Shown one piece after another: positions 1 to 64,000 of a stretch of DNA of 64,000 nt (positions within the stretch are counted from its first letter, which is position 1; each line of letters starts with the position of its first letter). The notes beneath the pieces were generated by a model, which saw nothing but the letters and a program-made list of their open reading frames with translations, made no database searches and was not told the origin of the DNA. Source of the DNA: Streptomyces nodosus. GTDB lineage: Bacteria; Actinomycetota; Actinomycetes; Streptomycetales; Streptomycetaceae. The stretch is from the NCBI RefSeq assembly GCF_008704995.1, contig NZ_CP023747.1, positions 434,001 to 498,000 of the forward strand. Direction: 5' to 3'. The position numbers and the translations under genes were made by a program.

Positions 1-1469
1 GTGAAGTCCGGCCAGTCGGTGGGTCCGGTCCAGGCGCGGTCGGCCAGGGCGCACAGCCGTGGGTAGGCGAGCCGGTCCAGGTCGGCGGCGGTGGGGGCGA
101 ACTCCGTCCAGATCTGCGCCTGGGTGCCGAGGATCCGGCCGCCGTTCATGGCGGGCGGCTCCGGTGCGGGGTCGCCGCGGTGGACGGCACGCAGGTCGAC
201 GACGGGGCCCGGCTGGGCGGGCGGTCCGTCGGGGGCGTCGTCCTGGGCGTAGTCGAGGTAGGTGGTGCGGTGGTGGGTGAGGACGACGTCGTGGCCGCGG
301 CGCAGGGCGTCGTTGGCGTGGGCGGGGTCGCGCCAGCTCATCGCCGTGAAGCCGGGCGGCAGGGACGTTCCCTCCTCGGCCCAGGCGACGGGGCGCCGGC
401 CGTGCCGGCTGAGGAAGGCGCCGGCCTGGCCCAGCAGCCAGCCGTGGAGTGCGGCGGGGCCGGGCAGCCCTTCCGCGGCGGCGCGGGCACGGGCGGCGGG
501 GCTGTGCTCCCATTCGGTGGTGGGGCACTCGTCCCCGCCGAGGTGGATATAGGGCGAGGGGAAGACCTCCATCACCTCGGCGAGTACGGCCCGGCAGAAG
601 TCGAGCACTTCGTCGTGGACGCCGAGGACGCTGTCGCACACCCCCCAGCGGGTCCACACGTCGAGGGTGCGGTCGGGGTGGTTGCCGAGGTGCGGGTAGG
701 CGGCGAGGGCGGCGCGGACATGGCCGGGCATCTCTATCTCCGGGACCACGCAGACTCCGCGCCGGGCCGCGTAGGCGACGAGGCCGGTGAGTTCGGCGCG
801 GGTGTACGCGCCGCCGTGGGGGCGGCCGTCGAAGCCGGTGGAGACATCGGGCCCGTTGACCGTCTCGGCGCGGTGGGCGCCGACGGTGGTGAGGCGGGGG
901 TGGGAGGCGACGGGCATCCGCCAGCCCTGGTCGTCGGTGAGGTGCAGATGGAGGACGTTGAGCTTGTGCAGGGCGAGCAGGTCGACGTGGCGGCGCAGGG
1001 TGGCGGCGTCGTGGAAGTGGCGGGCCACATCGATCATGAGGCCGCGCCAGGAGTGGCGGGGTACGTCGGTGATCTCCACGCAGGGCAGTTCCCAGTACTC
1101 CCGGCGGACGGCGGCCGGATCGAGCACCTCGGCCGGCAGGAGCTGGCGCAGGGTCTGCACGCCGTGCAGCAGTCCCGCGGGGGTGGCGGCGCGCAGCAGC
1201 ACGCAGTGCGGGGAGACGGTCAGTCCGTACCCCTCCGCTCCGAGGCCGGCGAGGGTCGGGTCGACGGAGAGGGTGATGGCGCCGGACGGCGAGGGGGCCA
1301 GGGGCAGGCCGGTGGTGGGGGTCAGCAGGGTGCGCAGCAGGTCGGCGGCGCCCTCGGCCTCGCCGGGGGCGCGCACGGTGGTACGGGCGTCGAGGGCGAA
1401 GTGGCCGGAGCGCGGGGCGATCCGGGTGGGCCGGGGCAGGAGAGCCTGTTCACGACGGGATGAGGGCAC
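1..1469 (-). CDS. GH20 beta-N-acetylhexosaminidase (3' end beyond window)
   Basis: Removes terminal GlcNAc/GalNAc from chitooligosaccharides or glycans. The 489 visible codons cover an N-terminal GH20b-like domain (about residues 15-140) and most of the catalytic barrel. The family signature HLGGDEC carries the catalytic Asp-Glu pair at residues 313-314; WGVCDS and the downstream W-rich segment also fit. The GTG start at 1469 has GGAAGG about 10 bases upstream. No export signal is apparent, so it is probably cytoplasmic and acts on imported chitobiose, like DasD. It lies about 100 bases behind the sugar permease genes on the same strand, so it probably ends that operon. Only the extreme C-terminus is missing. 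The family is confident; the exact substrate is inferred from context. Confidence 0.9.
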   Translation of the reverse strand, partial: MPSSRREQALLPRPTRIAPRSGHFALDARTTVRAPGEAEGAADLLRTLLTPTTGLPLAPSPSGAITLSVDPTLAGLGAEGYGLTVSPHCVLLRAATPAGLLHGVQTLRQLLPAEVLDPAAVRREYWELPCVEITDVPRHSWRGLMIDVARHFHDAATLRRHVDLLALHKLNVLHLHLTDDQGWRMPVASHPRLTTVGAHRAETVNGPDVSTGFDGRPHGGAYTRAELTGLVAYAARRGVCVVPEIEMPGHVRAALAAYPHLGNHPDRTLDVWTRWGVCDSVLGVHDEVLDFCRAVLAEVMEVFPSPYIHLGGDECPTTEWEHSPAARARAAAEGLPGPAALHGWLLGQAGAFLSRHGRRPVAWAEEGTSLPPGFTAMSWRDPAHANDALRRGHDVVLTHHRTTYLDYAQDDAPDGPPAQPGPVVDLRAVHRGDPAPEPPAMNGGRILGTQAQIWTEFAPTAADLDRLAYPRLCALADRAWTGPTDWPDF

Positions 1470-1571
1470 GGGTGAGCGGCCTTCCGGGAGGGAGGGGGCG
1501 CGGGCGGGTGCGGTGCACGGGCGGGTCCCCGGCCGGCGGGAGGGCGTGGCCGACGGGGTGGCGCGGGGCGC

Positions 1572-2444
1572 TCAGCCCTTGACGGCGCCGGAGGCGAGGC
1601 CGGAGGTGACGTGGCGCTGGAGGGCCAGGAAGATGACGAGGGCGGGCAGGGCGAAGAGGGTGGAGGCGGCCATGGTGGCGCCCCAGTCGGTGCCGAAGGT
1701 GTCCTGGAAGGAGGAGAGCCAGACGGGCAGGGTGCGCTGGTCCTGGTTCTTGATGATGAGGAAGTTGGCGTAGGCGAACTCGTTCCAGGCGGTGATGAAT
1801 CCGAAGAGGGAGGTGGCCATCAGTCCTGGGGCGAGCAGGGGGAAGGCGATGCGCCGGAACGCCTGGAACCGGTTGCAGCCGTCGACCTGGGCGGCCTCCT
1901 CCAGTTCCGGCGGGATGGTGGTCATGAAGCCGCGCAGCACGATGACGGTGAACGGCAGCGTGATCATGAAGTAGACCAGGGTGAGGGTGAGGAGCCGGTC
2001 GAGCATGCCGGTGTCGCGGGCGATGATGTAGATCGGGATGATCAGCGATTCCCACGGCGCCATCTGGGCGATGAAGACGGCCAGGACGAACTGCCGGCGT
2101 CCGCGCCAGCGCATACGGGCGACGGCGAACGCCGCGGCCAGGGCGACGACCAGAGAGAGCAGGACCGCGCCGGCGGTGACCAGGAGGCTGTTGCGCCAGA
2201 ACTGGGCGAAGCCGTCGGCCTGGACGGCGGTGCGGAAGTGCTCCAGTGTCCAGGTGCGCGGGAGGAACTGCGGGTCGGTGGACTGGATGTCGCGGGACGG
2301 TTTGAAGGCGGTGGTGACCATCCAGTAGACGGGGAACAGACAGATCGCCACGGTGAGCGCGGCGCCCGCGTGGAGCGGCAGGCGGCGCAGCCGGCGGGTG
2401 GCTTCGCGGCGGGGCGCCGCACCGGGGCGGCCGACGGCACTCAC
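1572..2444 (-). CDS. Carbohydrate ABC transporter permease (MalG/DasC-like)
   Basis: Inner-membrane permease of a CUT1-type sugar importer, 290 residues with about six membrane segments. The cytoplasmic EAA loop (EEAAQVDGCNRFQAF...FPLLAPG, about residues 185-215) is the contact site for the ATPase. The GTG start at 2444 overlaps the TGA of the upstream permease gene by 4 bases and has an AGGAGGA site 6 bases ahead, so translation is coupled. No ATPase gene is present; Streptomyces CUT1 importers commonly share the ATPase MsiK encoded elsewhere. The partners are the 2441-3424 permease and the 3486-4748 binding protein. Confidence 0.93.
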   Translation of the reverse strand: MSAVGRPGAAPRREATRRLRRLPLHAGAALTVAICLFPVYWMVTTAFKPSRDIQSTDPQFLPRTWTLEHFRTAVQADGFAQFWRNSLLVTAGAVLLSLVVALAAAFAVARMRWRGRRQFVLAVFIAQMAPWESLIIPIYIIARDTGMLDRLLTLTLVYFMITLPFTVIVLRGFMTTIPPELEEAAQVDGCNRFQAFRRIAFPLLAPGLMATSLFGFITAWNEFAYANFLIIKNQDQRTLPVWLSSFQDTFGTDWGATMAASTLFALPALVIFLALQRHVTSGLASGAVKG

Positions 2445-3424
2445 AGCTCGTCCTCCTGGCGGAACATCTGGCGGAGGTACAGGGCCAGGACGCCCGACAT
2501 GAGGATGACGGTGACCATCGAGGCCGCCGAGCCGAGGTCGTAGCGCTGGCTGGACAGGGCGGTCTGTACCGCGTAGACGGGCAGGATGGTGGTGGCGTCG
2601 CCGGGTCCGCCCCGGGTCATCACCCAGATCTGCACGAACGCCTTGAAGGTCCAGATCACCTCCAGGCACAGGACGAGCATCACGATCGGCCGGATCATCG
2701 GGAGGGTGACCGACCTGAGGACGCGGAAGGCGCCGGCGCCGTCGATGCGGGCGGACTCGTGCAGTTCGGCGGGGACGGTGGTGAGCGCCGAGTACAGGGT
2801 GATGGCGGCGAACGGCACCGACTGCCACACCACGAGCAGGACGAGGATGGCGAAGGCCGCCGTGCCGTGGGCGAACCACGGGTACCGCTCGAAGGAGCCG
2901 AAACCCAGGGAGGTCAGTGCCCAGTTGACGACGCCGAACTCGGAGTGGAAGAGCCACTGGAAGACAGTGGTGGCCGCGACCACGGGCATCGCCCAGGCCA
3001 GGACGAGCGAGCTGAGTACGGCCACGCGCCACAGGCGGCCGAGCCGCTGGGTCATCAGCGCGACGAGCAGGCCGATCACCATGATGAGGACGACGTTGAC
3101 GGCCATGAAGAGGAACGTGCGGCGCACCACCGTCCAGAAGCGCGGATCGGTCAGCAGTGTCCGGTAGTTGGCGAAGCCGACGAACTCGGCGTCGCCCATG
3201 ATGAGCTGGCGCAGGCGGAAGTCCTGGAAGGAGATCAGCACGGCCCGGGCGAGCGGGTAGACCAGCAGATAGAGCATACCGAGGACGGCGGGTGCCACCA
3301 GCAGGTAGGGCCAGGGGCCGCCGCGCTCGCGGGCGGCGCGGCGGGCGGCCGGCGGTCGGCCGTCCGCCCGGGGCCGGTGGGGCCGGGCGGACCGGGGAAC
3401 GGCACGTTCTCGAACGGCTGACAC
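2441..3424 (-). CDS. Carbohydrate ABC transporter permease (MalF/DasB-like)
   Basis: A 327-residue permease with a basic, Pro/Arg-rich cytoplasmic N-terminus of about 35 residues, followed by about six membrane helices. The EAA-type loop (ELHESARIDGAGAFRVL...LPMIRP) lies around residues 225-250, as in MalF-like subunits of CUT1 sugar importers. The GTG start at 3424 follows GAGGAGGAgcc, a strong ribosome site. It sits between the binding-protein gene (61-base gap) and the second permease (4-base overlap), so the three are probably one transcript. Substrate by context: N-acetylglucosamine or chitobiose. Confidence 0.93.
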   Translation of the reverse strand: MSAVRERAVPRSARPHRPRADGRPPAARRAARERGGPWPYLLVAPAVLGMLYLLVYPLARAVLISFQDFRLRQLIMGDAEFVGFANYRTLLTDPRFWTVVRRTFLFMAVNVVLIMVIGLLVALMTQRLGRLWRVAVLSSLVLAWAMPVVAATTVFQWLFHSEFGVVNWALTSLGFGSFERYPWFAHGTAAFAILVLLVVWQSVPFAAITLYSALTTVPAELHESARIDGAGAFRVLRSVTLPMIRPIVMLVLCLEVIWTFKAFVQIWVMTRGGPGDATTILPVYAVQTALSSQRYDLGSAASMVTVILMSGVLALYLRQMFRQEDEL

Positions 3425-3485
3425 GGCTCCTCCTCTCGTACGGGCCGGGCGGCGCCGAGGGCCGGGCGGCGGGCGGCGGGCGGGG

Positions 3486-4748
3486 TCAGGAGGCGCTGTT
3501 CATCGCCCGGGTCATCTCCTCGGACGCCTTCGTCGCCTCCCGCTTCATGTCGTGGCCGGTGAGGGTGGCGGTCATGTAGTCCTTGACGGGGTTCTCGGCC
3601 TCGACGGCGGCCCAGCCAGGCGTGTTGGGCGTGGCGTGGCCCTCGGCGGCGCCCACGGCCATGGCGGCGGCGCCGGGGTCGGAGGCCACGGCGGAGGCGA
3701 GGGAGGTCTTGTTCGGCACATAGCTCATGGCGAGGGCGAGCTTCTTCTGCCAGGTGTCGCCGGTCAGTTCCTTCACGAAGGTGTAGGCGGCGTCCTGGTG
3801 CCGGGAGGCGACCGGGACGACGAGGTCGGAGCCGCCGGTGAAGACCGCGCCGGGCTTGTCGGCAGTCTTGCCCGGGATCGGGAAGAAGCCGAGCTTGCCC
3901 TTGAGCGCGGGGTTCTGCTCGACGACGACCTTGGCGTTGCCGGGGACGGCGACGATCTGGGCGACCTTGCCCTTGGCCATGACCTCGGCCTGCGGCGGGT
4001 TGGCCTCGTCGGCATCCTTGGGACCCTTGCCGAGCGCCTGGAGCTTCTTGTAGAACTCCATCCCGGCCAGTGCCTGCGGGGTGTCGAGGGCACCCTTCCA
4101 CTTGTCGCCGTCCCGCACCGCCAGGTCGCCGCCCTCGTCCCAGATGAACCCGGCCAGGGCGTACCAGGTCTGACCGGTGAGGTAGATGCCCTGCTGGTCG
4201 CCCTTGTCCAGCTTCCGCGTCGCGGCGATCCACTGGTCCCGGGTCCTGATCGCGGCCGGGTCGATGCCGGCCTGCTGGAAGAGGTCCTTGCGGTACACCA
4301 CCACGCGGTTGGCCGCGTAGTACGGGATGCCGTACTGCCTGCCCTCCCAGGAGCCGGGCTCGGCCAGTCCCTTGAGCCAGGTGCCGCCGTCCAGGTCGGT
4401 CTTCTTCTCGGTGAGGTCGGCCAGCCCACCGCTCTGGGCGTACTGGGCGACCTGGGTGTTGCCGACCTCGATGACATCGGGTGCGTCGTTGCTGGCCAGA
4501 GCGGCGGTGACCTTCTGGCCGATGCCGTCCCACTCCTGGATCTGGATCTTCAGGGCGATGTCGGGATGGGCCGCGGCGAACGCGGTGGTGAACTCCTTCT
4601 GGAAGGCGGCGGAGACGCTGTCGCGCATCAGCCAGACGGTCAGCTCGGACTTGCCGTCGCCGGACGCGTCGTCGGAGCCGCCGGAGCAGCCGCTGAGGGC
4701 GAGGGCAGCGGTGAGGACGGACGCACCGGCCAGCAAGCGGAACTTCAC
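3486..4748 (-). CDS. Extracellular sugar-binding lipoprotein (DasA-like)
   Basis: Type-1 solute-binding protein, 420 residues. A lipoprotein signal peptide (Lys/Arg N-terminus, hydrophobic core, lipobox LALSGC with the lipidated Cys near residue 21) leads into an SBP_bac_1 fold starting ELTVWLMRDS. It should sit outside the membrane and hand sugars to the two permeases encoded downstream. The GTG start at 4748 has GAGG 6 bases ahead. It is the first gene of the operon, and its upstream region holds a perfect operator-like palindrome at 4814-4828. The gene order and the hexosaminidase neighbour point to GlcNAc or chitobiose. A NgcE-like or other oligosaccharide specificity is possible. Confidence 0.92.
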   Translation of the reverse strand: MKFRLLAGASVLTAALALSGCSGGSDDASGDGKSELTVWLMRDSVSAAFQKEFTTAFAAAHPDIALKIQIQEWDGIGQKVTAALASNDAPDVIEVGNTQVAQYAQSGGLADLTEKKTDLDGGTWLKGLAEPGSWEGRQYGIPYYAANRVVVYRKDLFQQAGIDPAAIRTRDQWIAATRKLDKGDQQGIYLTGQTWYALAGFIWDEGGDLAVRDGDKWKGALDTPQALAGMEFYKKLQALGKGPKDADEANPPQAEVMAKGKVAQIVAVPGNAKVVVEQNPALKGKLGFFPIPGKTADKPGAVFTGGSDLVVPVASRHQDAAYTFVKELTGDTWQKKLALAMSYVPNKTSLASAVASDPGAAAMAVGAAEGHATPNTPGWAAVEAENPVKDYMTATLTGHDMKREATKASEEMTRAMNSAS

Positions 4749-4813
4749 GGTTCACCTCGGAGGACTCGTGGAGGGCATGGAGCAGGGAACCAACCAGCCT
4801 GGCGGGCTCATAA

Positions 4814-4828
4814 CCAGTTGACAACTGG
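4814..4828. promoter_or_regulatory. Operator palindrome upstream of the sugar importer
   Basis: CCAGTTGACAACTGG is a perfect 7-1-7 palindrome. On the minus strand it lies downstream of a weak candidate promoter (TTGACG at 4880-4875, 17-base gap, CAACTT at 4857-4852), the usual place for repressor binding. Its half-site resembles the GACCAGT/ACTGGTC elements nearer the GntR gene and the ACTGGTC core of DasR sites. Confidence 0.6.
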
Positions 4829-4936
4829 ACAGGTCACCTCTTGGTGATGAAAAGTTGGCATGGCCCGGTCGGGCCGTCAAGTCCCCTGCAAACAAAGGAG
4901 TTTCCGGCGATGAGCGGGCCGCAGCCCCGTCCATCA

Positions 4937-5005
4937 CTTGACCAGTGGACGTAAAATCGTCTTGACCAGTGCGATGTTGGGAGCGGCATAACGGCAACTG
5001 GTCAT
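4937..5005. promoter_or_regulatory. Cluster of GntR/HutC-type half-sites before the repressor gene
   Basis: CTTGACCAGTG occurs twice in direct orientation, at 4937-4947 and 4961-4971, exactly 24 bases apart. An inverted copy, CAACTGGTCAT, lies at 4995-5005. The second copy contains a possible -35 (TTGACC, 4963-4968) with a -10-like CATAAC at 4987-4992, so repressor binding would block the GntR gene's own promoter. The half-site matches the inverted repeat at 4814-4828. Confidence 0.55.
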
Positions 5006-5045
5006 CTGCGAGCGCCGCATGGGCGGCCGGAAGGGGGACGACGCG

Positions 5046-5888
5046 ATGGGCGACAGAGAACCGTCCGGCGGTGTGCTCAAGCGGGAGCGGGTCCGCGACG
5101 CCGTACTGGAGATGGTCGAGGAACGCCGACCGGGGGACGCGATCCCCTCGGAGCGGACCCTGTGCGCGCAACTCGAGGTGTCCCGGCCCACCCTGCGGGC
5201 CGCAGTGGACGAACTGGTCACCGCCGGTGTCCTCGTCCGGGAGCACGGGCGCGGTGTGTTCGTCGCCCCGGACAAGATCACCCAGGAACTGGTGCCGGGC
5301 CACCACTCGCTGAGCGTGCCGCAGGCCGCGGGCGCCTGGTCGAGCCGGCTGCTGGAGTTCACGACGGTGCCGGCGGGAGCCCGGGTGGGCCGCAGGCTGC
5401 GCCTCTCCCCCGCCGCGGAGATCGTCTATGTGGCCCGGCTGCGCCTGGTGGACGGCTCCCCGATGGCGATCGAGCATCTGCACATCCCGGCTGCCCTGGT
5501 CCCCGGTCTCACCGCCCGGGAACTGGAGAACGGCGACCTGTACGAGCATCTGCGCAGCCACCACGGAGTCCATGTGAGCGAGGCGACCCAGGCGATCGAG
5601 CCCACGGTGGTGACCCGCGCCGAGGCGGAGGTGCTCGATGTGCCGGAGCTCTCCCCCGCGCTGCTCTTCGAGCGTCTGACCACCGATACGCACGGACGTC
5701 CGGTGGAATACGTCCACTCGCTCTACCGCGGCGACCGCTACCGGATCGTCTCCCGTCTCACGCTCGGGGCCGACTCGGCACCGGCCCCGCCGCCCGACGC
5801 GCACCACCCGGGCATTCCGCCGGGCGACTTCGCCCACGGCGACACGGTCGCCGCGTCCACGCTCGGGGACGTGCAGGGCGAGCGCTGA
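5046..5888 (+). CDS. GntR-family (HutC/DasR-like) transcriptional repressor
   Basis: A 280-residue regulator with an N-terminal winged helix (about residues 12-78, SERTLCAQLEVSRPTLRAAVDEL) and a C-terminal UTRA ligand-binding domain (about 95-240, ending YVHSLYRGDRYRIVSRL). UTRA proteins of this type, such as DasR, sense phosphorylated amino sugars and release their operators. I chose the ATG at 5046 because AGGGGG lies 9 bases ahead; the in-frame ATG at 5019 has no ribosome site. It is transcribed away from the sugar importer and shares operator-like repeats with it, so it is the likely local regulator and autoregulator. The N-terminus differs from S. coelicolor DasR as I recall it, so I treat it as a paralogue. 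Confidence 0.88.
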   Translation: MGDREPSGGVLKRERVRDAVLEMVEERRPGDAIPSERTLCAQLEVSRPTLRAAVDELVTAGVLVREHGRGVFVAPDKITQELVPGHHSLSVPQAAGAWSSRLLEFTTVPAGARVGRRLRLSPAAEIVYVARLRLVDGSPMAIEHLHIPAALVPGLTARELENGDLYEHLRSHHGVHVSEATQAIEPTVVTRAEAEVLDVPELSPALLFERLTTDTHGRPVEYVHSLYRGDRYRIVSRLTLGADSAPAPPPDAHHPGIPPGDFAHGDTVAASTLGDVQGER

Positions 5889-5918
5889 GACAGACGCGCG
5901 CGCTGCCGCATCGTGCGC

Positions 5919-5952
5919 GCGGGCCTGCGCGGGTAATGCGGGCCTGCGCGGG
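5919..5952. repeat. 15-bp tandem direct repeat
   Basis: GCGGGCCTGCGCGGG appears at 5919-5933 and again at 5938-5952, a 19-base period. It lies in the gap after the GntR gene, next to CGCGCGC-rich sequence that could form a stem. Function unknown; a replication-slippage duplication is the simplest explanation. Confidence 0.5.
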
Positions 5953-6060
5953 CGCCGACCGCCCGACGGGGGCGCGGCCGTCGACGGCTCCCGCCGCGCG
6001 CGTGGATTCTCCACGGGAACTCGGCGCTCCGGCTTCCACGATGCCCGCACGTCACCTAAT

Positions 6061-6082
6061 CTAGGTAGACCGACCTACCTAG
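6061..6082. promoter_or_regulatory. TetR-type operator before the 6108 regulator
   Basis: CTAGGTAG at 6061-6068 and CTACCTAG at 6075-6082 form a perfect 8-bp inverted repeat with a 6-base spacer. A -10-like TAATCT (6057-6062) overlaps its left edge. Its position just before a tetR-type gene with a co-translated exporter suggests autoregulation of that pair. Confidence 0.65.
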
Positions 6083-6107
6083 TTTGGAGTGTGGCGGTGG
6101 CACTGAC

Positions 6108-6698
6108 GTGAGCGCTCTGGAGAGTGGACGGCGGCGGCCTGCCAGGGAACGGCTCCTGGCGGCGGCGGCCCGGCGCTTCTACGCCGACGGTGTGGCAGCG
6201 ACCGGTATCGACACGATCACGGCCGAGGCCGGCGTGGCGAAGATGAGCCTGTACAACAACTTCTCCTCCAAGGCCGACCTCGTCCGGGCCTACCTGGACG
6301 CCCGGCACGAGGAGTGGCTCGGCCTGTACCGGGCGCGCCTGGAGTCCGCCGACGGCCCGCGCGAGGGTGTGCTGGCGGTGTTCGACGCGTACGCCGATCA
6401 TGCGGCCTTCGCGTACGAGCACGGCTTCCGCGGCTGCGGGCTGCTCAACGCCGCCGCCGAGCTTCCCGCCGGGGACGAGGGCCGCGCCGTGGTTCGCGCG
6501 CACAAGGAGCAGGTGGAGCACCTGATCGTCGGCCACCTGGAACAACTGCTGCCCGGCCGGCCCGACAAGGCCCGCGCGACGGCCGAGCATCTCTCCTTCC
6601 TGCTCGAGGGCGCGATGGCCCGTGCCGGCCTGGAAGGCGACGGCGAGCGCCTTCAGCACGCCCGCTCGATGGCCGCGGTCCTGCTGGACCGACTGTGA
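6108..6698 (+). CDS. TetR/AcrR-family repressor
   Basis: A 196-residue regulator. The N-terminal helix-turn-helix is clear (GVAATGIDTITAEAGVAKMSLYNNFSSKADLVRAYL, about residues 28-63); the rest is the helical ligand-binding domain. I chose the GTG at 6108; a TTG at 6084, immediately after the operator, would add eight residues and cannot be excluded, since neither start has a good ribosome site. Its stop overlaps the start of the EamA exporter gene by 4 bases, so it probably represses its own operon and responds to the exported compound. The ligand is unknown. Confidence 0.88.
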   Translation: MSALESGRRRPARERLLAAAARRFYADGVAATGIDTITAEAGVAKMSLYNNFSSKADLVRAYLDARHEEWLGLYRARLESADGPREGVLAVFDAYADHAAFAYEHGFRGCGLLNAAAELPAGDEGRAVVRAHKEQVEHLIVGHLEQLLPGRPDKARATAEHLSFLLEGAMARAGLEGDGERLQHARSMAAVLLDRL

Positions 6699-7735
6699 CG
6701 GGCACCACTCGCGGCAAATCCACGGGAACGGGGGCCCTGTGCGTGCTGGCCGCCTCTGTGCTCTGGGGCACGACCGGTACGGCCGCCACCTTCGCCCCGG
6801 ACGTCGGCCCGCTCGCGATCGGGGCCGTCGCCATGGGCCTCGGTGGACTGCTCCAGGCCCTGATCGCCGCCCCTCAGATCCGCCATCACGCCTCCCGGTT
6901 GCGGGACCGGCGCGGCACGGTGCTGCTCGGTGCCGTCTCGGTGGCGGTCTACCCCCTGGCCTTCTACAGCTCCATGCGCCTGGCCGGAGTCGCCGTCGGC
7001 ACGGTTGTATCCATCGGCACCGCCCCGCTGGCCTCGGCCCTGATCGAGCGCGTCGTGGACGGCCGCCGGCTCACGCCCCGGTGGCTGCTAGCTGCCGCCC
7101 TCGGCCTGCTCGGCACGGCCCTGCTCTGCGTCGCCGAAGCCGCCCAGGCTACCGATGGCACCAGCCACAGCTCCACGACCGGCACGCTGCTGGGCATCGG
7201 CCTCGGCCTGGTCGCAGCAGCGACGTACGCCCTCTACTCCTGGGCCGCCCACCGGCTCATCACCCGCGAGATCGCCTCCCGGGCCGCGATGGGCGCAGTC
7301 TTCGGACTCGGCGGACTGCTCCTTTCTCCCGTCCTCCTCGTCACGGGCGCACCGCTCCTCTCCTCCTGGGCCAACACCTCCGTCGGCCTCTACATGGCGC
7401 TCGTCCCCATGTTCGCCGGCTACCTCCTCTTCGGCTGGGGCCTCGCCCACGTACCTGCCAGCACCGCCACCACCCTGTCGCTGCTCGAACCGGCCGTCGC
7501 GGCCGTCCTCGCCGTCCTGGTCGTCGGGGAACGCCTCCCCACCGTCGGCTGGTTGGGCATCGCCCTCGTCGTCGCCTGCCTCGCCGCCCTCACGACCCCC
7601 GCACCCAACCGCCGCGCACGCGGACGACAGCCGCACTCCGCGGACCATATCGACAGCCCTTCCACGGAGCGGCGGACACTGTCCCCACCTCGTGAACGAA
7701 AACCGACGTCAGCGAACCTCAGACATGGCCTGTAG
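6695..7735 (+). CDS. EamA/DMT-superfamily exporter
   Basis: A 346-residue membrane protein with about ten hydrophobic segments arranged as two EamA repeats (about residues 10-145 and 165-300). The first opens with the typical VLWGTTGTAATFAP and the second repeat ends EPAVAAVLAVLVVGERL. Such proteins export metabolites or drugs. The GTG start at 6695 overlaps the TetR stop as GTGA. The last 40 or so residues (after TTPAPNRRARG) form a polar tail unlike the family core and may be disordered or an out-of-family extension. Confidence 0.88.
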   Translation: MTGTTRGKSTGTGALCVLAASVLWGTTGTAATFAPDVGPLAIGAVAMGLGGLLQALIAAPQIRHHASRLRDRRGTVLLGAVSVAVYPLAFYSSMRLAGVAVGTVVSIGTAPLASALIERVVDGRRLTPRWLLAAALGLLGTALLCVAEAAQATDGTSHSSTTGTLLGIGLGLVAAATYALYSWAAHRLITREIASRAAMGAVFGLGGLLLSPVLLVTGAPLLSSWANTSVGLYMALVPMFAGYLLFGWGLAHVPASTATTLSLLEPAVAAVLAVLVVGERLPTVGWLGIALVVACLAALTTPAPNRRARGRQPHSADHIDSPSTERRTLSPPRERKPTSANLRHGL

Positions 7736-7831
7736 GGCCCGGCGCCGTCGGTGCGGGCGAGGCCCGGGTCGGTGGGTTGATCGGTCGGGGAGTCTTGATC
7801 GCTTCTGAGCCTGCTCGTTAGGTTGGCCGGC

Positions 7832-8380
7832 ATGACCGACCACCGAGCCCTCGCCTGGCCACCTGCTCCGATCAAGACCGAGCGGCTCGTACTCCGCGAG
7901 TCCGAGGCCCGGGACCGCGCGGCGGTCATCGAGCTGAACGCTTCGCCAGAGGTGAACACCTATCTTGGCGGCCCTCGACCGCGCGCCGAGCTTGAACGCA
8001 CGGTGCCCGAGGTGCCTGGGCAGCGCCGTGGCTGGTTCGTGGTCGAGCTCGACGGAGCAATGATCGGCACGGTCCAGCTCAAACCGCACACCCCCGAGCG
8101 CCCGAGTAACCGCCTGCCGGAGGCCGGGGAAACCGAACTCGGCTACCTGTTCCTGCCCGAGACGTGGGGACACGGCTACGCAACCGAGGCGTGCACAGCG
8201 GCACTGGACTGGTTTGCCGGCGCGCTGCCCGGTGAGCCGGTGGTGCTCTACACCCAGACCGCGAACGCCCGCTCGATGCGCCTCGCGGCCAAGCTGGGGT
8301 TCACCGAGCTGGAACGGTTCGAGGCGTGGGGCGCCGAGCAGTGGTTCGGGATGTGGTCTTCACTCACGCCGTCCGGCTGA
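7832..8380 (+). CDS. GNAT acetyltransferase, RimJ/RimL type
   Basis: A 182-residue acetyl-CoA-dependent N-acetyltransferase. It starts with the typical IKTERLVLRESEARD strand, carries the acetyl-CoA loop WGHGYATEA around residues 114-122, and ends with the ARSMRLAAKLGF helix. The ATG at 7832 was chosen over the TTG at 7823. Probable substrates are a protein N-terminus or a small amine; nothing in the context settles this. It stands alone, about 97 bases after the EamA gene. Confidence 0.85.
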   Translation: MTDHRALAWPPAPIKTERLVLRESEARDRAAVIELNASPEVNTYLGGPRPRAELERTVPEVPGQRRGWFVVELDGAMIGTVQLKPHTPERPSNRLPEAGETELGYLFLPETWGHGYATEACTAALDWFAGALPGEPVVLYTQTANARSMRLAAKLGFTELERFEAWGAEQWFGMWSSLTPSG

Positions 8381-8854
8381 TCGGCTCCGCGGACGGGTCT
8401 CGTTGTCAAGTCAATGGCTGCGCCGAGATGAACGGCCCTGCTACCGCTCACGCGACTTACGTGAGGCCCTGGCCGCAGCCGGGATCACCCCCAACCCCTC
8501 AGGCGCGTACGGCTGAAGTCGCCCAAGGATTCTCCGTACTTTCGGCCGGTGCACACCACTCCCCCGGCTTCCTAGCCTGAACGGCATGAAGGCAACGGGA
8601 GCCCCGTCATGCTGATCCAGACACAAGCCACCCAGGTCATCGCACGCCGTGACCCGGCCGGGGTGCCGGAGTCGCTCCCAGCAACATCAACAACGTCCGT
8701 CTGAAGCTCAAGCGGCACACCACCTCAGCTGCCACCCCCTGGGGGCGCTCGGTCGCGCCGATGAGCGGACACGTCTGCCGGCCCGCCGGGAAAACCCGTT
8801 GCGAGTGACCCGCATCGGATGTCTGATTGGTCGGCCACCGACCAGGGAGGGAAC
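8381..8854. other. 474-base stretch with no supported gene
   Basis: Only short reading frames occur here. Two fragments look faintly coding (around 8400-8516 and 8610-8700) but neither matches a family I recognise. The region may hold decayed genes. A GGGAGG ribosome site for the next gene lies at its end. Confidence 0.5.
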
Positions 8855-9433
8855 ATGAGGGCGTCGCTGCCCACCCCCTCGTTGCGCACCGCTCGTCTTC
8901 GACTGCGTGCCTTCGAAGACGCGGATGCGAACGGCCTCTTCGCACTGCAGAGCAGCGCCCACATCCTGCGCTACTGGGACTCGCCACCATGGACCGAACG
9001 CTCGCGCGCCGAGGTGTTCATCACCGCTTGCCGGCGGATGGAACAGGAGGGCACCGGGGCACGGTTGGCCGTGGATCGTATCTCCGACGGGGCATTCATC
9101 GGCTGGTGCACCCTGAACAGTTGGAATCCGGACTTCCGCAGTGCGTCACTCGGCTACTGCTACGACGATGCAGCGTGGGGCCAGGGCTACGCGACCGAGG
9201 CCGCGCGCGCTCTGCTGGGGTGGGCGTTCGACACGCTGGACCTGAATCGCGTCCAAGCCGAGGCCGATACGCGCAATGTGGCTTCTGCCCGCGTGCTGGA
9301 GAAGCTCGGCTTCGTGCGTGAGGGGACGTTGCGGGAGGACTGCGTCGTCAACGGCGACGTCTCCGACTCGTGGGTCTACGGGCTGCTCAGGCGGGAGTGG
9401 CAGCCGTCGTCCGAGCCGGTTTCCACCCACTGA
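8855..9433 (+). CDS. GNAT acetyltransferase, RimJ/RimL type
   Basis: A 192-residue GNAT protein. It has the LRTARLRLRAFEDAD opening strand, the acetyl-CoA loop WGQGYATEAARALLGWAF (about residues 109-126) and the family-typical NVASARVLEKLGFVREG segment near the C-terminus. The ATG at 8855 is preceded by GGGAGG; a further in-frame ATG at 8819 lacks such a site. It belongs to the same broad family as the protein at 7832 but is not a close copy. Substrate unknown. Confidence 0.87.
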   Translation: MRASLPTPSLRTARLRLRAFEDADANGLFALQSSAHILRYWDSPPWTERSRAEVFITACRRMEQEGTGARLAVDRISDGAFIGWCTLNSWNPDFRSASLGYCYDDAAWGQGYATEAARALLGWAFDTLDLNRVQAEADTRNVASARVLEKLGFVREGTLREDCVVNGDVSDSWVYGLLRREWQPSSEPVSTH

Positions 9434-9982
9434 GTTCCGTCGCTCGGCACCCGACGCATTCCGCCACCGGGCGGGATCCATGCTGTGACGATCGAGTTCC
9501 GCAGCCTCGGAGAAGACGTCCAGGACGCGGTGGACAGCCTTGCGCAGGTCATCCGCTCCAAGGAGCGTCAGCGCGCGGGACTTCAGCAGCGTGCCGCCAT
9601 CGTAGGCGGGATCTCCCACACACCCCTTGGGATCGACAGCCAGCCTCGGCAGCCGCTGCGCGGGCGGGCGTTCGTTGCGTGGGGCGGGTGCGATGCTGTG
9701 CTGCTGCATGGGCGCGATGACGAGCGGTTCGCGATGCTGCTGGAGCGGGTTCAGCCGTCGACTCTGGCGGAGGTCGGGGACGGCGACGAGGTGGTGGCGG
9801 TAGCCGAGCGGCTCGGTCGGCACCTGGCCGTCCCCGCGCCGCCCAGGCACGGCACCGGATCTCCCCTGGTCCGCGCCGACACCCGGATGACCTCGCCCTC
9901 GTCCGCCAGGGGCATCCATCACATCGCGGCCATTGCGCGAAAAGTTGCATAGTGGATGGAGAGCTGTCCGGGAGGAGCCCCC
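9434..9982. other. 549-base stretch with ambiguous coding signal
   Basis: A GTG-initiated frame of 155 codons runs on the plus strand from 9485 to 9952, without a ribosome site, while an aligned minus-strand frame is also open throughout. The plus-strand product contains EDVQDAVDSLAQVIRSKERQ and GDEVVAVAERLG but matches no family I know, and its Val/Gly/Gln-rich composition resembles an antisense shadow. It may be a decayed gene on either strand. The last bases carry the GGGAGGAG site for the next gene. Confidence 0.3.
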
Positions 9983-12061
9983 ATGCGCCATCCCGAGAAA
10001 TTCGACGAGGCGGCCGCCCCGGCGCAGGTGTGCCCGAGTGGTTCGCAGCCGGACGAACTGCCGGTAGCCGGAATGCAGCTGGACGCCTTGGGCCGCATCG
10101 TCCGCTGGGATGCGGCGGCCGAGGCCCTGCTCGGCTACCCGGCGTCGGAGGTGCTGGGCAGCCGGGGTGAGCTGCTCGTCCGAGCGGAAGGCGGCTCCGG
10201 GGCCGCGTCGCTGCTGGAGCGGGTCGCCGTCGGCGGTGCCACGACGGGGCGGTGTACGGCGCGGCACCGGGACGGGCATCTGGTGGAGCTCGCGGTGTGG
10301 ACCTACCGGGTCCCGGACAGCGGCGACGTACTCGCGTTCCTTGTGGACGTCTCCGCGGTGTTGAGGACGCGGGTGCCCCACGCCGTCCTGGACGGGTTGT
10401 TCCGCCACTCGCCGATCGGACTGTCCGCCTTCGACAGCGAACTGCGCTATCTGCATGTCAACACCGCCCTGGAGACGATCAACGGCGTGCCCGAGGTCAG
10501 GCACCTCGGTCGGCGGCTGTCCGAGGTGCTGCCCGAGGTGAACGGCGCCGAGGTGGAGTCCGTGATGGAGCGGGTGCTGGACACCGGCGAGCCCGTGGTC
10601 GACTTCCGCGCGACGGGCCGCACCCCGGCGACCCCGTACGAGGACCGGATGTGGTCCTGCTCCTACTTCCGTCTGGAGGACGCTTGGGGGCACCCCTTCG
10701 GCGTCGGCGCCTCGGTTGTCGACATCACCGCACGGCTCCGGGCCGAGCAGGCGGCCGCAGCGAGCCGCCGGCGACTCGACCTGCTCAACGAGGCCAGCAC
10801 CCGCGTCGGCACCACCCTGGACATGCGACAGACCGCACAGGAGCTGGCCGACGTGGTGCTGCGCGGGCTCGCCGACATCGCCACCGTGGACCTGATAGCG
10901 GGTGTCGTCGACGACGCCACCGCGGAATCCGACAGGGACCTGACCGGCGGCATCGTGGTGCAGCGGCTCGGCAAGGCCCCGGCCCGGGGCTCGCCTGCGG
11001 CCCGGGCCCTCGCCCCGCTGGGCGCGATCCTGCACTATCCGGCGGATGCACCGTACGCGCAGGCCGTAGCGCGTCGGGAACCCTTCGTGGTCGCCGAGGT
11101 GGACGAGCACACCATCACCGCCCCCTCCTGCCACACCTCCGCGGTCCGGCAGCTTCGCGAGCTGGGGGTGTACTCCCTGTTGATGGTGCCGCTGCTCGCC
11201 CGCGGCAGGGTACTGGGGGTGACCACGCTCTTCCGGGAGTTCCCGGCCAGGCGTTTCTCGTCCGATGACGTGACGCTCGCCCGCGACATAGCGTCCCGCG
11301 CGGCAGTCCACCTCGACAACGCCCACCTGTACGCCCGCGAACACGAGACGGCGGTGACGCTGCAGCGCAGCCTGCTGCCGCAACAGCTGACTCCCCCGCC
11401 CGGGATCGAGGTCGCCCACTGCTACCGGCCCGCGAGCGACGTCAACGAAGTCGGCGGCGACTGGTACGACGTCGTGGCGATGCCCGAAGGCCGGGCCGCC
11501 CTGGCTGTCGGAGACGTCATGGGACACGGGATCGCAGCCGCGGCCACGATGGGTCAGCTGCGCAGCGCGATGCAGGCGCTCGCCCGTCTTGCCCTGCCCC
11601 CTGGACAGTTGCTGCGGCAGCTCGACACCGGTCTGGCGGACCTTCCCGACGCGGCCCTGGCCACCTGCACCTACGCGGTCTGCGACCCGGCGGCCGGCTC
11701 CTGCTCGATCACTCGGGCAGGTCATCTGCCACCGGCCGTCGTCCGGGACGACGGCACCGCCGAACTGCTGGAACTGCCGGCCGGGGCGCCGCTGGGAGTC
11801 GGCGGCATCGACTTCGTCCCGACCGAGCTGACGCTGCCCCCGGGCAGCATGCTCGTTCTCTACACCGACGGCCTCGTCGAGGCCCGCTGCGCGGACATCG
11901 ACCAGCGTCTGACCCAGCTCCTGGACGTGCTGAGCGCCAACGCCGGGCTGCCGCTGGACGGCCTCAGCCAGGCCGTGATGGACGGGCTCGCCCCCGCGCC
12001 CGACGACGACGTGGCCCTGTTGCTCGCCCGGATCTGCCCCCCGAAGCCCGGGAGCGAGTGA
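9983..12061 (+). CDS. PAS-PAS-GAF-SpoIIE protein phosphatase
   Basis: A 692-residue cytoplasmic signalling protein. Domains in order: PAS (about 20-125), a second PAS (about 135-255), GAF (about 270-445) and a PP2C/SpoIIE phosphatase (about 465-690). The catalytic motifs are complete: GGDWYDV with Asp493, GDVMGHG with Asp511, TDG with Asp629, and the terminal DDD before VALL near 674. Proteins of this kind dephosphorylate anti-sigma-factor antagonists to control alternative sigma factors. The ATG at 9983 has GGGAGGAG 8 bases ahead. The next gene encodes a related protein, which suggests a linked or duplicated pathway. Confidence 0.92.
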   Translation: MRHPEKFDEAAAPAQVCPSGSQPDELPVAGMQLDALGRIVRWDAAAEALLGYPASEVLGSRGELLVRAEGGSGAASLLERVAVGGATTGRCTARHRDGHLVELAVWTYRVPDSGDVLAFLVDVSAVLRTRVPHAVLDGLFRHSPIGLSAFDSELRYLHVNTALETINGVPEVRHLGRRLSEVLPEVNGAEVESVMERVLDTGEPVVDFRATGRTPATPYEDRMWSCSYFRLEDAWGHPFGVGASVVDITARLRAEQAAAASRRRLDLLNEASTRVGTTLDMRQTAQELADVVLRGLADIATVDLIAGVVDDATAESDRDLTGGIVVQRLGKAPARGSPAARALAPLGAILHYPADAPYAQAVARREPFVVAEVDEHTITAPSCHTSAVRQLRELGVYSLLMVPLLARGRVLGVTTLFREFPARRFSSDDVTLARDIASRAAVHLDNAHLYAREHETAVTLQRSLLPQQLTPPPGIEVAHCYRPASDVNEVGGDWYDVVAMPEGRAALAVGDVMGHGIAAAATMGQLRSAMQALARLALPPGQLLRQLDTGLADLPDAALATCTYAVCDPAAGSCSITRAGHLPPAVVRDDGTAELLELPAGAPLGVGGIDFVPTELTLPPGSMLVLYTDGLVEARCADIDQRLTQLLDVLSANAGLPLDGLSQAVMDGLAPAPDDDVALLLARICPPKPGSE

Positions 12062-12391
12062 ACTCGCGTACCGAGCTGTCGCCGGTCGACCCGACTCCGG
12101 TTCGCTCCTGACCATGACGTGATCGTGTGATCGGCGTGGACGGAGGTGCAGCTCCCCTCCATCGGCAACCTGTGAAGTGAACGCCGGACGGCGGGCCATG
12201 TCCGCGGTGAGGCCACTGACGTGACCGCGCCGGCGGCAGTCCTCAGGGCCGTCCCCGGTACGCATGACACTCCACGCTCCTGCGCATGGACACGCGGTGC
12301 TGATGACGCTTCCGGGCCATGGTCACGGCGCTCCGTTCTCGGGATGCCGGTGACAGGCGCGGGCGGGTTCAATGAAAGGAGACCACCACCT
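12062..12391. other. 330-base stretch before the second SpoIIE gene
   Basis: No gene is supported here. A frame in register with the downstream gene is open from 12221, but its residues look non-coding and have no homology I can see. AAAGGAG at 12375-12381 is the ribosome site for the GTG at 12392. Confidence 0.5.
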
Positions 12392-14806
12392 GTGCAGGGG
12401 GTGAGGCGTACGAGTACGAAGCCTGTGCCCGATGTGGCCGGGCGGCCACCGGACGACGGCGCGGCGCTGATGCTGGACAGCTACGGGACGGTGCTGGCGT
12501 GCACGCCGGGCGTCGGTGAGCTGCTCGGCGCGCAGGGCAAGGATCTGATCGGCAGGCCGCTCACCGACTTTCTCGCCGCCGGGTCGGGCCGCGGGATGCT
12601 CTCGCGCGACGGCCGGGCGATGCTTCGCCGCAGTGGCGGCCCGGCGGTGAAAGTGCGCCTGAAGGTGCTGCCGCTGGGCGGCGGTCTGGGGGCTCAGTGT
12701 CTGGTGTGGGCGGTGCCGGAGGCGGTGGCCACGGAGCGGGAGCAGGACCAGGAGCTGGTGCGCGCACTGTCCGGGCAGACCGCGATCGGGCTGGTGCTGC
12801 ACGACCCGGATCTGCGGATCGTGCGAAGCAACCACCCTCCGGGTGCCGTCGGTCGGCCCGCCGACGCCGGCGCCGGACCGCCGGGGGCCGCCCTGGACGA
12901 GGTGCTGGTCCCGCAGGACGCCGGGGCCGTCGAGAAGCAGTTGCGGTGGGTCGCGCAGACCGGGGTGCCGGTGACCGACCAGGTGCTCCGGGCCCGCTAC
13001 CGCACGGCTCCCGAGCAGGAGCGCATCATCTCCCTGTCGGCGCTGCGGCTGGAGGACCGCGACGGCCGCTGCACCGGCGTCGCGGTCCTCTTCCGTGACG
13101 TCACCGAACGCCACCAGGCGCAACGCCGGCAGGCTCTGGTCGACGGGGCCGAGAAGCTGCTGCTGGGTCCGCTGGACATCGTCGCCACCGCCGAGGGGCT
13201 GGCCAGGGTGCTGGTACCCGAGTACGGGGATCTGGCGGCGATCGACCTGGCGGAGGCGGCGCTGCTGGGTGAGGAACCCGGTGACTTCACCCTCGGGGAG
13301 CCGCTGCGGCGGGCCGCAGTGGCCGGTTCCTGGCCGGCCGAGCTGCTGCCGGCCGGGGCCTTGCTGCGGGTCCGGGGTCCGGGGCGCGAGCCGGTCTACC
13401 ATCGCCACGCGGTGGCCGTGCCGGATCTGTCCGAGCTGCGGGCCGCGCTGGCCGACGACGCCGAGGGATGTCGCCAGGTGCTGCCGGACGCGGCGACATC
13501 GCTGCTGATCATGCCACTGCAGGCTCGCGGGCGGCTGCTGGGCGCGGCGGTGCTGTGGCGGTGTGGCACCCGGGCGCGTTTCGGCCGGGACGATGCGACG
13601 CTGGGGGCCCAGATCGGCGCCCGGGCCGCGTTCAGTCTGGACAACGCCAGGCGTTACACCCGCGAGCGCCGTACTGCCGAGATCCTGCAGCGGAGCCTGC
13701 TGCCGCAAGCAGACGTCCAGGTCAGCGCGGCGGACGCGGCCGGGACCTATGTGCCGGCCAACACCGCGACGGGGATCGGCGGGACCTGGTTCGACGTGAT
13801 CCCACTGTCCTCGTGCCGGGTGGCGTTCGTGGTGGGCGACGTGCCGGGGCACGGCGTGGAGGCGGCGGCGGCCATGGGGCAGTTGCGCACCGCCATACAG
13901 ACCCTGTCCGACATGGACCTGCCTCCTGACGAACTGCTGACCCACCTCGACGACCTGGTCACCCGGCTGTCGCAGGCAGGGCGGGCGGCGTCGGTCCCGC
14001 CCGCGGGGCGCAGGCTCGGCAGCGTCCTCGGCGCCACCTGCGTCTACGCGGTGCACGACCCGATCACCGGACTGTGCACGATCGCCAGCGCCGGTCACCC
14101 GCCGCCGGTGCTGTCCGTCCCCGGACAGCCGGCCTGCTTCGCGCAGGTCAAGCCGGGACCGCCGCTGGGGGTGGGCGGCCCGCCGTTCGAGTCGGTGGAA
14201 CAGGTGATGGAGCCGGGGATGCTGCTGGCCTTCTACACCGACAAGCTGCTGGCCCATCGCGAGGACGGCACCGAGGAGCGAATGCGGCAGCTCCGCGACC
14301 AGGTGCAGGCCGCCGCGCGTGAGGACCGGTCACCGGCGCAGACCGGGCACGCTGTGCTGCGGCAACTGCTGCCCCAGGCAGCCGAGCACGAGGTGGCCCT
14401 GCTGGTCGCCCGGCTGTACGGCCTGCCCCTGGGGTCCACCGCCGCCTGGGAGTTCCCGGCCGACCCGGAGGCGGTGAGCCGAGCGAGGGACGCGGTCACC
14501 ATCCAGCTGGCCGCCTGGCAGCTGGACGAACTCGCGTTCACCACCGAGCTGGTCGTCAGCGAGCTGGTGACCAACTCCATCCGCTACGCGGGCGGCCCGG
14601 TGGGCCTGCGGCTGATCAGGGACAAGACGCTGATCTGCGAGATCTCCGACCCGAGCCAGACTCAGCCGCGGCTGCGCAGGGCCCTGCTGACCGACGAAGG
14701 AGGCCGCGGGCTGTTCCTCGTCGCACAACTCGCACAGCGCTGGGGAAGTCGCTACACCAGCCACGGCAAGGCCATCTGGGCAGAGCAGCAGCTGCCCGCC
14801 CGCTGA
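12392..14806 (+). CDS. PAS-GAF-SpoIIE-like/HATPase_c regulator with degenerate phosphatase motifs
   Basis: An 804-residue protein. Domains: PAS-like (about 25-120), PAS (about 125-245), GAF (about 255-425), SpoIIE-like (about 430-675) and a C-terminal anti-sigma-factor-type HATPase (about 685-800). The phosphatase motifs are altered: GGTWFDV has Thr465 where the sister protein has a metal-binding Asp, TDG reads TDKLLA, and the final Asp pair is His-Glu (666-667). GDVPGHG (Asp483) remains. The ATPase motifs look intact: ELVTNSIRYA with Asn728, EISDPS, and GGRGLFLV. It may therefore act mainly as an anti-sigma or RsbW-like kinase with a sensory module. The GTG at 12392 follows AAAGGAG by 10 bases. 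Confidence 0.85.
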   Translation: MQGVRRTSTKPVPDVAGRPPDDGAALMLDSYGTVLACTPGVGELLGAQGKDLIGRPLTDFLAAGSGRGMLSRDGRAMLRRSGGPAVKVRLKVLPLGGGLGAQCLVWAVPEAVATEREQDQELVRALSGQTAIGLVLHDPDLRIVRSNHPPGAVGRPADAGAGPPGAALDEVLVPQDAGAVEKQLRWVAQTGVPVTDQVLRARYRTAPEQERIISLSALRLEDRDGRCTGVAVLFRDVTERHQAQRRQALVDGAEKLLLGPLDIVATAEGLARVLVPEYGDLAAIDLAEAALLGEEPGDFTLGEPLRRAAVAGSWPAELLPAGALLRVRGPGREPVYHRHAVAVPDLSELRAALADDAEGCRQVLPDAATSLLIMPLQARGRLLGAAVLWRCGTRARFGRDDATLGAQIGARAAFSLDNARRYTRERRTAEILQRSLLPQADVQVSAADAAGTYVPANTATGIGGTWFDVIPLSSCRVAFVVGDVPGHGVEAAAAMGQLRTAIQTLSDMDLPPDELLTHLDDLVTRLSQAGRAASVPPAGRRLGSVLGATCVYAVHDPITGLCTIASAGHPPPVLSVPGQPACFAQVKPGPPLGVGGPPFESVEQVMEPGMLLAFYTDKLLAHREDGTEERMRQLRDQVQAAAREDRSPAQTGHAVLRQLLPQAAEHEVALLVARLYGLPLGSTAAWEFPADPEAVSRARDAVTIQLAAWQLDELAFTTELVVSELVTNSIRYAGGPVGLRLIRDKTLICEISDPSQTQPRLRRALLTDEGGRGLFLVAQLAQRWGSRYTSHGKAIWAEQQLPAR

Positions 14807-14983
14807 CTCCAGCCCCGCTTCAGGGCGGTGAGTACGTGCTCCAACTCATTTGGCATGACGCCGATGAGGACAACGCCTTCAGACGAGGTGCACTCAACGA
14901 TCGTGGACCGACCGTTGATCTCGTGACCAATGCCCAGTCAATGTCCGTGGTCGCTGAGGAGTTGCACGCCTACGATCCACTCC

Positions 14984-15397
14984 ATGCGCAGTGTGTTCGT
15001 GTTCCCTGCGGGTGAGCGTGCCGAGGCCGTCGCGTCGCTCGATCGGCATCTGCCCGGGCAGCGCGATCCCTGGACTCTGGAGGGCGACCTCTACCTCGAG
15101 GTCGACGATGAGCAGACCGGCCGCCTCTTCTCCGACTGGGATCCCGACGACGTGACGGCCCTCGAAGCGGCCGTCGGGCATCGCCCCGCCTGGGCAGTGC
15201 AGATTGACATCTCCGGACGGATCGACGGCACCACAGAGGTTCACCAACTGGTCGAGCTGTTGCTAGAGCACGGAGGCGTGGCGACCGACGACTGTTCCGG
15301 CCACCCCTGGACCTTGCAAGAGATCAGGTCTGGAGCACTCGACAACGGCCTACGCTTCTTCGACTTTCGCGCGTACCACGAGCTCAACCGCGAGTAA
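14984..15397 (+). CDS. Conserved hypothetical protein, 137 aa
   Basis: I do not recognise a family. The product is acidic and cytoplasmic, with an opening RSVFVFPAGERAEAV strand, several Asp/Glu-rich turns (YLEVDDEQTGRLFSDWDPDD) and a C-terminal FFDFRAYHELNRE. There is no signal peptide or membrane segment. The ATG at 14984 fits the start of the conserved-looking part; there is no obvious ribosome site. It is convergent with the monooxygenase gene, 9 bases apart. Confidence 0.55.
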   Translation: MRSVFVFPAGERAEAVASLDRHLPGQRDPWTLEGDLYLEVDDEQTGRLFSDWDPDDVTALEAAVGHRPAWAVQIDISGRIDGTTEVHQLVELLLEHGGVATDDCSGHPWTLQEIRSGALDNGLRFFDFRAYHELNRE

Positions 15398-15406
15398 GAA
15401 CGGCGG

Positions 15407-16525
15407 TCAGGATGGCTGGACTTGGTCGAAGAGGGCGAGGGCTTCGGCGGGGTCCGGGCTCACCAGGCGTTCCAGGCCGGCCATCGTCATCTTCGCCCAT
15501 TGGCCGGCCCGTGCCCACATCTGTTCCTCGAAGGCGAGGACGGCCTCGTCCAGATCTCCAGGGCCGGTGGCGATGGACTCGGCGAGTTCGGCGCCTTCCA
15601 GCATCGCGAGGTTCGCGCCCGCCCCCAACGGGGGCATCAGATGGGCGGCGTCGCCCAGGAGCGTCACCCCGGGGACGTGGGTCCAGGTGTGGGACACGGG
15701 CAACACGAAGAGGGGGCGGTGGACGAAGGCGGTGCCGTGCCGGAGGAGGCCGAGGACGGGGGCAGCCCAGCCGTCGAACCGAGCCAGCAGGCTCGAGCGC
15801 ACGGCCTCGACGTCGGTCAGATCCAGGTTCGTGTGCCAGTCCAGCGGCGCGCGGAGCTGAACGTACACCTTGACGTGGCCGCCGCTGTTGCGCTGGGCGA
15901 CAAGAGCTCGGTTCACGCCGTACACGGCCATGGAACCGTCGCCGATCAACCGGGCGAGGTCAGGGTGGCGGGTGTCGACATCGTCGAGGGAGGTCTCGAC
16001 CAAGGTGACGCCGGTGTAGTGCGGCGTCACCGACGAGACCGCAGGGCGGACCCGGGACCAGGCGCCGTCCGCGCCGACCACGAGGTCGAAGGCCTCCTGC
16101 CGCCCGTCCGCGAAATGGACCAGTGCGCCGTCCCGGGTCCCCGGTAGCACCTGTGCCACTCCCCGACCCCACTGGACATCGAGGGGGCCGAGCAGCAGGT
16201 CACGGAGTTGCCCGCGGTCGATCTCGGGATGGGCCCGGTCGTCCGGACGGGGTCGCCAGTCGCGAAGGACGGTCCCGTGCGGGTCCAGGATGCGCATGGC
16301 CTGCCCCTCGGGGCGGGACAGCGCCTGGAACTCCGCCAGCAGCCCCGCCTTGTCCAGCGCGCGTTGGCCCAGCCCTTCGTGCAGGTCCAGCGTGCCGCCA
16401 GGGGGGCGGGCGTCAGGAGCGGGATCGCGTTCGAGGACGGTGACGGGGTAGCCATGGCGGTGCAGGACACGGGCGAGGGTAAGGCCCGCAGGGCCGCTTC
16501 CGACCACGGCGATACGATGTCTCAT
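15407..16525 (-). CDS. FAD-dependent monooxygenase (TetX/PHBH-like class A)
   Basis: A 372-residue flavoprotein. The N-terminal Rossmann motif is IAVVGSGPAGLTLARVL (about residues 4-20), the second NADPH/FAD signature is DLVVGADGAWSRVRP, and the FAD-ribityl motif is GDAAHLMPPLGAGANLAMLEG (about 290-310). This GDAAHLMPP segment resembles TetX-type tetracycline hydroxylases, but many class A aromatic hydroxylases share it, so resistance is only a possibility. The ATG at 16525 lies 8 bases from a -10-like box, suggesting a leaderless mRNA. Palindromes overlap that promoter. Confidence 0.88.
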   Translation of the reverse strand: MRHRIAVVGSGPAGLTLARVLHRHGYPVTVLERDPAPDARPPGGTLDLHEGLGQRALDKAGLLAEFQALSRPEGQAMRILDPHGTVLRDWRPRPDDRAHPEIDRGQLRDLLLGPLDVQWGRGVAQVLPGTRDGALVHFADGRQEAFDLVVGADGAWSRVRPAVSSVTPHYTGVTLVETSLDDVDTRHPDLARLIGDGSMAVYGVNRALVAQRNSGGHVKVYVQLRAPLDWHTNLDLTDVEAVRSSLLARFDGWAAPVLGLLRHGTAFVHRPLFVLPVSHTWTHVPGVTLLGDAAHLMPPLGAGANLAMLEGAELAESIATGPGDLDEAVLAFEEQMWARAGQWAKMTMAGLERLVSPDPAEALALFDQVQPS

Positions 16526-16529
16526 GTCG

Positions 16530-16563
16530 ATACACTGTATTTGCTCAATACGATGCATCGCAA
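16530..16563 (-). promoter_or_regulatory. Leaderless promoter with overlapping palindromes
   Basis: On the minus strand, TTGCGA (16563-16558) and TACAGT (16539-16534) are separated by 18 bases, and TACAGT is 8 bases from the monooxygenase ATG. ATACACTGTAT (16530-16540, perfect 5-1-5) covers the -10 box, and CGATGCATCG (16551-16560, perfect 10-bp palindrome) touches the -35. This layout suggests repression by an unidentified regulator. Confidence 0.5.
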
Positions 16564-16958
16564 CAGAACGGTGTGACCGTAACGGTGTGGGACCGGCGCG
16601 AGCCGGCTGTCGGCTCACTGAGCCCGCAGGCCAGGGCCGACTTGCCGCGGCGACCGTATTTCTCGGTCAGGCCCGCTACATGAAGCGTCGGCGGGAGGTC
16701 TTCGTCCGGCATGTCCCCAGCCTGGAGTTCCACGCTGTTCCCGGCACCGGCCCGAAGCAAGGTCCGCGCAGTCCGTGACCGTACTTCCGACCGGTTTCCC
16801 GACCCCGGGACCGCCGCGAAGCCCGCAGCGTCGACGGCGTATGCGCGACGCTGCGGTCCCCGCCCTCCGGCCTCAGGCCATGCCGCGCTCACTCGGTGCC
16901 GGGGCGACAGCTGGGCCGAGGTGACTGAGGCGTCGCGCGTCGCGTTCGTGGCGCCCGG
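16564..16958. other. 395-base stretch with no supported gene
   Basis: No convincing gene. A minus-strand frame (16545-16892) contains RRAYAVDAAGFAA, weakly reminiscent of transposase catalytic cores, but nothing else supports it. I treat the stretch as decayed or non-coding. Confidence 0.4.
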
Positions 16959-17516
16959 TCATCCCTCCCCGTCCGCGCCCTTCAGACGCAGTGCGGAGAT
17001 CAGAAAGAAGACGCCACCCAGGAACGCATAGCCCGCGAGGCCCCCCAGGGAGGCGTTCTCCTTGCCGGCCTGGACGACGAACGACGTGCCCGCCACGGCA
17101 GAGATGGCCCCGCTGGCAATCATCGGCCACTGCCCTCCCAGTCGGCGGCGGACCGCCCCTACGGCCAGTTGCACGAGTCCAGCGGTGATCGCCCACAGTC
17201 CCCACACCCGCAGGACGGCCGGGATACCGGACGTGACGGCGACCGCCAGGCCTATGCCCGCCAGCGAGCTGATCACGATGTTGGTGTACAGGCCGGTGAC
17301 CGCGCCGCCCTTCGTCCTTGCGGTACGGACATCGACGATGGCGGCGGTCACATCGAACAGGGGGTAGATCACCAGAAGCGCCACGCTCGGCGGACGCAGC
17401 GCCGAGGCCGTCGCGAACAGCAGGGCCGCCCATACGGCGGCGAAGGCGAAGCGGGCGAAGTACAGCTTGCGCAGAGCCAAAGAGGCCGTGACGGTGCGAG
17501 CTTCCAGGGTTTTCAC
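16959..17516 (-). CDS. Small integral membrane protein (DUF308/HdeD-like)
   Basis: A 185-residue protein with about five or six hydrophobic helices (LALRKLYFARFAFAAVWAAL, VALLVIYPLFDVTAAIVDV and later segments) and short loops, resembling HdeD/DUF308 membrane proteins of unknown function. The GTG at 17516 has GAAAGG about 7 bases ahead; an upstream in-frame start at 17555 would run into the operator and is unlikely. It diverges from a TetR gene and is flanked by one arm of a perfect 20-bp inverted repeat, so it is probably that regulator's target. Confidence 0.75.
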   Translation of the reverse strand: MKTLEARTVTASLALRKLYFARFAFAAVWAALLFATASALRPPSVALLVIYPLFDVTAAIVDVRTARTKGGAVTGLYTNIVISSLAGIGLAVAVTSGIPAVLRVWGLWAITAGLVQLAVGAVRRRLGGQWPMIASGAISAVAGTSFVVQAGKENASLGGLAGYAFLGGVFFLISALRLKGADGEG

Positions 17517-17554
17517 GGGTGTGCCTTTCGGGCGCGGTGGAGTAGCGCAATCCA

Positions 17555-17630
17555 TGAGGGAGAACGTTCGGTCTGCTTCACACTCAAGACGACCGGCCGC
17601 GTCACTGTCAAGACCGAACGTTCTCCCTCA
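17555..17630. promoter_or_regulatory. Pair of identical operators as a perfect 20-bp inverted repeat
   Basis: TGAGGGAGAACGTTCGGTCT at 17555-17574 and its exact reverse complement at 17611-17630 flank a 36-base spacer. Each arm contains the palindromic core GAACGTTC. One arm lies just before the membrane-protein gene and the other just before the TetR gene, so each divergent promoter has a copy. The pattern is that of two TetR-dimer sites. GACCGAACGTTC-like sites recur before actinobacterial TetR genes. Confidence 0.75.
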
Positions 17631-17652
17631 GGGGCTTGGTATGCTGATCCGC

Positions 17653-18252
17653 ATGAGTGGGAGCACAGAAGGCGGCAGCACCTCCGAGGCGCGGTCGCGT
17701 CTGCTCGGCAAGGCGACCGAGATCTTCTACTCGGAGGGGATCCACTCCGTCGGCATCGACCGGATCACCTCGGAGGCGCAGGTGACCCGCGCCACGCTGT
17801 ACCGGCACTTCTCCGGCAAGGAAAGCCTCATCCTCGCCTACCTCGACCAGGTCGACCGGGCGATCCGTGGGCAGGTGGACGCCATCGCCCGAGCGGGCGG
17901 ACGACCCCCGGCCGATCGAGTCCGTGACGTCGCCCGGTCCATCGTGGAGGGCATCCGGTCACCCGGGTTCCGCGGATGCGCGTTCCTCAACGCGGTGGCC
18001 GAGTATCCCGATCGCGACCACCCCGTCCACCGGGCGGTACTCGCCCACCGTCAGTGGTTCCTGGACACCGTCACCGACCTGCTCGCGCAGACCGGCGACG
18101 CACCCGCCGAGGCCGCCGGCCGGCAGTTCGTCATGCTCAGAGACGGCGCGATGGCGGCCGGCTGCCTCTTCGATCCGCAGCTGATCTCCGAGACGTTCCT
18201 GGACGGCGTCGAGGGAATCCTGCGGGCCCGCACCGCCCCCGAGCCCGCGTAG
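17653..18252 (+). CDS. TetR-family repressor
   Basis: A 199-residue regulator. The helix-turn-helix region reads GIHSVGIDRITSEAQVTRATLYRHFSGKESLILAYL (about residues 30-65), with the typical TLYRHF recognition helix. The C-terminal domain contains PGFRGCAFLNAVAEYP, seen in several antibiotic- or quinone-related TetR proteins. The ATG at 17653 is used; the ATG at 17641 is an alternative. Neither has a ribosome site, and TATGCT just upstream could be a -10 of a leaderless or nearly leaderless transcript. It probably regulates itself and the divergent membrane-protein gene through the two identical operators. Confidence 0.88.
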   Translation: MSGSTEGGSTSEARSRLLGKATEIFYSEGIHSVGIDRITSEAQVTRATLYRHFSGKESLILAYLDQVDRAIRGQVDAIARAGGRPPADRVRDVARSIVEGIRSPGFRGCAFLNAVAEYPDRDHPVHRAVLAHRQWFLDTVTDLLAQTGDAPAEAAGRQFVMLRDGAMAAGCLFDPQLISETFLDGVEGILRARTAPEPA

Positions 18253-18308
18253 GGCCCGGCCGCCCCGGACCTCGATCCGAGACCTGAGGCCTGACTACGC
18301 GTCGGGGC

Positions 18309-18953
18309 TCAGCCGAGGACGTCATCCTCAGCATGCGCCCGGTCCTGTGCGACCGGACAGAGGCGGGTGAGCAGGTCCCGTCGGCCGGTGGCGGACATGC
18401 CGAGCCGACCAGCGCGTTCGAGATCGATCAGACCGCTGAGCAGACCGAGGACGGCACGGGGCGGTCCGTCCAGGACGAGGTCCGGGTCGGTGGCGCGGCC
18501 GAGCCTGGTGTGGACCCGGCCGTTCCGCAGCTCGATGACGGCCGACTCGCCGGACGCGACGAGTTGGATGACCACGGGCGGGGCGTCCGGCTCGTCGTCG
18601 GTGGTGAACCACGCCGGGGCGTAGGCCAGCCACTGCGCCCGGAAGGCGTCGTCCGGCCGTTCCTCGGCCATGAACCGGAGCCCCCACAGCCCGAGCGCCT
18701 TCAGGACCGGCTCCAGTTCCAGACCGGACTCGGTCAGTCGGTAGAGAACGGCGCCGGCGGCCGGGGCGCGCAGGATGTAGCCGTCCGTGGTGAACGTGGT
18801 CAGGATCAGTACCTGCGGTGGGTCAAGACGCCGGCGCAGGACCTCGGTGGTGGCCAGTCCGTCCATCCGCGGCATGCGGATGTCCATCAGTACGAGGTCG
18901 GGGCGATGCCGGTCGACCAGGTCCATGACCTCGGTGCCGTCGGCGGCCTCGGA
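18309..18953 (-). pseudogene. Chimeric pseudogene: response-regulator fragment fused to HxlR C-terminal domain
   Basis: One open frame joins two unrelated fragments. From about 18953 to 18757 it encodes the middle of a NarL-type receiver domain (EAADGTEVMDLVDRHRPDLVLMDIRMPRMDGLATTEVL, with the phosphoacceptor in LMDIRMP), lacking the acidic-pair start and the LuxR helix-turn-helix. From about 18757 to 18309 it continues as the end of an HxlR-type regulator (YRLTESGLELEPVLKALGLWG, then an SCP2-like domain), lacking the HxlR winged helix. Neither DNA-binding domain survives. The junction sits at GAVLY, where both families have similar residues. The frame stays open upstream to 19373 but without family resemblance. 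A deletion that joined two genes is the likeliest origin. Confidence 0.75.
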
Positions 18954-19257
18954 GCACTTCGGGGCTGCTTCGTCGAGCCGTCGTCGGGTTCGTCGTGCGG
19001 CCCGACGCTGAGCGGCCGCCTTCAACGCCCCGCCCCTATCGGGGAATCGGCGCGTTCCCAAGGCCGTGAGGGCTCCCGTCAGCCGGAAGGCTCGCTGTCC
19101 GGTCCCTCTGCAGGGGGACCGGGCGGGGGCGGACGGCACTTGAGGACGACGCGGCGCCCGTCTGTCGGACGACATCGCTCCGTTTCCGGAACCCCCCGTC
19201 CCCGGGGGCGTCTTGACGGTTGTCGTGATCAACAACGAGCGGTCCGGAGGTGGGCGT

Positions 19258-20433
19258 ATGCCGGGTCGGGCAGACCAGGCGGCAGTCGGAGTCGTGGCAG
19301 CAGCGGAGGAAGGCGGCCGGGCGAAGGCGTCGGCCGCGGAGTACCAGGGGGCGCTGGGGTCCCTGTCGGTCAACGCGCCTTTGCCGGACGTCCTCGCCCG
19401 GGGGCTGGAGGAACTGCGGGCCGCCGAGGAGGCCGGTGATCTGCGGGAGACGGCGCGTTGCGGACTCGCGGTCGCCGAGGCGTACCGGCGGCTGGGGCGG
19501 ACGGCGGAGGCCGACCGGGCGTGGAAGGCCAGCTATCGCGCCGCCCGCGCGGCGAACCATGCGGGGGCGATGGCATGGGCGTTGTGGAGCGGCGGCACCC
19601 TGGCCCGGCAGCGGGGCGCGTTCCGGCTGGCGTACCGGCTGCTGCGGCTGGCGGCCGAGTGGGGTGAGCAGGGCGGTGATGTCGTCGTACGCGGGTATTC
19701 GCTGGCCGGGCTCGCGGAGACGGGGCGTATCCAGGGTGACTACGCGGCGGTGGAGGAACTGCACGAGCAACTGCTGGCCGAAGCTCGACGACGGGGTGAG
19801 GCCCGGCACACGGTGTGGGCGCTGGAGGGGATCGCGCAGATGCACCGGAACAACGGTGCCTACGACCGGGCCCTGACTTTGTTCGAGGAGGCCGCCGGGA
19901 TCGCCGAGCGGGCCGAGGACATGCGCGGCTGGGCGTGGGCGCTGCGGGGCATGGCCGATGTGGTCTCCGTGCGTGACGGGAAGGTGGAGTACGCCCTGTC
20001 ACTGCTGTCCCGGGCCGAGGATGCCTGTACGGCGATGAACCTTCGCGGTGCCCTGGCCTTCAACCACAAGATGCGCGGCAACGTCCTGTACCGGGCGGGG
20101 CGTTACGAGGAGGCCCGTGAGTGGTACGCGCGGGCTTTAAAGGAGTTCGGCGACATGACGGAGCCGCGGGGCACGGCGCTGTCCCGGCTCGGGCTCACCA
20201 AAACGCTTGCCCGGCTCGGGCGTGGGTCCGCGCAGACGGAGGCGGATCTTGTGGAGCTGCGGGGTCTGCTGGCGGGCATAGGGCTGCGTCACGCACGGGA
20301 GATGGTGGAGAAGGCCGCCGCCGAACTGGGTGTGGGACCTTTGCCCGAGGAGCGGGGGCGTGCGGGGGCGGCGGGATTCTCCGCATCGCGTGCGGAGGCG
20401 CTTGCGGTGGCCGATGTGGCGGGTCTGCGGTGA
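19258..20433 (+). CDS. Tetratricopeptide-repeat protein (TTA-containing)
   Basis: A 391-residue helical protein with about seven TPR-like repeats from about residue 50 to 330 (GDLRETARCGLAVAEAYRRLG, GAYDRALTLFEEAAGIAERA, GRYEEAREWYARALKEFG), and no signal peptide. TPRs mediate protein contacts. The ATG at 19258 has GGAGGTG 8 bases ahead. Its stop overlaps the start of the prenyl-synthase gene, so the two products are made together and may interact. Codon 294 (20137-20139) is TTA, read only by the bldA tRNA in Streptomyces, which suggests expression tied to development or secondary metabolism. Confidence 0.82.
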   Translation: MPGRADQAAVGVVAAAEEGGRAKASAAEYQGALGSLSVNAPLPDVLARGLEELRAAEEAGDLRETARCGLAVAEAYRRLGRTAEADRAWKASYRAARAANHAGAMAWALWSGGTLARQRGAFRLAYRLLRLAAEWGEQGGDVVVRGYSLAGLAETGRIQGDYAAVEELHEQLLAEARRRGEARHTVWALEGIAQMHRNNGAYDRALTLFEEAAGIAERAEDMRGWAWALRGMADVVSVRDGKVEYALSLLSRAEDACTAMNLRGALAFNHKMRGNVLYRAGRYEEAREWYARALKEFGDMTEPRGTALSRLGLTKTLARLGRGSAQTEADLVELRGLLAGIGLRHAREMVEKAAAELGVGPLPEERGRAGAAGFSASRAEALAVADVAGLR

Positions 20434-21572
20434 GCGGCGCGTTGCGGGCGCCGGCCGCCCGCGCCTCGGGTACCGCGACCGTAGGGCCGGTGCGGGTGGC
20501 TGTGCCGCCCGGCAAGGGCGCGGGGCCGGCTTCCGCGGTGGCGGGGTCTGCGGTGGAAGTGCTGGCGCGTTGCCGGGAGTTGGTACGTCCAGGGCTGGTG
20601 GAGGCGGTCGGGCGGCTCGACCCGTGGACCGGTGAGATGGCGGCGTACGCCCTGGGCTGGCGCGACACGAACGGCGATCCCGATCCTGCGGCGTCCGAGG
20701 GGAAGGGGTTACGGCAGGCCCTCGCCGTGCTCTCGGCCGAGGCGGTCGGCGCGGACGGGAAGGTGGCGGGGCCCGCGGCGGTCGCCGTGGAACTGGTGCA
20801 CGCCTTCTCCCTGGTGCACGACGACATCATGGACGGCGACCCGGTACGACGCCGGCGCGCCGCGGTGTGGCGCTCCTACGGCGTCGGGCCCGCGGTGCTG
20901 GCCGGGGACGCCCTGCACGCCCTCGCCGTGCGCAGCCTCGCCGAGACGCCGGGAGACCGGGCGCCCTCGGCGGTACGGCGGCTGTGTCTGGCCCTCACCC
21001 TGCTGGTACGGGGCCAGGCCGACGATCTGCGCTTCGAGTCCCTGCCCTGGAGCGGTCCCACCGCGGTGGGACCGGCAGGCTACCGGGTCATGGTCGAGCA
21101 CAAGACCGGCTCCCTCCTCGGGTGCGCCGCCGCACTCGGCGCCGAACTGGGCGAAGCCCCCGCGGAGACGGTCACGGCACTCGACCGGGCCGGCCGGCAC
21201 CTGGGGATCGCCTTCCAGATCGTGGACGACCTGCTCGGCATCTGGGGCGATCCGCAGGTGACCGGCAAACCCGTCCACAGTGATCTGCGGCAACGGAAGA
21301 AGACTTATCCGGTACTCGCCGCGCTCACCGGGAACGGCCCGGCCGCCCGTGAACTGGCCGTACTGCTGGAGGGTACCGAGCCGTTGGAAGGGGCGGCCGC
21401 GTCCCGGGCGGCCCTGCTCGTCGACGAGGCCGGCGGGCGGGCCGCGGCTCGTGCGGAGGCGCGGGAGCAACTGAACGCGGCCCGGGCCTGCCTGGACGGC
21501 ATACGGCTGGACCCGGTGGCGGTACGGGAGTTGGAGCTACTTGTCGGTTTCCTCCTCGACCGCACATCGTGA
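20430..21572 (+). CDS. Trans-isoprenyl diphosphate synthase (polyprenyl synthetase)
   Basis: A 380-residue isoprenyl diphosphate synthase condensing IPP with an allylic diphosphate. The first Asp-rich motif is DDIMD (in HAFSLVHDDIMDGD, about residue 135) and the second is DDLLGIWGD (about 270), followed by TGKPVHSDLRQRKKTYPVLAAL. The catalytic set appears complete. The first 45 or so residues are Ala/Gly/Pro-rich and probably disordered. In overall style (DDLLGIWGDP, VHSDLR) it resembles prenyltransferases annotated as family-2 encapsulin cargo, but no shell gene is in the window. The GTG start at 20430 overlaps the TPR stop. Codon 94 (20709-20711) is TTA. Product length (C15/C20) is not predictable here. 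Confidence 0.9.
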   Translation: MSGALRAPAARASGTATVGPVRVAVPPGKGAGPASAVAGSAVEVLARCRELVRPGLVEAVGRLDPWTGEMAAYALGWRDTNGDPDPAASEGKGLRQALAVLSAEAVGADGKVAGPAAVAVELVHAFSLVHDDIMDGDPVRRRRAAVWRSYGVGPAVLAGDALHALAVRSLAETPGDRAPSAVRRLCLALTLLVRGQADDLRFESLPWSGPTAVGPAGYRVMVEHKTGSLLGCAAALGAELGEAPAETVTALDRAGRHLGIAFQIVDDLLGIWGDPQVTGKPVHSDLRQRKKTYPVLAALTGNGPAARELAVLLEGTEPLEGAAASRAALLVDEAGGRAAARAEAREQLNAARACLDGIRLDPVAVRELELLVGFLLDRTS

Positions 21573-21605
21573 GAGCGGTTCGCCGACCGGTCCGGGACCG
21601 TACCT

Positions 21606-21818
21606 GACCCGATGGTTCTTCGGCTGCTCGGTGACGGTGTGGTCGCGGGTCGGGAGCGGGGTGCCGTTCACCTTCAGCACGATGTCCTTGCGGAACCGCT
21701 TGCGCGGGTGGAGCGCGAGCGGCGCCGCGAGGTGGCCGGTGCCGCGGTCGGCGGCCGACCTCGACACCCCGAAGAGCGGCGTCGGCCGCCGCAGGGTGCG
21801 GCTCGTGCGCCGGTATCC
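21606..21818 (-). mobile_element. IS5-family transposase remnant
   Basis: About 71 codons on the minus strand read as a transposase middle section: LFGVSRSAADRGTGHL, then PLALHPRKRFRKDIVLKVNG and TPLPTRDHTVTEQPKNHRV. Intact relatives read close to ALQPRKRFRKDTVLIVDGTLVPTRDHTVAEQSKNYR. The first DDE Asp (VDGT) is Asn here (VNGT), and both ends of the gene are missing, so this is a dead relic. No terminal inverted repeats are evident. It marks the accessory character of this interval. Confidence 0.7.
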
Positions 21819-21986
21819 GGCGTCCGGCAGGTCACGGTCTCCCCATGGCAGGCTCCAGGGCCGGCTCGCGAGTCGGGGGACTCGGGCGTGCGCCCGCCGC
21901 CGTACGGGAAACCGCGGTTCCCCTCTTCGGGACCGGTCGACGGCGGCGGGGTGCGGCTCGTCGGCGGCACGCGTCGGCAGTACGGT

Positions 21987-22352
21987 TCAGACCGCCCGCA
22001 GAACGCCGGGACGGCGGCCGGTGAGGCGGTCAAGTGCGGCGGCGCTCGCGCCGTCGGCCGACAGGTGGACGACGAGTTGCTGGTCGTCGTCGGCGGGCAG
22101 GCCGAGCGTTTCGTACGCCAACAGTACTTCTCCCACCTGCGGATGGACCGTGCGCACCATCGCGTTCGCCCGTGGCAACCCCGGCAGCGTCCGCAGGCGG
22201 GCGGCGAACGGTTCCCCGGAGGACACCGTCAACTCGTCCATCAGCGCACTGACATGGACGTCGGTCTGCCCCGGCCCCTGTTTGAGGGCAGCGACCTGCT
22301 CGTCGGCGACCCCGTCCCAGTCCGGGTACACGGTGCGCGCACGCCTGTACGG
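21987..22352 (-). pseudogene. C-terminal fragment of an XRE-type regulator (MmyB-like domain)
   Basis: The last 120 or so codons of this frame match the MmyB-like ligand-binding domain found after an XRE helix-turn-helix: TVYPDWDGVADEQVAALKQG, then PFAARLRTLPGL, MVRTVHPQVGEVLLAYETLG and LPADDDQQLVVHLSADGASA. The N-terminal DNA-binding half is absent, and the upstream sequence in this frame is non-homologous Arg/Pro-rich filler. It is a 5'-truncated gene next to other fragments. Confidence 0.65.
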
Positions 22353-22417
22353 TCCACGCGGACCTCCTGTGCGGGGGCGTCGACGGCACCGTGGGGCCCG
22401 ACCGCCCTCGGGCGCGG

Positions 22418-22801
22418 TCAGGACGTCGGACGCATGTCCGCGCCGTAGACGGTGCGGTAGTCGGGGACGACGACGCGCGCCACGGGGGACTCGCGGCGGA
22501 CCTGCGCGATGAAAGCCTCGACGTCCGCCGACGGGTCGGGGCTCGGCGGCAGGTCCAGCGACCTCTCGAAGTCGTCCCGGTGCACGGGCACCACGACGCC
22601 GGGGTCGCCGAGCGCTCGCAGCAGCCGGGGGACGTAGCGGTGCGTCGAGGCACTGGCCGGTACGGCGACCATCGCCAGGTCCCCCGGGCGCAGTCCTCGC
22701 GCCGCGTGCTCGCTGAAGTCGCTGGCGCCCATGGAGAAGGCCGAGGGCCCCTCGCTGCCCGCGGTCACCTGGAAGGCGAGGGTGTCGCCCTCGGGGGCCA
22801 C
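22418..22801 (-). pseudogene. C-terminal fragment of an MBL-fold hydrolase
   Basis: About 127 codons resemble the end of UlaG-like metallo-beta-lactamase-fold proteins: GPSAFSMGASDFSEHAARGL, LRPGDLAMVAVPASASTHRY, RALGDPGVVVPVHRDDFERS and a terminal VARVVVPDYRTVYG. The N-terminal half with the HxHxDH metal site is missing; an in-frame stop lies at 22826-22828 and sequence beyond it shows no homology. Residual expression from the GTG at 22801 is conceivable, but the product could not be an active hydrolase. Confidence 0.65.
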
Positions 22802-22882
22802 ACCCCGGGGACGCGGCCGGGGTGATCACCGATGGGGGACGAGCGCGCGCGGCGGTGGCCGCTCAACCGCCGGGAGAGCCGG

Positions 22883-23791
22883 TTAGATTGACACCCTCTC
22901 GGCTTTCACATGACGGGTGGTGCCGGGGCCCACCGGGGTGTCCCCGCGCAGTGTGATGCGGTGCATGACGCGGTGCTGGTCGCCGTAGTCGCGGTTGGCG
23001 TAGTGGGACGTGCTCCGGTTGTCCCACAGGGCGACGTCCCCGGGCCGCCAGCGATGGCGTACGACGTGTTCGGGCTTGGTGAGATGGGCGTAGAGGATGT
23101 CGAGGATGCCCCGGCTCTCGTGCTCCGAGACGCCGACGATGTGCGAGGTGAAGCCGGGGTTCACGAACAGGCCCTTGCGTCCGCTCTCGGGATGTACCCG
23201 CACGACCGGGTGCTCCACCGGCTTCAGCTCGGTGAACACCTCGCCTTCCCATAGATTGCCTCGGCCCTGTCGGCGCTGGGCCAGGTAGTAGCCGAACTCG
23301 CGGGTGCCGTCGTGGACGGCGGTGAGGGTGTCGAGGTGCGTCCGCAGGCCCGGTGACAGTGACTCGTAGGCGAGCTGGCTGTCGGCCCAGTTGGTGTCGC
23401 CGCCGCTGGGCGGCAGCACCACGGCCCGCAGCACCGAGATCGCCGGCGGCCGCTCCACGAACGTCACATCCGTGTGCCACACATCGGCGAATCCGTTGTC
23501 CTGGCTGTCCAGGGAGTACACCTCGGGGGCCACGTCGCCGGAGTCATGGACCGGGTGTCCCACGGTGACCTCGCCCAGCCGCCGGCCGAACTCGATCTGC
23601 GCGGCGTCGTCGAACCCGTCCTGGCCGCGGACGAAGAGCACCTTGTATCTGACGAGTGCCTCCCGGAGCGCGAGGACCTGTTCGTCGTCGAGGCTGCCGA
23701 GGTCGATGCCGTGGATCTCGGCGCCGAAGCGCGGGCCGAGCTCGGTGATCGGCAGCCGTGTCAGTGTCGGCTGGTCTCCGAAGATGCTCAT
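22883..23791 (-). CDS. TauD/TfdA-family Fe(II)/2-oxoglutarate dioxygenase
   Basis: A 302-residue enzyme that probably hydroxylates a sulfonate or sulfate ester so that sulfite or sulfate is released. The iron-binding facial triad is visible as His106-x-Asp108 (WHTDVTF) and His263 (NRSTSHYA). Arg274 and Arg278 (HRVMHR) match the 2-oxoglutarate and substrate arginines of TauD. Length is normal for the family. The ATG at 23791 has AAAGGA 7 bases ahead. It is the last gene of an ABC-importer operon, 33 bases behind the ATPase gene, so import and desulfonation are coupled. Taurine, alkanesulfonates or alkyl sulfates are the candidate substrates. Confidence 0.92.
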   Translation of the reverse strand: MSIFGDQPTLTRLPITELGPRFGAEIHGIDLGSLDDEQVLALREALVRYKVLFVRGQDGFDDAAQIEFGRRLGEVTVGHPVHDSGDVAPEVYSLDSQDNGFADVWHTDVTFVERPPAISVLRAVVLPPSGGDTNWADSQLAYESLSPGLRTHLDTLTAVHDGTREFGYYLAQRRQGRGNLWEGEVFTELKPVEHPVVRVHPESGRKGLFVNPGFTSHIVGVSEHESRGILDILYAHLTKPEHVVRHRWRPGDVALWDNRSTSHYANRDYGDQHRVMHRITLRGDTPVGPGTTRHVKAERVSI

Positions 23792-23824
23792 GTGGGTGTC
23801 CTTTCTCAGTCCGTCCTACGGGTG

Positions 23825-24631
23825 TCAGGCTGCGGCGGCGGTCTTCACGGCGTGGGCGACCCGCACCCGCAGTTCGTTGAACTCCCTTGACTCGCGCAGC
23901 TCGTCGGCGTCGACGTCGTCGCGCGGCAGGGTGATCGGCAGTTCCAGTGCCACGGTCCCGGGGCCCTTGGTCAGTACGACGACTCGGGAGCCGAGGAACA
24001 CCGCCTCGTCGGCCGAGTGCGTCACGAACACCGTGGTCCGCCCGGTCTGCGCGGTCACCCGGCGGAGGTCCTCCTGAAGCCGTTCCCGGGTCAGCGCGTC
24101 CAGCGCGGCGAACGGCTCGTCGAGCAGGAACAGCGGGTTCTCGGCGGCCAGCGCCCGGGCTATGGCAACACGCTGCTGCTGGCCACCGGAGATCTCCCAG
24201 ATGCGCCGTTCCGCGGTGCCCTCCAGACCGACCCGCGCCAGCAACTCGGCGCGCCGCGTGGGCCTTTGGGCCCAGTCGACGCCCGCGTACCGCAGCGCCA
24301 GGTCGAGGTTGCCCCGCACGGTCCGCCACGGGAACAGCCGCGGTGTCTGGAACACGACCCCGGCCGACTTGCCGGGCCGTGGTGCGGTGCCGGACACCCG
24401 CACCGAGCCGTGGGTGGGCTGCTCGAATCCGGCGATCAGCCGCAGCAGGGTGCTCTTGCCGCAGCCGGAGGCGCCCACCAGGACGAGGAACTCACCGGGC
24501 CGGACGGTCAGATCGACGGGGCCGACGGCGGTGACGCCGCCGTACGCATGAGTGACGTGCTCGATCCGGATGGAAGCGGACTGCGAGGTCCGGGGGTCCT
24601 CGGCTGTCTTCGTGATCTCACTTGAGGACAT
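23825..24631 (-). CDS. Sulfonate/taurine-type ABC transporter ATPase
   Basis: A 268-residue nucleotide-binding subunit of the SsuB/TauB group. Walker A is GASGCGKST, the Q-loop is VVFQTPRLFPWRTV, the signature is SGGQQQR, and Walker B is LFLLDEPF followed by the H-loop VTHSADEA. It energises the permease encoded at 25701-26570. I chose the ATG at 24631, which has GAGGGG 7 bases ahead and overlaps the end of the binding-protein gene by 14 bases; an in-frame start at 24646 lacks this site. Confidence 0.93.
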   Translation of the reverse strand: MSSSEITKTAEDPRTSQSASIRIEHVTHAYGGVTAVGPVDLTVRPGEFLVLVGASGCGKSTLLRLIAGFEQPTHGSVRVSGTAPRPGKSAGVVFQTPRLFPWRTVRGNLDLALRYAGVDWAQRPTRRAELLARVGLEGTAERRIWEISGGQQQRVAIARALAAENPLFLLDEPFAALDALTRERLQEDLRRVTAQTGRTTVFVTHSADEAVFLGSRVVVLTKGPGTVALELPITLPRDDVDADELRESREFNELRVRVAHAVKTAAAA

Positions 24632-25664
24632 CGGAAAGCCCCTCAAGATAGAACGCCTTACGGACGACAGCCGCGGACGGCGCGGTGTCGATCTGTCTCT
24701 GATCGGCCAGGAACCGGGCCGTGTCAGTGACGTAGGTCAGCAATCTGCCCGGGTCGGAGTCGGATCCGGTGCCCAGCCAATCCGCGGAGGCCACCTGCTG
24801 CGGGGTGAGAAACACCCCTTGCGCGAGCTGCGCCTTGGCGTCCGCCTCGCTGATGTTCAGTTCGGACGAGACGGCCTTGACCGAGCCGTCGGGGTCGGAC
24901 TTCAGCAGCCGCAACGCCTCAGCCTCTGCCTTGCGCCAGGCGTCGATCGCCTGCGGATCCCGGGAGATCAGTTCGTCCGACACTACGGCCAGGTCGAGGG
25001 TGGGCTTCCCGGCCGCACCGATCTCCTTGCTGCTGGTCACCTGCGTTCCGGTCTTGCGGAGTTCGTCGAGAGTGGGCAGCCAGACGTACGCGGCGTCGAT
25101 GTCACCGCGCTGCCACGCGGCGAGAATCGGCTGCGGCTGGAGGTCGACGAGCTGGACGTCGGCCGGCTTGAGGCCCGCCTTCTCCAGCGCCGCCAGCAGG
25201 CTGTAGTGCGAGGTGGACGCGAACGGGGTGGCGATCTTCTTCCCCTTGAGACCTGCCACATCGGTTATCCCGGTGCCCTTGCGTGCCACGAGCGCCTCGT
25301 TCTCGCCTGCCACGTCCAGGATCCACGCGACCTTGTACGGGATGGGCGAACTCCCGGACACCCCACGGGCGAACGGGCTCGACCCCAGGGCGGCGATGTC
25401 GAGGGAGTTGCCGATGAAGGCCTGGTTGACGCCTGCTCCGGAGTCGAACTTGATCCACGAGATCTTGTGGTCCGGCAAGGCCTTCTCCAGCAGCCTCTTG
25501 TGCTTCACGATCAGGTCGCCGCTGGGAAAGGCGAAGTATCCGATGCGGAGTCTCCTGGAGCCGTCGGACGAGGACCCCTCGCTGCCGGAGGAGCAGCCGG
25601 TGACGGCGGCGGAGGCGGCGGCGAGGGCACCCGCGAGCAGCAGGCGGCGGGAGGGACGGGACAT
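24618..25664 (-). CDS. Sulfonate/taurine-type substrate-binding lipoprotein
   Basis: A 348-residue NMT1/SsuA-like binding protein. The signal peptide carries twin arginines (SRRLLLAG) and the lipobox AVTGC, with Cys about residue 24. The mature part begins with a Ser/Gly linker followed by RRLRIGYFAFPSGDL, the usual first strand, and contains TDVAGLKGKKIATPFASTSH, the ligand-site region. It captures organosulfur compounds outside the cell. The gene lies 36 bases after the permease gene and overlaps the ATPase gene. Confidence 0.92.
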   Translation of the reverse strand: MSRPSRRLLLAGALAAASAAVTGCSSGSEGSSSDGSRRLRIGYFAFPSGDLIVKHKRLLEKALPDHKISWIKFDSGAGVNQAFIGNSLDIAALGSSPFARGVSGSSPIPYKVAWILDVAGENEALVARKGTGITDVAGLKGKKIATPFASTSHYSLLAALEKAGLKPADVQLVDLQPQPILAAWQRGDIDAAYVWLPTLDELRKTGTQVTSSKEIGAAGKPTLDLAVVSDELISRDPQAIDAWRKAEAEALRLLKSDPDGSVKAVSSELNISEADAKAQLAQGVFLTPQQVASADWLGTGSDSDPGRLLTYVTDTARFLADQRQIDTAPSAAVVRKAFYLEGLSDVLK

Positions 25665-25700
25665 GGCGGGGCCGTTTCTGTGTGAGGGCAGGGGGTGCGG

Positions 25701-26570
25701 TTATGCGCGACCGCGCCACGGAACGACCGTACGTTCCAGCCGCAGCAGCAGTGCGTCGATGACCAGGCCGGAGACACCGATGGCGATGATGCCGACGAGC
25801 ACCACGGGAGTGTTGTTGTAGTTGGCGGCGTCCTTCACCATGCCGCCGATGCCGGGCAGCCCGTTGACCAGTTCGGCGGCGACGAGGGAGGAGTAGGCGA
25901 CGCCGACCGCCAGCCGGACACCGGTGAGCGTCTCCGGCAGCGCGGACGGCACGATGACGTCCCTGACCACGTCCCATCGCGACCCGCCGAGCGCGCGGGC
26001 CGCCTCGACCAGGCTCGTCGGTACGGCGGCCACGGCGGTCGTGGTGGACACGGCCACCGGCGGGAAGGCGGCCACCGCGAGCAGCGTGATCTTCGGCTCC
26101 TCGTCGATGCCCAGCCAGATGATGAGGAGCGAGAAATACGCCAGCGGTGGCAGCGTCCGCAGGAAGGTGATCCAGGGCTCGAACAACGAGCGCACCCAGC
26201 CGACGGTGCCCATGAGCAGTCCGAAGACCAGCCCGGCGGCGATGCCGATCCCGGCGCCGAGCGCGATGCGCCGCAGGCTGATACCCAGGTGCTCGATGAG
26301 CGTGGTGCCGTTGTAGCCCCGTACGCCGTGGTGCGTCGTGGACAGGTCGACGAACGCGTCCCACACCTTCGTGGGCGGCGGAACCAGCGTCTCGCTCCAC
26401 GCTCCGCTCGCCGCCAGCGCCTGCCACAGGAGGAGAAACAGCAGAAGCGAGCCGAGTGGCAGGGCGACATGGGCGACGCGTTCCGGGACGCGGGAACGAC
26501 GCCGTACGGAAGGTCTGTCAGTTGTCGGGGTGGTGGGATCGGTTTCTGGCACGGAGGGTGTCGTGGACAC
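25701..26570 (-). CDS. Sulfonate/taurine-type ABC transporter permease
   Basis: A 289-residue SsuC/TauC-like permease with about six membrane segments. The EAA loop (LVEAARALGGSRWDVVRDVIVPSALP, about residues 185-215) contacts the ATPase. The polar N-terminus of about 35 residues precedes the first helix. I chose the GTG at 26570 because GGAG lies 8 bases ahead; the frame is open further upstream but lies in the leader region. It is the first structural gene after the leader peptide, 160 bases downstream of its stop, leaving room for an attenuator. Confidence 0.9.
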   Translation of the reverse strand: MSTTPSVPETDPTTPTTDRPSVRRRSRVPERVAHVALPLGSLLLFLLLWQALAASGAWSETLVPPPTKVWDAFVDLSTTHHGVRGYNGTTLIEHLGISLRRIALGAGIGIAAGLVFGLLMGTVGWVRSLFEPWITFLRTLPPLAYFSLLIIWLGIDEEPKITLLAVAAFPPVAVSTTTAVAAVPTSLVEAARALGGSRWDVVRDVIVPSALPETLTGVRLAVGVAYSSLVAAELVNGLPGIGGMVKDAANYNNTPVVLVGIIAIGVSGLVIDALLLRLERTVVPWRGRA

Positions 26571-26639
26571 GGGGCAGGCTCCAGAAGGCACCGGGAGACG
26601 AGCAGTTGGGGTCGGCAAAGGCCGGACAGCCCAGAGGAA

Positions 26640-26653
26640 GCACCCAAGGGTGC
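26640..26653 (-). promoter_or_regulatory. Hairpin between leader peptide and permease gene
   Basis: GCACCC-TT-GGGTGC forms a perfect 6-bp stem in the leader RNA. A second short stem (GCGTC-GCT-GACGC) lies nearer the leader stop codon. No U-run follows, so the mechanism, if real, would more likely be Rho-dependent or translational than intrinsic termination. The assignment rests on position only. Confidence 0.3.
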
Positions 26654-26729
26654 GACAGGAGACGGCGCCGTCGAAAGACGACACCGGCTGGTGGGGCGCG
26701 TCAGCGACGCGGGATCAAGCGATCAGCGA

Positions 26730-26801
26730 TCAGCGACAACACGAAGCCGGGCGTCGGCACAGGTCGATGACCAGGCGTCGCACCAAAGGCTTGTGATTCA
26801 T
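26730..26801 (-). CDS. Putative cysteine-sensing leader peptide (23 aa)
   Basis: A short open frame starts with the ATG at 26801 and ends in a TGA at 26730. Its C-terminal part reads LVRRLVIDLCRRPASCCR. This follows the pattern of actinobacterial sulfur-gene leader peptides (LV-R--VDL-R-AS--C), ending in adjacent Cys codons. A strong promoter places the transcript start at or next to the ATG. Ribosome stalling at the three Cys codons under cysteine shortage would signal sulfur need and favour expression of the downstream importer and dioxygenase. Regulation is inferred from the pattern and position; the reading frame itself is plain in the sequence. Confidence 0.8.
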   Translation of the reverse strand: MNHKPLVRRLVIDLCRRPASCCR

Positions 26802-26807
26802 GGGGCT

Positions 26808-26836
26808 GTTATACAGCAGCCGCCGTTCTCCACCAA
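26808..26836 (-). promoter_or_regulatory. Promoter of the organosulfur operon
   Basis: On the minus strand TTGGTG (26836-26831) and TATAAC (26813-26808) are separated by exactly 17 bases. The -10 ends 6 bases before the leader ATG, so the first transcribed base should be at or beside that ATG: a leaderless start for the leader peptide. Confidence 0.7.
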
Positions 26837-26910
26837 GAGCCGTCCACTTTCTGGAACCTGGATTCAAGGCAAGCTTGCTGTCGAAGTGACGGTGACGACC
26901 GTGATGCCCG

Positions 26911-27396
26911 TCAGCACTTGTCGTCGACGAGTTCGTCGAAGTCCTTGGTGCTCATGGCCCGGCCGTCGGCCCAGACCTGGCCCGGCCGGAGGGAGGCGAG
27001 GTCATCGGCGGTGAAGTAGACATGTGCCATGTAACCGCCGGACCCGTGGAAGGCCAGCGCATAGGTCCGTCCGGGCAGCAGTGCCTGTCTGCCGAAGGTT
27101 TGCACGCGCCATTCGGGTGGTGGGAAGAAGATCGGGAAGACGACACCTCCACGGTTTGTCGCTCCCCATGCCTCCCATCCGCTGTCGTCTTCGAGCGCGG
27201 CTTCGCCTTCTTCAGGTGTCCAGCTCCCCAGACGCATCCCAGAAAGCGTCTCGCCCCCGTCACACGGCCGTAGTTCGGCCACCGACTGCCTGTGGCCCCC
27301 GTTTCGCACCGCCACGAGCGGCAGGTCGGGAGGGCTGCACCCACTCACCATGGTGAGACCCAACGCCAGGCACACCGCCCCGCCCACACGTCTCAT
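26911..27396 (-). CDS. Putative lipoprotein, 161 aa
   Basis: Family not recognised. A lipoprotein signal (MRRVGGAVCLALGLTMVSGC) precedes a small extracellular domain with VFPIFFPPPEWRVQTFG and a C-terminal DELVDDKC. Cysteines at the start and end of the mature domain could pair. The ATG at 27396 has GGGGGAG about 6 bases ahead. It shares the strand of the sulfur operon but lies upstream of that operon's promoter, so it is probably a separate unit. Confidence 0.72.
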   Translation of the reverse strand: MRRVGGAVCLALGLTMVSGCSPPDLPLVAVRNGGHRQSVAELRPCDGGETLSGMRLGSWTPEEGEAALEDDSGWEAWGATNRGGVVFPIFFPPPEWRVQTFGRQALLPGRTYALAFHGSGGYMAHVYFTADDLASLRPGQVWADGRAMSTKDFDELVDDKC

Positions 27397-27500
27397 TCCG
27401 GCTCCCCCTCGGATGCTGACCTCTAGGGTTGGGTCTGCCTGGGGAGGAGTCGAGTTCCGTACGATCTCGGTTCGGACTCGTGTGCGGGCCGGGCGCACTC

Positions 27501-28067
27501 CTAGAGCCTTGCGACGAAGTCGGGCTCTGTCGTGTCGGTAAGCCGCGGGTCAGCACTTCCACCGGTCGCGGAAAGGACACCCCTGAGCATCCGGACGAGC
27601 TTGAGCAGACCGCTCGGCCTGCGCCTGTCCACCCCCGCGACCAATTGCTTGAGAACGCTCAGCTGATCGAAGTAGATCCGCTCGGTCACGAGGTTCTCGT
27701 TCTCGTCGAAGATGAAGTACGCGTTCATGCGCGTGCGATGAGTGGCGCCGGTCGGCGGGATCTTACCGAGGGGGCCGAGGTGTGTGCCCAGAAGCCAGAA
27801 CTCCACAATGACGGCGTCGACGCTATGACGGAACGCGATGATTTCGTGACGTTGATCAGGAAACGCGACGCGCGTTTCGTCGTAGTACGCGCGCACTTCG
27901 GCATCGCCGTCGTGTACCTGCATCGATGCGATGAGTTCGTAGTGCGGGTGCGGAAAAGTGGACAGAGTGGCGTCCCAGTCCTGTGCGACCTCGTCACGGA
28001 AGTGGTCGAGAACGAGCTTCTCCCGGGCCCGAAGCACGGACTCATCGGGAAGTATGAACCGATTCAC
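27501..28067 (-). CDS. SnoaL-like/NTF2-fold protein
   Basis: A 188-residue protein with an NTF2-like cone fold: an initial helix (DESVLRAREKLVLDHFRDEVAQDWDATL), the PHPHYELIAS segment, then strands ending RMNAYFIFDENENLVTERIYFD. Such folds serve as polyketide cyclases, isomerases or ester cyclases; catalytic residues cannot be assigned from sequence alone. I chose the GTG at 28067, which has GGAGAG 8 bases ahead, over the GTG at 28076. It follows the reductase gene on the same strand after about 195 bases. Confidence 0.7.
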   Translation of the reverse strand: MNRFILPDESVLRAREKLVLDHFRDEVAQDWDATLSTFPHPHYELIASMQVHDGDAEVRAYYDETRVAFPDQRHEIIAFRHSVDAVIVEFWLLGTHLGPLGKIPPTGATHRTRMNAYFIFDENENLVTERIYFDQLSVLKQLVAGVDRRRPSGLLKLVRMLRGVLSATGGSADPRLTDTTEPDFVARL

Positions 28068-28262
28068 GGTGGTCACTCTCCGCCTCGCATTGATCAGAAC
28101 ATGGGGGCTAAACGTTAGTTCATTTACAGGTCCCCCTGAGTGCCCGTCAGCTGACGTCGGCAATGACGCCACGCCTGGCACGATGAGATTCAACGCCGGA
28201 CGACACCAGTGGTGAAGTGGTGTGGCTCACACGCTCGTTGCCGTGACTCGGGCTCCCGGTGG

Positions 28263-29243
28263 TCAGCTCTGCAGGTCGATGAGGATCTTCCCCGCATGTC
28301 CGGCTGCCGGGTTTGTCAGGTGACCCGTGAGGTCGCTGAGCCCGACGCGTTTTCCGACGGCCGTGCGCAGGCGTCCGTGGCGCAGCCCCTCGAAGACCGG
28401 TGCGAACAGCCCGGACAGGTGCTGCCCGCCGTCCTTGTGGACGGTGTCACGCAGACGGAAGAGCTCCACCCGTACGTCCCTCCGGCCGGTGAGGCACTCC
28501 ACCGAGAGCGGCGTTCCCGACAGCAGGCCGTAGTGGACGAACACGCCGTCGGCGGCCGTCAGCGTGAACACCTCCTCGCCTACGCCGCCACCGACACAGT
28601 CGAAGGCCACGTCGACCCCTTCAGGACCGATCACTGCCCGCAGCCGTTCGCGCCACCCGGGCTCGTTGGTCCGGATCACGGCCCGCCACCGGGACGGCTC
28701 GGCCACCCTCCGCCCCGGCGTTCCCCGCACGACCCCGACGGGTGTGACACCACGATCGGTCAGGAGTTCCGCCAGGTGCCGGGCGATGGCCGATGTCGCC
28801 GCTGTGACCACCACATTCCGCACGCCCGGTGGGCAGAACCGCTCGATCATCGTCACGGCCGTCAAGGGGTTGATGTAGGCGAAGCAGGCCACCTCATCGG
28901 GAAGGTCGTCCGGTACAGGAACACACCAGGAGTAGTGGAGTCGCTTGTACTGCTGCCAGGCCCCGGGGGACCCCAGCGGCAGGACTCGCCGGCCCACTGC
29001 CGCAGCAGGCACCCCCGGACCGGCAGCGTCGATCACACCGACGCCCTCGAACCCCGGGACCATGGGAAACGACGTCCGCGACCCGTAGGCACCCGAGACA
29101 GTGACCTCGTCCGACGGGTTGACGGTCGACGCGACCATACGCACCACGACCTCACCCCTACCGGGAGCCGCAGGCCCGTCCACATCACGTAGGGCCAGGA
29201 CCTCGGCGAGTGGTCCGGGCGAATCGGCAACAGCTGCCAGCAT
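28263..29243 (-). CDS. MDR-family NAD(P)H-dependent reductase (quinone/enoyl reductase-like)
   Basis: A 326-residue medium-chain reductase. The N-terminal GroES-like part has STVNPSDEVTVSGAYGSR and FPMVPGFEGVGVIDAAG; the nucleotide-binding part is the VVVTAATSAIARHLAELL segment, whose AxxSAxxR pattern recalls mitochondrial enoyl reductase (ETR/MECR) proteins. No zinc ligands are evident. The ATG at 29243 has AGGGAGG 6 bases ahead. It lies 93 bases behind the SnoaL-like gene at 29337 and may belong to the same transcript. Confidence 0.85.
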   Translation of the reverse strand: MLAAVADSPGPLAEVLALRDVDGPAAPGRGEVVVRMVASTVNPSDEVTVSGAYGSRTSFPMVPGFEGVGVIDAAGPGVPAAAVGRRVLPLGSPGAWQQYKRLHYSWCVPVPDDLPDEVACFAYINPLTAVTMIERFCPPGVRNVVVTAATSAIARHLAELLTDRGVTPVGVVRGTPGRRVAEPSRWRAVIRTNEPGWRERLRAVIGPEGVDVAFDCVGGGVGEEVFTLTAADGVFVHYGLLSGTPLSVECLTGRRDVRVELFRLRDTVHKDGGQHLSGLFAPVFEGLRHGRLRTAVGKRVGLSDLTGHLTNPAAGHAGKILIDLQS

Positions 29244-29336
29244 CCACAGCCTCCCTACCGTGCACCCGCCGTCAAGACACCTCATCCTACGAGCGGACTT
29301 CGACGGCACGAACTCGGCGGCCGGGGCTCGACCGGG

Positions 29337-29804
29337 TCAGGCGGCGGAGGGTCGGGTCTCGGTCCAGTCGACCATCAGTCTGCGTACCGCGAACAGCCAC
29401 CCGCCGTCCTGCTTGACGAGTTCGTCGAGATAGCGGATAGAGGCGATCATCAGCCTACGCTGCCCGTCCTCACCCACCGACAGGTGATGCGCCAGGCAAT
29501 AGCTCTCGGCCGTCGCCCGGGCTCCGTCCAGCGAGACCGTGCTCTGCCCGTTGAAGTGAGTGGTGGTCTCGTACGTGTTCAGATTGTCGAAGACCGGGGC
29601 CAGCGAGTCGCGGCCGTGCAGCTCCTGAGTCGGCTCGGCAGCCGTGGCGTCCATGAACACGAGGAAGCGGGTGTCGGGGGTGAAGAGCGCCATCTGGCCC
29701 TTCGCGTCGCGGCGGTCCGCGCAATGGGCGTAGGCGTCGATCAGTTCACGGATGGCCAGCCGGTCGGCGGCTTCCTGGGGGGAGACAGCGGAATGAGAAG
29801 CCAT
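29337..29804 (-). CDS. SnoaL-like/NTF2-fold protein
   Basis: A 155-residue member of the SnoaL_4 type of NTF2-like proteins. The opening helix AADRLAIRELIDAYAHCADRRD, with its Tyr-x-x-Cys/Ala-Asp pattern, is characteristic; DTRFLVFMDATA and HFNGQSTVSLDG follow. Relatives include hydroxylating-dioxygenase beta-like subunits, dehydratases and isomerases. The ATG at 29804 has GAGGAA 7 bases ahead. It lies 72 bases behind the NAD(P)-binding protein gene and probably shares its TetR-controlled promoter. Confidence 0.8.
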   Translation of the reverse strand: MASHSAVSPQEAADRLAIRELIDAYAHCADRRDAKGQMALFTPDTRFLVFMDATAAEPTQELHGRDSLAPVFDNLNTYETTTHFNGQSTVSLDGARATAESYCLAHHLSVGEDGQRRLMIASIRYLDELVKQDGGWLFAVRRLMVDWTETRPSAA

Positions 29805-29876
29805 GTCGTTCTTCCTCAGGTGATTGTGTGACGAGTGCATACATGGGTCGTGTCGCCGTGATGGTGAGACGGTCGA

Positions 29877-30569
29877 TCACCCGGCCTTCTCGGCGGTCCC
29901 GCTCCCGCCGCCCAGCCGGTTGATGTCCGGGCTGTACAGGATCCGCTGCTCGACCGCTCCGGGACGGGTGACGGCGAGCATGGCGCGGCCGATGTGTTCG
30001 GTCGTTGTGGTGTGGCGGGGAGCGAGGCGGTGCAGCAGCGGGTAGAGCCAGGAGGTGAGGGCGTAGAGCACCCGGTACGACGGCGTCCTGGAGACTGCTC
30101 CGTGGTGGGGGCGGATATAGGCGGGGCGGAACATGTACGCGTCCATCGGCATGGCCAGCAGGGCGTTCTCGGTGCGGCCCTTGACGCGGCCCCACATGGT
30201 CCGGCCCTGTTCGCTGCTGTCGGTGCCCTCTCCCGAGACGTAGGTGAAGGTCAGTCCGGGGTTGGACACGGACACGGCACGTGCGGCGGCGAGGGCGTAG
30301 TCGTAGGTGATGCGGGTGTACTCGGCCTCGCTACGGCCGGCGGAGGAGATGCCGAGGCAGTAGAAGCAGGCGTCGTGACCGGCCAGTTGTTCGGAGATGG
30401 CGGACAGGTCGGTGAAGTCCTGATGGATGACTTCCTGCAGCTTGGGATGGCTGACGCCCAGCGGGTTGCGGACCACCACCAGGACACGCGTGACGGCGGG
30501 GTCGAGGAGACAGGCGCGCAGTACGCCCTGTCCGACCATGCCGGACGCACCGAAGAGGACGACTTTCAC
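29877..30569 (-). CDS. NAD(P)-binding atypical SDR (NmrA/HTATIP2-like)
   Basis: A 230-residue Rossmann protein. The dinucleotide motif is VKVVLFGASGMVGQGVLRAC at the very N-terminus, followed by RVLVVVRNP and DACFYCLGISS. The TYVSGEGTDSSEQG region replaces the usual catalytic Tyr-Lys pair, as in atypical SDRs that act as redox sensors or reductases. The GTG at 30569 has GGAG 7 bases ahead. It is divergent from a TetR gene and next to that gene's likely operator, so it is probably the first gene of the regulated unit. Confidence 0.85.
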   Translation of the reverse strand: MKVVLFGASGMVGQGVLRACLLDPAVTRVLVVVRNPLGVSHPKLQEVIHQDFTDLSAISEQLAGHDACFYCLGISSAGRSEAEYTRITYDYALAAARAVSVSNPGLTFTYVSGEGTDSSEQGRTMWGRVKGRTENALLAMPMDAYMFRPAYIRPHHGAVSRTPSYRVLYALTSWLYPLLHRLAPRHTTTTEHIGRAMLAVTRPGAVEQRILYSPDINRLGGGSGTAEKAG

Positions 30570-30624
30570 GGGCAGACTCCAGGTAGTAGAGGGTGCAGGT
30601 TCAGGTCCGTGGCGCCGCATTCAC

Positions 30625-30643
30625 TCTAACCATGAAAGTTAGA
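30625..30643. promoter_or_regulatory. TetR-type operator between the SDR and TetR genes
   Basis: TCTAAC (30625-30630) and GTTAGA (30638-30643) form a perfect 6-7-6 inverted repeat between the divergent genes at 30569 and 30704. CTAACTTTCATGGTTAG-like sites are common before TetR/SDR pairs. Confidence 0.6.
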
Positions 30644-30703
30644 CGGATCCAAAAATGCACTCGTCCAGGAAGTGGGACGTACGATGGGCTCGTGGGAGGA
30701 ACC

Positions 30704-31276
30704 ATGAACCTGCGCGAGCGCAAAAAACTGGCGACCTGGCGCGCCATCCGGTCCGCCGCCCTACGGCTCTTCGACGAGCAGGGCTACGAGGCCACGACGG
30801 TCGAGCAGATCGCGGCAGCGGCGAATGTCTCGCGCGCCACCTTCTTCAACTACTTCGCCGGCAAGGATGCCGCGGTCCTGGATCAGGATCCCGAGGAGCG
30901 GCTCAACTGGCAGGCCCTGATGGACGACCGTCCTGCGGACGAACCACTCTGGGACTCGCTCACCGCGATCCTGACGGGGTTCTGCGAGAGCCTGCGCGAC
31001 CGCATGCCGCTGCAGCGTCGTCTCAAGGCGCAGTCGCCCGCCTTCGCACAGTCGGCCCAGAGGTTCGGCGAGCAGTTCTTCAATGATCTGAGGCACTGGG
31101 TGGAGTCCCGCGTCACCGGCTCCGACGACCTGACTCCCATCCTGCAGCTGAACCTCGCGCTGGCCGCCACGATCACCGCCTATCAGACCTGGCCTGCGGA
31201 AGAGTCCTTCGACGGGTACCTGCGACGCCTGCACCTCTGTTTCCGCCAGGCGGGCCCCGTCACGCCCCTCACCTAA
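30704..31276 (+). CDS. TetR-family repressor
   Basis: A 190-residue regulator with an N-terminal helix-turn-helix (FDEQGYEATTVEQIAAAANVSRATFFNYFAGKDAAVL, about residues 25-61) and a divergent ligand domain. The ATG at 30704 follows GGAGGA closely. It reads away from the SDR/SnoaL/MDR genes, with an inverted repeat in the gap, so it probably represses both itself and that operon. The inducer is unknown. Confidence 0.9.
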   Translation: MNLRERKKLATWRAIRSAALRLFDEQGYEATTVEQIAAAANVSRATFFNYFAGKDAAVLDQDPEERLNWQALMDDRPADEPLWDSLTAILTGFCESLRDRMPLQRRLKAQSPAFAQSAQRFGEQFFNDLRHWVESRVTGSDDLTPILQLNLALAATITAYQTWPAEESFDGYLRRLHLCFRQAGPVTPLT

Positions 31277-31432
31277 CACATCCACCGCACCGCTGCGTCC
31301 GCCGTGACCCGGCTTCCGCTCGGCCTCGGCCCCCGGGCACCCGAATGGGGGACCATCGGCGGCCCGTCGCACCCGGCACCGGCCGACGGCGCGAAACCAT
31401 CCGAGGGTGACCCCACCGGAAGCGGGAGCCCC

Positions 31433-32806
31433 ATGCGGACCTCGATCGTCGTGTTCACCTGCGATCTGCGACTGTCGGACCACCCGCCGCTGCGCGCGGC
31501 CCTGCGGGGAGGACGCCGGGTGGTACCGCTGTTCGTACGTGACCGGTCCGTGGACGCAGCGGGTTTCGCCGCGCCGAACCGGCTCGCCTTCCTCGCCGAC
31601 TGCCTGGGGGACCTGGACGCGCGGCTACGGCAACGGGGCGGCCGACTGGTGCTACGCGAGGGCGAAACGGTCATGGAGGTGTGCCGGGTGGCCACCGAGG
31701 CGGACGCCGAGGAGGTGCACATGGCGGGCGATGTGAGTGCCTTCGCGATCGCGCGCGAACGGCGGCTGCGCCGGGCGCTGGAGGCCGAGGGGCGGCGTCT
31801 GTATGTGCACGACACGGTGAGCACCGCCGTGGCGCCGGGCGCGGTGACGCCGGCCTCCTCCGACCACTTCGCGGTGTTCACCCCGTACTACCGGCGCTGG
31901 TCCGCCCAGGGCCTGCGGGACGTGCTGGACGCACCGCGCGCGATCACCGTGCCGGAGGAGGTGGGCTCCGCTTCGCTGCCGGAGCGCGGCGAGGTGAGCG
32001 GCGTGTCGCCGGGGCTGTGCGCGGGCGGCGAGACGGAGGGGCGGCGCAGGCTCGCCGCGTGGCTGCGCTCCGGCGTGGACGCCTATGCGGAACGGCACGA
32101 CGACCTGGCGGGCGACGCCACCTCCCGGCTCTCCCCCCACCTTCACTTCGGCACACTGTCGCCGGTCGAGGTGGTGTACCGGGCCGGCAGGGCCGGCGGC
32201 GCGGGGGCGGAGGCGTTCGTACGGCAGATCGCCTGGCGCGACTTCAACCGTCAGGTGCTCGCCGCACGCCCCGACGCCGCCGTACGCGACTACCGCACCC
32301 GCCACGACCGGTGGCGCCGGGGGAAGCGGGCGGAGGCGGATGCCGAGGCGTGGCGGGATGGCCGCACCGGCTATCCGGTGGTGGACGCGGCGATGCGGCA
32401 GCTGCGCCAGGAGGGCTGGATGCACAACCGGGGCCGGCTGCTGGCGGCGAGCTTCCTCACCAAGACGCTGTACATCGACTGGCGGGTGGGCGCCCGGCAC
32501 TTCCTGGACCTGCTGGTCGACGGCGACGTGGCGAACAATCAGCTGAACTGGCAGTGGATGGCCGGTACGGGCACCGACACCCGGCCCAACCGGGTGCTCA
32601 ACCCCGTCGCCCAGGGCAAGCGATACGACCCGGACGGATCCTATGTGCGGCGCTGGGTGGAGGAACTGGCGGACGTGAAGGGGGCCGTCGTGCACGAGCC
32701 GTGGAGACTTCCGGCGCAGGAGCGCTCGAGGACCGGTTACCCCGAGCCGGTGGTGTCCCTGGCGGAGGGCTTGGCCCGCTTCAAGCAGGCCCGGGATCGC
32801 GCTTGA
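31433..32806 (+). CDS. phr: Deoxyribodipyrimidine photolyase (class I CPD type)
   Basis: A 457-residue flavoenzyme repairing UV pyrimidine dimers with light. The N-terminal antenna-binding Rossmann domain starts IVVFTCDLRLSDHPPLRAAL. The C-terminal FAD domain has the typical set: SRLSPHLHFGTLSP, FVRQIAWRDFNRQVL, GWMHNRGRLLAASFLTK and NNQLNWQWMAGTGTD. Length is normal. The ATG at 31433 has GGGAG 4-5 bases ahead. The next gene on the strand encodes an SDR-DUF2867 protein, 161 bases away. In Streptomyces phr genes often sit near light-induced carotenoid genes, but none are visible here. Confidence 0.95.
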   Translation: MRTSIVVFTCDLRLSDHPPLRAALRGGRRVVPLFVRDRSVDAAGFAAPNRLAFLADCLGDLDARLRQRGGRLVLREGETVMEVCRVATEADAEEVHMAGDVSAFAIARERRLRRALEAEGRRLYVHDTVSTAVAPGAVTPASSDHFAVFTPYYRRWSAQGLRDVLDAPRAITVPEEVGSASLPERGEVSGVSPGLCAGGETEGRRRLAAWLRSGVDAYAERHDDLAGDATSRLSPHLHFGTLSPVEVVYRAGRAGGAGAEAFVRQIAWRDFNRQVLAARPDAAVRDYRTRHDRWRRGKRAEADAEAWRDGRTGYPVVDAAMRQLRQEGWMHNRGRLLAASFLTKTLYIDWRVGARHFLDLLVDGDVANNQLNWQWMAGTGTDTRPNRVLNPVAQGKRYDPDGSYVRRWVEELADVKGAVVHEPWRLPAQERSRTGYPEPVVSLAEGLARFKQARDRA

Positions 32807-32967
32807 GGTCCGGCGGGGAGGGCATTCGCCGGGGACGACCAGGACGGCTGCCAGGACGGCGGTCAGGGCGACGCGCGAGCAGCTCGTACCGGGGTACTCG
32901 CAGGTCGCGGCCGGGCCGCATCCACGTGCGGTGCGACGGCCGAATGTCCCCCGGGAGAGGAGAGGCC

Positions 32968-34527
32968 ATGGAGACGACGGCCGACCGGCCGCTGTGCCTG
33001 GTGACCGGGGCCAGCGGCTATATCGGCGGGCGGCTGGTGCCCGAACTGCTCGCCGCCGGATTCCGGGTTCGCTGCCTGGCCCGCTCTCCCGGGAAACTGC
33101 GCGACCACCCCTGGGCCGACCAGGTGGAGGTGGTCCGTGGGGACGTCACCGACCCCGCCTCGGTCGGGGCCGCGATGCGGGAGGTCGCCGTGGCCTACTA
33201 CCTGGTGCACGCGATCGGCACCGGACGCGGCTTCGAGGACACGGACCGCGAGAGCGCCCGTGTCTTCGGCGCGCAGGCCGCCGACACCGGCGTGCGCCGC
33301 ATCGTCTACCTCGGCGGGCTGGCCCCGGCCGGGGTACCCGAGCGGGAACTGTCGCCTCATCTGCGCTCCCGGTCCGAGGTCGGGCGCATCCTGTTGGAGA
33401 GCGGGGTGCCCACGACGGTGCTGCGCGCCGCAGTGATCATCGGCTCAGGCTCGGCGTCCTTCGAGATGCTGCGCTACCTGACCGAGCGGCTGCCGGTGAT
33501 GGTCACACCGACCTGGGTGCGCACCCGCATCCAGCCGGTGGCGGTCCGGGACGTGCTGCGCCTGCTGGTGGGCAGCGCCCAGATGCCTTCGGATGTGAAC
33601 CGCACCTTCGATGTCGGCGGGCCCGACGTGCTGACGTACCAGGACATGATGGTCCGCTACGCGGCGGTCGCCGGGCTGCCCCGCCGGGTCATCCTGCCGG
33701 TGCCGGTGCTGACCCCCCGCCTGTCCAGCTACTGGGTCGGTCTGGTCACCCCGGTCCCCGCGTCCATCGCCCGGCCGCTGACGGAGTCGCTGCGGCACGA
33801 GGTGGTGTGCCGGGAGAACGACATCACCCGGTACGTTCCCGACCCGCCCGGCCACCCCATCGGTTTCGACGAGGCGGTACGGCTTGCGCTCAAGCGCGTA
33901 CAGGATGCGGAAGTCGCCACCCGCTGGTCCTCCGCCTCGGTACCCGGCGCCCCCAGCGACCCGCTACCCACCGACCCCGACTGGGCGGGCGGAAGCCTCT
34001 ACACCGACCTACGGGAACGCACGGTCGACGCCCCACCCGAGGCCCTGTGGCGGGTGATCGAGGGCATCGGCGGGGAGAACGGCTGGTACTCCTTCCCTCT
34101 GGCCTGGTCCGTGCGGGGCATCGCCGACCGGCTCGTGGGAGGCGTGGGAATGCGCCGCGGACGCCGGGACGCGCACCGGCTGCGCGTGGGCGACTCGGTG
34201 GACTTCTGGCGGGTGGAGGAGATCGAGCCGGGCCGGCTGCTGCGGCTGCGCGCGGAAATGCGGCTGCCCGGACTGGCCTGGCTGGAGATGCGCGCCGGCG
34301 TCGACGACAGGGGGCGGACCCGCTACCGCCAGCGCGCCCTGTTCCACCCGCACGGACTGCTCGGCCAGGCCTACTGGTGGAGCGTCTCCCCCTTCCACGC
34401 CGTCGTCTTCGGCGGCATGGCCCGCAACATCGCCCGCACGGCCGAGCAGGCGGGCGGTCACGGCCCGGGGCACGGGGCGCCCTCCGCCGACCGCACGGCC
34501 TCGCCGACGGTCCGACCGACCAGGTGA
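32968..34527 (+). CDS. SDR oxidoreductase with DUF2867 domain
   Basis: A 519-residue two-domain protein. The N-terminal half is an atypical SDR/NmrA domain (CLVTGASGYIGGRLVPELL at residues 10-28, YYLVHAIGTGRGFEDTDRE, RIVYLGGLAP). From about residue 340 on it has the DUF2867 domain (SLYTDLRERTVDAPPEALWR ... LLRLRAEMRLPGLAWLEMRA). The exact reaction is unknown; relatives are called nucleoside-diphosphate-sugar epimerases. The ATG at 32968 has GAGGAGAGG directly ahead; an in-frame ATG at 32944 is less likely. It probably shares a transcript or stimulus with the photolyase gene upstream. Confidence 0.87.
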   Translation: METTADRPLCLVTGASGYIGGRLVPELLAAGFRVRCLARSPGKLRDHPWADQVEVVRGDVTDPASVGAAMREVAVAYYLVHAIGTGRGFEDTDRESARVFGAQAADTGVRRIVYLGGLAPAGVPERELSPHLRSRSEVGRILLESGVPTTVLRAAVIIGSGSASFEMLRYLTERLPVMVTPTWVRTRIQPVAVRDVLRLLVGSAQMPSDVNRTFDVGGPDVLTYQDMMVRYAAVAGLPRRVILPVPVLTPRLSSYWVGLVTPVPASIARPLTESLRHEVVCRENDITRYVPDPPGHPIGFDEAVRLALKRVQDAEVATRWSSASVPGAPSDPLPTDPDWAGGSLYTDLRERTVDAPPEALWRVIEGIGGENGWYSFPLAWSVRGIADRLVGGVGMRRGRRDAHRLRVGDSVDFWRVEEIEPGRLLRLRAEMRLPGLAWLEMRAGVDDRGRTRYRQRALFHPHGLLGQAYWWSVSPFHAVVFGGMARNIARTAEQAGGHGPGHGAPSADRTASPTVRPTR

Positions 34528-34886
34528 GCCCCGGCCTCCCCCGTCCCCGGTCCTGCCACCGCGGAGGCGGCAGCATGCTGCATGCACAGGACTCCTCCAC
34601 CGTATGCATGGATACGGCGACGGCGACGTCCGCCTCCCCCCGACACCGGTCAGGGTGCAGTGGGCCGTCCGAAGGTCCGGAGTTCGCCCATCGGACCCTC
34701 CATTCCTTAATCATCTGCTTGCATTTCGTAGCGGTCGGTTCAGGGGATGCAGCGGCGGAGGAAGTACCAGGGCCCGCTTCGTGCGCGTGCCCGGCGCCGG
34801 AGCCGATCAGTTGCGGGGGCTGGGCCGACCGTGTGCGCGTTGCCCGCTAGCATCCCTGGCCATGGGGTGGCGGGGGTGGCGGCTGG
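34528..34886. other. 359-base stretch with no supported gene
   Basis: No frame here has family resemblance. The sequence is unusually AT-rich around 34690-34740 (CTTAATCATCTGCTTGCATTTCG). It may contain the lost 5' part of the broken gene that follows. Confidence 0.45.
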
Positions 34887-35302
34887 GTGTCGTGCGCCGA
34901 ATATGCGGATTGGCCCACCTGCAACGCCGACGCGACCCGGCGGCTGATGCGTGGCATCGACGTCACGCGGGACTGGCTCTACGCCGGCAGACGGGCGACC
35001 GAGGTCGACAGGGCGGTCAAGCGCGACCCGCGCGTCCGTGAGGCCTGGGATGTCTGGTCCCGCTGTGTGGCAGCACAGGGATTCGCCCGCTACCCCGGCC
35101 CCGCCGCGGCCTACACGGACGACGCCTGGCAGCGGGACAGCGACGGCAACACCCGTCATTCGCAGCGGGAGCGGGCCACCGCCGTCGCAGACGTCACCTG
35201 CAAGCGCCGTCACCGTACGGTTGAGCTCTGGCACGCCGTACGGGCGCGGCGCTGCGGACGTACCGGGCCAACATCGCCGAGGTGCTGCGGAAGCTCGGCT
35301 AG
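34887..35302 (+). pseudogene. Broken small secreted-type protein gene (frameshift near the end)
   Basis: The frame from the GTG at 34887 contains RGIDVTRDWLYAGRRATEVD, KRDPRVREAWDVWSRCVAAQ and AVADVTCKRRHRTVELWHAV, matching a common Streptomyces hypothetical family in which two Cys follow a DPRV-x(2)-AW pattern. After VELWHAVR the frame becomes nonsense, but the -1 frame continues ALRTYRANIAEVLRKLG and stops at 35302, the expected C-terminus. A 1-base deletion near 35240-35255 explains this. No signal sequence is found at the 5' end, so that part may also be lost. A sequencing error is the alternative. Confidence 0.5.
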
Positions 35303-35476
35303 GGTGCGCGGTTTGAAGTGGTTGCCGTGCCCGCTGATTGACGGGCTGCTCGGCCCGCAGTGGAATGTTCCGCGAACCGGCCATCGACGCGGAGAGATCG
35401 CGTAGGCGGTGGCCAGTTCGCGGAGGTGACCCGTGCGGCGCGCTGAGGCAGAGGTGCCTTCGGGCGCCGGCGGACG

Positions 35477-36823
35477 CTAGTTCACGGTGAGGACGGCCGT
35501 GTTGTTCGTCAGGTCCGGGTCGTGGCGGAACTCGCCGAACGGGGGATGGATGCTGACCTCACCTGTCGCTGAGGGCACCACCGTGTCGATCCGGAGCTTG
35601 AAGGCGAAGGAGTGCTCCGTGTTCTCCAGCACCCAGTACGGCAGCCGGCAATCGTAGCGCGGGGCGCCCGTACGGCCCTGGTAGTAGGCGTCGCCGGACA
35701 GGGCTCGCGGGAGGCAGCCCTCCGGCACGCCCGTGACCGTGGTGCCGGGCGGAACGATCAGCCGGACCACGGCGACCGGGTCCCCGGAGACGGGATTGCC
35801 CAGCCAGCCGGGCCCGTTGTTCCTGAAGGTGAGCGACGCGGTGACCGTCTCGCCCGCGGCGCCCGTGACCGCCGCGCCGGTCACCGAGAAGTCGGCGGTG
35901 TTGTCGGCGCCGATCTGCAGGGCCACGTAGTCGTCGTAACCCCCCAGGTCGGTCGCGCCGACCGGCTGCGCCAAGATGTCCACCCGCTCCTGTAGCGCGT
36001 GCCGGTTGAGCGCGATTCGCAGCGGCTCGGGCAGTTCGAAGGAGGCTCCCGGGGCCAGATCCTGGTCGAAGGTGCAGTTCGCGTACGACATCGGGGCGTA
36101 CGCGTCCCCGCTCGACGTCGTGTAGACGCAGGCGTCGTACCGGTTGACGTACCGCACCCCGTACGAGGCCGTCACCCTGATGGTGAAGCCGTGCGCGGTC
36201 TCGTTGCCGTGGTTGGTGAGCGTGAACGGGAGCGTCTGCCTGCTGCCGGGCCGGGCGTGCTCGATGTCGTCGCCGGCCGTGAGCGCGAGGTCGGGTCCCG
36301 ACGCGACCGTGACCGTGGTGCCGAAGCTGTCCCGGGGGGCGGTGAGCGTACCGTCCGAGCCGCCGGTGGCCGTCGCCTCGAAGGTTATGCGGCCCCGCGC
36401 CCCGACGGCCGCTCCGTCGGCCGCGCGGACCTTGAGACGCACCTCGCCGCCGGTGTTTCCGGTCACCGGCACCTCGGGCACGTCGCAGACCGCGGTCGCG
36501 CCGCTCGGCGTGCAGTTGTCCGGCCAGGTGATCTCGGCGACCCCGGCGATGCCGGAGGCGTCCACGGTGAGCCGGCCGTCGGTCACCCTGATGTGGTCGT
36601 TGTCGTGGTTGAGCCTGACATCGAGCGTGCGGATCAGCGGTGCCCCGCCGTCGATGCCGAGCGGCAGGGTCGGCTCGTACGGGGCGGTGATCCAGAGTTG
36701 GTCGGTCTCCGGCTCGGTCTCGGCGAACGCGGGAGCGGTGGTGAGCCCCAGGGTGACGAGTCCGGCGGCGAGCGTCGTACAGGCTCCGAGCCGCAGTGCG
36801 CGGCGGACGGAGTCAGCTCTCAT
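35477..36823 (-). CDS. Secreted protein with CARDB/DUF11-like Ig-fold domains
   Basis: A 448-residue exported protein. A signal peptide (basic start, hydrophobic core, AFA cleavage before ETEPE at about residue 34) precedes beta-rich repeats: GPDLALTAGDDIEHARPGSRQ (about 175-195), FSVTGAAVTGAAGETVTASL with TFRNNGPGWLGN (about 300-335), and a final DPDLTNNTAVLTVN. This last pattern is typical of DUF11/CARDB domains in cell-surface proteins. There is no sortase motif or membrane anchor, so it is probably released. The ATG at 36823 has GGAGA 5 bases ahead. Function unknown. Confidence 0.82.
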   Translation of the reverse strand: MRADSVRRALRLGACTTLAAGLVTLGLTTAPAFAETEPETDQLWITAPYEPTLPLGIDGGAPLIRTLDVRLNHDNDHIRVTDGRLTVDASGIAGVAEITWPDNCTPSGATAVCDVPEVPVTGNTGGEVRLKVRAADGAAVGARGRITFEATATGGSDGTLTAPRDSFGTTVTVASGPDLALTAGDDIEHARPGSRQTLPFTLTNHGNETAHGFTIRVTASYGVRYVNRYDACVYTTSSGDAYAPMSYANCTFDQDLAPGASFELPEPLRIALNRHALQERVDILAQPVGATDLGGYDDYVALQIGADNTADFSVTGAAVTGAAGETVTASLTFRNNGPGWLGNPVSGDPVAVVRLIVPPGTTVTGVPEGCLPRALSGDAYYQGRTGAPRYDCRLPYWVLENTEHSFAFKLRIDTVVPSATGEVSIHPPFGEFRHDPDLTNNTAVLTVN

Positions 36824-36898
36824 GTCATCTCCAGGTGAGAGACGGTCAGGTCACGCGGTCGGCGTGGTCGCCGGTCAGCGGCCCACGCCGGGCCACAC

Positions 36899-36917
36899 CC
36901 CCTTGACGATCAAGGGG
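36899..36917. promoter_or_regulatory. Perfect 8-bp inverted repeat in a divergent gap
   Basis: CCCCTTGA-CGA-TCAAGGGG lies between the divergent genes at 36823 and 36937. No T-run follows, so a terminator is unlikely; a protein-binding site or a 5' RNA hairpin of the plus-strand gene is possible. Confidence 0.4.
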
Positions 36918-36936
36918 CGTTGGGGGTTGTACGGCG

Positions 36937-37452
36937 TTGCTGACTGGCCTGCTCTCATCTGCCTTCGACGGCTTCGGAGGACGGACTGAGCCTCTCGGTA
37001 GGGTCCCGGTTCATGCGATCACCCTGACGGAGGTTGAGCACGCCGAGAGCCGCATCGGGCGACCGCTGCCCGGTTTGCTCCGGCGCCTCTACACCGAGGT
37101 CGGCAACGGGGGCTTCGGACCCGAGAGCGGTCTTGCCTCCTTGACCGACGGCAATCGCACACCGTTCCACCCGGTCGACTGGCCCTCCGCAGTTCGCACC
37201 CACGAACGCCAACGCCTGCAAGGGCTGCCGGCGTCGTGGCTCCATCTGACCTCAGGCGGCTGCTCGATGGAGTGGTACGTCTCGCTGCTCGCCGTCGGCA
37301 ACCCGGTGCTGCTCCACGACGCCGGGGGCTGGGATCCCACATGGGGTCGGCGTCCCCACGACGGCCTGCGCCATGCGTCCCACTCACTGCGGCGATGGCT
37401 GTGGACCTGGGCCAACCGTGGGAACGTCTGGGACGACGTGCTCAGCCGTTGA
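36937..37452 (+). CDS. SMI1/KNR4-family protein
   Basis: A protein of about 171 residues containing the SUKH-fold opening (ITLTEVEHAESRIGRPLPGLLRRLYTEVGNGGFG, about residues 28-61) and a C-terminal HASHSLRRWLWTWANRGNVWDDV. In bacteria SUKH proteins often serve as immunity proteins in toxin systems, but many stand alone, as here; no toxin gene is adjacent. The start is uncertain: the only in-frame initiator is the TTG at 36937, and the first 25 or so residues look less coding-like than the rest. Confidence 0.72.
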   Translation: MLTGLLSSAFDGFGGRTEPLGRVPVHAITLTEVEHAESRIGRPLPGLLRRLYTEVGNGGFGPESGLASLTDGNRTPFHPVDWPSAVRTHERQRLQGLPASWLHLTSGGCSMEWYVSLLAVGNPVLLHDAGGWDPTWGRRPHDGLRHASHSLRRWLWTWANRGNVWDDVLSR

Positions 37453-37548
37453 CACCCCCGGCCGCAGTCGAGGCGCGCTGCCCGCCCGTCTCCTCACTGC
37501 GAAGGCGCCCGGTACCCGTCATCCGGGAGCGCGTCCGAACGCCGGGCG

Positions 37549-38754
37549 TCAGGCGTTGCCCTGCGGGGAGAGAACCATGGGTCTGGCACGGCTGCCAAGG
37601 GCGCGCATGGCGAGGGCGCCCGCCAGGGGACCGGGTGCCAGAAGGAGGAAGGCGTAACGCCAGCCGGTGGCCTCGGCGACCAAGGGGGTGAGTTGGATAC
37701 TGACGGCGGTGAGGGCGAACCCGATCGCGGTCTGGGCGGTGAGGGCCGTTCCGACATAACGCTGATCGGCGACTTCGCTGAGGGAGGTCGAGAACACCCC
37801 GGAGTCCGCGATCACGGCGGCGCCCCACAGTGTGCAGAAGGCCAGCAGGATCGCCGGCGAGGCGTGGAAGAGGAAGGGAGAGAGCAGGCAGCACAGGCCG
37901 CTGAGAACAAGTGCCGTCAGGGCGGCGGAAGGACGGCCGAAGCGGTCGGCGCCCCAGCCGCCGAGCAGACAGCCGATCACTCCGCCGAGACCCATCGTGA
38001 GGAACACCGCCGTCTCCACCGAAACGGGGAGTCCTTCGGCAGCGTCGGTCGCCAGGAGGAAGGACGGGATCCAGGTCCACAGGGCGTAGAGCTCCCACAT
38101 GTGCCCGAAGTAGCCGAGGCTGGCCAGGCGCGGCCCACGCTCGGTGAACATGGTGAGCGCGTAACGGGCGTTGCGAACGGGGGCGGACGGCGCCGCATGG
38201 GGGCCGAGCCGGACGAACGCCAAGGCGGTGACGGAACCCAGAAGTCCGGCTCCTGCGGCGGCGAGCAGAACGCCGCGCCACGGCAGTACGCCCATCCCGG
38301 CGATGAGGTGGGGAAAGGTGGAGCCAAGGGTGAGGGCGGCGATGAGGACGCCCATGGTCATGCCCCGCCCGGCGCTGCCGGCCCAGGAGGCCATGAGTTT
38401 CATACCGATCGGGTAGACCCCGGCCAGGAACATGCCGGTCAGGAAACGCAGCGGGACGGCGGCGGCGAGCTGATCGACGAAAAGAGCCAGCACCACGGTG
38501 CATGCTGCGGCCGCCGCGGCACTGGCGGCGAGCAGACGCTGGGGCGGGATCCGGTCGGCCAGGTTCAGGGCTGTCGATGCCAGGGCCCCGGCGACGAACC
38601 CGAACTGAACGGAGGCTGTCAGCCACACCGCGCCGCCGGCCGTGAGCCCCCAGTCGATCCGCAGGCTCGGCACCACCGCCGATATGGAAAACCACACAGC
38701 GAGGCCGAGCACTTGCACGGCAGCGATCGCACCACGCTGCACACCAACGTTCAC
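37549..38754 (-). CDS. MFS transporter
   Basis: A 401-residue major facilitator with about 12 membrane segments. It opens AVQVLGLAVWFSISAVVPSL, carries RFLTGMFLAGVYPIGMKLMASW in the first half and the second-half motif GCLLGGWGADRFGRPSAAL (about residues 265-283). Substrate unknown; relatives are annotated as nitrate/cyanate or general MFS proteins. The GTG at 38754 follows AGGAG. It is monocistronic and divergent from the cysteine-rich protein gene. Confidence 0.88.
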   Translation of the reverse strand: MNVGVQRGAIAAVQVLGLAVWFSISAVVPSLRIDWGLTAGGAVWLTASVQFGFVAGALASTALNLADRIPPQRLLAASAAAAAACTVVLALFVDQLAAAVPLRFLTGMFLAGVYPIGMKLMASWAGSAGRGMTMGVLIAALTLGSTFPHLIAGMGVLPWRGVLLAAAGAGLLGSVTALAFVRLGPHAAPSAPVRNARYALTMFTERGPRLASLGYFGHMWELYALWTWIPSFLLATDAAEGLPVSVETAVFLTMGLGGVIGCLLGGWGADRFGRPSAALTALVLSGLCCLLSPFLFHASPAILLAFCTLWGAAVIADSGVFSTSLSEVADQRYVGTALTAQTAIGFALTAVSIQLTPLVAEATGWRYAFLLLAPGPLAGALAMRALGSRARPMVLSPQGNA

Positions 38755-39061
38755 CCTTGCTCCTTGAACCCCGAGTTCTCGTTCTGCCGGTCGTGCACCT
38801 TGTGGTCACAGGACGAAAGCGGCAACCGTCCATCAGCCGCCTCCGTCCCGGCAGCGCTCCGACCAGGGTGCGCAGAGACCACCGGAACCGTACCCGGCCG
38901 TCATGGACCGGGGCTGCCGGCCGGGGCGGCGTGGGTCTGTCGGAGTGATTCCCGGGGGCCGCCCGATCCCGGGCGGGTGCCAGGTGGAACACAGCAGGAA
39001 GCAGCCGCCACCCACCCGGCGACCGGGCCCACCGGCACGGCACAGCAAGGAGCGAAGGTTC
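38755..39061. other. 307-base divergent gap with no gene
   Basis: It separates the MFS gene from the cysteine-rich protein gene and must hold both promoters. I see no clear promoter pair or palindrome. AGGAG near 39047 serves the ATG at 39062. Confidence 0.4.
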
Positions 39062-39298
39062 ATGGCAGTTTGCGAGGTCTGCAGCAACGACTACGAGATG
39101 GCGTTCGAAGTGAGGACGGCCGACGGCACCCATACCTTCGACAGCCTCGAGTGTGCGGCCCAGCGGATCGCTCCCACCTGCGACAACTGCGGATGCCGCA
39201 TCCTCGGCCACGGCCTTCAAGCGACGGACGGCCAGTTCTTCTGCTGCGCCCACTGCGCACGTCGGCACGGACACGCCCAACTGGTCGATCACGCCTGA
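39062..39298 (+). CDS. Small cysteine-rich zinc-binding protein, 78 aa
   Basis: The product has nine or so cysteines in paired motifs: CEVC (residues 4-7), a lone Cys near 31, CDNCGC (about 40-45) and CCAHC (about 60-64), plus a final histidine cluster. This is typical of zinc ribbons or metallothionein-like proteins common in actinomycetes. The ATG at 39062 has AGGAG 9 bases ahead. It stands alone, upstream of the GNAT gene and within 1 kb of the Zur-like box, so a link to zinc handling is possible but not shown. Confidence 0.75.
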   Translation: MAVCEVCSNDYEMAFEVRTADGTHTFDSLECAAQRIAPTCDNCGCRILGHGLQATDGQFFCCAHCARRHGHAQLVDHA

Positions 39299-39348
39299 AA
39301 GTCGAGGGCCCCACTGCCCCGTCGGGTCCGACAGCTTCATCTCACCGT

Positions 39349-39390
39349 CATATGCAGACCACCGGCGACCCGGAAATTACTGCATATGAT
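39349..39390. promoter_or_regulatory. 9-bp inverted repeat and -10 box before the GNAT gene
   Basis: CATATGCAG (39349-39357) and CTGCATATG (39380-39388) are exact reverse complements 22 bases apart. The right arm overlaps a good -10 (TATGAT, 39385-39390) whose start point would fall on the GTG at 39397, so a leaderless, repressible promoter is plausible. Confidence 0.45.
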
Positions 39391-39396
39391 GCGCAG

Positions 39397-39936
39397 GTGC
39401 GCTCCTACTGCATCAGAACAGCCACGGCCGCAGACCTCGACGGGGCGCGGGCCGTGATGCTCGACACGGTTTATCGCGACTTCGGCACCGGATATGTGCC
39501 GCGATGGCACGCCGACATCATCGACCCGGAGTCCTTCTATCTCACCTCGTCCCGGCACACCCTGCTGGTCGCGGTGGACGAGCGGGACGGGACGGTGGTC
39601 GGCACGGCCGCGCTCGATGCGCGCGGGCCCGAGCATCCACCGAACCCGCGGTGGCTGGCCGAGCGGTATCCGTCGGGCGAGACCGCTCAGCTGCGGCGGG
39701 TGTACATACGCCCGGAGCACCGCCGACGCGGGCTGGCCCGGCGACTAGTGGACGGGCTGATGGACTTCGCCCGGGCGGACGGCGGCTACCGGTCCGTGTA
39801 TCTGCACACCTATCCGCACTCACCCGGCGCCATGGGCCTGTGGCAGACGCTGGGCAAGGTCGTGTGCGACGAGCGGGAGGAGGTGCCCGGCGGCGGCAGC
39901 GGCGTCGTGCACTTCGAGATCCCTTTCACTAAGTGA
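39397..39936 (+). CDS. GNAT acetyltransferase
   Basis: A 179-residue acetyltransferase. It has CIRTATAADLDGARAVMLDT at the start, the acetyl-CoA loop HRRRGLARRLVDGLMDFAR (about residues 109-127) after the strand QLRRVYIRPE, and a C-terminal SVYLHTYPHSPGAMGLWQTLG. I chose the GTG at 39397, one helical step below a -10 box, suggesting leaderless translation; an in-frame ATG at 39352 lies inside the inverted repeat. Its stop codon overlaps the Zur-like box of the next operon. Substrate unknown. Confidence 0.8.
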   Translation: MRSYCIRTATAADLDGARAVMLDTVYRDFGTGYVPRWHADIIDPESFYLTSSRHTLLVAVDERDGTVVGTAALDARGPEHPPNPRWLAERYPSGETAQLRRVYIRPEHRRRGLARRLVDGLMDFARADGGYRSVYLHTYPHSPGAMGLWQTLGKVVCDEREEVPGGGSGVVHFEIPFTK

Positions 39937-39948
39937 ATATGATATTCA
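39934..39948. promoter_or_regulatory. Zur-box-like palindrome
   Basis: TGAATATGATATTCA is a perfect 7-1-7 palindrome. It matches the Streptomyces Zur consensus as I remember it (TGAAAATGATTTTCA) at 13 of 15 positions and keeps its symmetry. It lies 62 bases before the binding-protein gene at 40010, over the probable promoter, so zinc-dependent repression of that operon is plausible. Another Fur-family protein could also bind. Confidence 0.55.
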
Positions 39949-40009
39949 TATCGGATGGACTGGCGGTCGGTCGACAGCCGGGCTCCCAGGAAAGACAAGA
40001 ACCAGGAAC

Positions 40010-41515
40010 ATGAGATCTCCCCGTCCACGGCTGATAGCCGGGCTGTTGCTCGCCCCCTTGCTCTCCGGCTGCTTCTCCTCCGCCGGCAACGACTCGTCCT
40101 CGGACTCCCGTGACTCCGGCAAGGAACGACGTCTGCGCGTCGCCCTCGCGTTCCCGCCGGCGGAGAACTACTCCCCGTACGGCCAGGACGCCTTCGACCT
40201 CTCGCGGCTCGGCGTCACCGAGGGGCTGACCAGGCTGGACGCCAACGGCAGCGCCGTACCCGGGCTCGCCGAGTCCTGGAGCAGCGACAAGAGCGGCAAG
40301 AACTGGGTGTTCACGCTGCGGGACGCGAAGTTCCAGGACGGCACCGATGTCACCGCCGAAGCCGTCGCCTCCGCCCTCACCCACACCGCCGGGGCCGACC
40401 CGGCGCCGTCCGCCGTCTCCGGAGTGAAGCTGACCGCCGAGGCCGTCGGCGACAACCGGGTCGAGGTCAGCACCGCCGAGGCCGATCCGGTGCTGCCGCT
40501 GCGGCTGAGCAACCCCAGTCTCGCGGTGTTCTCCTCGAAGGCGTACGGCAAGGACGGCAAGGTGAACCCGGTCGGCACCGCCACCGGCCCCTTCGAGCTC
40601 ACCAGGATCACCGGTGCCACGGCGGCCTCCCTGGACCGCTTCGACGACTACTGGGGCGGCCGTGCCCAGGCGTCCGGTGTCGACGCGAAGTTCGTCTCCG
40701 ACGGCACCGCCCGCGCCAACGCGCTGCGCACCGGTGATGTGGACATCGCCGAGGCGATCCCCGTCGCACAGGTGACCGCTCTGGACAAGAACACCGTCCA
40801 CGAGGTCGACACCGCACGGAACACCAGCCTGTACCTCAACACCAGGACAGGCGTCTTCAAGGACGCGGGGCTGCGGGCCGCCGCGCGCAAGGCCGTCGAC
40901 GCCTCCGCGGTCGCCGAGGGTGTGTACGAGGGATACGCCGAGCCCGCCCAGGGTCTCTACGGCCCCGCCCTGAGCTGGGCGGCCGGGAAGCGGACCGAGC
41001 CGACCGGCCGGGCGAAGGCCGCCGACCCCCAGGGCAGGAGCATCACCCTCGCCACCTACAACGACCGGCCCGAGCTGCCCGAGGCCGCCCAGGTCCTCCA
41101 GCAGCAGCTGAAGAAGGCCGGGTTCACGGTGAAGCTGGAGGTGCGGGCCTACGCGCGTCTCGAAAGCGACCTGCTGGCCGGGAAGTTCGACGCCTCCGTC
41201 GCCTCCCGCAACATGATGCTCGACACCGGTGACCCGGTCACCGTCCTGGCCGGTGACTACACCTGCGAAGGCTCGTACAACCTGTCGCGCCTGTGCGACA
41301 AGAGCGTGGACCGGCTGGTCGCCGCCGCCCAGACCGAGTCCGACCCCGTCAAGCGGCAGGACGCGGCGATGAAGGCGGAAGCCGCGATCCTCGGCACGGA
41401 CGCGGTGATCCCGCTGGTGCATCTGAAGGTCGTCACCGGCGTCGGCGCATCCGTCAAGGGCACCCTGCTCGACCCCTACGAACGTGATCTCGTCGGCATC
41501 GGGACCCGGCTCTGA
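40010..41515 (+). CDS. Family-5 (oligopeptide/nickel-type) binding lipoprotein
   Basis: A 501-residue SBP_bac_5 protein. The lipobox LLSGC (Cys about residue 21) follows a short signal; the mature protein shows YGQDAFDLSRLGVTEGLTRLD, the signature SWSSDKSGKNWVFTLRDAKF, FQDGTDVTAEAVASAL and GPFELTRI. Such proteins deliver peptides, nickel chelates or metallophores to Opp/Nik-type importers. The ATG at 40010 has only a short AGGA ahead. With the Zur-like box upstream and the fused permease downstream, a zinc- or nickel-chelate ligand is a reasonable hypothesis. Confidence 0.9.
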   Translation: MRSPRPRLIAGLLLAPLLSGCFSSAGNDSSSDSRDSGKERRLRVALAFPPAENYSPYGQDAFDLSRLGVTEGLTRLDANGSAVPGLAESWSSDKSGKNWVFTLRDAKFQDGTDVTAEAVASALTHTAGADPAPSAVSGVKLTAEAVGDNRVEVSTAEADPVLPLRLSNPSLAVFSSKAYGKDGKVNPVGTATGPFELTRITGATAASLDRFDDYWGGRAQASGVDAKFVSDGTARANALRTGDVDIAEAIPVAQVTALDKNTVHEVDTARNTSLYLNTRTGVFKDAGLRAAARKAVDASAVAEGVYEGYAEPAQGLYGPALSWAAGKRTEPTGRAKAADPQGRSITLATYNDRPELPEAAQVLQQQLKKAGFTVKLEVRAYARLESDLLAGKFDASVASRNMMLDTGDPVTVLAGDYTCEGSYNLSRLCDKSVDRLVAAAQTESDPVKRQDAAMKAEAAILGTDAVIPLVHLKVVTGVGASVKGTLLDPYERDLVGIGTRL

Positions 41516-41568
41516 GGTCCGCGACCACTCCCGTCAGGAACCGAGTCACCGCCGCCCTGCGCACGCTC

Positions 41569-43410
41569 GTGCGGGGCGGCGGCCTCACGCTGCTGTGGCG
41601 AGCCGTGCTCATGGCCGCCCTGGTGTGCGCGATCGGTCTGCTGCCCTGGCTCTCGCGCACCGACCCCGCCCTGACCGTGCTCAAGGCCCGCTCGGTCGAG
41701 CGGGACCCGACCCCCGAGACACTGCGCGCCATCCGGGAGGGCCTCGGCCTGGACGACGGCCCGTCGGCGCTGCTCGGACACTGGCTGGGCGGGCTGCTGC
41801 ACGCGGACGCCGGACGGTCCTGGGTGTCGGACACCGAGGTGCTTCCGGCCGTGCTCCAGGCTCTGGGAGCGTCCCTGCTGCTGATGGCCGGCGCCCTCGT
41901 CGTCGCCGCCGTCACGGTGGGCGTGGTGTGTGCGCGCACCCTCCGGCCGGGCTCACGGGGACAGCTCGGCGGGCGCCGGCCCGGCGGCACCGGATCCGCG
42001 ATGCTGGCCGCACTGCCCGAGTTCCTCGTCGCCTCCGTGCTGGCCTCCGTCATCGGCGTACAGCTGGGCTGGCTGCCCGCGCTCGGCTGGTACGGCCCCC
42101 GGTGGATGCTGCTGCCCTCGCTGGCCCTCGGTCTGCCCGTGGGCGCGGTCCTCGGACGGATGCTGGACGACCTGCTGCCCGCCGCGTTCACCGAACCGTG
42201 GGCCCTGGCCGCCGCCGCCCGCGGGGTGCCGCCGACATCGTTGGTCCGCAAGGCACTGCGCCGCTGTGCGCCCGCGCTGCTGCCCAACCTGGGGCTGTTC
42301 ATGGTCGGTTTGACCGGGGGATCGGTCGCCGTGGAGCAGATCTTCGACATCCCGGGACTCGGGCGGCTCACCCTGCGTGCCGCCCTCGCGCAGGATCTGC
42401 CCGTACTGCAGACCGGCACGCTGATGCTCATGATCCTCGCGACCGCGGCCACTCTGCTGGCACGCACGGGGATGCGAGGGCTGATCGGGCCCGCGCTGCG
42501 CGACGGCGCCCTGCACTCCCTGCACCGGCCCACCCAGCCCGCGCCACGTTTCACTCCCCTCGTCTACGGGCTGCTGCTCGCCGCCGTGATCGCTCTCGGC
42601 CTGCCCCGCGACCCGCTCGCCCTGGACACCACCGCCCGCCTCCAGGCCCCGTCCGCCGCACATCCGTTCGGCACCGACGCCCTCGGCCGGGATGTGCTGG
42701 CCCGTATCGCGCACGGCGCGCCGAACACGCTCGGCATCGCCCTCGCCGTGAGTGCGGTCGCCCTGGTGGGCGGCGTACTCTTCGGCCTGCTGCCCCGGTT
42801 GTCCGGGCCGCTGGTCGACACGGTCAACTCCGTACCGCCCGTACTGGCCGCTCTGCTCGTCACCGGGGTCGCGGGCGGCGGACCGTGGACACCGGCGCTG
42901 GCCGTGGCCGTCGTCGCCTGGTCGCCGCTGGCCGCGCACACCTCCGCCCTTCTGCAACAGGAGCGCGCGACCGTTCACCTGACCGCGACGCGTGCGTTCG
43001 GCGCGGGACCGGGATACCTGTTCTGGCACGAACTGCTCCCCGCCGTCCTGCCGCCCGTCGTCCGTCACGCCCTGCTCCGACTGCCCGGAATCGCCCTGAG
43101 CCTCGCCGCGCTCGGCTTCCTGGGCCTGGGCTCCCAGCCGCCCTCCCCCGAGTGGGGCCTGTTGCTCGCCGAGAACCAGCCCTATGTCGAGCGCGCCCCC
43201 TGGACGGTCCTGGCGCCCGCCACCGTGCTCGCCCTGCTGGGCGCGCTGGCTGTCACGGCGGCGGGCGGGGCACGGCTGCCCCGGCCCCGACCGTGGCCGA
43301 AACGGCGGCCCGTGCGGCGCGGCGGGCCCGGACCCGCCGCGCCGCAGCCCGAGCCGACCCGGCACACCGCCCTGACCTCCTCTCCCACCGGCACCCCCCG
43401 ACGGATCTGA
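41569..43410 (+). CDS. Fused OppB/OppC-type ABC permease
   Basis: A 613-residue protein containing both permease halves of an Opp/Dpp/Nik importer. The first half (about residues 1-310) ends with the OppB hallmark GGSVAVEQIFDIPGLGRL. The second (about 330-570) starts with HPFGTDALGRDVLARIAHGA, the OppC hallmark. Each has an EAA-type loop (ALAAAARGVPPTSLVRKALR; THLTATRAFGAG-like region). Normally these are two genes. The C-terminal 50 residues are Pro/Arg-rich. The GTG at 41569 is the first in-frame initiator, 53 bases after the binding-protein gene. No ATPase gene follows, so ATPases must be borrowed from elsewhere or were lost. Confidence 0.88.
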   Translation: MRGGGLTLLWRAVLMAALVCAIGLLPWLSRTDPALTVLKARSVERDPTPETLRAIREGLGLDDGPSALLGHWLGGLLHADAGRSWVSDTEVLPAVLQALGASLLLMAGALVVAAVTVGVVCARTLRPGSRGQLGGRRPGGTGSAMLAALPEFLVASVLASVIGVQLGWLPALGWYGPRWMLLPSLALGLPVGAVLGRMLDDLLPAAFTEPWALAAAARGVPPTSLVRKALRRCAPALLPNLGLFMVGLTGGSVAVEQIFDIPGLGRLTLRAALAQDLPVLQTGTLMLMILATAATLLARTGMRGLIGPALRDGALHSLHRPTQPAPRFTPLVYGLLLAAVIALGLPRDPLALDTTARLQAPSAAHPFGTDALGRDVLARIAHGAPNTLGIALAVSAVALVGGVLFGLLPRLSGPLVDTVNSVPPVLAALLVTGVAGGGPWTPALAVAVVAWSPLAAHTSALLQQERATVHLTATRAFGAGPGYLFWHELLPAVLPPVVRHALLRLPGIALSLAALGFLGLGSQPPSPEWGLLLAENQPYVERAPWTVLAPATVLALLGALAVTAAGGARLPRPRPWPKRRPVRRGGPGPAAPQPEPTRHTALTSSPTGTPRRI

Positions 43411-43417
43411 CCTGTTG

Positions 43418-44698
43418 ATGGCCGACGTGTTCTCCCGCCTCCTGACCAAGCGCCCCGGCACCGGCCGCCGCAGACCGCCGCACAAACCCATCTGGAAGCA
43501 CCTCTCGCCACTGCTGCGGCTGCTGATCCTGACCCAACTCGCCTTCAACATCGGCTTCTTCGCCGTGCTGCCGTTTCTCGCCGACCATCTGGGCACGGCG
43601 ATCGGCATGGCGGGCTGGACGGTCGGCCTGGTGCTGGGCCTCAGAACCTTCAGCCAGCAGGGCCTGTTCGTGGTCGGAGGCCGGCTCATCGACCGGTACG
43701 GCGTGCGGCCGGCCGTCCTGGGCGGCTGTGTGCTGCGGATCGCCGGGTTCCTCTGGCTGGGGCTCGCGAAGGAGACCTGGGCGGTGATCGGCGCGGTGCT
43801 GCTGATCGGTTTCGCCGCCGCACTGTTCTCCCCGGCCGTGGAGTCGGAAGTGGCACGGCAGGCGGTGGTGTGGGAAGAAGAGGGCAATGGCTCACGGACC
43901 CGCGTCCTGGCCCTGTTCTCCGCCGCGGGCCAGGCCGGTGCCTTCGTGGGTCCCTTGCTCGGCGGCCTGCTGCTCGCCGTGGACTTCCGCACCGCGTGCC
44001 TCGCCGGTGCCGGGGTCTTCGTGCTCGTCCTCGCCGGTCACGCGTGGCTGATGCCGCGGCACATCCCCGGCCGAACGCGGTCGCGGGAAGGGAGCGGAGT
44101 GCGCGAACTGCTGCGCCACCGCCGCTTCCTGGCGCTGTGCTGCGCCTACGGAAGCTATCTGCTCGCCTACAACCAGCTCTATCTCGCCCTGCCGGACGAG
44201 GTCGAACGAGCGACGGGTTCGCAGGCTCCGCTGGCCTGGCTGTTCGCCCTGTCGTCCCTGCTGGTCGTGTTCGCGCAGCTCCCGGTCGCCAGATGGGCGA
44301 GCGACCGGCTCGACCTGCGCCGCTCCATGGCCGCCGGGCTGCTGCTGGTCGCTGCCGGGTTCGCGGTCGTGGCGGCCGCGCGACCGGCGGGCTGGACGGG
44401 TCTCGCGGGTCTGCTGCCCGCCGCCGGGTACGTCGTCCTGCTCACGCTCGGCCAGATGCTGATCGTGCCCGCCGCCCGGGCGTGGGTGCCCGACCTGGCG
44501 AAGGAGGGGCGCATCGGGCTCTACACGGGGGCGCTGTCCTCCGTCTCCGGCCTGATCGTGCTCCTCGGCAGCTCGGCCACCGGGTCCCTGCTCGGCATGG
44601 GGCTCCCGCCCGCCGTCCCGTGGCTGATCCTCGCCACCGTGCCGGCCCTGACCGTGGCTCTGCTGCCGCGCGGGCCGGGGTCCGCGCCTGTCCGATGA
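43418..44698 (+). CDS. MFS exporter downstream of the Opp-type permease
   Basis: A 426-residue MFS protein with about 12 membrane segments. SQQGLFVVGGRLIDRYGVRPAVLGGC (about residues 68-93) is the MdtH/EmrD-like form of the loop-2/3 motif, and ARWASDRLDLRRSMAAGLLL marks the second half. The ATG at 43418 lies 7 bases after the permease stop, so the genes are surely cotranscribed. An importer for a ligand plus an MFS exporter in one unit, behind a Zur-like box, recalls metallophore systems in which the MFS protein secretes the chelator (for example CntE with CntA-F), but no biosynthesis genes are present. Confidence 0.87.
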   Translation: MADVFSRLLTKRPGTGRRRPPHKPIWKHLSPLLRLLILTQLAFNIGFFAVLPFLADHLGTAIGMAGWTVGLVLGLRTFSQQGLFVVGGRLIDRYGVRPAVLGGCVLRIAGFLWLGLAKETWAVIGAVLLIGFAAALFSPAVESEVARQAVVWEEEGNGSRTRVLALFSAAGQAGAFVGPLLGGLLLAVDFRTACLAGAGVFVLVLAGHAWLMPRHIPGRTRSREGSGVRELLRHRRFLALCCAYGSYLLAYNQLYLALPDEVERATGSQAPLAWLFALSSLLVVFAQLPVARWASDRLDLRRSMAAGLLLVAAGFAVVAAARPAGWTGLAGLLPAAGYVVLLTLGQMLIVPAARAWVPDLAKEGRIGLYTGALSSVSGLIVLLGSSATGSLLGMGLPPAVPWLILATVPALTVALLPRGPGSAPVR

Positions 44699-44728
44699 CA
44701 GCGGACGAGGCCTGTTCACCCCCGACCC

Positions 44729-44754
44729 GGTCGAGCCGAGTCGGTCGAGCCGAG
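44729..44754. repeat. 12-bp tandem direct repeat between convergent genes
   Basis: GGTCGAGCCGAG occurs at 44729-44740 and 44743-44754, a 14-base period, in the short gap between the convergent MFS and NicO genes. Probably a slippage duplication; no function is evident. Confidence 0.45.
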
Positions 44755-44756
44755 CG

Positions 44757-45758
44757 CTATGGCAGCGTCGCCGTGCTGGAGGCCGGAGCCAGGTCGTCCC
44801 CGTCGTCCGTCAGGGTGGACACCGCGGCGAAGACATAGAGACACCCCGCCGTCACCACCGCCAGACCGGCCAGAAGCGGGGTCCAGGACCTGAGCCTGGC
44901 AGCGGCCGTCCGGCCACGGAACTGTCTCTCCATGAGGGTGAAACCGCGGATGGTGGCCACCCCGACGCCCGTGAGGGTCAGCGCCATCCCGACACCGAAC
45001 GTGATCACGATGGCCAGGGCGCCGAGTGCACGGCCCGTCAGCAGACCACTCACAAAGATCAGGAATGCCGACGGCGACGGCAGCAGCCCGCCCGAGAGCG
45101 CCAGCGCCACCAGGCCCTGGCGGGACCATGGATTCGTCAGCTGCTCCACGTGGTGGTGGGCGTGGGCGGTGCCATCCTGCGCCGTCGTCTCGTGGTCGTG
45201 GTGTGCGGGGGAATCCCCATGCCCATGCCCATGCTCGTGGTCGTGGTCGTGGTGTGCGTGGGAGTGCCCATGCCCGTGCTCGTGGTCGTGGTGTCCGTGG
45301 GAGTGCCCATGCTCATGGCCATGCCCGTGGGAATGCCCATGGGAGTGGCCGTGACCGTGCGCATGGTCGTGGCTGTGTCCGTGGGCATGTCCACGGCCGC
45401 GGAGATGCCGGTAGATCAGGCCCACCCCCACGATCGCCACGATCGCGCCCGCCGCGGCCTGCATCCATGCGGTGGCGGTCTTGGTGCTGATCGCCGTGCT
45501 GCTGACGCCCACCCACAGCAGCGCGAGCACCAGCACCGAGAAGGTGTGCATGGTGGCGACGATCACGCCGAGGCGCGCCGCGTCCTTGTATCGCCCCCGT
45601 GTTCCCACCAGGTATGCGGCGGTGATGCTCTTGCCGTGGCCGGGGGCGACGGCATGAGCGGCGCCGACGCCGAGCGCGACGACCAAGGCGACCCAGAAGA
45701 GCGCGTGTCCGTCGAAAAGGGCTATCAGGTGGTTGTCGAGACTCCCGACGCCTGTCAT
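44757..45758 (-). CDS. NicO/RcnA-type nickel/cobalt transporter with giant His-rich loop
   Basis: A 333-residue membrane protein. It has the NicO signature HAVAPGHGK (His35, residues 35-43) in the second membrane segment, about six helices, and between helices 3 and 4 an 80-residue loop (about 124-203) made almost wholly of His-Gly, His-Asp and His-Glu repeats. RcnA-type proteins export Ni or Co through such loops; actinobacterial relatives may also import. The ATG at 45758 overlaps the stop of the upstream partner gene as ATGA. It lies convergent to the Zur-box operon, and the two together suggest a metal-homeostasis block. Confidence 0.88.
   Translation of the reverse strand: MTGVGSLDNHLIALFDGHALFWVALVVALGVGAAHAVAPGHGKSITAAYLVGTRGRYKDAARLGVIVATMHTFSVLVLALLWVGVSSTAISTKTATAWMQAAAGAIVAIVGVGLIYRHLRGRGHAHGHSHDHAHGHGHSHGHSHGHGHEHGHSHGHHDHEHGHGHSHAHHDHDHEHGHGHGDSPAHHDHETTAQDGTAHAHHHVEQLTNPWSRQGLVALALSGGLLPSPSAFLIFVSGLLTGRALGALAIVITFGVGMALTLTGVGVATIRGFTLMERQFRGRTAAARLRSWTPLLAGLAVVTAGCLYVFAAVSTLTDDGDDLAPASSTATLP
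45150..45389 (-). repeat. Imperfect tandem repeats encoding the His-rich loop
   Basis: About 240 bases of CAC/GGC-type codon repeats (plus-strand reading rich in GTG GTC GTG and CAT GCC CAT GC units) inside the NicO gene. Copy number is likely to vary between strains by slippage in multiples of 6 bases, changing loop length. Confidence 0.75.
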
Positions 45759-46573
45759 GCGTTACTCCTGGTGCCTGTGCCGGTGTCGGCGGTCGTCACG
45801 GCTTCGCCGCCCGGGCCGTTCGGGGTTGCCGGGGACACGGCGGGGAAGCCGTGTCCCGTGATGGTGGTGTCGCCGGAGGGGGCAGCCGTCCGGCGCCGTG
45901 AGCGCCAAAAGACCCACCCGCCGATGGCCAGGGCGGCGGCGAGAGTGCCGACGGAGAAGACCGCGACCGTCCTGCGAACGCCTCCGCCGGAGGCCGTGAA
46001 CCGTATGTGTGTGGTGGGCTCGGCAGAGGTGAACAGCGCCTGCTGCGGCTCGGCCGGGCCCTGTGAGGTGAGCATGGTCCGATACGCCGGGTGGAGGTCC
46101 GTGAGGGCGCTGATCGTGACGTCCACCTCGACCCCGGGGGCCGGGCAGTCGAAGGCGAGCTGAGCCCCTTGGGCAAGGAAGTCCTTCATCTCCCCGACCA
46201 CGGTCCCCCGGCAGGGCCGGCCTGCCTGAGCGACCGCGATGTGCTCGAGCAGATAGGCCCGGACAGCCGGGGACCGTTGCAGTCTCTGCTCGAACGACAG
46301 CCCCGGGGAACTCCCGCTGCCACCCTGACCCTTGAAGATCCCGAGTGACTGGCCGAGCGTCACCCAGTCCAGCTTGTCGGTGTTCCAGGCGAGCAGAAGA
46401 CGAGAACCCTGGACGCTGACTTCGGCCGTGGACGGCGGACCGAACGGGTGCGCGGCCGCGGAAGGCACGGGCCCCGCGAAGGCGATGAAGACCGCCAGCG
46501 CCGCCCCTGCCAGCAAGGTGCCCGGCGTCGGCCGGACCTGAGCCCTCGAACGGGCAAGGATGTGCAGGGACAC
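45755..46573 (-). CDS. Secreted/membrane-anchored partner of the NicO transporter
   Basis: A 272-residue protein. An N-terminal signal (LLAGAALAVFIAFAGPVPSAAAHPFGPP, cleavage near AAA-HP about residue 43) leads to an extracellular domain, followed by a C-terminal membrane helix (AVFSVGTLAAALAIGGWVFW, about 210-230) and a short cytoplasmic tail. The HPFGPPSTAEVSVQGSRLLLAW opening is typical of proteins encoded beside NicO/HupE-like metal transporters, perhaps as a metal-capturing or stabilising subunit. The GTG at 46573 has a weak ribosome site. Its stop overlaps the NicO start. It diverges from a TetR gene. Confidence 0.75.
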   Translation of the reverse strand: MSLHILARSRAQVRPTPGTLLAGAALAVFIAFAGPVPSAAAHPFGPPSTAEVSVQGSRLLLAWNTDKLDWVTLGQSLGIFKGQGGSGSSPGLSFEQRLQRSPAVRAYLLEHIAVAQAGRPCRGTVVGEMKDFLAQGAQLAFDCPAPGVEVDVTISALTDLHPAYRTMLTSQGPAEPQQALFTSAEPTTHIRFTASGGGVRRTVAVFSVGTLAAALAIGGWVFWRSRRRTAAPSGDTTITGHGFPAVSPATPNGPGGEAVTTADTGTGTRSNA

Positions 46574-46647
46574 GGTGCGGTTCTTTCGTGGGTCCGTGAG
46601 TGCCGGCGCTCGATGACACGGCGTCGAAACGGCACTTTGTACAACGG

Positions 46648-46665
46648 GTCGGACGTACGCCCGAC
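46648..46665. promoter_or_regulatory. Imperfect 18-bp dyad upstream of the NicO partner gene
   Basis: GTCGGACGTACGCCCGAC differs from its reverse complement at only two positions. It lies 75 bases upstream of the minus-strand gene starting at 46573 and could be its operator. The regulator is unknown. Confidence 0.35.
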
Positions 46666-46802
46666 GATCACGTGGAGACCAGATGAACTTGCGGCCCCTG
46701 AACCGCACACCGGCGAGTCCCCGGTCGTGTACACACCACGCCCCCGTGCACCCCGTCGCGTCCGAGGCGCGAACGATGAGATTGCTCTCGCAGGCCGGAT
46801 AA

Positions 46803-46837
46803 GTACATCCGTTCTTTAGCGGTGTACATTTGTTCTT
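46803..46837 (+). promoter_or_regulatory. Two 14-bp direct repeats covering the TetR promoter
   Basis: GTACATCCGTTCTT (46803-46816) and GTACATTTGTTCTT (46824-46837) differ at two positions and are 21 bases apart, two helical turns. The second copy contains a -10-like TACATT and ends on the base before the ATG, so the mRNA is probably leaderless. Likely a tandem binding site for the TetR product itself. Confidence 0.55.
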
Positions 46838-47431
46838 ATGAACGAGGTGGAACTTGGGGAGACCTCCGGCGCGAGGCGGGTTCGTCGACATGATCCGGAG
46901 CGCAGGACGCGCATTCTGGACGCCGCTCTCGATGTCCTCGTGGCGGAGGGGGCGGCCGGCATCACACACCGGAAGGTCGCCGCACGCGCGGATGTGCCCT
47001 TGGGGTCGGTCACCTACCACTTCTCGAGCCTGGCCGAGCTTCAGGCGCAGGCATTCGACTGGTACGTCGAGCAGCGAACTGCGGAGTTCGAGAGCCTCTT
47101 CACGGAGGTGGAAGCGCGCGAGGACCTGATCGAGGTCCTGGTGGAACTCGTACAGGGAGGTCCGTCCCGGCGCCGCAGTGCGGTCCTGGGCTTCGAACTG
47201 CACCTGGCGGCTCTGCGTGATCCCGCTCTGCGCGCGCTCACACAGAAGTGGACCAGGGACAGCCGGGCCGTTCTGTCCCGCTTCACCGGGCCGGAGATCG
47301 CGGGCCGTCTGGACGCCCTGCTCGAAGGGCTGATCATGCATGCGCTCCTCGCGACGGAGCCGGAGCCGCGGGAGGCCACACATGCCGCGATCGCGCAGGC
47401 CCTCCCTCCGCTCACCGGTCGGGACACCTGA
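46838..47431 (+). CDS. TetR-family repressor
   Basis: A 197-residue regulator whose helix-turn-helix region (DVLVAEGAAGITHRKVAARADVPLGSVTYHFSSLAEL, about residues 32-68) is of the THRKVA/GSVTYHF type found in many actinobacterial TetR proteins. The start at 46838 abuts two direct repeats. The epoxide hydrolase gene follows on the same strand 100 bases downstream with its own strong ribosome site; the metal-transport genes are divergent. Either could be its target. Confidence 0.9.
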   Translation: MNEVELGETSGARRVRRHDPERRTRILDAALDVLVAEGAAGITHRKVAARADVPLGSVTYHFSSLAELQAQAFDWYVEQRTAEFESLFTEVEAREDLIEVLVELVQGGPSRRRSAVLGFELHLAALRDPALRALTQKWTRDSRAVLSRFTGPEIAGRLDALLEGLIMHALLATEPEPREATHAAIAQALPPLTGRDT

Positions 47432-47531
47432 ACGCGGTTGCCGCGCTTGCTCCGTGCCCGCGAGGCTCTCACGGGGAGTTCCCGTGGGTCCCCACAACGA
47501 CGCCGTTCCAGCAGCACACCAAGGAGACCTC

Positions 47532-48698
47532 ATGCCGAGCAGCCCGCCCGTGATCGCGGTGAGTGACGACGAACTCAATGAGCTCCGCGCTCGGTTGAGG
47601 GCCACTCGATGGGCCGAGCCCTGGCCGGTCAGCGGCTGGGAGGCCGGGACCGACCCGGGGGAACTCCGCCGTCTCGCCGCGTACTGGGCCGACGGCTACG
47701 ACTGGCGAGCCCACGAGGCCGCCATCAACGCCCTTCCCTCCCGCTTCTCCGACCTCGGCGGAACACCCGTGCACTACCTCCGGTTCGACGGCGAACACCC
47801 GGACGCGCTACCGATCGTCCTCACCCACGGCTGGCCCAGCTCCTTCCTCGAGCTCACCGCCCTCGCCGACCGGTTGGCCACCCCTTCCCGGTACGGAGGA
47901 GCAGCCGAGGACGCCTTCACCGTGATCGTCCCCTCGCTGCCCGGATTCGCGTTCTCGCCCCAGCGGCCCGCGCTCACCGACGCCGAGCAGACCCATGACC
48001 TCTGGCACCGGCTGATGCACGACGAACTCGGCTTCGAGCGGTACGCGGCGCACGGCGGGGACCTGGGCGCCGGTGTCACCTCCCGGCTCGCCGAGGCCCA
48101 CCCCGAGGCGCTCGTCGGCATCCATCTGACGGCCGTGGCCGCCCCGGCCGCCTATGACGCGGCCGGCCTCACCCCGCAAGAGCAGGACCACCTCGACTCC
48201 GTGGCAGCCTGGCTGGCGCAGGAGGGCGGCTACCAGCACCAGCAGAGCACCCGCCCCCTCACCTTGAGCCAGGGCCTGGCCGACTCACCTACCGGCCTGC
48301 TCGCCTGGCTCGTCGAGAAGTACCGCGCGTGGAGCGACTGCGGAGGCGACCTGTCCGCCCGCTTCAGCGACGACTTCCTGCTGACCCAGGCCTCCCTCTA
48401 CTGGTTCACCGGCACGATCTCCACGTCGTTCCGCCCCTACTACGAGTACGCGCGCGGCCTGACCCGGCGAGTGGAACGGGTGGACGTGCCTACCGCCGTC
48501 GCCCTGTTCCCCGCCGACCTGAGCCGGCCGCCGCGGAGCTGGGCCGAGCGCACATACAACGTCACGCGCTACACGGGAATGCCCCGGGGCGGACACTTCG
48601 CCGCCCACGAAGAACCCGGCCTGCTGGCCCACGACATCACCGAGTTCTTCCGCGACCACCGCCCACCCCTGTCGCCGGTCCCGCGGCCCGGCGCCTGA
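47532..48698 (+). CDS. Epoxide hydrolase (EHN-type alpha/beta hydrolase)
   Basis: A 388-residue microsomal-type epoxide hydrolase. The N-terminal EHN domain starts VSDDELNELRARLRATRWAE. The oxyanion-hole motif is HGWP (99-102), the nucleophile Asp177 sits in AHGGDLG, and the catalytic His355 lies in MPRGGHFAAHEEP. The Tyr residues for epoxide activation fall in the RPYYEYARGL region (about 301-310). No signal peptide. The ATG at 47532 has a near-perfect AAGGAG site 6 bases ahead. It likely detoxifies or processes an epoxide under the control of the upstream TetR protein. Confidence 0.92.
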   Translation: MPSSPPVIAVSDDELNELRARLRATRWAEPWPVSGWEAGTDPGELRRLAAYWADGYDWRAHEAAINALPSRFSDLGGTPVHYLRFDGEHPDALPIVLTHGWPSSFLELTALADRLATPSRYGGAAEDAFTVIVPSLPGFAFSPQRPALTDAEQTHDLWHRLMHDELGFERYAAHGGDLGAGVTSRLAEAHPEALVGIHLTAVAAPAAYDAAGLTPQEQDHLDSVAAWLAQEGGYQHQQSTRPLTLSQGLADSPTGLLAWLVEKYRAWSDCGGDLSARFSDDFLLTQASLYWFTGTISTSFRPYYEYARGLTRRVERVDVPTAVALFPADLSRPPRSWAERTYNVTRYTGMPRGGHFAAHEEPGLLAHDITEFFRDHRPPLSPVPRPGA

Positions 48699-48751
48699 CC
48701 CCCTCGCCGCTTCGCCGCCCCGTGCCGGCGCGCAGGCGTCCTTCTCCACCG

Positions 48752-49438
48752 TCAGGTCGCCACGGCCGCCGGGAGGCTGAGCCTTCCGTCGTGAACCTCG
48801 GCGATCCGGTCGACGGCGGTGAGGTGGGTGCGGTCGTGGGTGACGAGGACGGTGGCGGCGCACTGCTGGTGGGTGAGGCGGGTGATCAGGTCGATGACGG
48901 CGGCGCCGCGTTCATGGTCGAGGGCGCTGGTGGGTTCGTCCACCAGCAGGACGGTGGGGCCGTTCATGAGGGCGCGGGCGATGTTGACGCGCTGGCGCTG
49001 GCCGCCGGAGAGCTGGTGGGGCCGGCGGTCGGCCTGGTCTGCCAGTCCGACCGATTCAAGGAGTTCCAGGGCCCGGTTGCGGGCGGTGCGAGGCTTTCGG
49101 CCGTCGAGCTGTGCCATGACCTGCAGTTGTTCGGCCGCGGTGAGCGAGGCGATGAGATTGGGCTGCTGGAAGACGATGCCGATCTTGTGACGGCGCAGGT
49201 CGGTGAGCTCGCCTCGGCTCAGACCGGTGGTGGAAGTGCCGTCGAGGGTGACGGTGCCGGCGTCGGGAGTGATCAGGGTGGCGGCGACGGCCAGGAGGCT
49301 GGACTTGCCGGAGCCGGAGGGGCCGACCACGGCGGTCAGGCTGCCCTTGGGGACCTTCAGGCTGACCCTGTCGAGAGCGGTCAGGCGGGTGTCGCCGTCG
49401 GGGTAGGTGAGGGTGATGTCGGTCAGGTCCAGGCTCAT
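48752..49438 (-). CDS. MacB/LolD-type ABC exporter ATPase
   Basis: A 228-residue ATPase. Walker A is GPSGSGKSS, the Q-loop is IGIVFQQPNLIASL, the signature is LSGGQRQR and Walker B is VLLVDEPTSALD, followed by VTHDR. It pairs with the FtsX-type permease encoded just upstream, whose stop overlaps this ATG as ATGA. Such two-gene exporters often resist antimicrobial peptides or release lipoproteins and peptides. The gene is convergent with the epoxide hydrolase gene. Confidence 0.93.
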   Translation of the reverse strand: MSLDLTDITLTYPDGDTRLTALDRVSLKVPKGSLTAVVGPSGSGKSSLLAVAATLITPDAGTVTLDGTSTTGLSRGELTDLRRHKIGIVFQQPNLIASLTAAEQLQVMAQLDGRKPRTARNRALELLESVGLADQADRRPHQLSGGQRQRVNIARALMNGPTVLLVDEPTSALDHERGAAVIDLITRLTHQQCAATVLVTHDRTHLTAVDRIAEVHDGRLSLPAAVAT

Positions 49439-50523
49439 CGGGCGCTCCCCAGGGCGGTCAGCGGGTCGACGGAGGTGATGCGGCGGATGGAGAGGGCGGC
49501 TCCGAGAGCACCGAGGGTGATCGTCACGGCGGCCGGGAGCAGGACGGTGGCGGGGGTGAGGAGGAACGGAACGGCTGAGCCGGCCACCAGTGCTCCGACG
49601 GCTGCGGCGATGCCGGTGCCGACCAGGGTGCCGCCGGCGAGCAGCACGACGGCCTGGCCGAGGGCGTCCTTGAGGAGGTTGGCGGTGGAGGCGCCGAGTG
49701 CCTTGAGGACGGCGACATCACTGCTGCGCTGGATGGTCCACACCGTGAAGAAGGCCCCGATGACGAGTGCGGAGATGGCGAACAGGAAGCCGCGCATCAG
49801 TTGCAGCGAGCCGTTCTCGGAGGTGTAGGAGCCGATCGCGGACAGCGAGTCGTCGATGGAGAGGGTCCTGGTGCCGGCCTGCTGGTCGGCCGCCGCCGCA
49901 TCGGCCTCGGAGGTGATGTTCAGGGCGATGACCGTGGCGGTCGGGCCCTCTTTGCCATCGGTGGGCGGCGCCGTCTTCTGCCAGGTGTGCAGGCTGGTCC
50001 AGACGACCGGGGTGTGGCTGAACCAGGCGTCGCCCCGCACGGCGGCCACCTTCACTCGCTGCCCGGCCAGGGTGAGCATGTCGCCGGCTTTGACGCCGAG
50101 GCCGGCGGCGGCCCCGGTGGACAGCACCACCGACGCGTTGTCGATCGTGCCGCTTGCCGGGGCGAGGCGGGAGCCTGGCCGGACGCCGAAGGCGGAGACG
50201 GCGGTGCCCTTGTCTCCGGCGGTGGCCTTGACGGTGCTGATCCCCAGCGGTTCGGCGCCTTCGACACCGGGGGTCCTGGACCACTGCTGCCACTGCTGCT
50301 CGGTGACGGTGGAATCGGTGTACGACAGGTCCTGACCGCCGCTGGGAGCCTGGAAGGCGATCTTGTCGGCGGGCAGTCCCGTGATCGCGGAGACGTTCTG
50401 CCGAGCCAGTCCGGCCGTCAGTCCGGACAGCAGACCGACCAGCAGGGTGATCAGTACGATGACGGTTCCCATCAGGGTGAAGCGCCCCTTGGCGAACTTC
50501 AGATCTCTCCAGGCGACAAACAC
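49435..50523 (-). CDS. FtsX-type ABC exporter permease
   Basis: A 362-residue permease. One N-terminal membrane helix (FTLMGTVIVLITLLVGLLSGL, about residues 16-36) precedes a large extracellular MacB-like domain (about 40-235). Three C-terminal helices follow, beginning LMRGFLFAISALVIGAFFTV, with the FtsX motif QRSSDVAVLKALGAST between the first two. The GTG at 50523 was chosen because VFVAWRDLKFAKGRF is the usual start of the family. The region up to 50695 serves both this operon and the divergent two-component system, which probably controls it. Confidence 0.88.
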   Translation of the reverse strand: MFVAWRDLKFAKGRFTLMGTVIVLITLLVGLLSGLTAGLARQNVSAITGLPADKIAFQAPSGGQDLSYTDSTVTEQQWQQWSRTPGVEGAEPLGISTVKATAGDKGTAVSAFGVRPGSRLAPASGTIDNASVVLSTGAAAGLGVKAGDMLTLAGQRVKVAAVRGDAWFSHTPVVWTSLHTWQKTAPPTDGKEGPTATVIALNITSEADAAAADQQAGTRTLSIDDSLSAIGSYTSENGSLQLMRGFLFAISALVIGAFFTVWTIQRSSDVAVLKALGASTANLLKDALGQAVVLLAGGTLVGTGIAAAVGALVAGSAVPFLLTPATVLLPAAVTITLGALGAALSIRRITSVDPLTALGSAR

Positions 50524-50694
50524 GGCCTTGCCCGTCCTTTCCAGCGGTGGAGGCGGTATGGCTCCACCGTCGCGGCCGGCCCCCTGCGTGCGCGTCCGGC
50601 TCAGGACGGCACTTCGCGGGCCGAAAGACGGCGCACGGGTTCTAACTTTCGATGGAGGCGCCGAGGATCCTGCCTCCGTAGCCTGGGAGGCACT

Positions 50695-51915
50695 GTGAAC
50701 ACCGCTGCCCCCGTTCTGACCCCCACCACCCGGGCCCTTGCCTGGTGCCTGCACCTGCTGGTCATCGGTCTGCTCGCCCTGGCTGCCGGCCGTGCCCTGA
50801 CCGCCGGCCGGCCCGATGCCGGGGTGATCGTCGCGGTGGCGACGGCGTGCGGACTGGTGTACGCAGCCGGACCGCTCCTCCCCCGCATCCGCTCCTCCCG
50901 GCCTGCCGCCGCCTGGTGGCTGGCCGCCGTGGGGGCCGTGTGGCTGGTACTGCTGGCCCTGTCCCCCGACGCCGTCTGGGTGGCCTTCCCGCTGTACTTC
51001 CTCCAGCTCCACCTGCTGCCCCGCCGCGTCGGCCTGGCCGCCGTGGCCGCCACCGCAGCGGCGGCCATCGCCGGTTTCGCCGCCCACCAGCACTCCTTCA
51101 GCCCCGCCATGGCCATCGGCCCCGCGCTCGGGGCCGCCGTGGCGGTCGCGGTGGTGTGGGGCTACCAGGCCCTGTACCGGGAAAGCGAACACCGCCGCAG
51201 ACTGATCGAGGAACTCACCGCCGCCCGTGCCGACCTGGCCGCCGCCCAGCACACCGCCGGGGTGCTGGCCGAACGCGAACGCCTGGCCCGCGAGATCCAC
51301 GACACCCTCGCCCAGGGGCTGTCCAGCATCCAGCTGCTGCTGCGCGCCGCCGAACGATCTCTGCCCCACGCCCCGGAGAACGCGGCCCGCTATGTCGACC
51401 AGGCACGGCAGGCCGCCGTCGACGACCTCGCCGAGGCCCGCCGCTTCGTCGCCGCCCTCACTCCACCCGCCCTGGAAGGCACCACCCTGGCCGACGCCCT
51501 GGAACGCCTGTGCGCCACCACGTCCGCCCGGCACCGGCTCACCGCACGCTTCCACCTCACCGGCGACCCCGCACCGCTTGCGACCACGCACGAGGTCGCG
51601 CTGCTGCGCATCGCCCAGTCCGCCCTGGCGAACACCGTCCGCCATGCCGAGGCCACCACCGCCGAGGTCACACTCGGCTACCTCGGCGACCAGGTCACCC
51701 TCGACGTCGTCGACGACGGACGCGGCTTCGACCCTGACCGCCTGCCCGCCCCCGGCCCCGAGACCGGCGGGTTCGGGCTGCCCGCCATGCGTGCCCGCAT
51801 GCGTGCCCTCGGCGGCACCCTCTTCGTCACATCCGCCCCCGGCCAGGGCGCCGCCCTGGCAGCCCGGATTCCCCTCATCCCGCCCGCCGAGACCGAGCCC
51901 GAGGCCCGCCCGTGA
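50695..51915 (+). CDS. NarL-type sensor histidine kinase
   Basis: A 406-residue sensor. About five N-terminal membrane helices (residues 10-160) with almost no extracellular loop suggest intramembrane sensing. The HisKA_3 motif REIHDTLAQGLSSIQ contains the phosphorylated His202, followed by HATPase_c motifs (RIAQSALANTVRHAEA, VVDDGRGFDP, GFGLPAMRARM). The GTG at 50695 has GGGAGG 4 bases ahead. Its stop overlaps the regulator start as GTGA. It is divergent from the ABC exporter, a layout typical of antibiotic- or envelope-stress sensing. Confidence 0.92.
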   Translation: MNTAAPVLTPTTRALAWCLHLLVIGLLALAAGRALTAGRPDAGVIVAVATACGLVYAAGPLLPRIRSSRPAAAWWLAAVGAVWLVLLALSPDAVWVAFPLYFLQLHLLPRRVGLAAVAATAAAAIAGFAAHQHSFSPAMAIGPALGAAVAVAVVWGYQALYRESEHRRRLIEELTAARADLAAAQHTAGVLAERERLAREIHDTLAQGLSSIQLLLRAAERSLPHAPENAARYVDQARQAAVDDLAEARRFVAALTPPALEGTTLADALERLCATTSARHRLTARFHLTGDPAPLATTHEVALLRIAQSALANTVRHAEATTAEVTLGYLGDQVTLDVVDDGRGFDPDRLPAPGPETGGFGLPAMRARMRALGGTLFVTSAPGQGAALAARIPLIPPAETEPEARP

Positions 51916-52547
51916 CCGACGCCCCCATCCGTCTGCTCCTGGCCGACGACCACCCCGTCGTACGGGCCGGACTGCGCGCCGTACTGGAAACCGAGCCCGG
52001 CCTCGTCGTCGTGGCCGAAGCCGCCACCGCCGAGGACGCCGTCACCCGCGCCGCCGAAGGCGACATCGACGTCGTCCTCATGGACCTCCAGTTCGGCAAG
52101 GGCATGGGCGGCGCCGAAGCCACCGCCCGGATCACCGCCCGATCGCACGCCCCCCGCGTACTGATCGTCACCACCTACGACACCGACGCCGACACCCTCC
52201 CGGCCATCGAGGCCGGCGCCACCGGCTACCTCCTCAAGGACGCCCCGCCCGAAGACCTGGCCACCGCGGTACGCACCGCTGCGGCAGGCCGCACCACACT
52301 GGCACCCACCGTCGCGGACCGACTGATGAACCGGCTGCGCACCCCTGGCACCTCCCTGACCCGGCGCGAGACCGAGGTGCTCGCCCTGGTCGCCGAGGGC
52401 CTGTCCAACCAGGCCGTCGGCAACCGCCTCCATCTGACCGAAGGAACGGTCAAGTCCCATCTGGCCCGCATCTACGTCAAACTCGACGTCGACTCCCGCA
52501 CCGCCGCCGTCGCCACCGCCACCGAACTCGGCCTCATCCGCCGCTGA
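51912..52547 (+). CDS. NarL/LuxR-type response regulator
   Basis: A 211-residue response regulator. The receiver domain has the acidic pair Asp12-Asp13, phosphoacceptor Asp58 (VVLMDLQFGKG) and Lys in GYLLKDAPPED. The C-terminal LuxR helix-turn-helix (TSLTRRETEVLALVAEGLSNQAVGNRL, about residues 148-174) binds DNA. Partner of the kinase encoded immediately upstream; the likely targets are the divergent exporter genes and its own operon. Confidence 0.94.
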   Translation: MTDAPIRLLLADDHPVVRAGLRAVLETEPGLVVVAEAATAEDAVTRAAEGDIDVVLMDLQFGKGMGGAEATARITARSHAPRVLIVTTYDTDADTLPAIEAGATGYLLKDAPPEDLATAVRTAAAGRTTLAPTVADRLMNRLRTPGTSLTRRETEVLALVAEGLSNQAVGNRLHLTEGTVKSHLARIYVKLDVDSRTAAVATATELGLIRR

Positions 52548-52672
52548 CCGGACACTCGTGTGATCGCTGTTCCTCCGGGCTGGGCAGCATGTGCCGCCTG
52601 TCGCTGTCGTCTGCCGCGGCGTCGTAGGAAAACGATTGACGCTGCGGTGCCGTTGGTGGACCATTCCGGACC

Positions 52673-53476
52673 GTGACGACGAACGCCGATCATGACCAGC
52701 CCGCCTGCGGACCGGGTTCTCCGGCTGGCCGCCCGCTCGCGCTGATCACCGGGGTGGGCCGCACCGTCGGCATCGGTGCCGGCATCGCTGGTCGGCTGGC
52801 CGCAGCGGGCTGGGACATCGCCTTCACCTACTGGACCCCCTACGACGACCGTATGAGCTGGGGCAGTGAGCCCGGCGCGACCGAAGCGATCGGCCGAGCT
52901 CTGGCCGAGCACGGTGCGTCCACCATCGCGATCGAGGCGGATCTCGCCGACCCGGACACCCCGGCACGCGTCTTCGACGAGGTCGGACAGCGGATGGGCA
53001 GGGTCACCGCGCTGGTGATGAGCCACTGCGAGTCCGTCGACTCCGGGCTGCTCGACACCACCGTCGAGAGTTTCGACCGGCACTTCGCCGTCAACGCGCG
53101 CGCCACCTGGCTGCTCATCCGCGAGTTCGGACGCCGCTTCGCCGCAGAACGGGGAACCGGTCGGATCGTCAGCCTCACGAGTGATCACACCGTCGGCAAC
53201 CTGCCCTACGGGGCGAGCAAGGGGGCTCTGGACCGCATCACACTGGCCGCCGCCCATGAACTCGCCCACCTCGGCGTGACCGCCAACGTGATCAATCCCG
53301 GGCCGGTCGACACCGGCTGGATGCTCGAAGAGGTCCGTGAGCACTGCGTCCGCAGCACCCCGCTCGGCCGGCTGGGCACTCCGCAGGACACCGCGCATCT
53401 GGTGGCCTTCCTGTGTTCCAAGGAAGGCGGGTGGATCAACGGTCAGCTGCTGATGAGCAACGGTGGCCTCGCATAG
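52673..53476 (+). CDS. Short-chain dehydrogenase/reductase (FabG-like)
   Basis: A 267-residue SDR. The cofactor motif is ITGVGRTVGIGAGIA (about residues 24-38). The catalytic Ser lies in SLTSDHT and the Tyr-Lys pair in YGASKGAL (about 181-188); the C-terminal FLCSKEGGWINGQLLMSNGG is classic. The spacing of GRTVGIG is slightly unusual and recalls enoyl reductases or aminoglycoside-type SDRs, but the Tyr-x-x-x-Lys is intact. The GTG at 52673 lacks a clear ribosome site. No obvious operon partner. Confidence 0.88.
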   Translation: MTTNADHDQPACGPGSPAGRPLALITGVGRTVGIGAGIAGRLAAAGWDIAFTYWTPYDDRMSWGSEPGATEAIGRALAEHGASTIAIEADLADPDTPARVFDEVGQRMGRVTALVMSHCESVDSGLLDTTVESFDRHFAVNARATWLLIREFGRRFAAERGTGRIVSLTSDHTVGNLPYGASKGALDRITLAAAHELAHLGVTANVINPGPVDTGWMLEEVREHCVRSTPLGRLGTPQDTAHLVAFLCSKEGGWINGQLLMSNGGLA

Positions 53477-53542
53477 GCACCCGGAAGTCCGGCACTCGAA
53501 CACCGCACGCCCGATCCTCAACTCCCGTACATGACAAACCCA

Positions 53543-53571
53543 TTGACGCCCCCGCTCCGCTTCACTAGTTT
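53543..53571 (+). promoter_or_regulatory. Promoter of the GH76 gene
   Basis: TTGACG at 53543-53548 and TAGTTT at 53566-53571 are separated by 17 bases, close to consensus at the -35. The expected start point falls inside the palindrome immediately downstream. Confidence 0.6.
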
Positions 53572-53572
53572 C

Positions 53573-53586
53573 TGAGAGCGCTCTCA
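53573..53586. promoter_or_regulatory. LacI-type operator, perfect 14-bp palindrome
   Basis: TGAGAGCGCTCTCA overlaps the transcription start of the GH76 gene. GAGAGCGCTCTC-type palindromes with a central CG are bound by LacI-family repressors of sugar-utilisation genes in Streptomyces. No LacI gene is in the window. Confidence 0.75.
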
Positions 53587-53611
53587 CACCTTGCGTCGAC
53601 GCGGAGGCCCC

Positions 53612-55093
53612 ATGACTCCAGTACGAAGGTCCCGAAGGGCGAGGCTTCTCGCCGGCGGGGCGGCGGCGTTCGCCCTCGCGCTTCTCGCAGGCCTCGCCCC
53701 GCAGTCGGCGTCCGCCGCAGGCACCGCTGTCACCGCGACCGTCTGCAACAGATACTGCGACGCGCGTGATCCCGCCCTCTCCCCCGGCGACCGCGTCCCG
53801 GTCACCGCGGCCCTCTACGGGCGGTCGATCGCCCTCCACCTCGACGACAACGACGCGATGGGCTGGGCGTCCATCGACAACGGCGACCCGGGCGACGAGG
53901 TCTGGCTCGACCGCTCCTTCGACGGCGGCCGCACCTGGAGTTCCGGCAGCAAGCTCGGTGACACCACCGTCCCTTCCGGGCAACGGGGCTGGCGCACCCT
54001 CATGTACAACGTCGACGACTGGAACAATCAGGGCGTCGGTGCGCTGCGCGCCTGCGGCAAGGCCGGTGACCGCGCCGAGATCGCCTGCACGGCATGGGCC
54101 CGCGTCACATGGAACGCCGGCGACCGGCGTACCGCGGCGGCCACCGGTCTGATGGCCTTCTACAACAACTCGACCGGCTTGTTCGACACCACCGGCTGGT
54201 GGAACTCCGCGAACGCCCTGACCGCCGTCATCGACAACATCCGTGTGTCAGGGATGGGCAGTTACTCGTACGCGATCTCCCGCACATACGACCGGAATCT
54301 GAACGCACAGGGCGGGCAGTTCCGCAACGAGTACATCGACGACACCGGCTGGTGGGGGCTCGCGTGGATCGCCGCGTACGACCTGACCGGTGACAGCCGC
54401 TACCTGAACACCGCCCGCGCCGACGCCGACCATATGGCCGCCTACTGGGACGGCACCTGTGGCGGCGGAGTGTGGTGGAGTACGGCGAAGACATACAAGA
54501 ACGCCATCGCCAACTCCCTCTACATCCAGCTCAGCGCCGCCCTGCACAATCGCGTCCCGGGTGACACCACCTATCTCGACCGGGCCCGCGCCGGCTGGTC
54601 CTGGTTCCAGGGCACCGGCATGATCAACGGCTCCAACCTGGTCAACGACGGCATAGACCTGTCCACCTGCCGCAACAACGGCCAGCCCGTGTGGTCGTAC
54701 AACCAGGGTGTGCTGCTCGGTGCGCTCACCGAGCTGAACCGGGCGACGGGCGACGGTGCGCTGCTCACCCGCGCTCGGCAGATCGCCGACGCCGCGACCA
54801 CGAACTCCTCCCTGCACACCGCCGACGGCATCCTGCGGGACCCGTGCGAGAGCGGCGACTGCGGCGGCGACGGGCCGTCCTTCAAGGGGGCCCATGTGCG
54901 CGGTCTGGGCAAGCTCAACGCGGCGCTGCCGGACCATCCGTACACCACCTATCTGCGACGCCAGGCGGACCGAGCCCACACGAGCGACCGGAACGCCCTC
55001 GACCAGTACGGACTGCGCTGGTCGGGACCGGTCGACAAGCTGGACGCGGCACGCCAGCAGAGCGCCCTCGACCTGCTCGACGCGGCGCCGTAG
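53612..55093 (+). CDS. Secreted GH76 alpha-1,6-mannanase
   Basis: A 493-residue exported glycoside hydrolase. The Arg-rich signal peptide ([20 protein letters not shown]) ends near ASA-AG, about residue 36. An N-terminal extension (about 40-180) with [15 protein letters not shown] precedes the GH76 (alpha/alpha)6 barrel, where [20 protein letters not shown] carries the catalytic Asp-Asp pair and [17 protein letters not shown] is the usual subsite segment. Substrate: the alpha-1,6-mannan backbone of fungal or yeast walls. The ATG at 53612 has GGAGG 4 bases ahead. It is controlled by the LacI-type operator and followed 59 bases later by a GH43 gene. Confidence 0.9.
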
Positions 55094-55152
55094 ACCGCTC
55101 GTACCGGGTCCACTCCGAAGCCGAGGCTGAGGCCGAGCAGGGGAAGAGGAGC

Positions 55153-56223
55153 ATGAAGGCTCTCCGAGGTCTGTACAGCGCCGTGGTCTTCGCCCTGGCC
55201 GCGGTCCTGGCTGCCGCGATCTCACTGACCTCCGTCGGGCCGGCCCGGGCGAGCCAGACGGCGCTGCGTGCGGCGGACCCGAGTGTGATCCGTGTCGGAA
55301 GCACCTATGTATCCGTGCAGTCGACCGGCGCGGGCATCGCCGTCCGGCAGGCCGCGTCGACGGACACGCTCGCGGCGGCGCCCGCCCGGCAGGTCTGGTC
55401 GGACACCCGTGGCCGCGGAGAGGTCTGGGCTCCGGAGCTGGTGAGGGACGGTGGCCGCTACTACATCTACTTCACGGCCGGGGTCGGAGCGAACCACCGG
55501 ATGTTCGTCATCAGCTCCGCCTCCCCGGACAGCGGGTACACGGCCGAGACGCAACTCGCCCTGCCGGACGACAAATGGGCGATCGACGGGACCATGTTCA
55601 CCTTCTCCGGGCAGCGCTGGTTCGTCTGGTCGGGATGGGAGGGCGACACCGATGTCGAGCAGAACCTCTACATCGCCCGGATGAGCAGCCCGACCACGCC
55701 GACCGGGGCGCGGTACATCATCTCGCAGCCGCGGGAGAGCTGGGAGCGGGTGGTCGGCAACCCGTTCATCAACGAGGGCCCGGAAGCCATCAAGGATCCC
55801 GACGGCCGGTTGCACATCGTGTACTCCGCCAACGGCAGTTGGAGCGACCGGTACTGTCTGGCCGACCTGAGGCTGCGGTCCGGCGGTGACCCCACCTACG
55901 TATGGGACTGGTACAAGTCGAACGGCTGCCTGTTCGGCTCCGACGCCGCGACGATGATGCCCGGCTGGGACCCCACCCTGTACGTCAACGGCCCAGGACA
56001 CCACAGTTTCGTCCTGCTCGACGGCGACATCGCCACCAGCCCGCCCGCAGGCCCGACGTTCCCCCTGATGTTTCACGCGGTCCCGAAGGGAACGCCGTAC
56101 ACGTGGGACAACCGCTACTGGTACACGGGCACCTTCTGCTGGTGGGGCGGCGTCACCTACAGCCGGGCCAACGTCCCCGGGCCGAACACCGACACCGGAT
56201 GGGGCCTGAAGTTCTTCGAGTAG
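55153..56223 (+). CDS. Secreted GH43-type glycosidase
   Basis: A 356-residue exported five-blade propeller enzyme, probably an alpha-L-arabinofuranosidase or a related exo-glycosidase. The signal peptide ends near ARA-SQ, about residue 34. The GH43 catalytic triad is visible: Asp42 (RAADPSVIRVG), Asp145 (KWAIDGTMF) and the acid Glu208 (INEGPEAIK). The ATG at 55153 follows GAGGAGC. It lies on the same strand 59 bases after the GH76 gene, so the two enzymes are probably co-induced and attack the same polysaccharide. Confidence 0.88.
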   Translation: MKALRGLYSAVVFALAAVLAAAISLTSVGPARASQTALRAADPSVIRVGSTYVSVQSTGAGIAVRQAASTDTLAAAPARQVWSDTRGRGEVWAPELVRDGGRYYIYFTAGVGANHRMFVISSASPDSGYTAETQLALPDDKWAIDGTMFTFSGQRWFVWSGWEGDTDVEQNLYIARMSSPTTPTGARYIISQPRESWERVVGNPFINEGPEAIKDPDGRLHIVYSANGSWSDRYCLADLRLRSGGDPTYVWDWYKSNGCLFGSDAATMMPGWDPTLYVNGPGHHSFVLLDGDIATSPPAGPTFPLMFHAVPKGTPYTWDNRYWYTGTFCWWGGVTYSRANVPGPNTDTGWGLKFFE

Positions 56224-56308
56224 AAAACCCCTGCCGGAACGGCTTCGGGCGTCGCCTGCAGATCAGCGCGCCGCCCACCGCAGCCATGGTCGCCCGGCGG
56301 GTGACCGC

Positions 56309-56689
56309 TCAGAGGTGGCGGCCGATGAGCCAGTGGTGGCCGAACGGGTCGACCACACGGCCCTGGCGCATCCCGTACGGCTGGTCGGCGACCGGGAACA
56401 TCTCGCGCGCGCCGGCGGCGACCGCCTGCGCGGCGACCGTGTCGGGATCATCGACGTCGAGGGAGATCCGTACCGTCGTCGCTCCCAGCGTCTGCGGGCT
56501 CGGGGTGCCGAGCTCCGGCGCCTCGGTCGCCACGCCGAGGCGATTGCCTGCGATGGAGAGGACTGCCACCTGCGGCCCGTCAGGAGCACGCACGCGCTCG
56601 CCCTCCTCGATGGCGCCGAACGCCTGCGCGTAGAACTCGACGGCGGCGTCGACATCGTCGACCGCCAGGAACGGATAGATATCGCTCAT
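56309..56689 (-). CDS. VOC/PhnB-like glyoxalase-fold protein
   Basis: A 126-residue protein with the PhnB-like pattern: IYPFLAVDDVDAAVEFYAQAFGA at the N-terminus, then a C-terminal RQGRVVDPFGHHWLIGRHL. These small dimeric proteins bind metals or small ligands; some confer antibiotic resistance, many have no known function. Metal ligands cannot be assigned firmly. I used the ATG at 56689; the GTG two codons earlier is an alternative. The gene stands alone. Confidence 0.82.
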   Translation of the reverse strand: MSDIYPFLAVDDVDAAVEFYAQAFGAIEEGERVRAPDGPQVAVLSIAGNRLGVATEAPELGTPSPQTLGATTVRISLDVDDPDTVAAQAVAAGAREMFPVADQPYGMRQGRVVDPFGHHWLIGRHL

Positions 56690-56844
56690 GCGCACGATCC
56701 CAAGGTGGTGGAGCCCGGCTCGGTGTCCATGAACAAACTACTCCGCGATCAGTCTGTTCACGGGCACCGAGCCCCGTGCCCGAAGCTGCCGTCGCCCGGC
56801 GCGGGGGCCCGGCGACGGCGGCTTCGGGCGAGGCCGTCGGGGGG

Positions 56845-58404
56845 CTACGCGCGGGTCTTCAGCAGGGTCGCGCGGAGGGCCTTCTTGTCGGTCTTGCCCA
56901 CGGTCGTCCGGGGGAGGGAGTCGGTGATCGAGTAGGAGGCGGGCGCATAGAGGTCTCCGAGGGCGTCGACGATCTCGCGCGTCAGCTCGGAGAGGTCCGG
57001 GGCGTCGGCAGGGTCATCGGGCACCAGGACGACATGCACGGCCTCCTTGTCGTCGTCGCCGGGCAGACCGATGGCCGCGGCCTCCTTGACGGCGGGCTGT
57101 GCGGTGAGGAAGTCGTCGAGCAGCCGGGAATAGACGTTGTCGGCGGTACTGCCCGTCACGATGATGTCCCGCGCCCGGTCGACCAGGTACAGATAGCCGT
57201 CCTCGTCCTGGCGCCCGAGGTCTCCACTGCGGAACCAGCCCTCCGCGTCGAGCACCTCCGCGGTACGTTCCGGGTCGTTCCAGTAGCCCTCCATGACCGT
57301 ACGGCTGCGCACATACAGCTCGCCGACCTCTCCTCGGGCCACCGGCTTGCCCTCGTCGTTCCGCAGCTCCACCTCGACTCCGGGCCCTGGACGCCCGCAG
57401 CTGGTCAGGGACTCGGGCCGTCGGAGATCGTGCTCCTGCGGGGTCAGCTCGCTGACAAGCCCGTTCTCGGACGCTCCATAGATCTGGTGCAGTACCGGAC
57501 CGAAGCGTTCGATCGCCTGCCTCAGACGTGCGGGGGAAGCGGCCGCCCCGGTGTAGTGGAGGGTCGACAGCGCCGGGAATCGCCCGGCGCGGCAGTCCGG
57601 GTGGTCGAGCAGCTCGTACAGCATGGGTGTCACCACCATCATCCTGGTGACACGCTCGCTCTCCATCGCGGCCAGGGCCGCGCCGGCGTCGAACGTCCTC
57701 AGCAGCACGACGGTATGGCCGCTCAGTACGCCCACCAGGAAGGCGCCATGGCCGCTGGTGTGTGTCACCAGCGTGCATATCAGCAACGCGTCGTCGGCCG
57801 AGGCATCGGCGGCGTACGCGGTCGCGGCCTGTGCGTAGAGGCCGTAGTAGCCGTTGCGGTGGACGACCAGCTTGGGCAGTCCGGTGGTACCGCCCGTGTA
57901 GAGAAGCGTCGCGATATGGCGGCCGTCGGCGGCCTCACCGAGCGAGCAGCCGGCGATGCTGGACGCTGCCGCCAGGAAGTCGGACGCACTCGAGCATGCG
58001 CCGATGCTGAGAACATGCGGAATGTCGATCCGGCCGGTGATCCGCCGGGTCCGCTCCTCGAAGACCGGGTCGAACAGGAGCATCTTGACGTCAGCGCGCT
58101 GGATCAAGGCTTCCAGTTCGCCGTTGCCGGGCTCCGGCGGGACGAAGACCAGTCGACAGCCCGAGAAATGAATGGCCAGCTGGAACAGCAGCGCTTCCGG
58201 GGTGTTCTCCACGAACAGCGCTACTCCGTCTCCCTCCACCAGACCGCTGCCCCGTAAAGCCGCGGCGAAGCGCAGGGCCGTGCTGACGGCCTCGGCACCG
58301 CTGATCCGCCGCTCCCCCGCGACGATCGCGTCACGATCGCCTCTCTCCGAGAGCCGTTGCAAGACCGAGACGGTGTAGTTGTCGCTGGCAGTGACCGTGT
58401 TCAT
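56845..58404 (-). CDS. Acyl-CoA synthetase/AMP-dependent ligase (TTA-containing)
   Basis: A 519-residue ANL-superfamily adenylating enzyme. The P-loop is LLYTGGTTGLPK (about residues 168-179), the adenine-binding motif IYGASE, and the hinge/A7-A8 region WFRSGDLGRQDEDGYLYLVDRARD. The catalytic Lys lies in TTVGKTDKKAL near the C-terminus. The A8 loop is unusual: it reads TGSTADNVYSRLLDD where most members have GGENVYPAEVE. Codon 50 (58257-58255) is TTA, so translation depends on bldA. The ATG at 58404 follows GAAGGA. It probably activates a carboxylic acid for secondary metabolism; no carrier protein or synthase is adjacent. Confidence 0.87.
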   Translation of the reverse strand: MNTVTASDNYTVSVLQRLSERGDRDAIVAGERRISGAEAVSTALRFAAALRGSGLVEGDGVALFVENTPEALLFQLAIHFSGCRLVFVPPEPGNGELEALIQRADVKMLLFDPVFEERTRRITGRIDIPHVLSIGACSSASDFLAAASSIAGCSLGEAADGRHIATLLYTGGTTGLPKLVVHRNGYYGLYAQAATAYAADASADDALLICTLVTHTSGHGAFLVGVLSGHTVVLLRTFDAGAALAAMESERVTRMMVVTPMLYELLDHPDCRAGRFPALSTLHYTGAAASPARLRQAIERFGPVLHQIYGASENGLVSELTPQEHDLRRPESLTSCGRPGPGVEVELRNDEGKPVARGEVGELYVRSRTVMEGYWNDPERTAEVLDAEGWFRSGDLGRQDEDGYLYLVDRARDIIVTGSTADNVYSRLLDDFLTAQPAVKEAAAIGLPGDDDKEAVHVVLVPDDPADAPDLSELTREIVDALGDLYAPASYSITDSLPRTTVGKTDKKALRATLLKTRA

Positions 58405-58709
58405 GATCCTTCTTCGTGCCTGAGTGTGCCTCCCGGGGTACGCCCCCGGGCGCTTTCCGATCACCCATCATCAACGATGCGGTGGCGGCAAAAAGTTCAC
58501 CGGGGAGCGACAGAGACTCGTTTTCACCACTCGGTCACACGACCAGCATGAATGCATCATTCGAGCCTGTGACGAGGAAAGAAGGGTCGCTGACGGAAAA
58601 TCATCTTGCGGAGCAGTTCGGATCCGGATCGTCCGTGGGGTTGCGTTTTGATCTTCTTGATCGCCGAAGACGGGTGTGCGAAGCTGCCGGTCGCTGGGAG
58701 GGGGCGGTG
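58405..58709. other. 305-base divergent gap
   Basis: It holds the promoters of the ligase gene and of the DUF4129 operon. The frame of the downstream gene is open upstream to the ATG at 58548, but its codon use there is less GC-biased and its residues look non-conserved. GGGAGG at 58697-58702 supports the GTG at 58710. No clear operator is seen. Confidence 0.4.
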
Positions 58710-59687
58710 GTGGGGCGGGAGCGCACGGCGGGTGGGCGACGGCGACACGGCAGGATCGGCGCCGCACAGGCCTCGTTGAGCGTTCTGGTCGTGGGTGGAG
58801 CCGCCCTGGGAGCACTGCTGCTGCACCCCGGCACGGATCTGTTCGTCAAGGGCCGCGGGCCGCTCGGCGGCAACCCCGTCCTGGTGGTCGGCCTCGCCCT
58901 GCTGTCACTCCTCGGCGGCATCGCACTGCGCGGGAAGTACCTGGAGCAGGTCGGCGCCCGCCAGGAACTCAACCCGGTGGAACAGCGGTTGGTGGACAGC
59001 ATGGGCCGATTCCTGCTGGCCGCATCGCTGATCGTCCCGCTGCTCATCCTGTTCCTGCACCGGTTCGGTTCGTCCGGCAGCCACGACGGGGACGGCGACG
59101 GGCCCTTCCGGCTTCCCCCCGCACAGCAGGGCCAGGGGTTCACCTCGCCGCCCACACCGGGTTTCGAACACAGCGGCCACAACGTGCACTTCGGGCTGAC
59201 GCGCATTCTGCTCGGTCTCGGCATCGCCCTGCTCGCCGTGACCGTCGTGCTCGCCGGGCTGTACCTGTGGCGATATCTGACCCGGCCGACGGCACCCGAG
59301 GTCACGGCGACGTACGCGACGCTCGACGACGAGCAGGAACGCCTGGCCCAGGCCGTGGACTCCGGGCAACGCGCCCTGCTGGACGGAACCGACACCCGCG
59401 CAGCCGTCATCGCCTGCTACGCCGCGATGGAGGAGTCGCTCGCCGACTCCGGTGTGGCCCGGCGCGCCTCGGACAGCCCGCAGGACCTGCTGGAGCGGGC
59501 CGTCGCCGGTGGCCTGCCCGCGCGGGCGGCCGCCGCCGAACTCACCGCCCTGTTCCGCGAGGCCCGTTACTCCACGCACCCGATGGACGGCGGCCACCGT
59601 GACCGGGCAGCGGCCGCGCTCGACGAGATCGCTCACGGCCTGCGCTCGGGGGCGCATGGTCCCGAAGCCGTGGCGGATGCCACGTGA
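58710..59687 (+). CDS. DUF4129-domain membrane protein
   Basis: A 325-residue protein. Three or so membrane helices (LSVLVVGGAALGALLL; LVVGLALLSLLGGIAL; LLAASLIVPLLILFL) are followed by a Gly/Asp/Pro-rich linker, another helix (ILLGLGIALLAVTVVLAGLY) and the cytoplasmic DUF4129 domain (about residues 225-320: AAVIACYAAMEESLADSGVARRASDSPQDLL ... FREARYSTHPM). DUF4129 proteins accompany MoxR/DUF58 systems and may link them to transglutaminase-like or wall functions. The GTG at 58710 has GGGAGG 7 bases ahead. It is the first gene of a five-gene operon. Confidence 0.83.
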   Translation: MGRERTAGGRRRHGRIGAAQASLSVLVVGGAALGALLLHPGTDLFVKGRGPLGGNPVLVVGLALLSLLGGIALRGKYLEQVGARQELNPVEQRLVDSMGRFLLAASLIVPLLILFLHRFGSSGSHDGDGDGPFRLPPAQQGQGFTSPPTPGFEHSGHNVHFGLTRILLGLGIALLAVTVVLAGLYLWRYLTRPTAPEVTATYATLDDEQERLAQAVDSGQRALLDGTDTRAAVIACYAAMEESLADSGVARRASDSPQDLLERAVAGGLPARAAAAELTALFREARYSTHPMDGGHRDRAAAALDEIAHGLRSGAHGPEAVADAT

Positions 59688-60220
59688 GGGCGCCCACATG
59701 GATCCGGAACTCGGTCAACTCCGTGCTGCGGGCACCCGGTTCGGTACGGCACTCGCTGGCCGTACTGGGCACCGTCGCCGTCGCGTCCGAAGTGCTGCTC
59801 GCCCTGGCCGACGGTGTCGCCGCGGCCGCCACCGGCCTCGCCCTGATCACCGCTGTCGCGCTGGCCCTGGGGCGCTATGCCGCGGGCGGTGCCGCCCAGG
59901 ACAGCGGACACCGCAGGCCGGTGCGCCTGCTGGCCGGCCGGGCCCCGGCGCTCGGTGAGTGGCATCGCATCGTGGCCGGCACCCTCGGGGACGACGGCGA
60001 GGCGCACCTCCGCACCGTCATGCGGCCGCAGTTGCAGCGGCTGTTCGCCGCCCGGCTGGCCGAACGGCACGGCGTGGCGATGTACCGCGACCCGCAGCGG
60101 GCCCAGGCATTGGTCGGCGCCGAGCTATGGCCGTGGATCGATCCGGAGGCGACCGCTCCGGGGCCCACTCTCCCCGAGCCCGTCCTGCGCTCCCTGCTCG
60201 ATCGCCTGGAAGCGCTGTGA
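59684..60220 (+). CDS. Membrane protein of the MoxR operon, 178 aa
   Basis: The N-terminal third has two close hydrophobic segments (LAVLGTVAVASEVLLALADGVAA and TGLALITAVALALG), followed by a cytoplasmic region with LRTVMRPQLQRLFAARLAERHGV and YRDPQRAQALVGAELWPWIDP, a pattern repeatedly found between DUF4129 and MoxR genes in actinobacteria. Function unknown. The GTG at 59684 overlaps the upstream TGA, so translation is coupled. Confidence 0.8.
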   Translation: MRAPTWIRNSVNSVLRAPGSVRHSLAVLGTVAVASEVLLALADGVAAAATGLALITAVALALGRYAAGGAAQDSGHRRPVRLLAGRAPALGEWHRIVAGTLGDDGEAHLRTVMRPQLQRLFAARLAERHGVAMYRDPQRAQALVGAELWPWIDPEATAPGPTLPEPVLRSLLDRLEAL

Positions 60221-60284
60221 CCGGTGGCGCCGCGGCCGACCCCGCGGCCCGCACATTCCGACCCCACCCCGTGAGGATCCGACC

Positions 60285-61288
<1,004 letters not shown>

Positions 61289-61292
<4 letters not shown>

Positions 61293-62635
61293 CGAAGCCC
61301 GTGCCGGCCTCCAGAGCGGCCGCCGCCGTCCGACGGGCCCTGGACGGCCGCCAGGAGGTGACCGCCGAACCCCCGCCGCCGCCCCCGCCCGGCTGGCGCC
61401 CCGGTGAACGCGCGTTGCGGCTGGGCACATTGGCCGTTGTCGCGCTGTCCGCCGCGCTGGTCACCGGGCGGCCCTGGGTGCTTGCTCTCGCCGCCGGGCC
61501 CCTGGTGCTGCTCGCCCTCGCCCTGCCGAGCGGGCGGCGCCCGGACGCGGTGACGGCCGAGGTCGAGGTGGCGCCGCGGCGGTGCTTCGAGGGCGAGCAG
61601 GTGACGGTGCGGATCGCGGTGGCCTACGACGGTGAGGCCGGCCGCCTGGACCCCGGCGTCACTCTCGGTCACGGGGTCCGGCTCGACCACCTCGCGGTCG
61701 GCCCGCACCGCGTCGATCTCGTCCTGACCGCGCAGCGCTGGGGCCGCTGGACGCTCGGCACGGTCGACGTCGACCTCTACGACCGCGGCGGCCTGGCGCG
61801 CCTCAGTGTGCGGGCCGAACTCGGCGAGATCGCCGTCTTCCCGGTGCCCGAACACGCCGGCCTCACGCCCATCCCGGTCCGGCTGCCGCAGCGGCTCGGC
61901 GAGCACACCGCCGTGCAGCGCGGCGAGGGCGTCGAGGTCACCGGCGTGCACCCGTATGTGCGCGGCGAACGGCAGCGCCGGATCCACTGGCCGGCCACCA
62001 CCCGCCGCGGCACCCTGCAGGTCCACCAGTTCGCCGCGGAGCGCACCGCCGACACCGTGGTGCTGCTGGACGTGCTCACCGACGTGGTCGATCCGGTCAC
62101 CGGCGCGTCCTCGCTCGACGAGACCTTCCGGGCCGCTGCCGGGCTGGTCCGCGCCTATCTGCGCACCCACGACCGGGTCGGCGTGGTGTCGGTCGGTGGC
62201 GCCACCCGCTGGCTGCAACCGGGCAGCGGCCAGGGGTACTTCTACCGCATCGTCGAGAGCGTGCTCGAGTGCCGCAAGGACCGCGCGTACCGCACGGCGG
62301 GCCTCAGCCGGCTCCCACCGCCCGCGTTGCCCGAAGGCGCGCTGGTGTATGTCATCACACCGCTGACCGACCAGCGGATCTTCGACGTCCTGCACCAGGT
62401 GCGCGGGCGGGCCAACCCGATGATCGTGGTCGAGATCCCCACCGGCGACCCGATCGTGGAACCCGGCGACACCGAGAGCGGACTCGCGCTGCGGCTGTGG
62501 CGGGCCGACCGCGACGCCATGCGCTTCGCCCTCGTGGAACGCGGCATCGCGGTCGTGGCCCACCGGCCCGGCGAGACCCTCGACCTCGCCCTTGCGCCAC
62601 TGCTGCGCACCCGCATCCACGGAGGGGCCCGATGA
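61289..62635 (+). CDS. DUF58-domain protein
   Basis: A 448-residue protein. Residues 24-34 are a Pro-rich linker, followed by two membrane helices (about 42-78), a beta-rich domain (about 85-200), and the DUF58 motif GVHPYVRGERQRRIHWPATTRRGTLQVHQFA (about 220-250). A VWA-like domain comes next (DTVVLLDVLTDVVDP), where the metal-site DxSxS is replaced, as is common in this family. Works with the MoxR ATPase encoded directly upstream (ATGA overlap). Confidence 0.9.
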
Positions 62636-63234
62636 CCGACGCCTCCGCCCGGTTCGCCCGGCCGGGCCCGCGCGCCGACGACAGCCGAGCCGGCCGGCTC
62701 ATGGCACGGCTCACCTCGCGCATCACCGACCGACTGCTGGGAACGGCCCTCGCGGTCGCCGCCTGCAATCCGCCGGCCGTCCTGCACGCACCGCCGCCGG
62801 TCAGGGTGCTGATGCTCGGGGCGGCGGCGGCCGCGTGGTGGGCCGCTCCGATGGTCGACGCGCGCCCCGTCCAGACCTCCATGCGCTGGCGGACCGTCGC
62901 GGCCCGCCGCAGGACGACCGTGCTGCCTGCCGCGGCGATCGCGGTCGCGGCGGCCACCGGACCCGCGGTCTGGCTGGTCGTCTGCATCGCCGCCCTGCTG
63001 CTCGCCTATCTGCTCGTCACCGACACATGGACAGCCGGTGTCACCGCCCCGACCGGCCAGCCGCGGGCGACCCCCGCACTGGCGGCCGCCGCCGCGACGG
63101 CGGTGGTGCTGTTGGCCGCCCAGGCGCCGGTCGCGGGTACCTCCTATGCACGGCTGCCCGCCGCACTCGCCATCATCGCGACCACCGCTTGCCTGGTACT
63201 GGCGCTGCACACCCGCCGCCGCCCGCCCGGCTGA
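62632..63234 (+). CDS. Membrane protein ending the MoxR-DUF58 operon
   Basis: A 200-residue protein with about five hydrophobic helices (RVLMLGAAAAAWWAA; TTVLPAAAIAVAAATGPAVW; VCIAALLLAYLLV; ATPALAAAAATAVVLLAA; LPAALAIIATTACLVLAL) after a polar 40-residue start. No known catalytic motif. The ATG at 62632 overlaps the DUF58 stop, so it is certainly cotranslated with it. Similar small proteins close this operon in other actinomycetes; the role is unknown. Confidence 0.8.
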   Translation: MTDASARFARPGPRADDSRAGRLMARLTSRITDRLLGTALAVAACNPPAVLHAPPPVRVLMLGAAAAAWWAAPMVDARPVQTSMRWRTVAARRRTTVLPAAAIAVAAATGPAVWLVVCIAALLLAYLLVTDTWTAGVTAPTGQPRATPALAAAAATAVVLLAAQAPVAGTSYARLPAALAIIATTACLVLALHTRRRPPG

Positions 63235-63326
63235 GTGGTGGCGGTCCAGCCTCACTTCTCGCCTGTCACACTGACCTGTGCGTGTCGCGGCAGAGCGGCG
63301 CCGAGGGGGAAGGAACTGGTCGCGGG

Positions 63327-63626
63327 ATGCCCCGGTGGATCGTGCTGGCCGTGCCTGTCGAAGGTGTCGGAGAGCTGAATTGTGACGCGCGGACCATTGC
63401 GGAGTTCGAAGGCAGCGCGGAAGAAGCGGAGGCGGCTCTCCGGTATGCGGTGAACACCTATGAGGACAGCTTGTGGAAGGTGCGCCGTCGAGAGATCTTC
63501 ATATGCTCCAGCCGGTCATACTTCCTTCGCATCCAGGGGCGTCTGGCGAAATACGGCTTCCTCATCCAGCTTGCTGAACTGGTCTACGACTCCGACGCGA
63601 AGCCCATGGCCCAGCCGTTCGGCTGA
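63327..63626 (+). CDS. Conserved hypothetical protein, 99 aa
   Basis: A small soluble protein: PRWIVLAVPVEGVGELNCDA, an Ala/Glu-rich helix (FEGSAEEAEAALRYAVNTYE), then SYFLRIQGRLAKYGFLIQLAELV. It looks like a compact alpha/beta domain without known motifs. The ATG at 63327 has GGGGGAAGGA about 12 bases ahead, a little far. Codon use is less extreme than its neighbours, which may indicate a recent or accessory gene. Confidence 0.6.
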   Translation: MPRWIVLAVPVEGVGELNCDARTIAEFEGSAEEAEAALRYAVNTYEDSLWKVRRREIFICSSRSYFLRIQGRLAKYGFLIQLAELVYDSDAKPMAQPFG

Positions 63627-63713
63627 TGGCCCGGCTGCGCGGCCTCGTTCGCTTCGAACGGTGGCGTCTGTGCACCGGTTCGAACAGCAGATCGGCTGCC
63701 CTATCCTTCTGCC

Positions 63714-64000
63714 GTGGGGAAATGGTGGCGGTCTCTGGCGCGTGCGTTCTGGGCTCTGGATCGGGTTCTGGGCGGGCAACGGCGTCCGACTCGGTTCCAG
63801 AAGTGGGTGGGCCGGCACCCGATCAAGGCCGGTCTGTACACGGCCCTGCCTCCCACGCTCTTCTTCACCTTCTTCTTCTGGCTGGTGTCGGACGAGGAGG
63901 AGCCTGACAATCTCCTGTTCCCCGTGATCGGCGGGCTGGTCATGGGACTCGTCTTCGGCCTCGTGGCAGCGTCGGAGCGGCTCCGGCAGCGCAGGCTCAA
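63714..64000 (+). CDS. Membrane protein, partial (3' end beyond window)
   Basis: About 95 codons are visible: an amphipathic, Trp/Arg-rich start (GKWWRSLARAFWALDRVLGG), a first membrane helix (LPPTLFFTFFFWLVS), an acidic loop (DEEEPDNLL) and a second helix (VIGGLVMGLVFGLVAA). The GTG at 63714 is 6 bases after TATCCT, so the mRNA may be leaderless. Family not recognised. Confidence 0.6.
   Translation, partial: MGKWWRSLARAFWALDRVLGGQRRPTRFQKWVGRHPIKAGLYTALPPTLFFTFFFWLVSDEEEPDNLLFPVIGGLVMGLVFGLVAASERLRQRRL

Follow-up and report, generated by a model that had tools for sequence, protein, structure and literature searches.

For mycobacterial leader peptides of the Ms5788A and Ms4527A types, cysteine-dependent attenuation is reported in the available passages of PMC9031893 and PMC4633059, and the parts of PMC9031893 and PMC13236596 at hand describe leaderless Cys ORFs of M. 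smegmatis which regulate their downstream genes through cysteine-dependent elongation, in the manner of translation attenuation. These leaders, covered by the NCBIfam models NF042933 and NF042936, resemble the one treated here in being leaderless ORFs with Cys codons near the stop codon that stand before sulfur genes. Citing papers trace them to Canestrari et al. 2020, a study in which stalled ribosomes are reported to prevent RNA structures from hiding the ribosome-binding site. For S. lividans, PMC8079986 describes leaderless attenuator ORFs, of which the metL leader before metNIQ also carries three Cys codons; the eight leaders listed belong to other amino acids, with no assignment to cysteine in the passages available. 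A tandem of Cys codons also occurs in uORFC-8-2, an upstream ORF that serves as the cysS leader of Rhodobacterales and which, according to the excerpt of PMC8632094, has an intrinsic terminator and mainly uses UGC, whereas no terminator was found at our leader (positions 26400-27000) and one of its Cys codons is fixed as UGU. We recognised no description of our leader or of its UGU rule in a literature search; Canestrari et al. 2020 may treat codon choice. The locus would bring a taurine/sulfonate-type scavenging operon, along with a divergent leader branch that falls below the current NCBI model cut-off, into the actinobacterial network of ribosome-sensed cysteine. We estimate the probability that a leaderless cysteine leader peptide controls this taurine-type sulfur-scavenging operon at roughly 80%.

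The window, i.e., the whole stretch of 64,000 nt analysed from the Streptomyces nodosus genome, had previously received a sequence-only reading, which proposed a 23-codon frame behind TTGGTG-17-TATAAC. This was confirmed by translation and by inspection of the sequence, and all genes and promoter elements given below lie on the minus strand. The leader ORF (MNHKPLVRRLVIDLCRRPASCCR*, 26730..26801) ends with a UGA stop codon and contains, as had been stated, three Cys codons of which two are adjacent: TGC at residue 15 (26757..26759) and TGT TGT at residues 21 and 22 (26736..26741), counted from the invariant Asp as Asp+2, Asp+8 and Asp+9. The pair stands one codon ahead of the stop, and the clustering of Cys codons near the stop is a feature shared with mycobacterial-type leaderless cysteine attenuators. 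The presumed transcript start lies near the ATG at 26801, since the −10 box TATAAC (26808..26813), separated by 17 nt from the −35 box TTGGTG (26831..26836), ends 6 nt before the ATG. This distance falls within the range of 4–9 nt (mean 6.3) given for −10 boxes and transcript starts of S. lividans in the available passages of PMC8079986. A consensus sigma-70 scan of positions 26400-27000 did not call this promoter because TTGGTG matches TTGACA at 3/6 positions and TATAAC is without the final T.

Downstream of the leader, the expected sulfonate importer and TauD were found in the form of a taurine-type gene set. Family searches identified a TauC/SsuC-type ABC permease (25701..26570) with its best start at GTG 26570 and a Shine-Dalgarno-like GGAG at 26579..26582, a taurine/sulfonate-type substrate-binding protein (24618..25664) and a TauB-type ABC ATPase (23825..24631), which are followed by a TauD-type 2-oxoglutarate dioxygenase (22883..23791) recognised by Pfam, NCBIfam and PDB comparisons. 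The latter scored 231.6 bits with the Pfam TauD model, 291.9 of 313 bits with the NCBIfam taurine dioxygenase model and E 4.7e-71 with PDB 1gqw. The best NCBIfam match was a taurine model for all four genes, each under its cut-off. Because of these below-cut-off scores and because the solved relatives of the window TauD include alkyl sulfatases besides taurine dioxygenases, we call the operon taurine/sulfonate-type, and its substrate may be taurine, a different sulfonate or a sulfate ester. The 160-base leader of the sequence-only reading corresponds to the stretch after the ORF, a spacer of 159 nt from the leader stop to the permease start (26571..26729), which is C-rich, G-poor and poorly conserved among relatives. 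Counted from the presumed 5' end of the transcript, the GTG at 26570 is 231 nt away.

Fetching 49 relatives of the permease yielded 44 loci with the leader, which together with the window form a set of 45 leaders; the other five, from other bacteria and with permeases 33-43% identical, had none. The sequence-only reading had named conservation of the Cys codons in orthologous leaders as one test of its idea, and leader and Cys codons were indeed kept in 44/44 of the Streptomyces orthologous permease loci fetched, counting two titled uncultured Streptomyces (L030, L040) and one titled only 'Actinobacteria bacterium', which was assigned to Streptomyces by similarity (L027, 92%). DLC and CC are each present in all 45 peptides, whose N-terminus and C-terminal tail vary and whose residues away from the Cys codons are otherwise strongly conserved. 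The promoter is preserved as well: a TA-N-AA-[AC] box ends 6–8 nt before the start codon in 45/45 leaders (8 nt in 30, 7 in 11 and 6 in 4), the TTG of the −35 box occurs in 42/45 and the 17-nt spacing in 40/45. This geometry fits a leaderless start, with the ATG at the predicted 5' end.

Such a frame is rare within the window itself. We scanned both strands for start-to-stop frames of 12–40 codons, counted per start codon, with at least three Cys codons, two of these in the last six residues, and a TANAAN box 5–8 nt upstream; these criteria were chosen after the ORF had been seen. The Cys criteria alone were passed by 6/856 frames, compared with a mean of 4.85 in resampled windows, while the leader ORF was the sole one of the 856 to pass the combined criteria, and none did so when the window was randomly resampled 20 times (first-order). 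The decisive argument that the ORF is more than chance is its conservation, which is stronger than the frame scan. That it is an untranslated chance ORF, for which its length of only 23 codons might speak, is hardly credible against the 44/44 conservation and the synonymous constraint described below.

When the order was searched for the leader pattern with up to two mismatches, 36 of its 391 genomes examined had matches; these belong to a single genus out of 10 and include a two-mismatch match at G232:C32, and the reversed pattern had no match among the matches listed for the same genomes. One match (G097) lies inside a longer gene, which leaves 35 genomes with the leader. Permeases of at least 78% identity occur in 29 of the 391 genomes, all of them among these 35, and permeases of 55-65% identity in 32 further ones. 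The six leader genomes without an orthologous permease are L124, L141, L172, L117, L115 and L119. The first long ORF after the leader codes for an O-acetylhomoserine sulfhydrylase in L124 (793 bits, cut-off 703) and for TauD in L141 and L172, and in L117 the leader is followed by a fragment of the operon's ATPase. Leader and promoter thus behave as a module, heading other sulfur genes in L124, L141 and L172. At two broken-looking operons the leader is changed, with the Asp+2 Cys replaced by Arg and the usual −10 box altered in L119 and CC changed to CSC in L115; this coincidence may be taken as suggestive only.

The family pattern LV-R--VDL-R-AS--C claimed for the peptide proved right in kind, but its score falls short of membership. 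With the NCBIfam model NF042934 (cis_reg_atten), the window peptide reached 10.1 bits (E 0.5) at a cut-off of 27, and relatives from its branch behaved similarly (L052 15.1 bits, L051 no match, a consensus-like mix 14.6). No match to NF042933 or NF042936 was obtained at a maximum E of 10, a setting at which the HMMER filters drop most weak matches. The peptide shares with NF042934 members the VDL/IDL core, a Cys at Asp+9 written UGU and a position before a sulfur gene, as is found for members downstream in the S. nodosus genome, whereas the window branch reads LVRRLVIDLCRR...CC and scores below the cut-off; the combination of a [VI]DL core with Cys at Asp+9, present in the window peptide, is our own reading of the members and no published rule. 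A link is provided by the more distant permeases, of which the upstream regions of 18 out of 32 were read. Sixteen of them contain bridging leaders that read MTVDRFLVECLHIDLCRVSSASC(C) or MISDQFLKERLSIDLCRVTSCSC, share an IDLC core and have upstream sequence that is similar by eye; L190 and L191 have no leader. Two bridging peptides scored 25.8 and 24.0 bits with NF042934, just under 27, and weakly with the Ms5788A (19.6 of 45) and Ms4527A (14.2 of 45) models. Unlike the window leader, the bridging clade and other leaders of the same genome do match these mycobacterial models, most of them below 45 bits. By its sequence, the window leader is a divergent branch of the known leader kind and no formal member of NF042934.

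The S. nodosus genome contains six NF042934 leaders above the cut-off and two weaker ones (L007, L008). The genes behind these eight code for a cysteine dioxygenase, a NirA-type reductase, SsuC, a sulfurtransferase, an SsuE-like ORF (466 nt away) and a cysteine synthase (495 nt away), as well as for an SDF symporter and a 2OG oxygenase; the sulfurtransferase leader reaches 44.9 of 45 bits with Ms5788A. The leader at 5526312-5526368 (L001, 35.5 bits) precedes the cysteine dioxygenase gene (L001 1446-871). At the leader at 7694972-7695022 (L002), the SsuE-like ORF covers positions 65-169 of the 171 of its profile, its first part being missing or in another frame. Matches above the cut-off were present in 61/61 Streptomyces genomes sampled (search at E 0.001), and matches at E 0.001 in 110/148 genomes and 59/81 genera of the class.

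The leader is also constrained at the level of its nucleotides. The commonest codon had a mean share of 0.948 in the 12 conserved leader codons, a small set in which Leu at Asp-7 reached merely 0.56, versus 0.80 in 182 conserved columns of 43 permease sequences, where the share depends on the amino acid (Leu 0.80, Val 0.75, Arg 0.74, Asp 0.99, Ile 1.00). CGA is used at Asp-5 in 42/45 leaders; among the 5318 Arg codons counted at the same loci in 203 gene-like ORFs, it occurs 167 times. Invariant is the Cys codon at Asp+9, which is TGT in 45/45 leaders, next to TGT 43, TGC 1 and TCC 1 at Asp+8 and TGC 44 and TGT 1 at Asp+2. Background usage is the opposite, with 222 TGC and 39 TGT (UGU about 15%) in gene-like ORFs of the 44 loci and 55 TGC and 13 TGT in 18 gene-like ORFs of the window.

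This codon-level rule, under which the key Cys, located nine residues downstream of the invariant Asp, is written UGU in every leader parsed, is the new element here and extends to the wider family. Cys at profile position 19 was encoded by TGT in 46/46 distinct matched peptides, versus 57 TGC and 16 TGT for the other Cys codons of these leaders (Fisher p 1.4e-19, overstated because the relatedness of the leaders is ignored). The Asp codons of the 46 peptides vary (GAC 37, GAT 9), as do the codons flanking the UGU, and a longer fixed RNA word is therefore not discernible. By locus, taking the best-scoring ones of each search rather than a random draw, TGT at Asp+9 was found in 8/8 leaders of the genome itself, 30/30 genus loci, 29/29 parsed of 30 class loci (in L195, the one not parsed, position 19 is TGT), 28/28 parsed of 30 Ms5788A-type class loci, which overlap with the class loci, and 16/16 of the bridging clade; over four search sets of the wider family this amounts to 78/78 distinct contexts. 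Further pattern matches, partly at the same loci, gave 22/22 TGT in 19 of 25 genomes. Two Ms5788A-type matches outside the genus contain an in-frame TGA (G486:C1:6066653-6066718 and G535:C1:5388829-5388888). ARAGORN found two tRNA-Cys genes in the S. nodosus genome, in a scan covering all 72 tRNA places, and because both carry the anticodon GCA, the UGU would be read by wobble. A tentative idea, which we hold to be rather less than likely, is that the UGU at Asp+9, and not the mere number of Cys codons, is a dedicated sensor across actinobacterial cysteine leaders; the ribosome would then be timed by wobble decoding via the GCA tRNA-Cys or by the modification state of this tRNA, acting together with the conserved RxxVDL nascent chain. 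If so, a UGC in place of this UGU, which leaves the peptide as it is, should weaken the response. UGU cannot be a general rule for Cys attenuators, since UGC dominates in the Rhodobacterales cysS leader according to the portion of PMC8632094 at hand.

For the window locus we infer the following course of events. Transcription would begin at the leader ATG or right beside it, and while the remaining leader RNA is made, the 23 codons would be translated by the first ribosome. With plentiful Cys-tRNA, it would finish at the UGA and leave, and the downstream genes would be poorly expressed, whereas in cysteine shortage it would dwell on the two adjacent UGU codons close to the stop and thereby lift a block on the four genes of the operon, from the permease to TauD. 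A plain induction under cysteine shortage does not fit the whole network well, because a leader of the same family precedes a cysteine dioxygenase, an enzyme that consumes cysteine; either the L001 leader works in another sense or the leader network does more than answer starvation.

The cysteine attenuation proposed by the sequence-only reading is partly supported by the kind of leader, its conserved Cys codons and its kinship, but no classical attenuator with terminator, covariation or SD pairing came to light. A classical transcription attenuator was rejected because no terminator was detected in 26400-27000 and RNAalifold gave no pair with both sides changed (0/20 pairs) for the 31 leaders aligned; the 14 others had been set aside beforehand, L049 and L054 because their permease start is missing and the rest by eye because their spacers are divergent or long (L019, L026, L032, L039, L040, L043, L044, L047, L048, L049, L051, L052, L053 and L054). 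An Rfam search of 26300-27000 gave no match up to E 1. The spacer contains a predicted hairpin (GGUGUCGUC-UUUC-GACGGCGCC, 26664..26685, 45–66 nt after the stop) without a U tract, and the spacer of the window folds with a z of −1.30 (20/200 shuffles fold as well); the mean z was −0.85 over 43 leaders, of which five were below −2. These 43 show free variation in the length of the spacer (90-291 nt) and in frame relation (18/14/11). A simple switch between leader ORF and SD was likewise rejected on thermodynamic models, run on 43 of the 45 leaders as L049 and L054 are without a mapped permease start: modelled SD pairing with the leader ORF averages 0.08, total SD pairing is 84% both without a ribosome and with one on the Cys codons, compared with 83% when the ribosome is at the stop, and the leader-SD duplex has a mean z of 0.06 (1/43 below −1.5). 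These models bear on the simple form of the switch, and a translational mechanism as such may still act. Helix A, formed by the leader end and a downstream CGGUGAC, was discarded because 91.2% of cells pair compared with 91.4% in shuffles, without any double change; in a free duplex search its mean z was −0.38 (7/43 below −1.5). Hairpin B showed 18 cells with both sides changed versus 9.8 in shuffles (0/500 as high), although one slid control reaches 16 and the brackets were drawn from the alignment itself, and a covariation score of 0.191 versus 0.140 (2/500), while double-change pairs (3 vs. 3.1) and pair types were not above shuffles. The covarying hairpin lies 27–49 nt after the stop in L031, and the window hairpin is not in its register; covariation thus appears to lend modest support to a spacer hairpin in the relatives.

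Versions of our explanation differ in the last step. Control at the level of translation, as reported in the available passages for the M. smegmatis relatives, comes close to an even chance in our view. Somewhat behind it we place Rho-dependent attenuation, which shares all earlier steps of the best explanation: a released ribosome would expose the C-rich, G-poor spacer and Rho would terminate before the permease gene, which a ribosome held on the Cys codons would prevent. The composition fits, with C 0.45 and G 0.25 in the first 40 nt after the stop and a median C minus G at the 91st percentile of random locus windows (24/43 above the 90th, the window at the 92nd), although this background is mixed sequence of both strands rather than other 5' leaders. 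The window has no intrinsic terminator at 26400-27000, and PMC1262725 suggests Rho for mycobacterial cys leaders without conserved terminator hairpins, but in the passage available calls its own prediction weak; we also saw no conserved rut site. Some other level of control seems quite unlikely.

Two further possibilities, both of which we doubt, concern the peptide itself and a DNA-binding regulator. In concert with cysteine or some signal derived from it, the nascent peptide might arrest the ribosome, LVRRLVIDL then mattering as much as the Cys codons. The strong conservation away from the Cys codons, unneeded by plain starvation attenuation, argues for this, yet a nucleotide-level constraint in the same codons explains it too, and we know of no described arrest motif that matches. 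Equally doubtful is that a DNA-binding sulfur regulator mainly governs the operon and the leader only fine-tunes it. Its putative site would be the imperfect dyad GTTCCAG-AAA-GTGGAC that closely precedes the −35 box (26842..26857), whose regular expression GTYCCA[CG]-NNN-GTGG(R)AC matches at this place in 23/45 leaders; arm-6 palindromes of at least 5/6 occur in 26/45 compared with 87/450 control windows, and a one-mismatch copy lies upstream of the NirA-type leader L004 of the same genome (5903965-5903981). Against it, half of the loci are without the expression match, conservation of the leader exceeds that of the dyad, and the genome-wide count at up to one mismatch, taken with a 17-nt pattern that misses the window's own 16-nt copy, is close to the control (82 vs. 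65 matches). A functional small Cys peptide as the product of the ORF, in place of a regulatory leader, is very improbable: the peptide is conserved over 45 loci, but its kinship with known leaders is fixed in register, its N-terminus and C-terminal tail vary, and the leader is changed where the operon looks broken.

Two ORFs on the same strand flank leader and operon. The one ahead of the leader (26911-27498, 195 aa) has no Pfam or NCBIfam match, and the one downstream of tauD (21987-22829) contains the ligand-binding domain of an MmyB-like regulator (Pfam MLTR_LBD, 60.3 bits).
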